Origin: a virus
IMG/VR virus record: IMGVR_UViG_3300022227_000010
Location: 1 to 38,086 of that record
Strand: one strand, 5' to 3'
DNA: 38,086 nucleotides
Shown: positions 1 through 38,086 of the stretch, in pieces
How the letters are laid out: every line of letters starts with the position of its first letter
How positions within the stretch are numbered: position 1 is the stretch's first letter
Translations under genes and position numbers: made by a program
Notes under the pieces: generated by a model
Told to the model about the DNA's origin: nothing
The model's database searches: none
What the model saw: only the letters and a program-made list of their open reading frames with translations

Positions 1-120
1 ACCCGTGATTCAGAAGAATCAACTACTAAAGTATTACTATCCCAGTTAAAATCTCCTGTGCCACCAGTTAGTGCAGTAAGAGTACCTACTGAAGTAAGTG
101 AACTTGCAGTTACTCCACTT
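1..120. repeat. Terminal direct repeat A, copy 1
   Basis: These 120 bp recur exactly at 37037-37156 and divergence begins at the next base. The repeat lies inside the fibre reading frame and begins exactly at the first base of the window, which suggests a k-mer-sized assembly overlap rather than a biological terminal repeat. Confidence 0.97.
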
Positions 121-563
121 CCAAGTGTAGTCGCATTTAATACGGATACATTATTGATTTTGTAATCAAGACCAGTTGCAATATTGACTGCTTGGTTAAA
201 AGTCCAGTTATCGTTTGTATTGTCCCAAAGGATTGTCTTGTCGGAAGTACCTTTTAATGTAATCCCACCACCATCCGCTGTCGCATCAGAGGGAGTATCT
301 GTTGAGGCGAGGTCGATATTTTTATCGTCTATACTTAGTGTCGTACTCTCAATTACTGTAGTTGCACCTTCGACAGTCAACCCACCTGTGATTATTAAAT
401 TCCCATCTACCGTCCCACCTTCAAGACGTATGTTTAACCTATCATTCGCATCATCAAGTACCGTATTCAACCCCTCAGAGAGGGCATACGTATTTATTGA
501 GGCATTGTTATAGATAACCTTGTTTAGGGCTTCTTTTGCCGTATATTTATTAATGTCAGCCAT
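1..563 (-). CDS. Tail fibre, alternative N-terminal part (allele 1), cut by window edge
   Basis: The reading frame opens at ATG 563 (MADINKYTAKEALNKVIY) and runs off the window start. Its first 147 or so codons are unlike the other fibre copy. Its last 40 or so codons (SGVTASSLTSVGTLTALTGG onward) lie in the 120-bp repeat and are identical to the fibre gene at 36001-37452, in the same frame. Continuing from position 37036 would give a 532-residue fibre, against 483 residues for the other version. The composition is Gly/Thr/Ser/Asp rich with beta-structured segments such as GGTVDGNLIITGGLTVEGATTV, typical of trimeric phage fibres. I infer an allelic N-terminus that changes how the fibre attaches or what precedes its tip. 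No catalytic motif is visible. Confidence 0.75.
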   Translation of the reverse strand, partial: MADINKYTAKEALNKVIYNNASINTYALSEGLNTVLDDANDRLNIRLEGGTVDGNLIITGGLTVEGATTVIESTTLSIDDKNIDLASTDTPSDATADGGGITLKGTSDKTILWDNTNDNWTFNQAVNIATGLDYKINNVSVLNATTLGSGVTASSLTSVGTLTALTGGTGDFNWDSNTLVVDSSESR

Positions 564-629
564 TTGTGGTATGGATATTAAAAATATATTTTGGTATTAA
601 CCTACGCATAAATTAACATATTGTATTTA

Positions 630-977
630 TTATTCATCTATTATCCATTCCAGAGCCAGTAAGTCGGATGGACTAATCTCCACTTTACTTAATGATTCTG
701 ATTTAATTTTTTCTGCCTTAATCGAAACCTTCTCAGCGAGTAGCTTATTCATTTCTTCTATGAACTTTTCAAAGTTCGGGGAGTCCTGTTTAATCTCTCC
801 GTCTTTCCCCAGTTCTTCAATTAGCTTCTTTCTTGTCTCCTCGTATGTTTCCAATTCACCCTGTACTGATTTCAGTACCTTTGCCAATCGAAATGATGTG
901 GCTATTGGTGTCTTTTCTTGCATGAGTTTGCCAAGTGGTTCACTACTTGCTACTATTTTTCCCAGTTCAACTTTCAT
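630..977 (-). CDS. Fibre-region hypothetical protein, 115 aa, helical
   Basis: The product is a charged, mostly helical 115-residue protein with a heptad-like middle (VLKSVQGELETYEETRKKLIEELG) and the C-terminus SPSDLLALEWIIDE. I recognise the general pattern of small proteins encoded beside tail-fibre genes in siphophages but can assign no function. Its last 40 or so codons fall in repeat B. The other copy at the window end encodes the same C-terminus except WIVDE for WIIDE. It sits between the Hint-domain gene and the variable fibre segment and is probably co-transcribed with them. A role in fibre assembly or attachment is possible but only inferred from position. Confidence 0.7.
   Translation of the reverse strand: MKVELGKIVASSEPLGKLMQEKTPIATSFRLAKVLKSVQGELETYEETRKKLIEELGKDGEIKQDSPNFEKFIEEMNKLLAEKVSIKAEKIKSESLSKVEISPSDLLALEWIIDE
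642..760. repeat. Direct repeat B, copy 1
   Basis: These 119 bp recur exactly at 37968-38086, the last base of the window. They lie inside the 3' part of the 115-aa gene. Together with repeat A they bracket two alternative segments, 121-641 and 37157-37967. Confidence 0.97.
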
Positions 978-990
978 CTTTATTCCCTCG

Positions 991-1626
991 TTACTTGTTA
1001 TGTACTAAAATCCCAGAAATGAAATAGACATCGTTAGTTTCAACATCTATCGTCTTCACATCTAAGGGTTCTTCTATGAAATCTTTTTGGGTAATTATAT
1101 CCCCATTGTATAATTCATCATCAATCTGTATGTCTTTAGCAGTCGCCCATCCCCATAGGTTGTCTCTGCGGATTAGAAATGGATGGTTATGAGTACACTT
1201 TATCCCATTAATAATATAATAATTTTCACTTGCTCGTGTTCGCATCCCAACCACACTTGCGGTGGAACTTTCTGACTCAAACTCAGTTGCACTCCACTTT
1301 ATCCATGAATTACCCTCGTCTGACATACCTTCAATAGCTAAAGATTGGACTACATCACTCACTACAATATCACCGATTGCCTTCTGGGTTCCATCTGCCA
1401 TATCTACCAATGTATCAAGCGATAGACAATACTCTAAACTTCTCCATTCAGAAAACGAATGAGGAGTTGCCCAAGTCATGTATGGTGCAGAATTGTATAA
1501 CTCTTCCGCATTCTCTACCATTTCGGTAAGAGAGACTTGGTGACCATCGGCTCCTGGAGTATATTCTTGTACCTCATATGCCATATCCCACATTCTAATA
1601 TTCGATAATGACGAAGTCATTGTCAT
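991..1626 (-). CDS. Hint-domain (intein-like) protein beside tail fibre
   Basis: The 211-residue product has a 66-residue N-terminal part followed by a Hint (hedgehog/intein) fold. The splicing-type Cys67 starts a block-A-like segment (CLSLDTLVDMADGTQKAIGD). Block B shows the TxxH motif (T145-H148, THNHPF). The C-terminal block F/G reads ETNDVYFISGILVHNK, with the penultimate His209-Asn210 expected to drive Asn cyclisation. Only one residue (Lys) follows the Asn, so there is no real C-extein. N-terminal cleavage or transfer of the 66-residue part is therefore more likely than classical splicing. There is no homing endonuclease domain. It starts at the stop of the upstream 77-aa gene (TAATG), and lies within the fibre module. 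That it matures or ligates a virion protein is inference. Confidence 0.85.
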   Translation of the reverse strand: MTMTSSLSNIRMWDMAYEVQEYTPGADGHQVSLTEMVENAEELYNSAPYMTWATPHSFSEWRSLEYCLSLDTLVDMADGTQKAIGDIVVSDVVQSLAIEGMSDEGNSWIKWSATEFESESSTASVVGMRTRASENYYIINGIKCTHNHPFLIRRDNLWGWATAKDIQIDDELYNGDIITQKDFIEEPLDVKTIDVETNDVYFISGILVHNK

Positions 1627-1859
1627 TATTCAGCAAGCACCTTCTCAGCTTCGTCTATCTTAGCTTGCAACTCAGCCTTGCGGTCTGTTGCGTGTTGGAT
1701 TTGATTATCGCAGTCTGCCATTTGTTGTTCCAACATCCGAATAGTAAAGACTTCCTCTCTACTCTCGGTAAAACTCCGAGATATTTGTTTGTCTTTATCA
1801 TCACTCGTAGCTATCGCTGGAGTTGCGGATGCTTCTTGTACTGCATATGTATCAGCCAT
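1626..1859 (-). CDS. Small coiled-coil protein, 77 aa
   Basis: The product has an acidic, Ala/Ser-rich N-terminus (MADTYAVQEASATPAIATSDD) followed by a coiled coil from about residue 38 (RMLEQQMADCDNQIQHATDRKAELQAKIDEAEKVL). It overlaps the end of the giant fibre gene by 8 bp and its stop overlaps the start of the Hint gene, so the three are translationally coupled. A small fibre-associated trimerisation or linker protein is plausible. I recognise no named family. Confidence 0.7.
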   Translation of the reverse strand: MADTYAVQEASATPAIATSDDKDKQISRSFTESREEVFTIRMLEQQMADCDNQIQHATDRKAELQAKIDEAEKVLAE

Positions 1860-4800
1860 TGTTTATTCCTTTAAGTTGGTTGATTTCAGTTTTTAATTCT
1901 TTTATTGCTTCTATTAGAAGTGGGGTAATCTTGCCATAGTCAATGGTTTTATATCCGTGTCCAATAGGAGCATCTTTGATTAGTTCGGGCAGAACTTCTT
2001 CTATTTCCTGTGCAGATACACCCACTTGCATACGGTCATTTTCAAAACCTAATTCTTTTGCCTTTGCATTTTCGGTGAAGTAATACCCATTGAGTTTCAT
2101 TACTTTGTCTAATGGATTTTCGATGACACCGTGAAAGTCTTTTAATCTGCTATCTGAGTAATATGCAGTTACATCGCCTGTGGTTGTAATTGATTGATTA
2201 AACGCAGTTGAACCATCTGCCTCAATTTGCAATCTCGTAGTACCATTTGTCATTAATCTAACACCAGAACTACCATGTCTATTGGCTAAAGTCAGCCATC
2301 CAGCGTCAGTAACCAATGTTATTCCGCTATTTGAATAAACACCACTCCCGCCTGTACTTGACCTCACGAGAAAATACCCAGCACCAGTATTCCCTTCATT
2401 GTGAAATGCAAATCCAGCATAACCATTTGATGGGGCTTTAAAAGTTAGGGTATAGTTTTCCCTTGCTCCACTACCCACATTTGCCCATGAAGTAGAGTAT
2501 GAGGTATAATTCCCCGCATGGAGAATTTGGTTATTATTCACATGAAGGTTTGCTACCCCTGCCCTTGTGTGTAAATATTGATAGCCTGTACCATTATTGT
2601 AGAGAGCAAGTCCCATCTGTCCCCATGCCGCACCAGCGGATGTAGTTGCATACATATGAAGATTTATCAAATCGGTTTGATAACTTTCCTCATCATGTCT
2701 TGGGTCGCTAAGAATATAGAAAGCACCACTATTCCACCGCCTATATCGAGAACCTATCGTTTGTTCGCTATCAGCATCTGTTGAAAAATGACTTGCTTGG
2801 CTATGTGTATAAGCTGTATTAGCGTTTGCAGAATTACCACCAGACCAATTAATTTGCCCCGCAGTAGTATAAGTACCATCAAATAAGAAATTATGCTTTA
2901 CTACATCATCTTCAGCTATGTATAAACAATGAGTGGATGAATATGATGTGTTCTTTTTGTTTATAAATATACCATATCGGTCTGTATGAAATCCCGCCAT
3001 CCAATGGTCTGAATTATTATGGCTTACTACTAATGAGTGAGCCGCATGATTTGACTGAATCCCAACAAGGTTATTCCATCCTTCGAGTAGAGTACCACCA
3101 CTCATAGCCCCTGTTGTTTTAATAAGAAATCTATCCCCACCAGTATGGGATGAAACAACACCGCCTGTTAATCCACCCGATATTGTAGTAGCCCCCCTAA
3201 GATTTACTGCATTATTCTCTATTCTGATTGTATCAAAATTATCATTTCCTTCATTCCCAGTACACAACCGAATCATCCTTGATGAACCTCTATTGGCTAT
3301 AATCATATGACCAGCTGTGTCAATGTTCCAAGTAAAACCATTTGCAGAATATGATGCAGTTGTTGAACTGAAAGACTGACTTGCACCACCGGGGCCAAAA
3401 TAACAAACATGAGTGCCGTCATTATAAAATCTTATAATACCATAATCGGAATTATTGGTATTATTGAATATAACAGGATTACTATGGTTCATGTTAATCG
3501 TTAATGTATCATCTCCTGTTCCAAGTGTTGTAGAACCTTGTACAGTCAATGCTCCTGTAACAGTCCCACCAATTAATGGGAGATAGGTGCTATGAGTATG
3601 TCCAGTTGCAGAACATCCCGCTTCAGCTAAAGACGAAGGTGTCCACTTTCCTTCATCGTAAACCAATATATCCATGCTTGATTGACCACTCTCTACATCG
3701 GATAGATTTACTCCACCAAAATCGTGGTCGTGGGAACCTATTGCCGTTATATATCCCGCCCCATTGATTAATTGGTTATTGTTGGTTATATAATTTGCGT
3801 TACTTGGAGCATGGGAAGATTGGCTATGTGTATAAGCCGTATTCCAATTAGTGACATCTGACCCTTTGAATGTTGTATAACCATTGGTAGGATGGTGTAA
3901 TGCTATTGAGACATCAGAATATGCGCCGCCACCATCAAAACTATAAAATCTCAACTCATGAGTGCCATCGTCCCAGTACATCCGCAAATATTCATTACTG
4001 CCATCAATGTCCCGAATACCAAATCCACCACTCCAACCTAACGAGTCTGCAGATTGAAACCCTGTCAATGGGAGATAGGTGCTATGGGTATGAGAGTCAT
4101 TAGCTACCGTTACCACACCAGACTTATCCATTGTTGCATCACCAGACATTGATTCTACAACAAACTCACCACCAGAATCCTCATCCCATATAAGAATATT
4201 CCCACTTACTGAGCCTACACTTGCATTGGATAGGCTACCAATACTCTGTCCAGAAATAGAAGTTAAATATCTTCCATCTATATCAACCGTAAAACCCGCA
4301 GAGCCTACTCCCGACCCTGTTATAACGCCTGTGCCAGTATTAAAAGATGCAGATGATATATAGCTTGCAGATGTAGGTGTACCCGCAGTCCATTTCCCAG
4401 ATGCATCATTAAAAATTAAATAATCACCATCGCTTGCTGAGTCTATGTCTGTAGAAACATCATCCATTGCAGAAAAATCTAAATTTGAATGGCTATCTAA
4501 TGTATGAGATGTTGGGGTTCGTGCATTGCTTAATCTGGAATCGTTACCCACACAAACGGTAGATGATGTTGTGCCGTAAGCCAGACCAGCGGTGGCTAAG
4601 TTTATACTTACTGCCCCTGTTTTATCCATTGATACATCACCAGACATAACTATAGGATTATAGCTTGAACCATCTTCATCGTATATGAGAATCTGAGAAC
4701 TTGTAGTACCCGCACCCGTTATATCTGTTAGGGCAGATGAACTGGCGGTAGATGACATATAGGTACTATGTGTATGGTTCCCATATGCAACCGTAGTAGA

Positions 4801-6459
4801 AGATGTACCAAAATTTTTGTTAAAAGCAGTATTCTTTGTGAAGGATGGTTCAATCCCCGCTTCAGCTAAAGAATACGGTTTCCATGTACTCTCATCGTAA
4901 AATAATATATCTTCTCCAGATGCACCACCATCTACATCACTTAAATCAGATGAACTGGCAGTAGAAGACATATAAGTGCTATGCGTATGGTTTCCGTAAG
5001 CAACGGTAGTGGAAGAAGTACCAAAGTCTTTATTAAAAGCGGTGTTCTTCGTAAAGGATGGCTCTATTCCCGCCTCAGCTAAAGAGCATGGTTTCCATGT
5101 GCTTTCATCGTAAAATAATATATCTTCTCCAGATGCACCACCATCTACATCGCTTAAATCGGATGATTCAGCAGTATTAAGCATATAACCAGCACTCGTA
5201 TGATTTGTGGTACAAACATCTCCAGTATTTGTACCAGATAAATTTGTTATATCCCCTGTCCCATGAGTATGCCCATATACTGATATTTGTGCTTCAGCTA
5301 AAGAGTATGGTTTCCATGTACTTTCATCGTAAAATAGTATATCTTCTCCAGATGCCCCGCCATCCACATCACTTAAATCGGATGAGGTATGAGTATGATT
5401 TCCTTGAGCAACTTGGGTTGAGCCAGTACCGATTTTAGAATTAGTTGATAAATCAGAATAAGCAGAAGTGATATAACTTCCTAAGTCAGTTATGTTTGCT
5501 TCTGTATGTGTATGGGAGTTGTTAGCAACGCTTACCGCCCCCGTCTTATCAATAGTCGCATCACCAGACATAACTATAGCGGCATAACTTGAACCATCTT
5601 CATCGTATATTAATATTTGTCCGCTTGTCGTACCCGCCCCATCAACATCTGTTAGATTAGAAGTGCTATGTGTATGACTTGATGTGGCATACCCGCTATG
5701 TGTGTGAGTTGTGAGCGAATAAGCTGAATGAGTATGGGAGTCATTGGCTATTGTAACCTCACCATCCTTGTTCATTGTTACATCACCAGACAGGAGTTGT
5801 TTGGCATAACTTGAACCATCTTCATCATATATTAATATTTGTCCGCTTGTATCACCCGCCCCATCAACATCGGATAAATTCGCGGTAGATTGCCCAGTAA
5901 TAGCAGTCAAATAAGACGGGTCGGATGAAGGAACCCAAGATGGTGTTAAATCATATTCAGCAGTTGTGGGGATGTTATAATAAGTAGATCCATCGTTTGT
6001 GAATTTGAACCGATCTGTAGACTCATCCCATAAAAGATTTGTATTAGTAGATGTCCCTCGCTCAATCTCGAATCCCGCATTTTCAGATGGAGTGCCTGTT
6101 TCTTCGGCATTGAGAACTATAACAGCATCGCCGATATTGACTTGTTGGCTATCTTTTGTGATGGTTGTGCCGTGAACTGTGAGATCCTGGGCAATGAAAT
6201 TTTGAGTAGAAGATCCACCAAGAGGATGATATGTAGAAGAAAGGCCGCTGATCTGGGTATCAACATAAGTTTTATTCGTAATGTGATTCGCAGATGATGG
6301 AGTAGCGGTAACCGAAGCGGAAGTTGTCCCAAACTTTACAACGCCTACTGTACCATCCCCATCATATATTAATTTTTCTGTAGATGTTAATCCACCATCA
6401 AGATGTAGTAGATTTGAGAACCCGTCTTTAATCGCGACATTAGTAAGATCTGTGGCCAT
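1852..6459 (-). CDS. Giant tail fibre with C-terminal S74 intramolecular chaperone
   Basis: This 1535-residue fibre has three parts. The N-terminal 170 or so residues include an adaptor-like stretch (GGSSTQNFIAQDLTVHG). A long central shaft is built of imperfect repeats such as LSDVDGGASGEDILFYDEST and YGNHTHSTYMSSTAS; the many HxH (HTH) motifs resemble the metal-binding motifs of trimeric phage needle and fibre proteins. The C-terminal 105 or so residues are a Peptidase_S74 intramolecular chaperone with the YSDSRLK signature. In that family the Ser-Lys pair cleaves just before Ser, releasing the chaperone after trimerisation. The end is a coiled coil (LLIEAIKELKTEINQLKG). It probably binds the host receptor. 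It starts 41 bp after the capsid terminator, with AAAGG upstream of the ATG. Confidence 0.93.
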   Translation of the reverse strand: MATDLTNVAIKDGFSNLLHLDGGLTSTEKLIYDGDGTVGVVKFGTTSASVTATPSSANHITNKTYVDTQISGLSSTYHPLGGSSTQNFIAQDLTVHGTTITKDSQQVNIGDAVIVLNAEETGTPSENAGFEIERGTSTNTNLLWDESTDRFKFTNDGSTYYNIPTTAEYDLTPSWVPSSDPSYLTAITGQSTANLSDVDGAGDTSGQILIYDEDGSSYAKQLLSGDVTMNKDGEVTIANDSHTHSAYSLTTHTHSGYATSSHTHSTSNLTDVDGAGTTSGQILIYDEDGSSYAAIVMSGDATIDKTGAVSVANNSHTHTEANITDLGSYITSAYSDLSTNSKIGTGSTQVAQGNHTHTSSDLSDVDGGASGEDILFYDESTWKPYSLAEAQISVYGHTHGTGDITNLSGTNTGDVCTTNHTSAGYMLNTAESSDLSDVDGGASGEDILFYDESTWKPCSLAEAGIEPSFTKNTAFNKDFGTSSTTVAYGNHTHSTYMSSTASSSDLSDVDGGASGEDILFYDESTWKPYSLAEAGIEPSFTKNTAFNKNFGTSSTTVAYGNHTHSTYMSSTASSSALTDITGAGTTSSQILIYDEDGSSYNPIVMSGDVSMDKTGAVSINLATAGLAYGTTSSTVCVGNDSRLSNARTPTSHTLDSHSNLDFSAMDDVSTDIDSASDGDYLIFNDASGKWTAGTPTSASYISSASFNTGTGVITGSGVGSAGFTVDIDGRYLTSISGQSIGSLSNASVGSVSGNILIWDEDSGGEFVVESMSGDATMDKSGVVTVANDSHTHSTYLPLTGFQSADSLGWSGGFGIRDIDGSNEYLRMYWDDGTHELRFYSFDGGGAYSDVSIALHHPTNGYTTFKGSDVTNWNTAYTHSQSSHAPSNANYITNNNQLINGAGYITAIGSHDHDFGGVNLSDVESGQSSMDILVYDEGKWTPSSLAEAGCSATGHTHSTYLPLIGGTVTGALTVQGSTTLGTGDDTLTINMNHSNPVIFNNTNNSDYGIIRFYNDGTHVCYFGPGGASQSFSSTTASYSANGFTWNIDTAGHMIIANRGSSRMIRLCTGNEGNDNFDTIRIENNAVNLRGATTISGGLTGGVVSSHTGGDRFLIKTTGAMSGGTLLEGWNNLVGIQSNHAAHSLVVSHNNSDHWMAGFHTDRYGIFINKKNTSYSSTHCLYIAEDDVVKHNFLFDGTYTTAGQINWSGGNSANANTAYTHSQASHFSTDADSEQTIGSRYRRWNSGAFYILSDPRHDEESYQTDLINLHMYATTSAGAAWGQMGLALYNNGTGYQYLHTRAGVANLHVNNNQILHAGNYTSYSTSWANVGSGARENYTLTFKAPSNGYAGFAFHNEGNTGAGYFLVRSSTGGSGVYSNSGITLVTDAGWLTLANRHGSSGVRLMTNGTTRLQIEADGSTAFNQSITTTGDVTAYYSDSRLKDFHGVIENPLDKVMKLNGYYFTENAKAKELGFENDRMQVGVSAQEIEEVLPELIKDAPIGHGYKTIDYGKITPLLIEAIKELKTEINQLKGINNG
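4741..5166 (-). repeat. Tandem 213-bp duplication inside fibre gene
   Basis: Positions 4741-4953 and 4954-5166 are two imperfect tandem copies of a 213-bp unit (71 codons) encoding LSDVDGGASGEDILFYDEST...AYGNHTHSTYMSSTAS. A third copy of the SDLSDVDGGASGEDILFYDE part lies at 5291-5385, with more divergent relatives near 3630, 4660, 5580 and 5820. Differences are mostly at third codon positions, so the copies are not recent. Confidence 0.85.
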
Positions 6460-6499
6460 GAATTATTTATACCTTTCACTTATAATTATAATAGTCTAC

Positions 6500-6527
6500 A
6501 AAACAGAAAGGGCCGCCGAAGCGACCC
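6500..6527 (-). terminator. Rho-independent terminator after capsid gene
   Basis: Read on the minus strand, GGGTCGC-TTCG-GCGGCCC forms a 7-bp stem (one U-G pair) capped by a UUCG tetraloop, followed by TTTCTGTTTT. It lies 29 bp after the capsid stop codon and before the fibre gene, so head and fibre transcription are probably separated here. An AT-rich stretch at 6470-6490 could hold a fibre promoter, but I cannot place one firmly. Confidence 0.9.
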
Positions 6528-6555
6528 TCTCTACTTTTACAATTAAAAACCCGGA

Positions 6556-7704
6556 TTACGGATTAGTAAATGTTACGATACGATCGTCGAAGACGGTCGT
6601 GCCGCCATATAGCACCGAAGCTACGATCTCTTGTCCGAGGTGGGACAAAGATCTTGCGCTTTCCATGCTTGGCCCGGATTGGCGAGCAAAACTCACCGCT
6701 GACTTATGAAACATATACCCAGCATTCGTGCCATCGGATTCAGACGAAGAAACGGCTGATGAACTATAAACTGGAATTCCATAGATCATCCCATACGATC
6801 CCGTCACACTTGGAGCGTTGCCGCCGCCAAATTTTGAACTATCACTAAAATCGCTTATCGCAAATAGTGATCCATAGACCGTTGGGTTCACAAGTAGGGC
6901 GACATCGCCATCTTCCGGGGAAATATCCAGATTGCGCAATGTTACTATCGCGGATCTTAGATTGGCCGCAGAGATTGTATTGTCAGATGACAAGTCAATG
7001 TCGTTGCCAGATGCTCCACCGTCCAATTTGGCGACGAGGAAATCATCCTGTGCTTTTGCGAGTGCATAACCCATCCCGGAAGCTTCGCGTTCAAACAATC
7101 CGGGGATCGATTGAATTTTAGAAATATCATCCACGATCTTATATACCGCTTTGTGTTGATCAACGGTCAATGTGGACTCAGTATGGGTTGATGCGGCGGC
7201 TGTTAGGGCCGTACCCGCAGTTTTTGTTACCGCTGAATCAACAGCGTATTTGGGTATGTGGAACACATCCCCTTGGGCCTTAACAAGACCGTTTAATGAA
7301 GAGTCAACAAGGTTTTCGACAACCATCTTTCTCTCCATGTAGTTTTTAACTCCCGCTGACCAAATCTCTGGTATATAGACTGCCAACCCTAAGTCTTGAT
7401 ATTGTTAGACTTATGGGTATGTTATAGTAGGTTTTTTATCCTACATCTCCAAATTTCTTTAAAGTATCGGCATATCTTTTCATCTCGAAGAGATGTTGGG
7501 AACTCGTGGAAGGATTATATTCTGTTTTTAGTTTCACCTTCTATGCTCTGCCCCTGTCCCAGTTGTTAAACTGAGCCTTCGGTTCGGGTTGGCTTATCAC
7601 TACCAGAAGTGACTTAGCGTTCCCGCTTAATTTCCCAATTAACATCATATAATCGCTTATATGAGCGCCACAATAATAGCGGTTGTTGGCGTTACATTTG
7701 CCAT
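6556..7704 (-). CDS. Major capsid protein, split by a group I intron
   Basis: Exon 1 (7704-7678) encodes MANVTPTTA and has AGGA 11 bases before its ATG. Exon 2 (7383-6556) continues AVYIPEIWSAGVKNYMERKM and runs 275 residues to SVLYGGTTVFDDRIVTFTNP, giving a 284-residue spliced product. The N-terminal pattern MANVTPTTxAVxIPEIW and the C-terminal VLYGG pattern are those of small HK97/P22-type phage capsid proteins as I remember them. Without splicing, exon 2 could only start at a TTG (7386) with no spaced ribosome-binding site, unlikely for the most abundant virion protein. The gene follows the scaffold gene by 25 bp and is followed by a strong terminator. Confidence 0.88.
7384..7677 (-). ncRNA. 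Group I intron (294 nt, no endonuclease) in capsid gene
   Basis: Numbering the RNA from 7677: P1 pairs exon CGCU (7681-7678) with GGCG (7669-7666), with the required U-G pair at the splice site. P2 is CAUAUAA-GCGA-UUAUAUG (7663-7646). P3 pairs UUGGGAA (7638-7632) with UUCCCAA (7502-7496). P4 is CGGG/CCCG and P5 contains UCACU/AGUGA. P7 pairs GCAUA (7546-7542, in the R-like GCAGAGCAUAG) with UAUGC (7474-7470, in the S-like AAAAGAUAUGCC). An extra GAAGG/CCUUC hairpin between P7 and P3 suggests subgroup IA. P8 is CAUCUC-UUC-GAGAUG (7495-7481); P9 is GUAGG/CCUAC. The intron ends in G (7384), and P10 pairs exon 2 GCAG with UUGU. No open frame for a homing endonuclease is present. Confidence 0.92.
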
Positions 7705-7729
7705 TTGTTAATTTATCCTAACTGGAAGA

Positions 7730-8290
7730 TTAATACTTCCTGTTCACTAAGGACTGAAGATAGGTATTCCAGTTGGCCTTCCGTTCATTTTCCGGCATAT
7801 CCCAAATATCCTTTTCAAACTTGACCATTGAACCCGGTTTACTGTCATCTGTCCCTACTGTTTTCTGATTATTTTTACCATAGCGAGTAACAAAGGACTT
7901 CAATTTTTTATAATCGAATCCCTCTACTAACTCTCTATCTTCTTCAGATAGCTGTGAACGAAGGTCATCCATCACTTGGCCGATAACTTCAGATTCTTTA
8001 CCAACTGTTTCTTCCAGCGCCTTTATCTTATCGCCCCGGTCGTTTGCCAGTTGTTTATAGTTTTCTTGGTCAGCCAACTGCTGTTCTTTTTGTTTGTCAA
8101 GTTGCGCTTTTAACACATCTCGCTCTTCTTCCGCTCTCTGCGCCCTTGAACGAATTTTTTTATTTTCGTAGATCAAATTTCCGCTATCGGACGAGTTATC
8201 GGTTGATCCTTTGGCCGTTTGGCCAGCGCTGTCACCAGCACTTTTGGGCGTTTGCCCAGACTCGGTGAGTCCCTTGATTTCTTCAGACAT
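7730..8290 (-). CDS. Capsid scaffolding protein
   Basis: The 186-residue product is hydrophilic and highly charged. It has a Ser/Gly/Asp-rich disordered N-terminus (residues 1-40), a long coiled coil (about 45-100, RAQRAEEERDVLKAQLDKQKEQQLADQ) and a basic-to-acidic C-terminus (YKKLKSFVTRYGKNN...DMPENERKANWNTYLQSLVN). This is the usual architecture of phage scaffold proteins, and the gene sits directly upstream of the capsid gene. It would guide procapsid assembly and leave before DNA packaging. The start has AAAGGGAT upstream. Confidence 0.87.
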   Translation of the reverse strand: MSEEIKGLTESGQTPKSAGDSAGQTAKGSTDNSSDSGNLIYENKKIRSRAQRAEEERDVLKAQLDKQKEQQLADQENYKQLANDRGDKIKALEETVGKESEVIGQVMDDLRSQLSEEDRELVEGFDYKKLKSFVTRYGKNNQKTVGTDDSKPGSMVKFEKDIWDMPENERKANWNTYLQSLVNRKY

Positions 8291-8309
8291 TATTTATCCC
8301 TTTAATCGT

Positions 8310-8361
8310 TTACCAGTTCCTAAATTTTTTAACACCGGTTCTTACCAGTTCCTAAATTTTT
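8310..8361 (-). repeat. Two 20-bp direct repeats upstream of scaffold gene
   Basis: TTACCAGTTCCTAAATTTTT occurs at 8310-8329 and again at 8342-8361, a 32-bp period (three helical turns). A partial third copy (accggttctt) lies in the 12-bp spacer. The repeats fill the 97-bp gap between the scaffold start and the preceding structural gene, so an operator or mRNA-processing site for the scaffold-capsid transcript is possible. Confidence 0.7.
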
Positions 8362-8387
8362 AATGTTTTTCTGCTTTAAACTTTATA

Positions 8388-9002
8388 TTATTTAGAAGTA
8401 CTCAGTTTAACATCCACTTTCCCATGTTTGGCTACTGATCCGACCGTTTTTGAACCCGTGCGTATAGCCATAGCCAGATTTTTAGCAATCTCATTGTTAA
8501 TGGTATCCCAAACATACTTGTGTATAGATAGGGGCAATGGATGACTTGGAAGTGTAATAACACGGGGATTTTTGCGTTTTGGGTTCGCATTTGCTTTAAC
8601 CAAATGGGAGTCAATCGTGAATTCTATTTCTACCCCAAGTTCGTTAGCTTTTGTCACTTGTAAGCTGTTAAGGAGTGTCCCTGTGAGTGAAAGATTCGGT
8701 TTATTTGACTTATAGTGTTGCGGCCCTCTACCATTCGTATTGACTGTTCCGGCCGCTTTCCTTTTGGCATATGCCGGGGTGTACTTTGCGAATGGCTTAT
8801 TAAATACATCATTCCCGCCTTTTCTAATGTGGCCACGCACCAAATCGGCTACCTTGTCACCCAAATCCCGCATAAAATTGGCTGGGAACTCACTTAAACG
8901 GCTTGGATCTACAGTAATCCCGGCTATTTTGATCGTAAATGGTCTAAAATTTTCAAATGCCACTATTTTCCCTTCTTTCGTAATAAGTTTGTAAGGTTTC
9001 AA
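8388..9002 (-). CDS. Probable head-tail connection or virion morphogenesis protein
   Basis: The product has 204 residues. The region KVADLVRGHIRKGGNDVFNKPFAKYTPAYAKRKAAG followed by NLSLTGTLLNSLQV resembles the pattern of phage virion-morphogenesis and HK97 gp10-like proteins (helical N-terminus, then 'LxxTGxLxxSxxV'). It overlaps the minor head gene by 50 bp and lies just before the scaffold, so it belongs to the head-neck module. I give a role by context only; family membership should be tested by profile search. Confidence 0.55.
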   Translation of the reverse strand: MKPYKLITKEGKIVAFENFRPFTIKIAGITVDPSRLSEFPANFMRDLGDKVADLVRGHIRKGGNDVFNKPFAKYTPAYAKRKAAGTVNTNGRGPQHYKSNKPNLSLTGTLLNSLQVTKANELGVEIEFTIDSHLVKANANPKRKNPRVITLPSHPLPLSIHKYVWDTINNEIAKNLAMAIRTGSKTVGSVAKHGKVDVKLSTSK

Positions 9003-9765
9003 CCCTGTTCGGCCATTTCTTATGCCGTTTTAACTCGCCTACCCTATTATTTGCCTTATCTGTTTTCGCTTGGTGTTTAGAAAACTCAGTTACTGATGTC
9101 CAGCGATGCCGACAATTGAACCCCCCGCCATCAGACATCGATCCGGGGAATAAATTATCAATATCACCCAGTTCCACATTTCCGGCGGCCAACATTTCAA
9201 GGCATATGGGCCTTGTTCTCTCATCTAATGGCCCCAGATAGTGATATTTCTTGTCAGAAGGGTCAGATTCACTCATTTTAAGGGTTACCGACCGGGAATA
9301 GTTGGACAAAGAGGTGTTTATGTGGGCAACAATCTCTCTTTGGGAGTAAACACCCGATTGATATAATTCATACGCCATTTGTTTCCTTGAAGACCCCCTC
9401 AATACATGACCCATCAGTCTGCGGCGGGTTTCTTGTACAATTCCACGGCTATATGCAATAAAGCTGGCTCTTTCTGTTCTTTCAAGCGCCGATAGGAATT
9501 TGGGGTTCATTTTTCCCGTCATTTCCATACTCCCAAGCACTTTAGGGTATGCTCCCATCAATTCTTCCACAGCCGCACCCACCATAGCACCCTTAAACAT
9601 CACTTGCTCCAGATTTACTTGAGACAATATCTCAATAACTTCTTCTTTCCCATATCCTTTTTTAAATAGATCTAAAACATGGTCAATTAACTGATCAATT
9701 GAGATCCCAATTGCATTTGCGTAGTTCTGCGATGCATTTAGGACAATGTCTTCAACTTTATTCAC
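8953..9765 (-). CDS. Minor head protein (Mu F / SPP1 gp7-like)
   Basis: The 270-residue product has a helical N-terminal two thirds and a C-terminal motif, YHYLGPLDERTRPICLEM, then DIDNLFPGSMSDGGGFNCRHRWTSV. The 'xGPxDxxTRpxC ... gGGFNCRHrw' signature is the conserved core of phage head morphogenesis proteins of the Mu gpF/SPP1 gp7 group. These proteins are carried into the capsid with the portal. The gene overlaps the portal gene by 8 bp, the usual order portal then minor head. Cys and His in the motif may bind metal. Confidence 0.88.
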   Translation of the reverse strand: MNKVEDIVLNASQNYANAIGISIDQLIDHVLDLFKKGYGKEEVIEILSQVNLEQVMFKGAMVGAAVEELMGAYPKVLGSMEMTGKMNPKFLSALERTERASFIAYSRGIVQETRRRLMGHVLRGSSRKQMAYELYQSGVYSQREIVAHINTSLSNYSRSVTLKMSESDPSDKKYHYLGPLDERTRPICLEMLAAGNVELGDIDNLFPGSMSDGGGFNCRHRWTSVTEFSKHQAKTDKANNRVGELKRHKKWPNRVETLQTYYERRENSGI

Positions 9766-11125
9766 CTACTGGAGCCGCGAGTTGTGCCAATAGAGGATTT
9801 TCTTCTTCAGCTACTGGCCCAGCGGCATCATTGGCGGCTTCAGCCATTTTAGCTTCAATCCTCTCATCTGGATAATCGTTACCATAGGTTTCTTTAAACC
9901 AATCTTTCTTGGTGGCCAGACCGTTATCCCATTTAAACAGCCAATCCTCGCGGCGTTCAGTTGGACTCATATAAATATCCGGCTCAATAAAATCAACTGA
10001 CATACCCTCAGAAAGAGAAACCCCCGCTTTGACTTCTAAAACACGGCGATCTACTTCATACCTATCATGCTCAAACGGCCGCCATACCATTTCCTTGGCG
10101 GCTTCCTTGTCTTCTTGGGTTGAGATCTCTTGAACCCGTAAACTTTCCCCAGATGGTGAGTTTCCTTTTTCATCATTCCATCTTAAACGAATATTATTGT
10201 TATGCATTGCTTGGGTTACCATCCATTTGGATGCTTCGATCAATTCTGTCAATGAAACATTCGGCCCCAGACTCCCCATAGTAGCAGACTCTGGCAATAC
10301 AAGTATTTTATCCGGCCCAACAGAAATAAGTTCATCTGAATCAACACCCGTCACATATCTAATGCCAATTGCACCAAACCGAAGTGCTAAACTCAGTTCA
10401 GTTAAGGCTAAATCTAATTGTTGATTGGCATTGACTATATCCATAGCGCCAGTACCACCACCCCAATCCCGTAATGGCTGATAACGATGCGCCCAAGTCA
10501 CCGGGATCATGTCACCGTAGGGATTCTGCATTTTGGGATTGTTATTTGGCGCATATATGCTCCCATCACGGTCAAAAGAAAAATGAAGTCCAGGTTTCCC
10601 GCCAGATCCTTCTGTCCAAACCACATAACGATGGTTTTTCGCATCTGCACGGCTGGATCCTTGGGTTTCGGTCTGATATACAACCCCAAACGGCTTATCA
10701 CTTCCGGGAAGAAATAACGGTTCGTAAAAAAGCAATAAATTATGCTCAAGTTTCTTCTTATCATCATTATAAGATGTAATCAGTCCTACCGTCCCCAGTA
10801 AAAATACCATCTGTTCTAAAAGGCGCATCTTTCGCCATAGATCCCCGCTCATATCTGTATATTTTGGATCCGCATCATAATTTGGCATCTTGCGGTATAC
10901 TTGACAGGCCGCCGATACAACCCTACGGGTTAATCCGCTGGTAAATATGGGAACTTGGGACAATGAATCCCCCCGGAAGTATTCTTTTATGTATTGGTCT
11001 GTGGAAGTATGCTCCCAGTAATCGAGTGCCTTCTCCCGTTCTCTATTTGCATCCAGTTCGGATTGCAAAATCGCATCCATTGCGGTGCTTTGTACAATTT
11101 CAAGTGATTGGTCTGGTATTAACAT
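9758..11125 (-). CDS. Portal protein
   Basis: The 455-residue product directly follows the large terminase, has typical portal length, and starts with a helical region (LDANREREKALDYWEHTSTDQYIKEYF). The middle contains portal-like segments such as PVTWAHRYQPLRDWGGGTGAMDIVNANQQLDLALTELSLALRF (wing/stem) and a crown-like acidic Ala-rich C-terminus (AEAANDAAGPVAEEENPLLAQL). The dodecameric ring would sit at one capsid vertex, dock the terminase and later the neck. Identity rests on position between terminase and minor head, length and general sequence pattern rather than a short diagnostic motif. Confidence 0.85.
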   Translation of the reverse strand: MLIPDQSLEIVQSTAMDAILQSELDANREREKALDYWEHTSTDQYIKEYFRGDSLSQVPIFTSGLTRRVVSAACQVYRKMPNYDADPKYTDMSGDLWRKMRLLEQMVFLLGTVGLITSYNDDKKKLEHNLLLFYEPLFLPGSDKPFGVVYQTETQGSSRADAKNHRYVVWTEGSGGKPGLHFSFDRDGSIYAPNNNPKMQNPYGDMIPVTWAHRYQPLRDWGGGTGAMDIVNANQQLDLALTELSLALRFGAIGIRYVTGVDSDELISVGPDKILVLPESATMGSLGPNVSLTELIEASKWMVTQAMHNNNIRLRWNDEKGNSPSGESLRVQEISTQEDKEAAKEMVWRPFEHDRYEVDRRVLEVKAGVSLSEGMSVDFIEPDIYMSPTERREDWLFKWDNGLATKKDWFKETYGNDYPDERIEAKMAEAANDAAGPVAEEENPLLAQLAAPVGE

Positions 11126-11134
11126 AGGTTTCCT

Positions 11135-12058
11135 CTAAAAGTCGAATAAAAATGCTTTCTTACGCTTAATTGGAAAGTAATTGATAAAGAAATAGCGCAT
11201 TTCATCGTTCCCATGCTCGTAAAAGCCATCTTTTAGCGGTTCTTCCTTCAATATTCTCTGATCTTTCCTTTCGGGGTAACGATAGTTCTCAAAATCTTGT
11301 ATATGGCCAGTACACTTGTCTGAAACGAAGAATCTGACCGTTCCATCTGCGGATTTAATAAAGTTTCTAACATGGTTCACGCCATTGACGATACTTCTGG
11401 AATGTTTATCCTTTTTAAAATTGATACGCATCCCGGCTTTAGCAAATTGCTGAATATCCGTTTCCCCACTCTGTGATTGTCTTTGTCCACCAGCCGGATC
11501 TCCCACAAAACGATCAACACCCCTAACACCATACGGCTTTGCCTTCATCATCTTAATAAGATCAGTCGTTGTCACTTCTGTTTCGTGACTGATTTCGTCA
11601 ATGAGATATATGACTTCTTGTCCGTTGACGGTGTCGATCTGGTAATATCCCACGCTTGGCTGGCGATAACCGAAGTCCACACTTGCCCACAATGGTAACT
11701 CTGGGTTGTATTTGAGGTCTGACCGTACATTACTTTCTCTGGAGAAGTCACCGTAGACTTTCCCGGCATACGAGACAAACGATGCGCCGAATTCCTGTTC
11801 AAAAGTTTCTTTAGTAAGCGTTTTTTTAAGTTCTTCAATATCATCTTTAAAATAAGGCGACTCCCAAGATGGAAACTGCCAAGATTCCCACTCCTTATAC
11901 GAAGTATCTTGACCTCTTTGGTATAAATCGTGAAAATGGTTACCAAACCCTTCGGGGGTACTCACAAATGCCGCCCATCCCTTACGATCTGCCAGCGTTG
12001 GTCGAAGGTACTGCTCCCAAGTCCTCTGCGGGATCTTGGATGCTTCATCTATAATCAT
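11135..12058 (-). CDS. terL: Large terminase, C-terminal part (Walker B and nuclease)
   Basis: The frame is read from ATG 12058 (MIIDEASKIPQRTW), where IIDEA is the Walker B box, followed by the coupling motif (AAFVSTPEGFGNHFHDLY) and the RNase H-like nuclease (WASVDFGYRQPSVG with the first catalytic Asp, VGDPAGG, and GNDEMRYFF near the end). No ribosome-binding site precedes ATG 12058 and the frame is open upstream through GLDY to the 30-nt insert, so independent initiation is unlikely. Joined to the N-terminal part it gives about 438 residues, a normal TerL length, reading ...LIGEG-LDYMIIDEAS. The enzyme pumps DNA into the procapsid and cuts concatemers. Confidence 0.9.
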   Translation of the reverse strand: MIIDEASKIPQRTWEQYLRPTLADRKGWAAFVSTPEGFGNHFHDLYQRGQDTSYKEWESWQFPSWESPYFKDDIEELKKTLTKETFEQEFGASFVSYAGKVYGDFSRESNVRSDLKYNPELPLWASVDFGYRQPSVGYYQIDTVNGQEVIYLIDEISHETEVTTTDLIKMMKAKPYGVRGVDRFVGDPAGGQRQSQSGETDIQQFAKAGMRINFKKDKHSRSIVNGVNHVRNFIKSADGTVRFFVSDKCTGHIQDFENYRYPERKDQRILKEEPLKDGFYEHGNDEMRYFFINYFPIKRKKAFLFDF

Positions 12059-12067
12059 GTAATCTAA

Positions 12068-12100
12068 GCCATTTTAATAAGATTGACCTTTCGGTCAACC
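12068..12100 (-). other. In-frame 30-nt insert in terL: candidate translational-bypass element
   Basis: On the minus strand terL reads GGG GAA GGT, then TGA (12097-12095), then CCG AAA GGT CAA TCT TAT TAA AAT, then GGC TTA GAT TAC ATG. The hairpin TTGACC-GAAA-GGTCAA (12098-12083) starts in the last base of GGT and buries the TGA in its stem. Deleting the 27 nt between GGT (12100-12098) and GGC (12070-12068) plus one glycine codon restores the TerL consensus GEGLDYMIIDEA. GGT and GGC are read by the same tRNA-Gly(GCC). T4 gene 60 bypass likewise uses matched Gly codons, a stop right after the take-off codon and a tetraloop hairpin. Alternatives are a disabling insertion, a split gene, or an assembly error. 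Confidence 0.7.
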
Positions 12101-12481
12101 TTCCCCTATTAATTGATCGGTATTTTCCGCTGACTTAACCCAGAGTTCAGAATTAAGTCCCGCTACCTTAACATAAAACAGTTGACCGCCAATCTGCTTC
12201 TTCGCCGCCATAGGAACCTTCATCTTGATGAATAATTCCTCTTTGACGATTCGGGTAATCTTATCTGCCAAGTCATATGTCTTGGAAACCACCCATCCGC
12301 GTGTATTGGGTGTAAGCAAATAAGGCATGACCTCATATGCTGCACAGAAACTTTTTCCAGAACGGCGGCCCATATTTAAAACACGCCACCTTTTGGTACT
12401 ATCGTGAAACTTCCGCTGGTTCTCCGTTGGTTTGTATCCCAACTTCTCCCAGAGTTTCTCCTTGTTCAGTATCTTCTTCAA
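12095..12481 (-). CDS. terL: Large terminase, N-terminal part (Walker A ATPase)
   Basis: The 128-residue frame contains a TerL adenine-binding/Q-like region (KPTENQRKFHDS), the Walker A box (NMGRRSGKSFCAAYEV, about residues 37-51) and ends at ...NTDQLIGEG followed by TGA. In intact TerL proteins this sequence runs straight on into the Walker B box, which here begins 36 nt further on in the same frame. It overlaps the small terminase by 83 bp. On its own this half lacks Walker B, coupling motif and nuclease and could not be an active motor. Confidence 0.9.
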   Translation of the reverse strand: MKKILNKEKLWEKLGYKPTENQRKFHDSTKRWRVLNMGRRSGKSFCAAYEVMPYLLTPNTRGWVVSKTYDLADKITRIVKEELFIKMKVPMAAKKQIGGQLFYVKVAGLNSELWVKSAENTDQLIGEG

Positions 12482-12941
12482 TTAACTTTACCTCTTCCCC
12501 CTCAATTAACATCGGGTCATCAATGTACCCGACTTCCTTTAACAGATCAGTCATTGCATGATTGTGATCAACTTCCTGTTTGTCCACTTGGCCTAATATC
12601 TGTTTCCCCAGCCAAACCAACATCGTGTTTGATCCATTCATGGCCGCATCAAGCTGTTTTCTCCGTAAAGAAAACTTCATATCTTGATGGCCTTGTTCAA
12701 TCTCTTCTGTGAAATACTTTCGTATCGATTCTCTCGATACACCATAAAAATTGGCAATCTCGATCTGGGTTGCCCCAAATGCGGCTAATCTGCGAACCTC
12801 ATCACGGTCAATCAACTCATCGATAGTCCGCTTACCAGCGCCATTTGGTCGAACTCCCTTTTGCCATAAAGGCTTTAGGTTTTTCTGGCGTTGAGCCAGT
12901 TGGGTTGGGTTTGAATTCTTATATTGAATCTTCTGGGCCAT
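12399..12941 (-). CDS. terS: Small terminase subunit
   Basis: The 180-residue product lies immediately upstream of terL. A helix-turn-helix region sits at about residues 50-75 (LAAFGATQIEIANFYGVSRESIRKYF), followed by an oligomerisation region (MKFSLRRKQLDAAMNGSNTMLVWLGKQILGQ) and an acidic C-terminal tail (LIEGEEVKLIEEDTEQGETLGEVG). This is the standard layout of small terminases, which recognise the packaging site and deliver DNA to TerL. The 'fslrrkqldaAmnGsntMLvWLGKq.LGQ' segment is characteristic of one family of phage TerS proteins. Confidence 0.9.
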   Translation of the reverse strand: MAQKIQYKNSNPTQLAQRQKNLKPLWQKGVRPNGAGKRTIDELIDRDEVRRLAAFGATQIEIANFYGVSRESIRKYFTEEIEQGHQDMKFSLRRKQLDAAMNGSNTMLVWLGKQILGQVDKQEVDHNHAMTDLLKEVGYIDDPMLIEGEEVKLIEEDTEQGETLGEVGIQTNGEPAEVSR

Positions 12942-12989
12942 TAAAACTCCCTATTTCTACTTATATGCTGAATAGTCTACATGGGTCTG

Positions 12990-13757
12990 TTAAATACCAC
13001 AATATCCCTCTTCACACATGAATAATTCTTCTTGATCTTCCTGTAAATAGACAAATTCAATCGGGACTAATGTCCTATGTAAATAAAGTTTATCACCCAA
13101 TCCCCTGTTTGACGAATCACGAATGACACGATCTACTTTTATGACCTTCTCCCACTCGTCTGGATAATCCCGCTTAATTTCTTTCCAATTACTATTATTG
13201 TGGAATGGGCAGAAGGTACATGATGACTTTTTAACATTGTGAAATCCATGTTTTTCAAGAAATCTTACGCCGTGACCCCTCGTAATTCTCTGTTCAATTA
13301 ATGGGTACTTATAATCGATATTGTAAAGTTGTGACTCTTTCATCCGTTGGATCTCATCCAAAGATATCCCAAGCCACATTTCAGTTGGTTTCATCCGTTG
13401 ATATCTCTTTAATCCATGAAGCCTTCTAACTTCTTTTACAACTACATCAATTTTATATTCTTTCGTACATTGTCTCATTACCATCCCTTGAGATTCTGTA
13501 AACGCCGGAATACTCGCCAATCTTTCACCCTTGTTATTAATTATATGATCATATAGTGACTTTCTTTTCTTAATAAGCGGGATCCCATTGTTATTTTCTC
13601 TCCATGTATTGAGAGAATCCCACAGTTCATAGGTGTCTGGTAATTCAGCGCCGGGATCAGCAAATATAGCATAGTCGGCTCGATCTATTTGACCAAGTGA
13701 CGACATGAGATACATCGCAGTTGATTGTATCCCTAATCCGAGTGAAATAATCTTCAT
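12990..13757 (-). CDS. PAPS-reductase / adenine nucleotide alpha-hydrolase-like protein
   Basis: The 255-residue product starts with a modified PP-loop (MKIISLGLGIQSTAMYLMSS), as in ATP-pyrophosphatase enzymes, followed by AIFADPGAELPDTY, a conserved RQCTKEYKI segment, GISLDEIQRMKES, YPLIEQRITR and a cysteine pair in SSCTFCPFHNNSNW. This is a widespread phage family usually named phosphoadenosine phosphosulfate reductase, though assimilatory sulfate reduction is not shown for it. Adenylation of a substrate followed by sulfur or amine transfer, for example to nucleic acid, is the chemistry the fold suggests. It is co-oriented with terminase and follows the helix-turn-helix gene by 9 bp. Confidence 0.85.
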   Translation of the reverse strand: MKIISLGLGIQSTAMYLMSSLGQIDRADYAIFADPGAELPDTYELWDSLNTWRENNNGIPLIKKRKSLYDHIINNKGERLASIPAFTESQGMVMRQCTKEYKIDVVVKEVRRLHGLKRYQRMKPTEMWLGISLDEIQRMKESQLYNIDYKYPLIEQRITRGHGVRFLEKHGFHNVKKSSCTFCPFHNNSNWKEIKRDYPDEWEKVIKVDRVIRDSSNRGLGDKLYLHRTLVPIEFVYLQEDQEELFMCEEGYCGI

Positions 13758-13766
13758 GGGTCTGAT

Positions 13767-14072
13767 TTAGATGCTTGGCTTCTTACCCATTGCTCTGCGC
13801 CAGTAGGTCTTTGTGGATGATGGATGCAGACCTAAAATGTCTGCTATACGATAGAAAGACATCCCTCTAAGCTTCATTATAACAACATCCGATTCACGCT
13901 TGGAAAGTCGTGCGGCCCACCTTCTACCCGCATTGAAGAAGTTCTCGTACTCATCGTCGAATAACAGGCCGTTAATGAGCGCTCTGGTCTTGTTGTGGAA
14001 CCCCCCAGCTAAGTCTATGGCATCAACTAATCGCTGGCCGTCCTCATCTGATAGATAATCGATATTTGACAT
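13767..14072 (-). CDS. Helix-turn-helix protein, sigma-70 region 4-like
   Basis: The 101-residue product has a C-terminal helix-turn-helix (about residues 55-95: RLSKRESDVVIMKLRGMSFYRIADILGLHPSSTKTYWRRAMGK) of the sigma-70 region 4 / LuxR type. It is the first gene of the minus-strand late block and follows a 350-bp regulatory gap. A transcription factor for late genes is the natural inference, comparable with small sigma-like late regulators of other phages. No effector or dimerisation domain is apparent. GGGGG lies 6 bases before the ATG. Confidence 0.75.
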   Translation of the reverse strand: MSNIDYLSDEDGQRLVDAIDLAGGFHNKTRALINGLLFDDEYENFFNAGRRWAARLSKRESDVVIMKLRGMSFYRIADILGLHPSSTKTYWRRAMGKKPSI

Positions 14073-14424
14073 ATACCCCCGAATTTGAGGAAAAATTTAT
14101 GTGCCACTCCGTGCAACCCCATACTTAGGCTCTTGGTATACCGGGATTAACATTTGTTTACATTCCATAAGTTACAATAGGGAAGGGAAGGGGGCAAGAG
14201 GGTTATTATACATAATGTTTATTATACATCATTATGGCCCCCTTCCCTTCCAGTACATTTTAGCGGGCATCCTTTAACGCTTGCAGCTTGTGAGATTTCA
14301 TGTAACCCCGCCCTCTTTTCATCGAACGCGCGCAATCAATATATATCAAATTAAAAGGCTTGCAAACATACGCCGCCGCCGTTACCTTCCCATTGTTAAC
14401 ACTAACTAACAAAAGGGAAACACA
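14073..14424. promoter_or_regulatory. Divergent intergenic region (352 bp)
   Basis: No gene is seen here. The region separates the minus-strand late block from a plus-strand cassette and must carry promoters for both, although I cannot place -35/-10 boxes with confidence. Its centre is a long inverted repeat (described separately). Downstream of that it carries GC-rich words (cgaacgcgcgc, cgccgccgccg) like those of the plus-strand cassette. The plus-strand gene begins after AAAGGGAAACACA. Confidence 0.6.
14180..14251. repeat. 15-bp inverted repeat with G-quadruplex motif and internal direct repeats
   Basis: GGAAGGGAAGGGGGC (14181-14195) is a perfect inverted match of GCCCCCTTCCCTTCC (14237-14251), with 41 bp between. 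The 41 bp hold two direct copies of TTATTATACAT (14203-14213 and 14219-14229, 16 bp apart). The plus strand also carries four G-runs, GGG-AA-GGG-AA-GGGGG-CAAGA-GGG (14180-14202), a canonical quadruplex motif. Candidate roles are replication origin, operator, or bidirectional terminator. Confidence 0.85.
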
Positions 14425-14679
14425 ATGAAACAAATACCAGGGATAACAAAAAAGAAAATAAATGACCTACTGACAACGGCCGCGGCTCTCACCATTTCGG
14501 CCATGACCGGATCCGGCGCTGTTTTTGGTTATGTAGTACTCACACAAGGCCCGCGCCTAAACACAACGGCGGGCAATGTAGCCGCCGCGCTGGTGGCAAT
14601 TGTAGCAATGGCCGCGCTGGTGCTGGTGGCAATAGTACAAACCATGATAAACATAAATAAGAAGGGCGGCCAGTCATGA
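14425..14679 (+). CDS. Two-helix membrane protein, 84 aa
   Basis: The product has a short basic start (MKQIPGITKKKINDLL) then two hydrophobic helices, about residues 16-40 (TTAAALTISAMTGSGAVFGYVVLTQ) and 49-73 (NVAAALVAIVAMAALVLVAIVQT), and a basic tail. Small paired-helix membrane proteins of this size can be holins or superinfection-exclusion proteins, but this one is far from the lysis genes. It is the first gene of the GC-rich plus-strand cassette, with a good ribosome-binding site (AAGGGAAA), and its stop overlaps the next start (ATGA). Confidence 0.72.
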   Translation: MKQIPGITKKKINDLLTTAAALTISAMTGSGAVFGYVVLTQGPRLNTTAGNVAAALVAIVAMAALVLVAIVQTMININKKGGQS

Positions 14680-15314
14680 CTATAAAAGAAATACGCGCCG
14701 TTGTTGGTTCTGTCCTATCTAATACCAGTAAAATGCCATGCTCCTCGTTTAATCTAAGTGCAGCGCATTGTATAACGGGCCGCAAATTGGCCAAGGTAAT
14801 AGGTTCAGTATGCGAGGGCTGTTATGCTATGGATGGATTCTATAAAATGTATGGCCATATCGAACGCATGAAACCAAAAACGGCACTCATACAGGGCGCG
14901 CAATGGGTGCGCGCCATGGTGCAATTAATAACAAACCAAAACAAAGGTGACAAGGCTTATTTCCGCTGGCATGACAGCGGAGATCTCCAAAGCCTTAACC
15001 ACCTCATTAAAATAGTCGAAGTTTGCAATTTAACGCCCGGCGTTAAACATTGGCTACCTACCCGCGAATATAAGATTATAAAGGATTATATAAAGGTTCA
15101 TGGCATATTTCCCGGAAATCTTACCGTTCGCCTTTCCGCGCATATGGTAGACCAAGCGCCGCCGCTAATTAAAGGAACGGCGGGAAGCGCTGTAAATGAT
15201 CAAGCGCCGCCGCAAGGCTTACCATGTCCAGCACCTACTCAAAATAATAAATGCATGACTTGCCGCGCGTGTTGGGATAAGGAAACGCCGCTGGTAAGTT
15301 ATACAAAACATTAA
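14676..15314 (+). CDS. Gp88-like cysteine-rich phage protein
   Basis: The 212-residue product matches the pattern of the Gp88 family named after a mycobacteriophage L5 protein: SKMPCSSFNLSAAHCITG, then GSVCEGCYAMDGFY, then FRWHDSGDLQSLNHL and a C-terminal CMTCRACWDKET. Eight or so conserved cysteines (CxxC-type pairs at both ends) suggest a metal or Fe-S site, but the biochemical role of the family is not established. It is translationally coupled to the membrane protein before it. Codon choice is GC-rich compared with the surrounding phage genes, consistent with acquisition as a cassette. Confidence 0.8.
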   Translation: MTIKEIRAVVGSVLSNTSKMPCSSFNLSAAHCITGRKLAKVIGSVCEGCYAMDGFYKMYGHIERMKPKTALIQGAQWVRAMVQLITNQNKGDKAYFRWHDSGDLQSLNHLIKIVEVCNLTPGVKHWLPTREYKIIKDYIKVHGIFPGNLTVRLSAHMVDQAPPLIKGTAGSAVNDQAPPQGLPCPAPTQNNKCMTCRACWDKETPLVSYTKH

Positions 15315-15332
15315 ACAAAGGAAAATAACAAA

Positions 15333-15524
15333 ATGAATATAAGAACAGAAATTAAACAGCAACTTACAAAAGAAGAAAAACAGGATAAAATAGATAAGTT
15401 ACACAATGGAATTAAGGCTTGTCTTAACCACATTAACCACAAAGGCGCGCGGCTCATGTTAATGGAATTTATGCGTGAGTACTTAGAATTGCATGAGTAT
15501 GTAATATGGGAGCGCACTAAGTAA
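15333..15524 (+). CDS. Small helical hypothetical protein, 63 aa
   Basis: The 63-residue product is charged and helical (EIKQQLTKEEKQDKIDKLHNG, then CLNHINHKGARLMLMEFMREYLELHEYVIWERTK). The start is preceded by AAAGGAAAATAACAAA, a good ribosome-binding site. It follows the Gp88-like gene by 18 bp in the same operon. I do not recognise a family. Confidence 0.65.
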   Translation: MNIRTEIKQQLTKEEKQDKIDKLHNGIKACLNHINHKGARLMLMEFMREYLELHEYVIWERTK

Positions 15525-15532
15525 ACAAACCA

Positions 15533-15600
15533 GCCCGCCCGGTGGCGGCCATGGGCCGCGCATATTTCAAGTTATGGCCGGGCGCAATAGTATTTTTAAA
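15533..15600 (+). ncRNA. GC-rich nested stem-loop between cassette genes
   Basis: GCCCGG (15537-15542) pairs with CCGGGC (15578-15583), enclosing a second stem GCGGCC (15545-15550) with GGCCGC (15554-15559). TATTTTT follows at 15591-15597. It could be a partial terminator after the 63-aa gene or a structured leader for the 30-codon gene at 15618. Confidence 0.5.
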
Positions 15601-15617
15601 TAATAAGGTAAACACAT

Positions 15618-15710
15618 ATGAAAAGAGCATTAACAGCACTTTTATACGAGATCTTACGCCGTGTTAACCCCGGTGTGAATCAAGTAATATTAGCTAAGCA
15701 TAAAAAATAA
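15618..15710 (+). CDS. Tiny basic peptide, 30 aa
   Basis: ATG 15618 opens a 30-codon frame (MKRALTALLYEILRRVNPGV...LAKHKK) with a basic, amphipathic composition. AAGGTAAACACAT precedes the start. It is the last gene before two terminators, and a terminator directly after its stop codon supports a real transcript end here. Function unknown. Confidence 0.5.
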   Translation: MKRALTALLYEILRRVNPGVNQVILAKHKK

Positions 15711-15712
15711 AC

Positions 15713-15777
15713 AAGCGCGCCGTAATAGGAGCGCTTTTTTTTGGCCTTTTATGACGGCATAACGGCGCTTTTTTTGG
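15713..15777 (+). terminator. Tandem terminators after plus-strand cassette
   Basis: The first is AAGCGC (15713-15718), a 12-base loop and GCGCTT, followed by a run of eight T ending at 15742. The segment ACGGCGCTTTTTTT (15763-15776) repeats the 3' arm and T-run, and can pair with the upstream AAGCGCGCCGT as an alternative stem. Together they close the plus-strand transcript. Confidence 0.75.
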
Positions 15778-16267
15778 ATTGGCCGCCGGAAATATAGCCA
15801 AAGGATAAAACGGCCGGAAACGGCAATTTAAATTTAGCCTAAAATCTGAAAAATGATTGTGGGCCAGCGGGAAAAGTACACCCGGGAAAGTGTCCCGGGT
15901 GTACACCCGCGCGCCCGTAGCCAGGCCGCTAAAATTTGATAATTTTATAGATATTATACATAATTAATTTTATGAATATTTTTCCGGGTTAAAATAATTT
16001 TTTAAAATTGAATTGAAAAATTAGTTAAAGTAAGTGTTTAAATGACCCGATTAGAGAGGGAATTTTCCCATTTTGACCATACTCCTTTATATTATATGCT
16101 GGGGGGAAAATGGTATTTTAGATCCAGAATCAAAGTTTGATTAATTTTTCTAATTTCTGACCCCCCCCTACCCTTTTTCTTCAATCAGACTTCCTATAGT
16201 GTATATAGTGTTTATATGTTCATATGAGTCGGCAAATGAACAAATGAACAGTCTGAACGGGTACGGG
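15778..16267. other. Non-coding stretch between two convergent operons
   Basis: No convincing gene is visible in these 490 bp. Contents: a strong hairpin at 15876-15904; AT-rich DNA at 15935-16030; a run of eight C at 16161-16168; and short repeats GTTCAT (16218-16223) with inverted copies ATGAAC (16236-16241 and 16244-16249). It separates the end of the plus-strand cassette from the 3' end of the minus-strand early operon. Confidence 0.6.
15876..15904. repeat. Perfect 12-bp GC-rich stem-loop
   Basis: GTACACCCGGGA (15876-15887) and TCCCGGGTGTAC (15893-15904) are perfect inverted arms around the 5-base loop AAGTG. No T-run follows on either strand, so it is not a standard terminator. It may stop or stabilise convergent transcripts, or be a protein-binding site. 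Confidence 0.85.
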
Positions 16268-16426
16268 TTATTCATCACCGATTTTCGCCTTAATGGCCTT
16301 TCGATACTTCTTACGCGCTTTCAATTCTTTTTTCCCAATCTCGATGTGCGTATAGACTTCATCCCTTTTTTCCTGGGTAGGTATCGGATCACGATTAATA
16401 AAGTCAATGAATTGTGATAATCTCAT
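16268..16426 (-). CDS. Small basic hypothetical protein, 52 aa
   Basis: ATG 16426 opens a 52-codon frame (MRLSQFIDFINRDPIPTQEK...KARKKYRKAIKAKIGDE). It starts 5 bp after the stop of the preceding gene, with AGAGATAAATAGAAAC upstream. The C-terminal half is strongly basic and helical. It is the last gene of the early operon. I recognise no family. Confidence 0.62.
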   Translation of the reverse strand: MRLSQFIDFINRDPIPTQEKRDEVYTHIEIGKKELKARKKYRKAIKAKIGDE

Positions 16427-16430
16427 GTTT

Positions 16431-16655
16431 CTATTTATCTCTTTTTTTCTGGATCCTTCGATATTCCCATCTATAGGCGTTCATCAATTTATCCAATTGA
16501 ATTTCCGTAAGATCTTTAAAACGCCTTCTACCATAAAGATCGCGCTTAATATCAAGAGTGCAATCAACAGTAAGAAAGTCGCTTTGAATAATTCCCAGCT
16601 TACCCGTAAAAGTTTCAAAATCCAACAATGCGCTCTTTAGGGGGTAGTAATTCAT
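16431..16655 (-). CDS. Hypothetical protein, 74 aa
   Basis: The 74-residue product (MNYYPLKSALLDFETFTGKLG...LMNAYRWEYRRIQKKRDK) is soluble, with a basic C-terminus. It overlaps the end of the loader-like gene by 41 bp in another frame, and the next small gene starts 5 bp after its stop. Probably part of the replication operon; function unknown. Confidence 0.6.
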   Translation of the reverse strand: MNYYPLKSALLDFETFTGKLGIIQSDFLTVDCTLDIKRDLYGRRRFKDLTEIQLDKLMNAYRWEYRRIQKKRDK

Positions 16656-17106
16656 TCATTAAGTACATATCAACAATCTGGGGGTAGGTAAACTCATCCT
16701 TATCAAACTTATCAGCATATTCCCCATATTCAAGTTTGGGGAACTTACTGAAGTATGGTTCTACGCCCGATGTAGTGAAGTTCGTACACTTGCATCCATA
16801 ATTAACGATGTAGTGCCGGTTTTCTCTGGAATCAATTGATGGTATCATACCCACACCGCCGCAGAACCAACACTCCTCACTATGAGTTATACTTACGAAT
16901 GTTCTATTCTGGTTTGAATACAAACGCCTCAGATCTGAGAGCGACGGGAAAAACTTTTCATTGCCAATCCATGTATCAACCACCTTCTTCAGTCTATTAG
17001 CATCTGTGGTTTTAGCCCAGTTCACATAGACTCGAATCTGGTTTTCGTTTTTGCTTCTCCCGTACGCATCCCATAATGCTTCCAAAATATCAATAATGTC
17101 CGTCAT
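16615..17106 (-). CDS. Helicase-loader-like replication protein with zinc-binding motif
   Basis: The N-terminal 60 residues (IIDILEALWDAYGRSKNENQIRVYVNWAKTTDANRLKKVVDTWIGNEKFFPSLSDLRRLY) follow the helical pattern of phage helicase-loader/G39P-type domains, ending with the typical 'kFFPslsdlR'. A CWFCGGVGM...YGCKC cluster (about residues 80-107) looks like a zinc-binding site. Loaders deliver the replicative helicase to the origin; no phage helicase is visible here, so a host helicase would be the partner. It overlaps the DUF1376-type gene by ATGA, as expected for an initiator-loader pair. Confidence 0.6.
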   Translation of the reverse strand: MTDIIDILEALWDAYGRSKNENQIRVYVNWAKTTDANRLKKVVDTWIGNEKFFPSLSDLRRLYSNQNRTFVSITHSEECWFCGGVGMIPSIDSRENRHYIVNYGCKCTNFTTSGVEPYFSKFPKLEYGEYADKFDKDEFTYPQIVDMYLMNELLPPKERIVGF

Positions 17107-17867
17107 ACCGTTTCAGACCTTATAGTTTCAAAAGCATTTTCATCTGATTCCGGGGCATAATTAATCCAATCCGTCTTACAGAATTTTTCTAACTTGGATA
17201 CCATTTTACCCTCTTTCCTTAACCGCTTTCTTTCTTCAGCATATTCAACAGCAGTTTTGATATCGCCATGCTGATTCAGATAACTTGAGATCACATTTAT
17301 GGTAGGCTGATTCATTAGCTTACCAGTTCTATTCCATCGCTCAACCTCTTTTTCGGAAACAAGAATCGAATAAATTTTCTCGATATTTTTTAGATTAAAA
17401 TTCTTCAAAACACCCGATTCCCCTTGGGGGGATATAGGGGGGTTTCTTATTGCAATAGAAGTAGAAGAAGAAGAAGAAGAAGAAGAGCTATTTTTCGCCA
17501 TTGGCGAATCGATGGGGTGGCTATGCGATTGCCATCGCTTTTCAGCACCCTTCTTACCCGCTTTTGATGCTGTTTCCCGGTGTTCTATCTGCTTTTGCCG
17601 TTCCTTGTAAAGTCTCTTATTGTACAACTTACCGTCAATCTCAACGAACTTATGTTTCACACCATCCCATAGTTGCTTCCATTTAGGTGTACCCCCCAAA
17701 AGATTTCTTATATAAGAAGTGTTTTTGGGTAAACCATCATTCAACCATTGGTATGATATAAGAACTATATAAGCACCTTTTTGGGCAAAATTCATTTGCA
17801 TCACATCTGGATCTGCCAAAAAATCCTTGGGATACCATTGAAAACTGGGGGCATCATGCTTGTCCAT
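17103..17867 (-). CDS. DUF1376-type replication initiator
   Basis: The N-terminus (PSFQWYPKDFLADPDVMQMNFAQKGAYIVLISYQWLNDGLP) is the DUF1376 signature found in phage replication proteins. Then comes a winged-helix-like, basic region (KRLYKERQKQIEHRETASKAGKKGAEKRW), a nine-serine linker at about residues 127-135, and a C-terminal helical domain (PTINVISSYLNQHGDIKTAVEYAEERKRLRKEG). Such proteins act like lambda O, binding the origin and recruiting a loader. The serine run is encoded by a (GAA)n-type microsatellite on the plus strand near 17460-17490, which could vary in length. It overlaps the nuclease-like gene before it and the loader-like gene after it. Confidence 0.8.
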   Translation of the reverse strand: MDKHDAPSFQWYPKDFLADPDVMQMNFAQKGAYIVLISYQWLNDGLPKNTSYIRNLLGGTPKWKQLWDGVKHKFVEIDGKLYNKRLYKERQKQIEHRETASKAGKKGAEKRWQSHSHPIDSPMAKNSSSSSSSSSTSIAIRNPPISPQGESGVLKNFNLKNIEKIYSILVSEKEVERWNRTGKLMNQPTINVISSYLNQHGDIKTAVEYAEERKRLRKEGKMVSKLEKFCKTDWINYAPESDENAFETIRSETV

Positions 17868-18342
17868 TTTGGCTCCTTATTTTGTTTTCCTTTTCTAAAA
17901 ATGCTTCATCTATAATAAAGTATGTTCTGCCATTATCCGGGTAGTGGCCTACCTTACATTTGCTCATATGTTTGATTACTTTTTTCCACTCAACACAATA
18001 TTCTTTATCAGATTCGCAGTTCCTTACAAACATCCAAACAGGCAATATTTTAGACCAATGCTCATAGGCAACCATATCATTCATTTTGATCTTTAATTCC
18101 CCGAAATACCCCTTAACTTCAAAAAATACCGTATCATCATTGGACACTATATAATCTGGTGCAGACCTAATTTCTTCTGGTATTTTCCACCACATATCGA
18201 AATCAACCCTATCACATTTTTCGTCGAATCCATATCTGACATATTTCATTTCATGGGATTTGAAAAATTCTTCCGCACGAATTTCCGCAAGGTTAACCCG
18301 GCCATCATTCCGCTGTGCATATGTTCTGTCTTTATCGCTCAT
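17854..18342 (-). CDS. Putative PD-(D/E)xK nuclease-like protein
   Basis: The 162-residue product contains RSAPDYIVSNDDTVFFEVKGYFGELKIKMNDMVAYEHWSK. The 'PDyi ... ffEvKG' pair is the catalytic arrangement (Asp, then Glu-x-Lys) of the PD-(D/E)xK nuclease fold, and the helix after it fits. An N-terminal basic segment (NDGRVNLAEIRAEEFF) precedes it. With recombination and replication genes on both sides, a structure-specific or processing nuclease is plausible. Start shares ATGA with the 57-aa gene upstream. Confidence 0.65.
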   Translation of the reverse strand: MSDKDRTYAQRNDGRVNLAEIRAEEFFKSHEMKYVRYGFDEKCDRVDFDMWWKIPEEIRSAPDYIVSNDDTVFFEVKGYFGELKIKMNDMVAYEHWSKILPVWMFVRNCESDKEYCVEWKKVIKHMSKCKVGHYPDNGRTYFIIDEAFLEKENKIRSQNGQA

Positions 18343-18512
18343 TGTTTACCCCGGACTTCTTTGGGGAATATCCCTTGCAAATACCACCAGCCGTTGCCGT
18401 TCTCCTTAAAAAGTTCAGAGCGTTCCATTATATATACAGGATCTTCCACATCTCCACGATAAGGCCATCCCATCTTCCATTGTTTCCAATCATCATTTCT
18501 CTTTTCTGGCAT
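18339..18512 (-). CDS. Small Trp-rich hypothetical protein, 57 aa
   Basis: ATG 18512 opens 57 codons (MPEKRNDDWKQWKMGWPYRGDVEDP...ENGNGWWYLQGIFPKEVRGKQ). AGGGAGCGTAAGG precedes the start and the stop overlaps the next gene's start as ATGA. Five tryptophans in 57 residues is unusual. It overlaps the preceding 39-aa gene by 20 bp. Function unknown. Confidence 0.65.
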   Translation of the reverse strand: MPEKRNDDWKQWKMGWPYRGDVEDPVYIMERSELFKENGNGWWYLQGIFPKEVRGKQ

Positions 18513-18612
18513 CCTTACGCTCCCTTCGTTTCTTAGATTTGTACTCTGCTATACTCTTACGCTTAAGAAACTTCTGTCTTTTTCTTGCTTTAGCGGCTCG
18601 GTTTGGACTCAT
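18493..18612 (-). CDS. Tiny highly basic protein, 39 aa
   Basis: ATG 18612 opens 39 codons (MSPNRAAKARKRQKFLKRKS...KSKKRRERKDARKEK). About half of the residues are Lys or Arg. GAGGAAACAAT gives an excellent ribosome-binding site. A nucleic-acid or ribosome-binding miniprotein is a reasonable inference from charge; no family is recognised. Confidence 0.68.
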   Translation of the reverse strand: MSPNRAAKARKRQKFLKRKSIAEYKSKKRRERKDARKEK

Positions 18613-18634
18613 ATTGTTTCCTCTAATCTGTCCG

Positions 18635-18742
18635 CTACGGAAGATTTATTCTTGGCATCTTTTTTTTTTCGCGCTTTATTTTGTCCCAATCCACACCTTT
18701 TCGGGGGAAAGGGCGCTTCACATATTTCTTTTTTTTAGTCAA
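18635..18742 (-). CDS. Tiny basic protein with TTG start and A10 tract, 35 aa
   Basis: TTG 18742 overlaps the resolvase stop (TTGA) and opens 35 codons (LTKKKKYVKRPFPRKGVDWDKIKREKKKMPRINLP), with GGGGTGG upstream. Near the end the coding strand has ten consecutive A (18669-18660). One extra A or a -1 slip there would give the alternative tail KDAKNKSSVADRLEETI ending at 18609, whose stop overlaps the next start as ATGA, the arrangement used throughout this operon. Slippage or a one-base homopolymer error is therefore likely. Confidence 0.5.
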   Translation of the reverse strand: MTKKKKYVKRPFPRKGVDWDKIKREKKKMPRINLP

Positions 18743-19209
18743 TTTTGTAAACCACCCCGGTAAATAATTTCAAATTCAGTCCTTGGGCATGAGTCATATA
18801 TTTTATGAGCAGTTATCTTGGCGACTACCGCATCATCGTTCCAGAAATGGCCGCTTAACGCATCTAATACGAACTTGATAAGGTTATCTATGTCTGGCCG
18901 CTTGCTATGGTAGGTGATGTCCGAAAGTATTTCAGCGGTCTTCTTTTTAGATGTGCTTTTTGGGATGGGCATACAAAAGTCAATGAAGATTTCCACATAT
19001 CCTTTATGCTCCAGAGGTTTTATCCATCTATATTCTAATGGATCTCGCTGGAGCAGACACTTTTTAAGGAATGCAGCCTTATCATCCTTTGATGGGTCAT
19101 AAGTGCGAACAAACTTACCAGTTGATGTATGGCGATGCCGCTTCTGGGGGATTGGTTTCCCCAGAATTGAAAATGAAAACTTTTTGTTGAAATTTTTGTT
19201 TATATGCAT
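18739..19209 (-). CDS. RusA-like Holliday junction resolvase
   Basis: The product (156 residues from ATG 19209) starts MHINKNFNKKFSFSILGKPIPQKRHRH, the typical RusA opening (xixGxPxpkxR). It carries the acidic core RPDIDNLIKFVLDALSGHFWNDDAVV, with the Asp-x-Asp-Asn and Asn-Asp-Asp motifs that bind Mg in RusA dimers. It cleaves branched recombination or replication intermediates. An upstream in-frame ATG at 19245 would add 12 residues encoded by a hairpin; I prefer 19209 because AGGCGG lies 8 bases before it and the family begins there. Confidence 0.88.
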   Translation of the reverse strand: MHINKNFNKKFSFSILGKPIPQKRHRHTSTGKFVRTYDPSKDDKAAFLKKCLLQRDPLEYRWIKPLEHKGYVEIFIDFCMPIPKSTSKKKTAEILSDITYHSKRPDIDNLIKFVLDALSGHFWNDDAVVAKITAHKIYDSCPRTEFEIIYRGGLQN

Positions 19210-19216
19210 GGCTTGT

Positions 19217-19243
19217 GCCGCCTGTATGTGGAGAACAGGCGGC
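19217..19243 (-). promoter_or_regulatory. Hairpin covering the ribosome-binding site of the RusA-like gene
   Basis: GCCGCCTGT (19243-19235 on the minus strand) pairs perfectly with ACAGGCGGC (19225-19217) around a 9-base loop. The 3' arm contains AGGCGG, the likely ribosome-binding site for ATG 19209. No T-run follows, so it is more likely a translational switch or processing site than a terminator. Confidence 0.75.
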
Positions 19244-19263
19244 ATTGGTATGTGGTAAATTAT

Positions 19264-19533
19264 TTAGAAGGGCAATTCTCCATCATCATCGCTTTGTGCC
19301 GGGGCAGAGCGCCTACTGGGATCTGGTTTCCATGTGTCAATCTCACCATAATGGCTTTTCCCGTCTTCACCGCACTCTCTTTTCCGCTTAACATCAAATC
19401 GGACAACACCCTTTTCGTCCGCGTGTTGATATAGATCATCTAAGTTGACCGCACATTTAATAATAATCCCACCGTTATCGAATACCTTCTCTTTAAAGGT
19501 TCCCCTAACAAATAGCTTTTTTTTGTCTGTCAT
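19264..19533 (-). CDS. Small protein with SSB-like acidic C-terminal tip
   Basis: The 89-residue product has a compact beta-rich N-terminus (KLFVRGTFKEKVFDNGGIIIKCAVNLDDLYQHADEKGVVRFDVKRKR) and a disordered Pro/Ser/Ala linker ending in SDDDGELPF. The Asp-rich tip with terminal Pro-Phe matches the protein-interaction tail of bacterial SSB proteins. The body is much shorter than an OB-fold SSB, but the operon context (ERF annealing protein, RusA) fits single-strand DNA metabolism. It may be a minimal SSB or another protein that mimics the tail. Confidence 0.6.
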   Translation of the reverse strand: MTDKKKLFVRGTFKEKVFDNGGIIIKCAVNLDDLYQHADEKGVVRFDVKRKRECGEDGKSHYGEIDTWKPDPSRRSAPAQSDDDGELPF

Positions 19534-19536
19534 CTT

Positions 19537-19743
19537 TTATCCTTTTCGTTTATAAATTCTTCTTAATGCTTCTTGAGCGGCCCCACGGAAATCAGTATCA
19601 TCTGTATATGCGTTCTTTGCATACCAATCAAGTGTCACGATCGCAATATTTAGGTCGTTATGTGCGCGAATCAACGGGGTTATTTCTTCCGGCTCTTCCG
19701 ATGAGTCATACACTTCCCCTACTTTGTCGTAATCAACGGTCAT
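19537..19743 (-). CDS. Hypothetical protein, 68 aa
   Basis: The start at 19743 (MTVDYDKVGEVYDSSEEP) is chosen because it overlaps the preceding stop as ATGA; an in-frame ATG nine bases upstream is possible. The N-terminus is acidic and the rest helical (TPLIRAHNDLNIAIVTLDWYAKNAYTDDTDFRGAAQEALRRIYKRKG). Function unknown. Confidence 0.6.
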   Translation of the reverse strand: MTVDYDKVGEVYDSSEEPEEITPLIRAHNDLNIAIVTLDWYAKNAYTDDTDFRGAAQEALRRIYKRKG

Positions 19744-20060
19744 TTGCCCCATTTCCCCCTATTAACTATACAGGCCATCAAACAATAGTTGGCCAGATCC
19801 AAAAAACTATCTTCCAGGGATTCATTCTTTGGCTGTTGGCCTTCAGTTAAAAGATTTAGGATTCGTTGAATCTTATCATTACCCCGGATCGCAATACCCA
19901 GCAAGGCCAAATGGTCGTTACCGTTCATGGCTATGTTATTTGGGCCGTAATCCAATTGCTTGGCTGCAAAGACCTTGAGATTACAGTTAATTAAGTTTTG
20001 CATCTCTTCCATGGTCTGGGGGTACTTTTCAGCGACTTCTTTTAATATTTTATCGCTCAT
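19740..20060 (-). CDS. DUF1599 / Nmad1-like nucleotide-modification-associated protein
   Basis: The 106-residue product reads FAAKQLDYGPNNIAMNG...LALLGIAIRGNDKIQRILNLL...ESLEDSFLDLANYCLMACIVNRGKW. The 'KqxDYGpxNi ... G ... RxxDKxxRixnL ... ESxxDsfxDlAnYxxi' pattern is that of the nucleotide-modification-associated domain, related to MazG-type pyrophosphohydrolases. Here Asn replaces the usual second residue before Asp-Lys. It may hydrolyse a modified or damaged nucleotide. Its presence beside replication genes is common in phages. Confidence 0.8.
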   Translation of the reverse strand: MSDKILKEVAEKYPQTMEEMQNLINCNLKVFAAKQLDYGPNNIAMNGNDHLALLGIAIRGNDKIQRILNLLTEGQQPKNESLEDSFLDLANYCLMACIVNRGKWGK

Positions 20061-20239
20061 TTAGTACCGTTCTTTAAGAAATCCAGATAGTCAGACATTT
20101 TAACCCGGATAGTACGATGCCCCAGTTTTCTACCCTTTAATTCCCCGGTGGCTATCCAATTCAATACTGTATTCACATGAACCATTTCATATTCAGCGAT
20201 TTGTCTCGGCGTAAGCTGGGTTAAGTTTTTATTTTTCAT
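20057..20239 (-). CDS. Small excisionase/MerR-type helix-turn-helix protein
   Basis: The 60-residue product (LTQLTPRQIAEYEMVHVNTVLNWIATGELKGRKLGHRTIRVKMSDYLDFLKNG) has the winged helix-turn-helix 'xtpxqxAeyexVhxxTVxxWIxxGeLkgxklGxrtxRixxsDlexFl' pattern of excisionase-family DNA-binding domains. With no integrase in the window, a transcriptional role is more likely than excision. Both ends overlap neighbours by ATGA, so it is coupled within the early operon. It is a candidate for binding the operator-like repeats at 21945-22081, which is only inference. Confidence 0.82.
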   Translation of the reverse strand: MKNKNLTQLTPRQIAEYEMVHVNTVLNWIATGELKGRKLGHRTIRVKMSDYLDFLKNGTK

Positions 20240-20499
20240 ATCATTAAAAACTTTGAGGATCTGGCGGCCGCCGCCGGGTTAGTAACTGGTGTGGCAACAT
20301 TACTATGGATTGGCTCTTCGACCCTCAAGTCTTTCATATATCTTTTCCCAGAAGCATATTCACCAGCCAAGAATTGATAACGCTTTTCAGCAGATCCATT
20401 TGGGGATACTATTCCACTCATTATTAATTTCTTATAGAACCGCATAACTCCACTAATCTGAGTGAGTTTTATTTTCTGATAATTTTCTTTATTTTTCAT
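20236..20499 (-). CDS. Hypothetical protein, 87 aa
   Basis: The product (MKNKENYQKIKLTQISGVMRFYKKLIMSGIVSPNGSAEKRYQFLAGEYASGKRYMKDLRV...NPAAAARSSKFLMI) has a basic helical N-terminus and a Pro/Ala-rich tail. It overlaps the ERF gene by 11 bp and the helix-turn-helix gene by ATGA. No family is recognised; the context suggests an accessory in recombination or regulation. Confidence 0.6.
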   Translation of the reverse strand: MKNKENYQKIKLTQISGVMRFYKKLIMSGIVSPNGSAEKRYQFLAGEYASGKRYMKDLRVEEPIHSNVATPVTNPAAAARSSKFLMI

Positions 20500-21124
20500 C
20501 CCTTATCACCTTTTCTAACATTATGATCTGCTGGGCGGCCGATTCCTTTGTGAACTTGTCTCCCTTAACACCAGCAGCAATATGTTTGACGGTTTTATCG
20601 CTCACCTTTTCATCTTTACATAACTCCCGCAATCTCTTTATCTGAGATTCAGTTATCGATTTAGGCGCTGATTTCTTATATTGTTTCTTGGGGGACGGTT
20701 TCGATTGGGTTGCCTTATTATCGATGGCATCCAGATCTTTGGTATCATCCAGAAGAAATAGATTACCTAAAGCGTATTTTTTAGCATACGACGATGATGC
20801 ACCGAATGACTGTCCTATATCCATGCCCTTCCTGTTTGGATCTACACCAACATATGCCACCGCACTCATCTTTTCATCTGCCCGGTCAGTAATAGTGACG
20901 GTAGTTCTGATACATACCAGATCACTAATTTCAATTAACTCTTCATCAACCTTGAGCGTGAGATCGTGTTTTTTTAAAAGAGGTTTTACCTCTTCAAGAA
21001 TGTCTTCTGATGAACGGTATTTAAAATTTTGAAATTTGTTTATTTGATTTTTTGGTACTTTGAGATTTGTCTGTATATCAACCATCTTTTCGTGCAACAC
21101 TATTATTTTTCCATCCTTTCCCAT
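20489..21124 (-). CDS. ERF-family single-strand annealing protein
   Basis: The 211-residue product has KVPKNQINKFQNFKYRSSEDILEEVKPLLKKHDLTLKV, the ERF opening (xvxKxgxNxfxxykYxsxedilxxvxplLxkxgl), then GASSSYAKKYALGNLFLLDDTKDLDA, the conserved ERF core. After a Lys/Ser/Pro linker (about 140-155) the C-terminal helical part (TESQIKRLRELCKDEKVSDKTVKHIA) probably contacts DNA or partners. ERF proteins anneal complementary single strands during phage recombination and genome circularisation. The start has GGGGGAT upstream. Confidence 0.92.
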   Translation of the reverse strand: MGKDGKIIVLHEKMVDIQTNLKVPKNQINKFQNFKYRSSEDILEEVKPLLKKHDLTLKVDEELIEISDLVCIRTTVTITDRADEKMSAVAYVGVDPNRKGMDIGQSFGASSSYAKKYALGNLFLLDDTKDLDAIDNKATQSKPSPKKQYKKSAPKSITESQIKRLRELCKDEKVSDKTVKHIAAGVKGDKFTKESAAQQIIMLEKVIRDEK

Positions 21125-21125
21125 A

Positions 21126-21236
21126 TCAAATCCCCCTAAACCAATTAATTATTACGACTACAGTCATAACCGTCAATATTATCGAAACGCCGTATCTCCC
21201 CATATACCAGCTAATGTGTGCGAGTATGTTTTTCAT
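21126..21236 (-). CDS. Single-pass membrane miniprotein, 36 aa
   Basis: ATG 21236 opens 36 codons: a short N-terminus (MKNILAHISWYMGRYG), one hydrophobic helix (VSIILTVMTVVVIINWF) and RGI. AAGGAA lies 9 bases upstream. It overlaps the preceding gene by 26 bp and ends 1 bp before the ERF start. Its early-operon position suggests a host-takeover or exclusion role rather than lysis, but function is unknown. Confidence 0.62.
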   Translation of the reverse strand: MKNILAHISWYMGRYGVSIILTVMTVVVIINWFRGI

Positions 21237-21393
21237 TAGTATTTTCCTTTATTGTATTAATTTTTGCATCAAAGACAATTAGCGCCATATTGAAACAGTT
21301 AATCCGTTTCTCGTAGTTGGTTTCAGCCATCCCCCTCTTAAACCAGCAAGTACCGCAAGTGTCGATGAATTGGTGGTGATTACAATCAATCAT
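21211..21393 (-). CDS. Small Cys/His hypothetical protein, 60 aa
   Basis: The N-terminus MIDCNHHQFIDTCGTCWFKRG has a C-x(3)-H...CxxC arrangement suggestive of a zinc site, followed by a helix (YEKRINCFNMALIVFDAKINTIKEN). The start overlaps the preceding stop by ATGA. No family is recognised. Confidence 0.6.
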   Translation of the reverse strand: MIDCNHHQFIDTCGTCWFKRGMAETNYEKRINCFNMALIVFDAKINTIKENTNEKHTRTH

Positions 21394-21686
21394 TGGGTCA
21401 TCCGCTTGATATTGTCGGTTACTTTCCAGAGTATATCTTGGCCGTTATCGGTGGCCATCTTTATAACTGGGTTTTTGGAAAGTGAAATACGGGGGTATTC
21501 GTCTTTAAAAATTACAAGAAGACTGTCAATCAAATCTCCGTAATGGTCTGAGTTATAATAGACTTCGCCGCTATCTTCACGGGGTGTTTCCCACATGACC
21601 ATAGCTTGGAATCGTGAGCCTTCCTTATATCTGCGGCTTTTAATCCGGCGGGATGCCGAGGATTTGGCGTACCTTTTGCTCTTCAT
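21390..21686 (-). CDS. Hypothetical protein, 98 aa
   Basis: The product has a strongly basic N-terminus (MKSKRYAKSSASRRIKSRRYKEGSRF) and a mixed alpha/beta rest (QAMVMWETPREDSGEVYYNSDHYGDLIDSLLVIFKDEYPRISLSK). It overlaps the first gene of the operon by 47 bp. A nucleic-acid-binding N-terminus is suggested by charge only. Confidence 0.6.
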   Translation of the reverse strand: MKSKRYAKSSASRRIKSRRYKEGSRFQAMVMWETPREDSGEVYYNSDHYGDLIDSLLVIFKDEYPRISLSKNPVIKMATDNGQDILWKVTDNIKRMTQ

Positions 21687-21837
21687 TGTCTTGTACCTCT
21701 TTATTTACTGGCTTAATATGTGGATTAGTTTCCGTTACGCAACCTCTGCGCTCTGCAAATTTTATGATCCCTTCGATCAGATCGAGTCTATTCTGACCAT
21801 CTGGGATTTTGATTATAAGTTTCTCAATTTCACTCAT
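21640..21837 (-). CDS. First gene of early operon, hypothetical, 65 aa
   Basis: I choose ATG 21837 (MSEIEKLIIKIPDGQNRLDLIEGIIKFAERRGCV...EEQKVRQILGIPPD) over an in-frame ATG at 21900, because the 21 extra residues look non-coding. GGATG precedes the chosen start. The product is a small, soluble, helical protein. It directly follows the minus-strand promoter at 21935-21964 with a roughly 90-nt leader. Confidence 0.55.
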   Translation of the reverse strand: MSEIEKLIIKIPDGQNRLDLIEGIIKFAERRGCVTETNPHIKPVNKEVQDNEEQKVRQILGIPPD

Positions 21838-21934
21838 ATTAACATCCAAGAATCCCGCTGTATTAATAACTAACCCCCGACACATCCATAAGGAAAACAC
21901 ATAAAAGCAAATGTGTGCCAGGGGTTATAAAAAT

Positions 21935-21964
21935 GTTATATTTAGTTAACATATGTTAACACAA
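21935..21964 (-). promoter_or_regulatory. Early minus-strand promoter with palindromic operator
   Basis: On the minus strand TTGTGT (21964-21959) and TATAAC (21940-21935) are 18 bp apart, a sigma-70-like promoter. The perfect 16-bp palindrome GTTAACATATGTTAAC (21945-21960) fills the spacer and touches the -35 box, an ideal repressor or activator site controlling the replication operon. Confidence 0.7.
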
Positions 21965-22033
21965 AGTATGAAAAATAAATAAAAATGAGCAAGTATTATT
22001 TTTAAAAAATACTCACTCATGGTCACTTATGCA

Positions 22034-22081
22034 TTACCATTGACATTGGTGGGTTACCATTAGTATATTTGTTATACCATT
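22034..22081 (+). promoter_or_regulatory. Plus-strand promoter overlaid by three 20-bp-spaced repeats
   Basis: TTGACA (22040-22045), an 18-bp spacer and TATATT (22064-22069) form a strong sigma-70-like promoter for the plus-strand cassette. TACCATT occurs at 22035-22041, 22055-22061 and 22075-22081, exactly 20 bp apart, flanking and overlapping the promoter elements. This periodicity places the sites on one DNA face and suggests cooperative operator binding. Confidence 0.75.
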
Positions 22082-22135
22082 ACTGAAGAGTAATTGGGTG
22101 ATCCCCAATAGGAAAACAAAAAGAGGAATAATAAA

Positions 22136-22561
22136 ATGGACATAAATAAACAAACACTAAAACAGTTTAGAGTATCTTTTGCAAAAGCCGTTATGTCGCT
22201 TGAAGAAGAATACGAAGTTAAAGTAAACATGAGGAATATATCCTTTGGCGATGTTTCATTTACTGCAAAGGTAGAAGTTACCAACGGCGCAAATCCGGAA
22301 GAAGTGGCAAGAAATTCTTTTGAGCAAGACTTGAAAAATTACGGCACTTGGTTCCCAGAAATTACAATGGAACATTTTGAAAAAGGCTTGTCATACTATG
22401 GAAATCAAATAAAGATTGTAGGGTTCAAACCACGATCGCCGAAATATCCTATAATTTATAAACAGAATGGAAGGCGATTTAAAACATCTTACGAATCTAT
22501 TAAAACGGCATTAGGCGTAAACAAACCAACCGTTATAAAGGTAAAGGCGACAAAAAAGTAA
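22136..22561 (+). CDS. Hypothetical protein, 141 aa
   Basis: The product (MDINKQTLKQFRVSFAKAVMSLEEEYEVKVNMRNISFGDVSFTAKVEVTNG...) begins with a helix and a beta segment, then has SFEQDLKNYGTWFPEITMEHFEKGLSYYGNQIKIVGFKPRSPKYPIIYKQNGRRFKTSYESIKTALG. The last part, 'G.kprspKYPii...G..fK.s.e.v..aL', occurs in small phage proteins of unknown function. AAAGAGGAATAATAAA gives a strong ribosome-binding site. It is the first gene of the second plus-strand cassette. Confidence 0.7.
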   Translation: MDINKQTLKQFRVSFAKAVMSLEEEYEVKVNMRNISFGDVSFTAKVEVTNGANPEEVARNSFEQDLKNYGTWFPEITMEHFEKGLSYYGNQIKIVGFKPRSPKYPIIYKQNGRRFKTSYESIKTALGVNKPTVIKVKATKK

Positions 22562-22660
22562 ATAATGCAAAGAGGAACAAAACATAACCGTCTTGGGGCA
22601 AATTCCTCGCCTATTGCCGATCCTTCGGTCAAGGCGGTTTCATTAAAGAGGAATAAAACA

Positions 22661-23248
22661 ATGAAAGTATTAGTTGCTTGTGAATATAGCGGAAGGGTTA
22701 GGGATGCCTTCGCTAAAAAGGGACACGATGCTTGGTCGTGTGATTTATTACCAACAGATCAACCAAATGGAAATCATCATCAAGGTGACATAAAAGATAT
22801 TTTATATGATAACTGGGATTTGATTATCGCACATCCTCCGTGTACTTATTTTGCCAATAGCGGTGTAAGTTGGTTGCATCGAGATTCTTCAAGATGGGCG
22901 AAATTAGACGAAAGCGCAGAATTTTTTAATCTATTTCTTAACCATCCATGCGATAAAATTGCCATCGAAAATCCTGTACCCCATAAATACGCATTGGAAA
23001 GAATTGGCGGGAAAAAATATACACAAACCATTCAACCGTGGCAATTTGGACACGATGCAAGCAAAAGAACTTGCTTATGGTTAAAAAACCTACCATTACT
23101 TAAACCGACCAAAACAATTAAGAAGGCTCGATATTCCAATCAAACGCCAAGCGGACAAAACAATCTTGGGCCATCGGCAAAACGATGGAAAATACGATCA
23201 GAAACATACATTGGAATTGCCAACGCAATGGCAGACCAATGGGGGTAG
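22661..23248 (+). CDS. DNA methyltransferase-like protein (C5-cytosine type core)
   Basis: From ATG 22661 (AAAGAGGAATAAAACA upstream) the product is 195 residues: MKVLVACEYSGRVRDAFAKKGHDAWSCDLLPT (SAM-binding-like strand-Gly loop), a GDIKDIL segment, HPPCTYFANSGVSWL with a Pro-Cys pair like the catalytic PC of C5 methylases, and IAIENPVPHKY resembling the ENV motif. It is much shorter than full C5 methylases and lacks an obvious target-recognition domain, so specificity or activity is uncertain. Modification of phage DNA against host restriction is the usual inference. The 99-bp leader contains a third AAAGAGGAA motif without a usable ATG and a GC-rich hairpin. Confidence 0.78.
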   Translation: MKVLVACEYSGRVRDAFAKKGHDAWSCDLLPTDQPNGNHHQGDIKDILYDNWDLIIAHPPCTYFANSGVSWLHRDSSRWAKLDESAEFFNLFLNHPCDKIAIENPVPHKYALERIGGKKYTQTIQPWQFGHDASKRTCLWLKNLPLLKPTKTIKKARYSNQTPSGQNNLGPSAKRWKIRSETYIGIANAMADQWG

Positions 23249-23499
23249 TATTATGCACAACGCCAGATATGGATTGTTTCTGTGGCAAAGAAGCTACGAC
23301 TTACGAAGGGACAATCCCACGATGTACAGGCTGTTATGAAGAGTGGGTAGAAACTGTATTGCGTGAATGGGCCTTGGATGATTTTGATTTTGATTCATGG
23401 ACTCGGCCATATTGGATTTTTACGCAACAGGATGCGAAATTGCTTAAAGAGCATATCCTATCAAGCGATTGGTATAAAAAACTGAAAGAGGAGATATAA
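23239..23499 (+). CDS. Zinc-finger-like small protein, 86 aa
   Basis: I choose ATG 23239, overlapping the methyltransferase end by 10 bp; ATG 23269 is an alternative. The CFCGKEATTYEGTIPRCTGCYEEW segment has C-x-C and C-x2-C pairs 13 residues apart, a compact zinc-binding knuckle. The C-terminus is helical and acidic then basic (DAKLLKEHILSSDWYKKLKEEI). Its stop overlaps the next start (TAATG). Function unknown; coupled to the methyltransferase. Confidence 0.6.
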   Translation: MGVVLCTTPDMDCFCGKEATTYEGTIPRCTGCYEEWVETVLREWALDDFDFDSWTRPYWIFTQQDAKLLKEHILSSDWYKKLKEEI

Positions 23500-23657
23500 T
23501 GGAATTCACTTGCATAGAATGTGAAACGCTCTACGATGATACTGATGGAGATACGGATGAGAGGATGTGTAATAAGTGTCTTGAGGAAATTACTAATCTG
23601 GAATATAGCTACACAGAGGATAGGAAAAGGGTCGCAGATCGTAGAAAAAAAGAATAA
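23499..23657 (+). CDS. Zinc-ribbon miniprotein, 52 aa
   Basis: ATG 23499, coupled to the previous stop (TAATG, with AAAGAGGAGATATA upstream), opens 52 codons (MEFTCIECETLYDDTDGDTDERMCNKCLEE...). Two CxxC pairs (residues 5-8 and 24-27) form a classic zinc ribbon with a very acidic loop. The C-terminus is basic (DRKRVADRRKKE). It ends 5 bp from the convergent tail gene. Confidence 0.68.
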   Translation: MEFTCIECETLYDDTDGDTDERMCNKCLEEITNLEYSYTEDRKRVADRRKKE

Positions 23658-23669
23658 GTAACTTATTCT
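23651..23669. repeat. Palindrome shared by two convergent stop codons
   Basis: AGAATAAGT-A-ACTTATTCT is a perfect 9-bp inverted repeat that contains both TAA stops of the convergent genes. It is too AT-rich and tight for a strong terminator, but may act weakly in both directions. Confidence 0.55.
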
Positions 23670-24505
23670 GAGATCTGGATGTTGGCCGAGTAGCGATCAG
23701 ATGCTATTTGGCCAACGATTGGCTTCCCAGCCATTCTTACATAGTATTTATCTGAATTATCGTCCACAAATAGGAAATTTTTATCGCTTCCATCCAAATT
23801 CCCATATAAGGTATCCAATTCCCCTCTAAAAGTCGAATCGATATTAGGCATACTCAAGTCCCACTTCCGTCGAGAAACGCCCGTTTTGTGGGCATATTCA
23901 ACGCCGTTTTCTGACTCGATCACTTTATTTTGGGGAATACGGTTAAATTTACCATCTAAGGCCCACATATGGGGGAAAGTCACCAATTCACCCAATATGA
24001 CCTCATTTAATTCCAGATCCATTGATGAAGTGGATGATTCAACTTGAAAAACCCAGTACTGTTTTGTGGTGGCTGAAAATGAAACAATATTCCACCCGGC
24101 CGTTATTGATGTACTGGTCAATTCCGAGTAACTGGCTCCAGCGGAATCTGATGTATAAATATAAAAGGTGACATTGGAATCAGCCTTGCCGCAATAAAAT
24201 GATACAAAGTCACATTGTTTAGCCGATGCCAAACTATATCGTATCCCATTTTTCTTTTCGGTGAAACTAACTGGCGCACCATCTAAATTATCATTAACAC
24301 GACCGGGGCCAGTAAGGTTTGAAGTTGCAACAAATGACCATTGTGCAAGCCCAGATGCGCTAAAAGTAGCTATTTCAGATCCGAATAACCCGGTGGCCGT
24401 ACCGAATGTTGTTGATCCGGCCCCAGAAGATGTTTCAATCCAACCTTGGGAAACAGTACGGCCTTTCATCCCGGCCGTATCAGCGTATATTTTAGGCAAT
24501 GCCAT
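23663..24505 (-). CDS. Tail tip structural protein (paralogue 2)
   Basis: The 280-residue product starts MALPKIYADTAGMKGRTVSQGWIETSS and is beta-rich, Ser/Thr/Gly-rich. Its C-terminal 100 residues (NGVEYAHKTGVSRRKWDLSMPNIDSTFRGELDTLYGNLDGSDKNFLFVDDNSDKYYVRMAGKP) align by eye with the C-terminus of the preceding 255-residue protein. It lies downstream of the tail hub-like gene, so a distal tail or baseplate position is likely. The start overlaps the upstream stop by one base. Confidence 0.68.
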   Translation of the reverse strand: MALPKIYADTAGMKGRTVSQGWIETSSGAGSTTFGTATGLFGSEIATFSASGLAQWSFVATSNLTGPGRVNDNLDGAPVSFTEKKNGIRYSLASAKQCDFVSFYCGKADSNVTFYIYTSDSAGASYSELTSTSITAGWNIVSFSATTKQYWVFQVESSTSSMDLELNEVILGELVTFPHMWALDGKFNRIPQNKVIESENGVEYAHKTGVSRRKWDLSMPNIDSTFRGELDTLYGNLDGSDKNFLFVDDNSDKYYVRMAGKPIVGQIASDRYSANIQISE

Positions 24506-25272
24506 TACGACAATTGCTGGGTCAGTTGAATACTTGTATTATATGTTTGGTAAGCTATTTGTTTTTTCTGGAGTGACTTATCGCTCATGCGAACCCAATT
24601 CCAATCAGAACCATCATAATATAAAAATTTAAAGCGTGAACCTTCAACTGCATCACGAAGGGTTGTTAAACTGGTCATCTGAGAGTCTGTTAATCGTGTC
24701 CATTCCCACTCCCATGTCTCTTTTCCATTATATCTTTTATGTGAGTATTCAACACCGCCGTATGACATTACATTAGACACTCCGAATACCTTACCGAACT
24801 TACCCCCCAGATCGTAATTGCGATCGAATGTATATTTTGTCCCCACCATTATTTCAGAACAATAACTCCATGTTAAGGCTTGATCGTTCACTATATATAA
24901 ATATTGCAAGGAAGATACAGTCATATCATGGACATTCCATCCGGCTGTATTGTCAGTAGACCATGATGCGACTGCGGTTCCAATAGTGGAATCATCACTT
25001 GCGTATACAGATAAATTATTATCATCGAGTATTGTATGATAAAGAGCAATGGCATTGGGTGATGATGATGCACCCATATCAATCCTTATCGCATGATATT
25101 GCGTTCCAACCGATATAGCTGAACCAATATTTTGATCTGACACTCTCTCGACATTTGTGATTGTTGAACTTGCGGTGAATGTATCTGATGCTCCTATGCC
25201 GGATACCGACCCAGCAACAACCGCCCCGGTGTCGTACATATTTGGATCTGGATATAAGAAGTATTGTGCCAT
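24505..25272 (-). CDS. Tail tip structural protein (paralogue 1)
   Basis: The 255-residue product is beta-rich. The C-terminal region (GGVEYSHKRYNGKETWEWEWTRLTDSQMTSLTTLRDAVEGSRFKFLYYDGSDWNWVRMSDKSLQKKQIAYQTYNTSIQLTQ) shares the pattern G-VEY-HK...W-W-----L---L--L...F-F--D-S---VRM--K with its neighbour. The middle carries a carbohydrate-binding-like jelly-roll pattern (IRIDMGASSSPNAIALYHTILDDNNLSVYASDDST). It is coupled to both neighbours by one-base stop/start overlaps. Confidence 0.68.
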   Translation of the reverse strand: MAQYFLYPDPNMYDTGAVVAGSVSGIGASDTFTASSTITNVERVSDQNIGSAISVGTQYHAIRIDMGASSSPNAIALYHTILDDNNLSVYASDDSTIGTAVASWSTDNTAGWNVHDMTVSSLQYLYIVNDQALTWSYCSEIMVGTKYTFDRNYDLGGKFGKVFGVSNVMSYGGVEYSHKRYNGKETWEWEWTRLTDSQMTSLTTLRDAVEGSRFKFLYYDGSDWNWVRMSDKSLQKKQIAYQTYNTSIQLTQQLS

Positions 25273-27383
25273 TAGTTTATCTGCCTTGCTGAAAATTTCA
25301 TTGAATGAGCCATGCGGGATGTGGATGTAACCATGAACACTTTACCAGACCATGACTCCCCAAATGGTGCATATGGGTAACTGGAATCGATAGCAATTTG
25401 GTCACCCACCTCTAACTTATAGTACAAAGGGTTGACAATTTCCCCGCTGATTTTGATATATAAATCACCAATTAGACCATCGTAATAATCAAACCATCTC
25501 TGCGCCGATGAACTATCCGCATAGGCATCCAGTTTAACCTCTTTAACACCCTCTAAATCTTTTGTTATATTTAAACGATCTCTTTTTGTGTCGTTATCTC
25601 CGTTAGTTAAAGTAACTTCGTCTGCATACGCACCCCTTGCCGGGTTCTTATTCCATTGGATATGCATTTTAGTTACGATCTCATCAAACGGCACATGACT
25701 CACCTTTAAATTTTTAATATCGTCCGCAGTCAATGTTTCGCTGGCACTCGGACTTCCCGGAACCACGATGTATTGGAGATTACCATTGGATCTCATCCTT
25801 GCGATAAAACCACCCTCTTCTTGAAGCTTTTCAAGAATCTTTCTTAATGAAGTTGGTTTGTTGACCCAGAATCTAACAGGCCAATCAGTCCTTTCTGTAT
25901 CGACATCTAACCCGGATGACCAATTCTCTGGGGTGGTGTATACCCCAGAATCAACCCCGTATTCTGTGAATCGATGTATCAGATCGCGATGTGCTTCGTG
26001 AATTTTAGTGACAATACCAGTAGTCCAGGATCTCGATAAGCCATCATTCCCAATATAAACTGTATCCAAATCTGCGCGTTCTTTTGCTGTTGCCTGTGGC
26101 TCGTCTGTTTCATCATTCTGGGATGTGATTTGTAAATAAATATCATATATCTTACCCGTAGCCGTCAAATCATATCCATAGCCATCATCATCGGCATCAG
26201 ATATGACTTGAATGGTAATAGAATCTGGTAGTTGATCGTCATTAGATGCAGCATTACCCGTTAGAATCACTCGGCTATAATCACTCCCACTCCCATCGGG
26301 ATCTGCATATCCACTCGTTGAAGTTGTCCCAGCAGATGTCTTGCTTATAATGGTCGCACCTTGGCCATAGCTATTTTCCGCAATCGAAACCGTCCCTGTT
26401 ACACCGGGGACTGCACCCGCGAATGTGACATCTGCTTTGATGTATAGAATCATGGCGGTTATTTTGCCAGAGATATTGGGTAGGGTTATTTTAAGATCAG
26501 TTGAAATAGGTATGCCGCCGTCCGTGTCACTCACAGCAGTCGCGGTTGCGTAGGTTGTCTTAGATGTATCGTAACTATTTTCCGGGTCAGTCCATCCATT
26601 CAAGGCCGCAGTTCCATTTGGTCTTAGGCGATATGTTCTTATAATCTGATCACCGACACCAAGCGCATCTTTACCATCTTGGGTTGTTGTTGCGGTGTTA
26701 TGAGCCAGATTGACGAACATATCGGCGTTGCTATCATAATAGTTAGCGGCGGCGCTTGATGATATTGAATTGGCGGTTAGAAAAAACAATTGATTCCCAG
26801 CAGAAGATGTAAAAGGAGCGGGGTATAAACTTATTTTAGTTGATAACCCCGTTGTGTCGTTGGCGGTAAAATCACCATAGGCAATTGGGACATATACCCC
26901 CGTTGTGGATTGGGTGGTTGGGATTTCAATATTATCCCATGGCCGCTCTGACACAATCTGGAATTGGATCTGATCACCAGACATTGAAATGTATCTTAAA
27001 CGGCCATTAAACACTTGTAAACAGTCACTCAGAGATGATGCGCCATTCAGTTGCGAGTAGATCTTAAAGGGTTGGTTTAAGTAGTGTGTTGACCCGCCTG
27101 TATTTAATAATTCTGTGGATATGTCGGAGCCATTATAATTGAAATTTGGGATCGTTATAGAAAGATTGGTTGTCTTGGCGGCCGACTTCTGAAGGTCGAT
27201 TGATTCGCGGATAGAAGGTTTACTTAATACAGCACCATAATAGAATACAGAACTAACCGTTGTATCGGAGAATGACAGGCCAATAAAGTTAGAGCCTGTA
27301 TCGTCAGAATGAAGCTGGAACAACCAGTTCTCTTCAAACGGACTTTGGAGTGCGCTTTCATAATTACTTGGATAAGTTAACAT
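25272..27383 (-). CDS. Tail hub / central tail tip protein
   Basis: This 703-residue protein is encoded right after the tape measure. The N-terminal 150 residues (LDLQKSAAKTTNLSITIPNFNYNG, LQVFNGRLRYISMSGDQIQFQIVS) resemble the hub/minor-tail beta modules that read 'vFxGxlrxixxsgdxixixv'. A middle region rich in Thr/Ser/Asp (about 200-450) may be an exposed insertion. The C-terminal part (LRKILEKLQEEGGFIARMRSNGNLQYIVVPG...PLYYKLEVGDQIAIDSSYPYAPFGE) fits a baseplate-hub fold. It would sit at the tail tip around the tape-measure end. Confidence 0.72.
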   Translation of the reverse strand: MLTYPSNYESALQSPFEENWLFQLHSDDTGSNFIGLSFSDTTVSSVFYYGAVLSKPSIRESIDLQKSAAKTTNLSITIPNFNYNGSDISTELLNTGGSTHYLNQPFKIYSQLNGASSLSDCLQVFNGRLRYISMSGDQIQFQIVSERPWDNIEIPTTQSTTGVYVPIAYGDFTANDTTGLSTKISLYPAPFTSSAGNQLFFLTANSISSSAAANYYDSNADMFVNLAHNTATTTQDGKDALGVGDQIIRTYRLRPNGTAALNGWTDPENSYDTSKTTYATATAVSDTDGGIPISTDLKITLPNISGKITAMILYIKADVTFAGAVPGVTGTVSIAENSYGQGATIISKTSAGTTSTSGYADPDGSGSDYSRVILTGNAASNDDQLPDSITIQVISDADDDGYGYDLTATGKIYDIYLQITSQNDETDEPQATAKERADLDTVYIGNDGLSRSWTTGIVTKIHEAHRDLIHRFTEYGVDSGVYTTPENWSSGLDVDTERTDWPVRFWVNKPTSLRKILEKLQEEGGFIARMRSNGNLQYIVVPGSPSASETLTADDIKNLKVSHVPFDEIVTKMHIQWNKNPARGAYADEVTLTNGDNDTKRDRLNITKDLEGVKEVKLDAYADSSSAQRWFDYYDGLIGDLYIKISGEIVNPLYYKLEVGDQIAIDSSYPYAPFGESWSGKVFMVTSTSRMAHSMKFSARQIN

Positions 27384-29116
27384 TATGCAAGGTTCATCGT
27401 GGCCGCTTGTTTGATGGCCGGAATTACTTCATCCATAACAAATTCATTCGATAAGACATTTCCTGTGATATTTATACTAACAGGGGATGTTTGCGGCCCA
27501 GCAATATTTGGGCCTTCAAGTGGTACGACATTTACAGATTCACGGCCACTTTCCCCGACTAACATCATCTGTGGGCCGTCCGTTATAAAACTGGCTCCAG
27601 TTGCCGCTTTATTCATTTGTGACATCTGTTTTTCAATGTTTATAACATTGGCCATACCCGAAGCAATTACGCTGGCCGCCATAGCGATACCAAGAAAACC
27701 GCCCTGTTCTAACGCTTTATTTGCGCCAGCATACATATTAATAATAGCGGAAGCCTGTGCCATCTTTGCACCAACTTTCGCATTCCCGCCAGCGGCTTCA
27801 TTTAAAGCGGCGAAACTACCAATCATGGCCCCTGTTGCCTTGACTTTTGCTTGTTTTATCTGCTCATCAAGTGCGACTTCTTTAAATCTTAATTTTAAGT
27901 ATTTCTCTTGTTGTTCGGTCGTTACATTCGCACCCGCCAATCGAATTTCACGCTCTTGGATAGATAGTTCCATGCGGGTATCAGACAACTGTTTTTCTAA
28001 TGTATTACGATTCACCAATGACGATATTTCATCATCCGTCATTGCTTTATTAAAGATATAATTTTCAGATGTAGAAAGGTTTAGAAGTTTCCGAACACCA
28101 AGTTCTTCCCTCAATAGTCTCAGTTTTTCTTTTAAACCGATTACTACTGCCGCTTCTGGGCCTTTTGTTTCAGATTCATCTGGTTTCTTATTGGATTCCT
28201 CTACAACTTTAAGCCATTCGCGCATGGCGATAGTCGCCGCATTTTTCTTTTCGGTAAAAGTGCCAACTGATTTTAAGTATGTTTCCCACCAAATACTTGA
28301 ACCCGATAGTATTTTTGTCCCCTTAAATAACAGATTATTCCAATTTACTAAAATTGGAAGCGCTACTTTTCCTGTCTCTTCATTTAGGTCACTTATCTTG
28401 TTTCTTAATTGATCAAGTTTGCCGATATCTGTATCTGCGAGTGCTTGGGCAAACCCCTCAAAGTTTTTATCCAGTTCCCCAACAAGGTAACTAAATTCCT
28501 CGGTTGGCCCTTTCGATCTTGCCGATTGTAAGCCAAATTCATCAATCACAACACCAGCCCGACTCATTGCCGATGCTTGGCCTGTGAATGCTTTACCAAC
28601 CATTATAGCCGCAGACTGAAGGTCTTGCCCCGTAGCGGCGGCCATATCTAAGATTCTTGGGGTTAATTCTGCAATTGCTTTTTCGTTTAGTTGGAATGTA
28701 GACAACATGGCTTGGGCTGATATAATCGCTTCATCGCCGAATGTAGTGATTTGTTGATATGCGCCCGCTAATGCAATTAAACGGTCGGCCGCACCGTCCG
28801 TAGCATCTGCTACATTTTTCATACCTCTTTGAATCTTGGCTTCGGATTCAAGCTGAACGCGATAAATATTAACCAATTTTTTAATAGCCGCTATAGTGCC
28901 ACCAATTGCGAAGCTATATAAAAGCATGATGTTTCTAAGGCGGCCTACTTCGCGTTGCATACCCTTTGTAACACCGCGCATATTCTTTGCGCCTTTTGAA
29001 TAATTTTTACCAGCTTTGTTAACTTTATCGGTGGCGTTCTTTAATTGATCAAGCTGTTGTTTAGCGGTAGGTGTACCTTCTACGACAATTTTAATGACTG
29101 TTTTATTTACGGGCAT
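27383..29116 (-). CDS. Tape measure protein
   Basis: The 577-residue product is largely helical and Ala/Gly-rich. The start KTVIKIVVEGTPTAKQQLDQLKNATDKVNKAGKNYSKG is typical; a hydrophobic segment follows at about 62-85 (IMLLYSFAIGGTIAAIKKLV). Next comes a tape-measure domain (AGAYQQITTFGDEAIISAQAML... AATGQDLQSAAIMVGKAFTGQASAMSRAGVVID). A Gly/Ala-rich hydrophobic region near 450-500 probably helps DNA cross the membrane. At about 1.5 angstrom per residue the tail would be roughly 85 nm long, which is an estimate. It overlaps the upstream frameshift-product gene by 14 bp. Confidence 0.92.
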   Translation of the reverse strand: MPVNKTVIKIVVEGTPTAKQQLDQLKNATDKVNKAGKNYSKGAKNMRGVTKGMQREVGRLRNIMLLYSFAIGGTIAAIKKLVNIYRVQLESEAKIQRGMKNVADATDGAADRLIALAGAYQQITTFGDEAIISAQAMLSTFQLNEKAIAELTPRILDMAAATGQDLQSAAIMVGKAFTGQASAMSRAGVVIDEFGLQSARSKGPTEEFSYLVGELDKNFEGFAQALADTDIGKLDQLRNKISDLNEETGKVALPILVNWNNLLFKGTKILSGSSIWWETYLKSVGTFTEKKNAATIAMREWLKVVEESNKKPDESETKGPEAAVVIGLKEKLRLLREELGVRKLLNLSTSENYIFNKAMTDDEISSLVNRNTLEKQLSDTRMELSIQEREIRLAGANVTTEQQEKYLKLRFKEVALDEQIKQAKVKATGAMIGSFAALNEAAGGNAKVGAKMAQASAIINMYAGANKALEQGGFLGIAMAASVIASGMANVINIEKQMSQMNKAATGASFITDGPQMMLVGESGRESVNVVPLEGPNIAGPQTSPVSINITGNVLSNEFVMDEVIPAIKQAATMNLA

Positions 29117-29486
29117 CGATTTGTTTCTTTGATTCTATTGCTGTCATTTCGGTATGGATAATTGAAAAGCATTGCAGACGATGTGCGCTGGTGGAATCGA
29201 GATCACGACCCGGCGGCACATTAAGTCTGGTACAGTAATAATATTCATTTATAATACTTTCAAGTTCTAAATCCCTAAAGTAAAGAGAATTGACGAAATG
29301 GAAATGATTGAAATACATCTGCTGTCCATCTGTATATTTATTCTCTTCATCTTCAGCACATATCCTTTCAAGTTCTTCCCAGATTTCTTCTTCGTTGTAC
29401 TCGATTTTCTTTCTAAGAGTCGGCGACTGAGCGCGGTATGATCCTTTAGTTAGATTCGCGGGGAACTGGGATTCCGCGAATCCCAT
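29103..29486 (-). CDS. Tail assembly chaperone, frameshift extension (gpT-like)
   Basis: The frame from ATG 29486 encodes 127 residues (MGFAESQFPANLTKGSYRAQSPTLRKKIEYNEEEIWEELERICAEDEENK...). It lacks a ribosome-binding site. The same frame is open back to the A8 run in the end of the preceding gene (29524-29531), adding NERRLRLLCWFVH. A -1 slip there gives a fusion of about 230 residues. That is the gpG/gpGT arrangement known from lambda and most siphophages, where the minor fusion and the major short form chaperone the tape measure. Product identity rests on position between tail tube and tape measure. Confidence 0.82.
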   Translation of the reverse strand: MGFAESQFPANLTKGSYRAQSPTLRKKIEYNEEEIWEELERICAEDEENKYTDGQQMYFNHFHFVNSLYFRDLELESIINEYYYCTRLNVPPGRDLDSTSAHRLQCFSIIHTEMTAIESKKQIDARK

Positions 29487-29509
29487 GTGGACGAACCAAC
29501 AAAGTAATC

Positions 29510-29794
29510 TCAGCCGCCTTTCATTTTTTTTGGTGGATTCTGATAAGCAGTTTGGATATCGGACAAAACAAGATCAATTTCTTCTTGCTTTAACCCGCCT
29601 AACTGTTTTTCACTTTCTTCTTCAGACCCAAAAGCCATTATGGCTACGAGGTCAAGAAGATCCATCCAACGATCTACATCTAACTTCCCAGTATCGACAT
29701 TAATGGCCTTGAGTTCGGCCCGGTGGAGTTCCCTTTGTTTACCGTAGGTAATCTCCGCAACATCGTAGTTGCCGTGTTTCGTTTCTATTTTCAA
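29510..29794 (-). CDS. Tail assembly chaperone, short form (gpG-like)
   Basis: The 94-residue product (MKIETKHGNYDVAEITYGKQRELHRAELKAIN...EEIDLVLSDIQTAYQNPPKKMKGG) starts 2 bp after the tail tube gene's stop and has the small acidic alpha/beta character of gpG-type chaperones. The last codons CCA AAA AAA ATG carry the slippery run that leads into the downstream frame. It would coat the tape measure during tail assembly and leave before tail completion. Confidence 0.82.
   Translation of the reverse strand: MKIETKHGNYDVAEITYGKQRELHRAELKAINVDTGKLDVDRWMDLLDLVAIMAFGSEEESEKQLGGLKQEEIDLVLSDIQTAYQNPPKKMKGG
29524..29531 (-). promoter_or_regulatory. -1 ribosomal frameshift site (A8 slippery run)
   Basis: On the minus strand CCA CCA AAA AAA ATG contains the heptamer A AAA AAA in the zero frame, 14 bp before the short form's stop. 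After a -1 slip the next codons read AAT GAA AGG and stay open to 29103. I did not identify a downstream stimulatory structure. Confidence 0.78.
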
Positions 29795-29796
29795 TT

Positions 29797-30855
29797 TTAT
29801 GCATCCTTTGCTATCACTTCTAACATACTGCCACTTGCACCAGACATAACTTTTGCACCCACAGTAACATACTGTGCGGCGTTTTCTGCAAACCCAACGG
29901 ATGTGATCACATTATTGGCAGAGGTAAACCCAATTTTGGCATTTGAACTGTCAGATGTTGTTAATGCCACATTAGTCCCGGCTTCATATGTCTCAAATAA
30001 TCCGGCACTATCAGTATCGTACTTGAATGTGGATTCCCAATTGGCACTAATCTCTGGAACTGCCCGTGAGATAATCTCCGGCTTAACTTCAGATGTGCCT
30101 ACGAACCCAAGGTATTCAGTTGGATTTTCAATAGTCATGGAGAATGACTGTATCACCGGATCTGAAACACCAGCAATGGTATGCGTATCAATATCTGTCA
30201 AGTAATAGTTATTACTCGAATAAGCAGTTACAAAAGAACTGCCTGGTGCGGCAACGGTTAAGTCTGCATCATAACCCGTAACCCAACTGCCTTCTACCTT
30301 AAAACGCCCAGATTCAGTTCCCATATCAGACGATATGGTTAAGGACTGCAATACGCATCCCTTGAACTGCATACTTTTGTTAGATACTGGACTCCAGATG
30401 TAAACCGTATGCGTACCCGCATTGATTGCAAGTGCCGCGGCCCATGCTGATGAATAGGTTGCGACGGTTCCATCATCGGTTCTTTGAACATCCGTTTTCA
30501 TATCGAATAGTGGGGTGTGACTCACTAATATTTTAAAGTTATCGGCATCTTCAGCAACCCCCATTACTGCACTTAACAGTTCCGGCAATGAATTATAATC
30601 TGCTGTTCCGCTAAAGGAGATCTCCCTCTTCATCAAAGTACTATTGACATACAAATCGGCTGTTTTGGCTGTACGGCCAGCGCCGGATCTAACATCGGAT
30701 ACGATCTCTGTATTTAGCGAAGGAGCGGATATATTATCCACATTGATAAGTTGTAAGTTCTTACCACTTGCTGGGACGAGTGCTGTGCCAATTGTTTCTT
30801 CCGGCAAGAATCCAAAACGGAATTCTGACGGAGAATAATGTGCGGCTTGACTCAT
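29797..30855 (-). CDS. Major tail (tube) protein
   Basis: The 352-residue, Ser/Thr/Ala-rich beta protein reads MSQAAHYSPSEFRFGFLPEETIGTALVPASGKNLQLINVD...REISFSGTADYNSLPELLSAVMG. It then has the inner-tube-like segment CVLQSLTISSDMGTESGRFKVEGSWVTGY, the pattern seen in siphophage tube proteins. It should polymerise as hexamer rings around the tape measure. The C-terminal 100 residues (NVALTTSDSSNAKIGFTSANNVITSVGFAENAAQYVTVGAKVMSG) look like an added Ig-like surface domain. The start overlaps the upstream stop by ATGA. Confidence 0.88.
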   Translation of the reverse strand: MSQAAHYSPSEFRFGFLPEETIGTALVPASGKNLQLINVDNISAPSLNTEIVSDVRSGAGRTAKTADLYVNSTLMKREISFSGTADYNSLPELLSAVMGVAEDADNFKILVSHTPLFDMKTDVQRTDDGTVATYSSAWAAALAINAGTHTVYIWSPVSNKSMQFKGCVLQSLTISSDMGTESGRFKVEGSWVTGYDADLTVAAPGSSFVTAYSSNNYYLTDIDTHTIAGVSDPVIQSFSMTIENPTEYLGFVGTSEVKPEIISRAVPEISANWESTFKYDTDSAGLFETYEAGTNVALTTSDSSNAKIGFTSANNVITSVGFAENAAQYVTVGAKVMSGASGSMLEVIAKDA

Positions 30856-31031
30856 TTCTTGTCTCCTTTAGTCTTTTTTTTATTTTTTACTTCTTCAAGG
30901 TATTCTTCAGCTAATGCCGGAACTTCCTCAAGTTCTACTGTTTCACCAGAGTTTAACTGGCTCCAAACCATTTCATCCAGACCACAGTAAGATCCAGTCA
31001 TTGGTAATTCTTTTTTTGCTTTGTATTTCAT
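30852..31031 (-). CDS. Small hypothetical protein between tail genes, 59 aa
   Basis: I take ATG 31031 (MKYKAKKELPMTGSYCGLDEMVWSQLNSGETVELEEVPALAEEYLEEVKNKKKTKGDKK), which shares one base with the upstream stop (TAATG), rather than an in-frame ATG 36 bp upstream. The pattern 'yka..el...G.y.....v...L..GetvEl...p......l' with a Lys-rich tail is common in short proteins next to head-tail joining genes. Function unknown. Confidence 0.65.
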   Translation of the reverse strand: MKYKAKKELPMTGSYCGLDEMVWSQLNSGETVELEEVPALAEEYLEEVKNKKKTKGDKK

Positions 31032-31486
31032 TAGAATGTTTCTCCTACAGATACTTCTATTTCCCAAGATATTGCCGATAAATCTCCGACATCCTCATCA
31101 TCCAATAAATCTGCATCGTAAATGACAGCCATACATACCAGATCGTGATACTTGTATGTACCGCTCGGAGAATAATTTCTATTGTTCGCCAGCAGCCTTT
31201 TAATATGTTCAGCCATGGATGACAATCTCGTAAAATGTGTATTTTTCGCATCCCGGCCACCAATCATCACTAAATACCTTAATTGGACGGCATATCTTCT
31301 GGTTTCTCCATCGGAAGCAAATGATTCCGATACATCAGATGTAGGAATCAGCCTAAACCATTGGGATCCCTGTATGGGTAAATCTTTACCATACACAATT
31401 GGGGTAGTTGGAAACTCAGCTTTTACTATAGCTTCCAGAGAATCAACTACATTCTCCTTTATCCTGTTGGTGTAGGTTATGGCCAT
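31031..31486 (-). CDS. Probable tail terminator / tail completion protein
   Basis: The 151-residue product has an N-terminal helix (NRIKENVVDSLEAIVKAEFPTTPIVYGKDLPIQGSQWFRL), beta strands (YAVQLRYLVMIGG) and the ending DLSAISWEIEVSVGETF. This alpha/beta layout and position just before the tail tube gene fit tail terminator proteins, which cap the finished tail and bind the head connector. Similarity to a named family is only approximate by eye. Confidence 0.62.
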   Translation of the reverse strand: MAITYTNRIKENVVDSLEAIVKAEFPTTPIVYGKDLPIQGSQWFRLIPTSDVSESFASDGETRRYAVQLRYLVMIGGRDAKNTHFTRLSSMAEHIKRLLANNRNYSPSGTYKYHDLVCMAVIYDADLLDDEDVGDLSAISWEIEVSVGETF

Positions 31487-32490
31487 TAAGTTCTAATCAT
31501 TTGAGCAACCCGGAAACCCGACGGTCTATCGACTGCATCAGATGAGATCTCAAGTGCAAACTGATCATCAAGCGTAAACGATCCCGGTGACCACCTAATT
31601 TTTACGCCATACGCACAAGTCTGGTAATCTAAATTAATTTCCTCATCCTCAAGGGCTAACTCTGTACCCAGACCATACTCGCCCTTGGTGTAGACTGAGT
31701 AAGTCACAGCACTCCCACCATTATTGGCCGTCCCCCGCGTTACTGTCCCGCCATTGGTGATAATAACCGCAACTGAATCCCATATTACGCCACTTGCACG
31801 GCCGCGTGTATCAATGATCGTCCCAGTACTGGAACTGTTGACAGAAACTTCCATAACTCTGGCTTCGCGCTCAGATTGGCTTATTTCCGACCACAGTTTA
31901 TACTGTCCAGATTTGAGTCTATCAAGTAAACCCATACCGTTCTCACGGTCTATAATTCTTTGTTCTATTGCATCTGCGCGTTCTGGATCAAATGGCCTTA
32001 TAATCTCGGCAACGGTTAAGGCCGCATTGGAATAAATCAAAATCCAATCCCAATCCCTACTCGTGGATCCTTGCTCTCCCGTCCCGGTTCGCTTATATAA
32101 TGGCCGATTTAAAAATCCATGCATTCGGTCTGCCTGTTGATTGGCAACGGAATTCTTATAATCTTCCCAATCTTCACCAGCCTGTATAACTCTGGCGGTA
32201 GGATTGTCATCAGATAGGTATAGGTATGTACTATCGGTTTCAGAGTCATACCACCACTTTAAATCAGAATCGCAGTCCGATGCTTGTGTCTGCACCAAGG
32301 TTTCTAAATCTTGGCCATCCACATATAAATTTTTAACATAACCAGAACCTTTATAGATATATCTACTTCCGCTATCTACAACAAAAGAGCCGTTGTATAA
32401 ATCACGCTTCGGCTGAAAATTGTCTATCTGACTTTCGATCTGATATAGATCGGTCGTGATATTGCAAAATTTTGAGTAAAAAGTTGACAT
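31486..32490 (-). CDS. Head-tail / virion structural protein, 334 aa
   Basis: The N-terminus (MSTFYSKFCNITTDLYQIESQIDNFQPKR) and the segment GEDWEDYKNSVANQQADRMHGFLNRPLYKR resemble head-tail adaptor helices ('...A..r..gfL.rpl'). The rest contains a beta-rich domain with VAVIITNGGTVTRGTANNGGSAVTYSVYTKGEYGLGTE. It probably is a neck protein carrying an extra decoration-type domain. Position between a 78-aa gene and the tail completion gene supports a structural role. Confidence 0.6.
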   Translation of the reverse strand: MSTFYSKFCNITTDLYQIESQIDNFQPKRDLYNGSFVVDSGSRYIYKGSGYVKNLYVDGQDLETLVQTQASDCDSDLKWWYDSETDSTYLYLSDDNPTARVIQAGEDWEDYKNSVANQQADRMHGFLNRPLYKRTGTGEQGSTSRDWDWILIYSNAALTVAEIIRPFDPERADAIEQRIIDRENGMGLLDRLKSGQYKLWSEISQSEREARVMEVSVNSSSTGTIIDTRGRASGVIWDSVAVIITNGGTVTRGTANNGGSAVTYSVYTKGEYGLGTELALEDEEINLDYQTCAYGVKIRWSPGSFTLDDQFALEISSDAVDRPSGFRVAQMIRT

Positions 32491-32726
32491 TACGCGCTCG
32501 GCATTTCTTCTTTATTCATTATCATTTCATTAAAATCCTCGAAAATAAAATCCATTTCCGGCATTTGGATACCCTGGATCAACATCATTAGGTCAGTAAA
32601 TAAAGCCGTAGTGTCATCGGTGGCATCTTCAATCCACATATGCAATGACAGTTGTTGTCCCAGCAATTGTAATTTTTCAATATCTGCAAATAACTTTGTG
32701 AGTTGATTACTTAAAGTATCTTCCAT
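32490..32726 (-). CDS. Acidic hypothetical protein, 78 aa
   Basis: The product (MEDTLSNQLTKLFADIEKLQLLGQQLSLHMWIEDATDDTTALFTDLMMLIQGIQMPEMDFIFEDFNEMIMNKEEMPSA) is acidic, Met-rich and helical. Its stop overlaps the next gene's start by one base. It is the first gene of the tail operon in this direction. Function unknown. Confidence 0.6.
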   Translation of the reverse strand: MEDTLSNQLTKLFADIEKLQLLGQQLSLHMWIEDATDDTTALFTDLMMLIQGIQMPEMDFIFEDFNEMIMNKEEMPSA

Positions 32727-32763
32727 AGGTGTCCTTCACTTATTGGTTAATTGGTTTACAATT

Positions 32764-33981
32764 TTACACAACCACCTTGTGTATCACGGTCACCTTCTTG
32801 TTTTTCCCGGCTGACTTTGCATTGTAAGCGGCTAAACTTTTATCGATGTTATATCCCTCTATACCAGCCGTATCCTGTAAATCTATCTTGATCGAATCTC
32901 TACTTTTGTCGGAATGAAAGATGTGAATGTTCTGGCTGGCTCTGGATATCAATTGAAGATTATCATCAGAATAGGAGTTAGTACCAACCAATGAAGATGA
33001 TCTGGCATATGTATCCCCAACCCTTGCGCTATGTAAATGGCCGAAGATAACGAAATCAATTGAGATCCCCTTATTGTTCCACTTACCAATTATTTGCTGT
33101 ACCCGGCGTTCAACCCCGGATTTAGGGATAGATTCACCGTGTAGAACCAATACATTCTGTCCATTACACGACACTATATTCTCACGCGCCGCGCCACGCA
33201 TAAATTCAACTCCCTTTGCACCCTTGAAAATATGTTCCAGAAAGTTAAAGATTGTCCAATCATAATTATCAGTTGCCATGATTTCATCTGTTTCATGGAT
33301 CTGGTTTACGCGGGATTCATTACCACTAACGCAAGTAACGGAAACATTAAACTCTTTATTTAACTCCATAATCACATGACTCATAATATCTACAGCAAGA
33401 ACGGTGGCCTGTGATCTGTTTGTGGCCATGTTTAATAGTTCGGATAATCTTCGGTCGGAGTTGATCATGTCACCCGTCATAGCCAGAACAATGTTTTTAA
33501 CATTGAACAGTTTGAAATATTGCGTTGCTCTCAATACATATTTGCGACACCTGGCTGATGCAATTTCAAAATCATATTTATTATTTATGGACGGGGTAGG
33601 GCTAACCAATTCGTTGAAATGCACATCACTAAACTGTATTAATCCAACAGCAGATGCCTTGGTTGATTTATGTGATTTGGTTATTGAGGACTTATTGTAC
33701 TCATCCAATGATCGAATCAACGCCTTATGGTACTCAATAATTGCGTTTTCGATTCGGGCGTGTTCACGGAATGATTTCCGTTCTGCCACATTGCGATCTT
33801 GAAGGCTTTGCTTTTGCTTTGCCAATCGCACATTCTCTGTGACTATCTTACTATCTAAGAGAAGTGGATATATCGTTTTGCGGCCGCATCTATTACAGAG
33901 CCAATTCTGTTTATCGCCCTTGAAGCCCTTTTTTATAAGATAAGTTGAGTAACAAGCTGGACAGGATCTTATTTCAGACAT
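32764..33981 (-). CDS. Zinc-ribbon plus calcineurin-like metallophosphoesterase
   Basis: This 405-residue protein has two modules. Residues 1-40 form a zinc ribbon (C7, C10, C29, C32; CPACYSTYLIKKG...WLCNRCGRK) like those of transposases and DNA-binding proteins. A charged helical linker (45-108) follows. Then comes a metallophosphoesterase: FSDVHFN (Asp119, His121), MTGDMINSD, SGNESR, VLHGES and FGHLHSAR, which supply the metal ligands in the usual order. Metallophosphoesterases of this fold include DNA exonucleases and protein or cyclic-nucleotide phosphatases. The ribbon suggests a nucleic-acid substrate. It lies between the lysis and tail modules. Confidence 0.85.
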   Translation of the reverse strand: MSEIRSCPACYSTYLIKKGFKGDKQNWLCNRCGRKTIYPLLLDSKIVTENVRLAKQKQSLQDRNVAERKSFREHARIENAIIEYHKALIRSLDEYNKSSITKSHKSTKASAVGLIQFSDVHFNELVSPTPSINNKYDFEIASARCRKYVLRATQYFKLFNVKNIVLAMTGDMINSDRRLSELLNMATNRSQATVLAVDIMSHVIMELNKEFNVSVTCVSGNESRVNQIHETDEIMATDNYDWTIFNFLEHIFKGAKGVEFMRGAARENIVSCNGQNVLVLHGESIPKSGVERRVQQIIGKWNNKGISIDFVIFGHLHSARVGDTYARSSSLVGTNSYSDDNLQLISRASQNIHIFHSDKSRDSIKIDLQDTAGIEGYNIDKSLAAYNAKSAGKNKKVTVIHKVVV

Positions 33982-34045
33982 AAATATCCTTTATTTGTGC
34001 CAGTTACTATGAGAATATAATGAATTATAAATTATTAAAGTTGGT

Positions 34046-34534
34046 TCAAAGTATCCACTTTTTAGCGGCTTGAATGAAGTCTTCTGGGTCTGCTTTGCCA
34101 AGTTCAGTATTATAATATTTCTTATAATAGATACTCATCCCTTCGATACTGGATGGTAAACGCTTCGGTACACGATAATACTTAATTCTACAATGAACAA
34201 TCCCGGCGGCTATATTTGATTCGAGTATTCTGGCCCATAGATTTTCGTCGTAGTTCTGCCAATGCTTTAGATCTACCAAGGTTGCTTCGGCGCATTTAGC
34301 CATTAGTTTAGGGCGATGCTTGAGATAGTGGACAAGATTGTCTATGCAACTCGATTTCTCTACTTGGAAGAAAGAAAATGCGGGGCCGTCACCCATCTGG
34401 CGCAAGTACTCGTACCGCGATTCTACGATCCCGGTGATAAGAACTAAATCGATCGCTGATTTAGATCCATACTTTTCACCAAGTCCAAGACAAGTGCGCT
34501 CAATTAATGAGCGCATCTGACCTATATTGACCAT
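34046..34534 (-). CDS. Endolysin, lysozyme/transglycosylase-like
   Basis: The 162-residue product has ITGIVESRYEYLRQMGDGPAFSFFQVE at about 33-59. The Glu-Ser pair (E38-S39) followed about 10 residues later by G-D-GPAxSxxQVE is the lytic transglycosylase/lysozyme-like pattern 'ESxfxxxxxxxGpAxGlxQxe', with Glu38 the likely catalytic acid. The ending (FIQAAKKWIL) is typical of phage-encoded members. It would cut host peptidoglycan at lysis. It lies directly downstream of five small membrane proteins, as an endolysin should. No signal peptide is seen, so a holin is needed for release. Confidence 0.75.
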   Translation of the reverse strand: MVNIGQMRSLIERTCLGLGEKYGSKSAIDLVLITGIVESRYEYLRQMGDGPAFSFFQVEKSSCIDNLVHYLKHRPKLMAKCAEATLVDLKHWQNYDENLWARILESNIAAGIVHCRIKYYRVPKRLPSSIEGMSIYYKKYYNTELGKADPEDFIQAAKKWIL

Positions 34535-34537
34535 GTT

Positions 34538-34756
34538 TTATAGATTCTTTTTCATCTGGGCAAACCAGATATCGTCCAGTTTATTTTTAGATGATTTGAC
34601 TAACTTTTCTGCTACAGAAATGAATACCTTTTTCAGTACCGCTTCTGATAACATAGCTTTGAATCCAGCCACATAAATTGCCCTTAAAAATGGCACATAC
34701 CATCCCCCAACAGCCACAACCAGACCGCCAGCTACATACATCCATGTTTCACTCAT
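34538..34756 (-). CDS. Holin-like membrane protein, 72 aa
   Basis: I choose ATG 34756 (MSETWMYVAGGLVVAVGGWYVPFLRAIYVAG), which overlaps the preceding stop as ATGA; an in-frame ATG 63 bp upstream is less likely. One or two hydrophobic segments (about 5-32) are followed by a basic helix (VLKKVFISVAEKLVKSSKNKLDD). Direct adjacency to the endolysin makes it the best holin candidate, but the order of action among the membrane proteins is unknown. Confidence 0.65.
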   Translation of the reverse strand: MSETWMYVAGGLVVAVGGWYVPFLRAIYVAGFKAMLSEAVLKKVFISVAEKLVKSSKNKLDDIWFAQMKKNL

Positions 34757-34992
34757 AGTATTATCCTCATTACAACATTTACCAATAATGGGACAGTAAC
34801 CAGCGCTACCATCCCCCAAGTTTTAACGACAATCAATGCCTTTTCATTTTCAGCCACCTTGCCATTTAATCTGTCAAGATGTTTTTCAATCCTACCAACC
34901 CTATGAAATATTTCTTCTTGCCTTGTATCCACTTTCGTTAGAATCTGTAAAACCTCATCTCTATATTCTGCCACTTTCACGATTCCTTCCAT
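34753..34992 (-). CDS. Coiled-coil tail-anchored membrane protein (XhlA-like)
   Basis: The 79-residue product has a coiled coil (EVLQILTKVDTRQEEIFHRVGRIEKHLDRLNGKVAENEKALI) and one C-terminal transmembrane helix (MVALVTVPLLVNVVMRIIL). This layout is that of XhlA-type haemolysin/holin partners found in many lysis cassettes. It overlaps both neighbours. Confidence 0.72.
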   Translation of the reverse strand: MEGIVKVAEYRDEVLQILTKVDTRQEEIFHRVGRIEKHLDRLNGKVAENEKALIVVKTWGMVALVTVPLLVNVVMRIIL

Positions 34993-35165
34993 TTCGAGTC
35001 TATTGTGCTTTTTAATTCATTCACTTTATCTATCAATTTGACAATGATGTCATATTGCTTTGCCAATTCCCCACTTAAATCTTTTGTGAGATATTTGAAT
35101 AACATATACAGAAGTACAAAGACTAATGCCGTTGCACTCAGTTCAGTTAGCATTTCATAATTCAT
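34977..35165 (-). CDS. Small membrane protein of lysis cassette, 62 aa
   Basis: The product has one transmembrane helix near the N-terminus (TELSATALVFVLLYMLFKYLTK) and a coiled-coil-like tail (KQYDIIVKLIDKVNELKSTIDSKW). The inverse topology to the following XhlA-like protein suggests they could pair. Spanin or holin-antiholin roles are possible. Confidence 0.65.
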   Translation of the reverse strand: MNYEMLTELSATALVFVLLYMLFKYLTKDLSGELAKQYDIIVKLIDKVNELKSTIDSKWKES

Positions 35166-35180
35166 TTAATTTTCATCTTA

Positions 35181-35235
35181 TTTATCATAATAATTAGCGA
35201 TTATAATCGCTTTTTATCATAATAGTTAGCGATTA
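35181..35235. repeat. Near-identical 23-bp direct repeats with internal palindrome
   Basis: TTTATCATAATAATTAGCGATTA-type repeats lie at 35181-35203 and 35213-35235 (22 of 23 identical, 32-bp period). Where they meet, AGCGATTATAATCGCT (35196-35211) is a perfect palindrome followed by TTTTT on the plus strand. It overlaps the end of a 30-codon gene. Confidence 0.75.
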
Positions 35236-35293
35236 ATGTAACCGACCCTATCAAAAGGGTAGTCCAAAAAAGGATGATTGTAAATTCTAACAT
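35201..35293 (-). CDS. Single-pass membrane miniprotein, 30 aa
   Basis: ATG 35293 overlaps the previous stop (TGATG) and opens 30 codons (MLEFTIILFWTTLLIGSVTLIANYYDKKRL): one transmembrane helix and a basic tail. Tight coupling to the upstream membrane protein supports translation. It could be a minimal holin or a spanin-like partner. Confidence 0.58.
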   Translation of the reverse strand: MLEFTIILFWTTLLIGSVTLIANYYDKKRL

Positions 35294-35622
35294 CAATATT
35301 TATTCCCCCAAGTTTTCTTTCTATCAGATATATCTTTTCTCACAGTTCCCGTCTGGGTAGTACCACTAACCTCTTCACCGCCACCACTACCGCCACCACC
35401 ACTTCCACCTCTAACTGGCGTATATTGGCGAACTTCTAAAGGTCTGTAACCATATATCATTCTGCTATCATTTCTATATCTGTAATAGTAAGGATAATCG
35501 TACCTCACTATATACCCATCATAGATAGCTATCTTTTCTATGGGCTTTGCATCCTTCATCAATTCAGCGACTGTAAGCCCAGCGAATAGACCAATGGCGA
35601 AGTATCCTATTGCTTTAAGCAT
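35293..35622 (-). CDS. Membrane-anchored, glycine-rich lysis-cassette protein, 109 aa
   Basis: The N-terminus is one hydrophobic helix (MLKAIGYFAIGLFAGLTVAELM), then a Tyr-rich, presumably periplasmic part (YDGYIVRYDYPYYYRYRNDSRMIYGYRPLEVRQYTP), a flexible Gly/Ser stretch (GGSGGGGSGGG) and a basic tail. A signal-anchor with an extended periplasmic arm recalls inner-membrane spanins, but there is no coiled coil or lipobox partner visible, so this is a guess from layout. Confidence 0.6.
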   Translation of the reverse strand: MLKAIGYFAIGLFAGLTVAELMKDAKPIEKIAIYDGYIVRYDYPYYYRYRNDSRMIYGYRPLEVRQYTPVRGGSGGGGSGGGEEVSGTTQTGTVRKDISDRKKTWGNKY

Positions 35623-35676
35623 TGCGTAGTATACTACTCACTTGATGCACTCTGCGTAGTATTGTAGTTTTGTAGG

Positions 35677-35925
35677 TTATTCATTACTTTCTTGAAATTC
35701 AGCCCAAGCTTCTTTCACTTCATCCGTCCAAACCGCATTACAGACATCTTGAACCTCTTGTGATTCACCACTAATATCTGAATCTGGTTGTAATACATGA
35801 CGATTAAAACTTCTTGAAAGTTCTTTTCCATCTTCACTAATTATGGTTGCTTGACGGCATTGTACCGCTTTGTAATCACCGACAATTTCAATCTTGTCGC
35901 ATTTTATTTCTTTTGTTAAAACCAT
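35677..35925 (-). CDS. Hypothetical protein, 82 aa
   Basis: The product (MVLTKEIKCDKIEIVGDYKAVQCRQATIISEDGKELSRSFNRHVLQPDSDISGESQEVQDVCNAVWTDEVKEAWAEFQ) follows a pattern common in short proteins encoded after phage fibre genes ('dKieivgeykavqvRtatvI.EdGkElsRsFhRhvl.p...l...d..v...c...wt.evk.Ay'). Function is not established. It is separated by 75 bp from the fibre gene. Confidence 0.72.
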   Translation of the reverse strand: MVLTKEIKCDKIEIVGDYKAVQCRQATIISEDGKELSRSFNRHVLQPDSDISGESQEVQDVCNAVWTDEVKEAWAEFQESNE

Positions 35926-36000
35926 TTTTTATTCCTTATTGTTATTCGTTCCATTTCAATCATCCGATTGAACTTGAATTATTTACATTAATACTTTTAA

Positions 36001-37452
36001 TCAAGTTACATATGTCATATCAATCCCAAGCCAAGCACCTGTTTGACTTGACATACTTGTAGACCTACTTTGGTATGATATAGTAGTTGTATTAGGTGTT
36101 CCAAACATACTACCATCATAATTGTGGGCTGTGTTTTGATTATTTATAGTCAATCTTGCTCCAGAATAACCTCCATCATTTTTTATCGTAAATGGTAATC
36201 CACCAAAAGTGATTACCGATGTACTTACACTTGCATCAGTGCTATAATCAATTCTTGCTCTAACGCATACAATCCTACCTATTTTAGTATATGTTGCCGC
36301 AGTTACGCTTGCTACCGTAACAGTTCCAGCAGCTGATGTCATCGTAGGTGTCCAAGTCCCTTCTTCATAATCATCGAGGAGATTAGAAGTACCAGTCCCA
36401 GAACTTTGAACAGGAGTATTTGTAGATGAAAAACTAATACCTTTTCCCGCAGTACCGATGACGAGGTTGCCTGTGCCTATTGTTACATCGCCTGCTGATT
36501 CTGCTATTGTTATATGGGCAGTATCGCTCGCTATCGTTCCAGTCCCACCAGAAAGAATTTTAAGACTATCACTATCGCTATTATCTGAGACTATTGACCA
36601 TACTTTAGACCCTGTATGTAATTGTAAGTATGGGTCAAGAGATGCGTTTTCAGTATGAACCATAATGTTCGGGTCTGAAGAATCATCCCTGATATGTAAA
36701 TTATGTGCTGGACTCACCCCAATGCCGACATTGCCTGTAAATGTGACATCTTGGCTTGCATCGATAGTTAATGCCGTCGCTCCACCTCCAAAACCAGAAG
36801 GCTGCGTCTGAAAACGCATCTTCGAGCCATCAGAATTATTTATTTTCCAACAAGTTATGTTTCCAATGTTAGTATCTGTAGTTCCATTAACTCCAGTTCC
36901 TGCTTGGAACGCTATAGTAGAACCATAATCAGAATCGCCAGTATGTGGGTTATCAATCGTTAATTTTGCCCCACCAACATCATTTGCTGGTCTTTCAAGA
37001 TGCAAAAGACTATTCGGCGCCGCAACTCCAATGCCGACCCGTGATTCAGAAGAATCAACTACTAAAGTATTACTATCCCAGTTAAAATCTCCTGTGCCAC
37101 CAGTTAGTGCAGTAAGAGTACCTACTGAAGTAAGTGAACTTGCAGTTACTCCACTTGCCAAAGTAGAGCCTGTTAATGTACCAGCGGGTGCAGTCCCACT
37201 CACATTACCAGTTACATCTCCAGTAAGTGGGCCAACAAATGCGGTAGAGGTAATAGAGGTAGCACCAGATACTGTGCCAAGATCAGTAATGACATCAGTC
37301 GCTTTGTTTATAGTAATAGGTGATAACAAATTTTCAACTGTTATCTTTCGTGTTGCAGTCGCACTCGTGTCAACAACTGCAAGTACATCTCCCGATGCAT
37401 CTACATTTGCCGATGTTAGTGCGGTTAATTCGCTAATCTTTACATCAGCCAT
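36001..37452 (-). CDS. Second tail fibre / receptor-contact protein (allele 2)
   Basis: The 483-residue product starts MADVKISELTALTSANVDASGDVLAVVDTSATATRKITVENLL, an N-terminus common in marine phage fibres. Fibre repeats follow (VGPLTGDVTGNVSGTAPAGTLTGSTLASGVTASSLTSVGTLTALTGG), then a beta-helix-like body (VTFTGNVGIGVSPAHNLHIRDD). The C-terminal domain reads GTWTPTMTSAAGTVTVASVTAATYTKIGRIVCVRARIDY...GAWLGIDMTYVT. Unlike the giant fibre it has no S74 chaperone. The first part is replaced in the other assembled version (1-563), so the N-terminus is variable while the tip is shared. Confidence 0.85.
   Translation of the reverse strand: MADVKISELTALTSANVDASGDVLAVVDTSATATRKITVENLLSPITINKATDVITDLGTVSGATSITSTAFVGPLTGDVTGNVSGTAPAGTLTGSTLASGVTASSLTSVGTLTALTGGTGDFNWDSNTLVVDSSESRVGIGVAAPNSLLHLERPANDVGGAKLTIDNPHTGDSDYGSTIAFQAGTGVNGTTDTNIGNITCWKINNSDGSKMRFQTQPSGFGGGATALTIDASQDVTFTGNVGIGVSPAHNLHIRDDSSDPNIMVHTENASLDPYLQLHTGSKVWSIVSDNSDSDSLKILSGGTGTIASDTAHITIAESAGDVTIGTGNLVIGTAGKGISFSSTNTPVQSSGTGTSNLLDDYEEGTWTPTMTSAAGTVTVASVTAATYTKIGRIVCVRARIDYSTDASVSTSVITFGGLPFTIKNDGGYSGARLTINNQNTAHNYDGSMFGTPNTTTISYQSRSTSMSSQTGAWLGIDMTYVT
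37037..37156. repeat. Direct repeat A, copy 2
   Basis: Identical to bases 1-120. It lies inside the fibre gene at the point where the two assembled N-terminal versions diverge. Confidence 0.97.
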
Positions 37453-37487
37453 AAAATTCTCCTGTTCTTATCGTTTATCGATAAATT

Positions 37488-37634
37488 TTAAAGTATCAAG
37501 TATCCACCATCTTCTGCGACCAGATTGTTCGCATCTTCCGTGTGAAAATTTCCAAATAGCAAGTCCTTAACTTGCTCTATCTGTGCCGCTAAAGTGACCC
37601 CAAGGGCAAATCCAAACCTAAGAATTGTAACCAC
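37488..37634 (-). CDS. Possible 48-aa protein with GTG start
   Basis: A frame from GTG 37634 overlaps the end of the 106-aa gene and encodes VVTILRFGFALGVTLAAQIEQ...HTEDANNLVAEDGGYLIL. The final 'NNLvaEDGGyLiL' is a motif I associate with small phage structural proteins, so the frame is probably real or the remnant of a real gene. The start is uncertain and the ribosome-binding site weak. It exists only in allele 2. Confidence 0.42.
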   Translation of the reverse strand: MVTILRFGFALGVTLAAQIEQVKDLLFGNFHTEDANNLVAEDGGYLIL

Positions 37635-37938
37635 CTAAATACAGAATTGCTGTCCCGGTAGCCAACTGTACTCGGCCCCAATGACCGAATATGACCATAC
37701 CAGTTGGGAAAGTGTTACCGTTATCAATCGCAACACCATTGGGTGTTACCGATCCTGTGCTTGTACCCATGTACTCAACAGACTTGGGTTCGAGTTTTGT
37801 GAATGTTCCGTCTGTAACAAATTGCACCGCAACAATATCTTGATTGTTGTAATCGGTAGTCCCATCCGTGAAGATAGATCCAACTTGCCCAAGACCAACA
37901 TTAGTACCTTCGTTGGCACTCCATTTATCTATAGCCAT
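37618..37938 (-). CDS. Allele-2-specific small structural protein, 106 aa
   Basis: The product (MAIDKWSANEGTNVGLGQVGSIFTDGTTDYNNQDIVAVQFVTDGTFTKLEPKSVEYMGTSTGSVTPNGVAIDNGNTFPTGMVIFGHWGRVQLATGTAILYLG) is beta-rich and resembles small phage decoration or fibre-collar proteins. AGGAATA-type ribosome-binding sequence precedes the start. It has no counterpart in the other version of the segment, so it is gained or lost together with the fibre N-terminus. Confidence 0.7.
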   Translation of the reverse strand: MAIDKWSANEGTNVGLGQVGSIFTDGTTDYNNQDIVAVQFVTDGTFTKLEPKSVEYMGTSTGSVTPNGVAIDNGNTFPTGMVIFGHWGRVQLATGTAILYLGGYNS

Positions 37939-37967
37939 AATATTCCTTTATTCCTTTATTCGTCAAC

Positions 37968-38086
37968 TATCCATTCCAGAGCCAGTAAGTCGGATGGACT
38001 AATCTCCACTTTACTTAATGATTCTGATTTAATTTTTTCTGCCTTAATCGAAACCTTCTCAGCGAGTAGCTTATTCATTTCTTCTA
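37968..38086. repeat. Direct repeat B, copy 2, at window end
   Basis: Identical to bases 642-760. It encodes the C-terminus of the 115-aa protein, which is truncated here by the window end. Confidence 0.97.

Follow-up and report, generated by a model that had tools for sequence, protein, structure and literature searches.

Published examples of group I introns interrupting phage capsid genes already exist. Splicing of the capsid-gene intron of mycobacteriophage LittleE was shown by RT-PCR and N-terminal sequencing, and a capsid-gene intron of the lactococcal phage Tuc2009 is cited in the same article (PMC3706429). For the Jug phages, gut phages of 360–402 kb, the accessible part of the report (PMC12363816) describes short group I introns in many essential genes, many of them spliced in metatranscriptomes, and mentions none in capsid genes. 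The main subtype of viral group I introns is IA2 (PMC11835236). The intron analyzed here belongs to the published capsid-gene type. As judged from the descriptions, it resembles those of LittleE and Tuc2009 in its location in a phage major capsid gene; the LittleE intron has 819 bp with an endonuclease reading frame, whereas the present one has 294 nt and none. In being short and endonuclease-free it resembles the Jug phage introns. The present analysis adds presence and absence at many sites within one capsid gene family, and a case missed by standard thresholds.

The window, i.e., the whole analyzed stretch of 38,086 nt, comes from a marine phage (IMG/VR record IMGVR_UViG_3300022227_000010). 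Its major capsid protein (MCP) gene is interrupted between codons 9 and 10 by a 294-nt stretch at 7677–7384, and all relevant capsid and intron features lie on the minus strand:

7716–7719, minus strand: AGGA preceding the capsid start codon ATG as ribosome-binding site; the same TTAGGATAAAT precedes the ATG in the intronless relative L004
7678–7704, minus strand: exon 1, MCP codons 1–9 (MANVTPTTA), an N-terminus identical in intronless relatives
7384–7677, minus strand: predicted group I intron of 294 nt without an endonuclease ORF (RF00028, leave-out model, covariation, empty site)
7657–7659, minus strand: in-frame UAA, reached if the intron is retained (unspliced translation)
6556–7383, minus strand: exon 2, MCP from AVYIPEIW to the stop codon (phrog_267 major head protein, 8e-34)

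Exon 1 contains 27 coding bases (ATG GCA AAT GTA ACG CCA ACA ACC GCT, 7704–7678). The spliced junction would read ACCGCT/GCAGTC (the slash marks the junction), and the spliced MCP would have 284 aa. In intron-retaining RNA, translation would reach the UAA at 7659–7657 after seven codons. The mechanical ORF that matches the PHROG 267 (phrog_267) major head protein at 8e-34 spans 7386–6556 and starts with TTG 7386, which consists of the last three intron bases; the spliced gene starts with ATG 7704. The earlier note had expected this outcome, namely that gene callers would overlook the short first exon and report a TTG-started capsid protein. Its intron borders proved to be exact, with a U preceding the 5′ splice site and a G as the final intron base. 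The junction of MANVTPTTA with AVYIPEIW, which it regarded as the expected capsid N-terminus, agrees with the N-terminus of intronless relatives, and the ATG and AGGA that splicing was said to give the gene are present in the sequence; MCP translation probably begins at ATG 7704. Splicing would predict virion peptides consistent with TPTTAAVYIPEIW, and the spliced MCP should yield peptides covering TPTTAAVYIPEIWSAGVK.

Helices P3, P4, P5, P6, P6a, P7, P7.1, P8, and P9, placed by hand, can all be formed in the window with standard pairs only. The elements of the putative intron are as follows, percentages referring to paired cells in an alignment of 30 introns:

7666–7681, minus strand: P1, exon CGCU (7681–7678) with the internal guide GGCG (7669–7666), U.G at the splice site
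7670–7674, minus strand: intron side of P10, pairing with exon-2 bases 7383–7379; the third pair, A-U, is G-C in L003
7646–7663, minus strand: P2 hairpin CAUAUAA-GCGA-UUAUAUG (sequence and fold)
7496–7638, minus strand: P3, 7638–7632 with 7502–7496, enclosing P4–P6 and P7.1 (95.2% paired)
7470–7546, minus strand: P7, the guanosine-binding helix, 7546–7542 with 7474–7470, GCAUA/UAUGC (100% paired)
7509–7541, minus strand: P7.1 extension, 7541–7537 with 7513–7509 (100% paired, four of five pairs covary)
7481–7495, minus strand: P8 hairpin (94.8% paired)
7447–7464, minus strand: P9 hairpin with a GAAA loop (hand pairing and the 30-intron alignment)
7387–7417, minus strand: extra hairpin just 5′ of the 3′ splice site, missing from the L003 intron (sequence comparison)

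P1 consists of only 4 bp, one of which is the U.G wobble of the 5′ splice site; a C-C mismatch lies beyond them, and P10 comprises 5 bp (6 bp in L003). Random exon pairs gave P1 and P10 of such quality in 49 of 2,000 trials for the window, 6 of 2,000 for L003, and 0 of 2,000 for L151; therefore, P1 and P10 of the window alone are only modest evidence. A U before the intron and a G at its end were found at all nine junctions examined, and the guanosine-binding G-C pair of P7 was invariant in the 30 introns. The additional helix that characterizes subgroup IA, located between P7 and the 3′ P3 strand, is present as P7.1. Thus, every structural element named in the earlier note (P1–P9 and P10, the U-G splice-site pair, the complementary P7, and the terminal G) could be located, and its statement that the intron lacks an endonuclease agrees with the absence of any ORF of at least 80 aa inside it. 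Its description of the intron as small at 294 nt was not borne out, since eight related introns have only 228–263 nt. The greater length in the window results mainly from the extra hairpin at about 7417–7387, a feature that counts against the group I reading.

The search with the Rfam group I covariance model that the note called for did find a match: RF00028 aligned to 7688–7447 at 32.3 bits (E 1.8e-6) in a short-stretch scan of 551 bases with laxer filters, below the gathering cut-off of 50 bits, which is a convention and not a biological feature. The match covered the full-length model, and the P3–P9 core, the P7 G-C pair, the 5′ U.G, and the terminal G are common to both, while P7 is GCAUA/UAUGC in the window and GACUA/UAGUC in the model. 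Whole-window Rfam scans yielded no group I intron match, nor did an RF00028 search of the viral record itself. Since the score is below the cut-off and whole-window scans are silent, routine annotation would miss the intron. A model built from 27 introns without those of the window and L003, with the consensus structure predicted by RNAalifold, found the window intron at 160.4 bits (E 9e-49). In the 30-intron alignment, 92.6% of cells were paired, compared to 73.1% with shuffled partners and at most 39.2% with slid partners; the slid control is more telling because shuffling ignores relatedness. Compensatory changes on both sides were found in 39 of 50 base pairs. These introns were fetched mostly through core motifs, hence the motif is common to them, and the covariation lies mostly outside the core motif used for fetching.

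Relatives without the intron provide exact empty sites. Identity between L003 and L005 is 99.8% in the 427 nt upstream and 97.5% in the initial 120 nt of exon 2. At the codon 9/10 site, L003 carries a 263-nt intron and L005 has none, and the joined exons of L003 align with L005 without gaps, which defines the junction exactly. L004 is likewise uninterrupted at this site (MAEITPTTAAVYIPEMW), and MCPs that are more distant also continue across it, e.g., MANVTTTTAANFIPE. The spliced window MCP aligns end to end with those of intronless L004, spliced L003, and L005, so that removal of the intron restores an uninterrupted gene. Two contigs belonging to other records, L001 and L002, also have the window intron, which makes an assembly error unlikely. 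Compared to the window, the intron is 100% and exon 2 is 96.6% identical in L002, and the corresponding values for L003 are 84.8% (aligned bases) and 72.9%. The higher similarity of introns than of exons would be compatible with lateral movement, although it is no proof of it. Presence and absence at one site in the near-identical L003 and L005 is a homing-type pattern; it shows gain or loss of the intron, not the mechanism. A Pfam scan of the 30 larger window ORFs gave no HNH, GIY-YIG, or LAGLIDADG match.

With the structure, its covariation, and the exact empty site directly observed, the 294-nt stretch is almost certainly a group I intron without an endonuclease gene, presumably removed by ordinary splicing; its most likely subgroup is IA2, this being the main viral subtype (PMC11835236). 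Structure and comparison indicate that the intron is probably spliced and that the RNA may catalyze its own removal. The intron in the capsid mRNA would fold into the P1–P9 core, and guanosine bound in P7 would cut after the exon-1 U whose P1 partner is a G. Exon 1, once released, would attack after the terminal intron G, with P10 aligning the exons. Codons 9 and 10 would be joined by these two transesterification steps of ordinary group I splicing, and the MCP frame would be restored from ATG 7704.

It is hardly credible that the capsid protein is translated from TTG 7386, with the upstream stretch as an unspliced leader. The ORF from this codon is open, but the TTG is built from the final bases of the intron, and AGGG directly abuts it with no spacing; moreover, intronless relatives start at least nine codons further upstream, and the intron structure shows strong covariation. 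Some group I introns need the help of proteins, and the short P1 of the window could mean that a phage or host protein is required and the naked RNA is inactive. The core helices are all intact and compact, which makes such dependence rather unlikely. The intron could also regulate capsid expression in the manner of a switch, with the yield of spliced mRNA set by translation or by folding. In all three introns at the codon 9/10 site, the reading frame meets a stop no more than seven codons past the 5′ splice site, and without splicing only a short peptide would therefore be made. Yet the close relatives L004 and L005 lack an intron at this site, and the early stop may merely hold ribosomes off the intron core, so a regulatory role appears very unlikely, and splicing as an ordinary group I intron remains the preferred reading.

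Introns of the same family occupy several sites in the MCP genes. The window's junction, ACCGCT/GCA, is also occupied in L151, by an intron of 228 nt; the MCP of L151 is about 50% identical to that of L004. L005 contains two MCP introns elsewhere, at about codons 50 and 97 (L005 positions 2290–2517 and 2659–2907), and the first of these sites is also filled in L153. Exon 1 at that L005 site was first assigned to end in C, and the border was replaced by GTGTT/C, which yields the same protein and an exon ending in U. Other MCP introns were found at WSDG/V in L014 and near codon 260 in L012, L022, L028, L117, and others; the border in L012 is uncertain, since P1 and P10 come out weak when it is assigned from the protein. 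L025 has a capsid-type gene by eye, was not matched by the MCP profile, and was not counted. Among the best 80 MCP loci fetched by protein similarity, 6 carry an intron of the window's family, a low estimate because similarity ranking favors uninterrupted genes. In a protein search of a phage collection, the sole match (24%) came from Anabaena phage A-4L and was too remote for testing the junction.

At least 119 viral stretches contain the strict core pattern. Aeromonas jumbo phages (AhC3_1, CF8, PS1, and others) and Yersinia phage phiR1-37 have this core as well, at about 71–76% DNA identity over 83–172 nt. Unlike that of the window, these introns adjoin RNA polymerase or gyrase-like genes; no intron annotation was present in the stretches viewed, and a literature search on splicing in phiR1-37 gave nothing useful. 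The same intron family was also observed at a repeated site, TTCGGT/AGATGATAA, in L031, L032, L035, L041, and many similar loci with isolate-type IMG identifiers. In bajarodcaudo virus 1, a rodent-gut phage (L009), an intron core at 1501–1554 is followed after 85 nt by an ORF with the annotation major capsid protein and, further on, by an annotated intron endonuclease.

The second interruption in the window, about 4.4 kb from that of the MCP gene, affects another essential head gene, encoding the large terminase subunit (TerL). It is split by 30 nt at 12097–12068 on the minus strand, between the parts 12481–12098 and 12067–11138. The upstream part ends with LIGEG, the gap reads TGA CCG AAA GGT CAA TCT TAT TAA AAT GGC, and the frame resumes with LDYMIIDEA. 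The gap contains two in-frame stops, begins right after a Gly codon GGU, and ends with Gly GGC, and the final base of the GGU is also the first of a stem, UUGACC-GAAA-GGUCAA, which includes the stop. The identical insert was present in six further contigs, in one of them with altered flanks, and a sequencing error was rejected on account of its recurrence in independent contigs with changed flanks.

Of 78 TerL relatives, 55 have no gap, 21 have one at the same codon, and 2 (L332, L336) have one two codons upstream, i.e., 23 are gapped at or within two codons of the window's place. Where measured, the gaps are 25–44 nt and represent all three length classes modulo 3, with the downstream frame resuming at the same place in each gapped relative. 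The stems differ in sequence, and the pairing is kept: GGTTGACC..GGTCAA, GGCTGACC..GGTCAG, and the unrelated UGAAUGGG..CCCAUUCA. TGA directly follows the Gly codon in 16 of the 17 listed gaps, the exception being L331. This Gly is encoded by GGT or GGC in 17/17 gapped and 25/48 ungapped genes (Fisher p 2e-4, a guide only, since the sequences are related). As landing codon, 12/17 have GGT or GGC and 5/17 have AGC. Strong purifying selection acts on the downstream part (dN/dS 0.04–0.17 in five usable pairs; two comparisons made without realignment, window–L223, with a visible indel, and L327–L337, both gave implausible values and are disregarded), and this holds even for L293 and L294, which have entirely different gaps. 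The downstream frame of L331 and L335 offers no start codon before its codon 171, so separate initiation cannot supply this part in these two.

By its sequence features, the TerL gap resembles a ribosome-bypass element and is a candidate for programmed translational bypass as in T4 gene 60, where ribosomes hop over a coding gap from one Gly codon to another. Removal of the gap at the RNA level is also possible. It appears fairly likely that the two head genes are restored by two routes, the MCP gene by an RNA intron and the TerL gene by a ribosome hop from Gly GGU to GGC over 12097–12068, and that such gaps are recurrent in marine phage terminases. Bypass in a terminase gene, with different features, was proposed earlier for Streptomyces phage Hau3 (review), and no report of this set of terminase gaps was found in a literature search mostly without subscription papers; the TerL gap is the more novel observation compared to the capsid intron.

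A TerL relative (55%) in L338, just upstream of position 3001, has a comparable gap, in which the hairpin is different and rich in C and G and the landing codon is GGC; the contig is assigned to a Candidatus Marinimicrobia genome, which hints only weakly at hosts. Among the other window genes, a phosphoadenosine phosphosulfate reductase-like gene (phrog_424, 4e-35) is located near the terminase gene at 12990–13757 on the minus strand. The ORF 991–1626 on the minus strand matches a virion structural protein (phrog_38766, 2e-16) and has a weak Intein_splicing match below the Pfam cut-off; it possibly carries a self-cleaving domain.

For the phage itself, these results correct the capsid gene model, with the true start most likely at ATG 7704 rather than TTG 7386, and indicate that members of this phage intron family are overlooked by standard Rfam scanning. 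Since several sites are used and close relatives differ in which are filled, the MCP gene is suitable for testing how endonuclease-less introns come and go. If the TerL gap is bypassed by ribosomes, many natural cases would be added to a process whose details come mainly from T4 gene 60.
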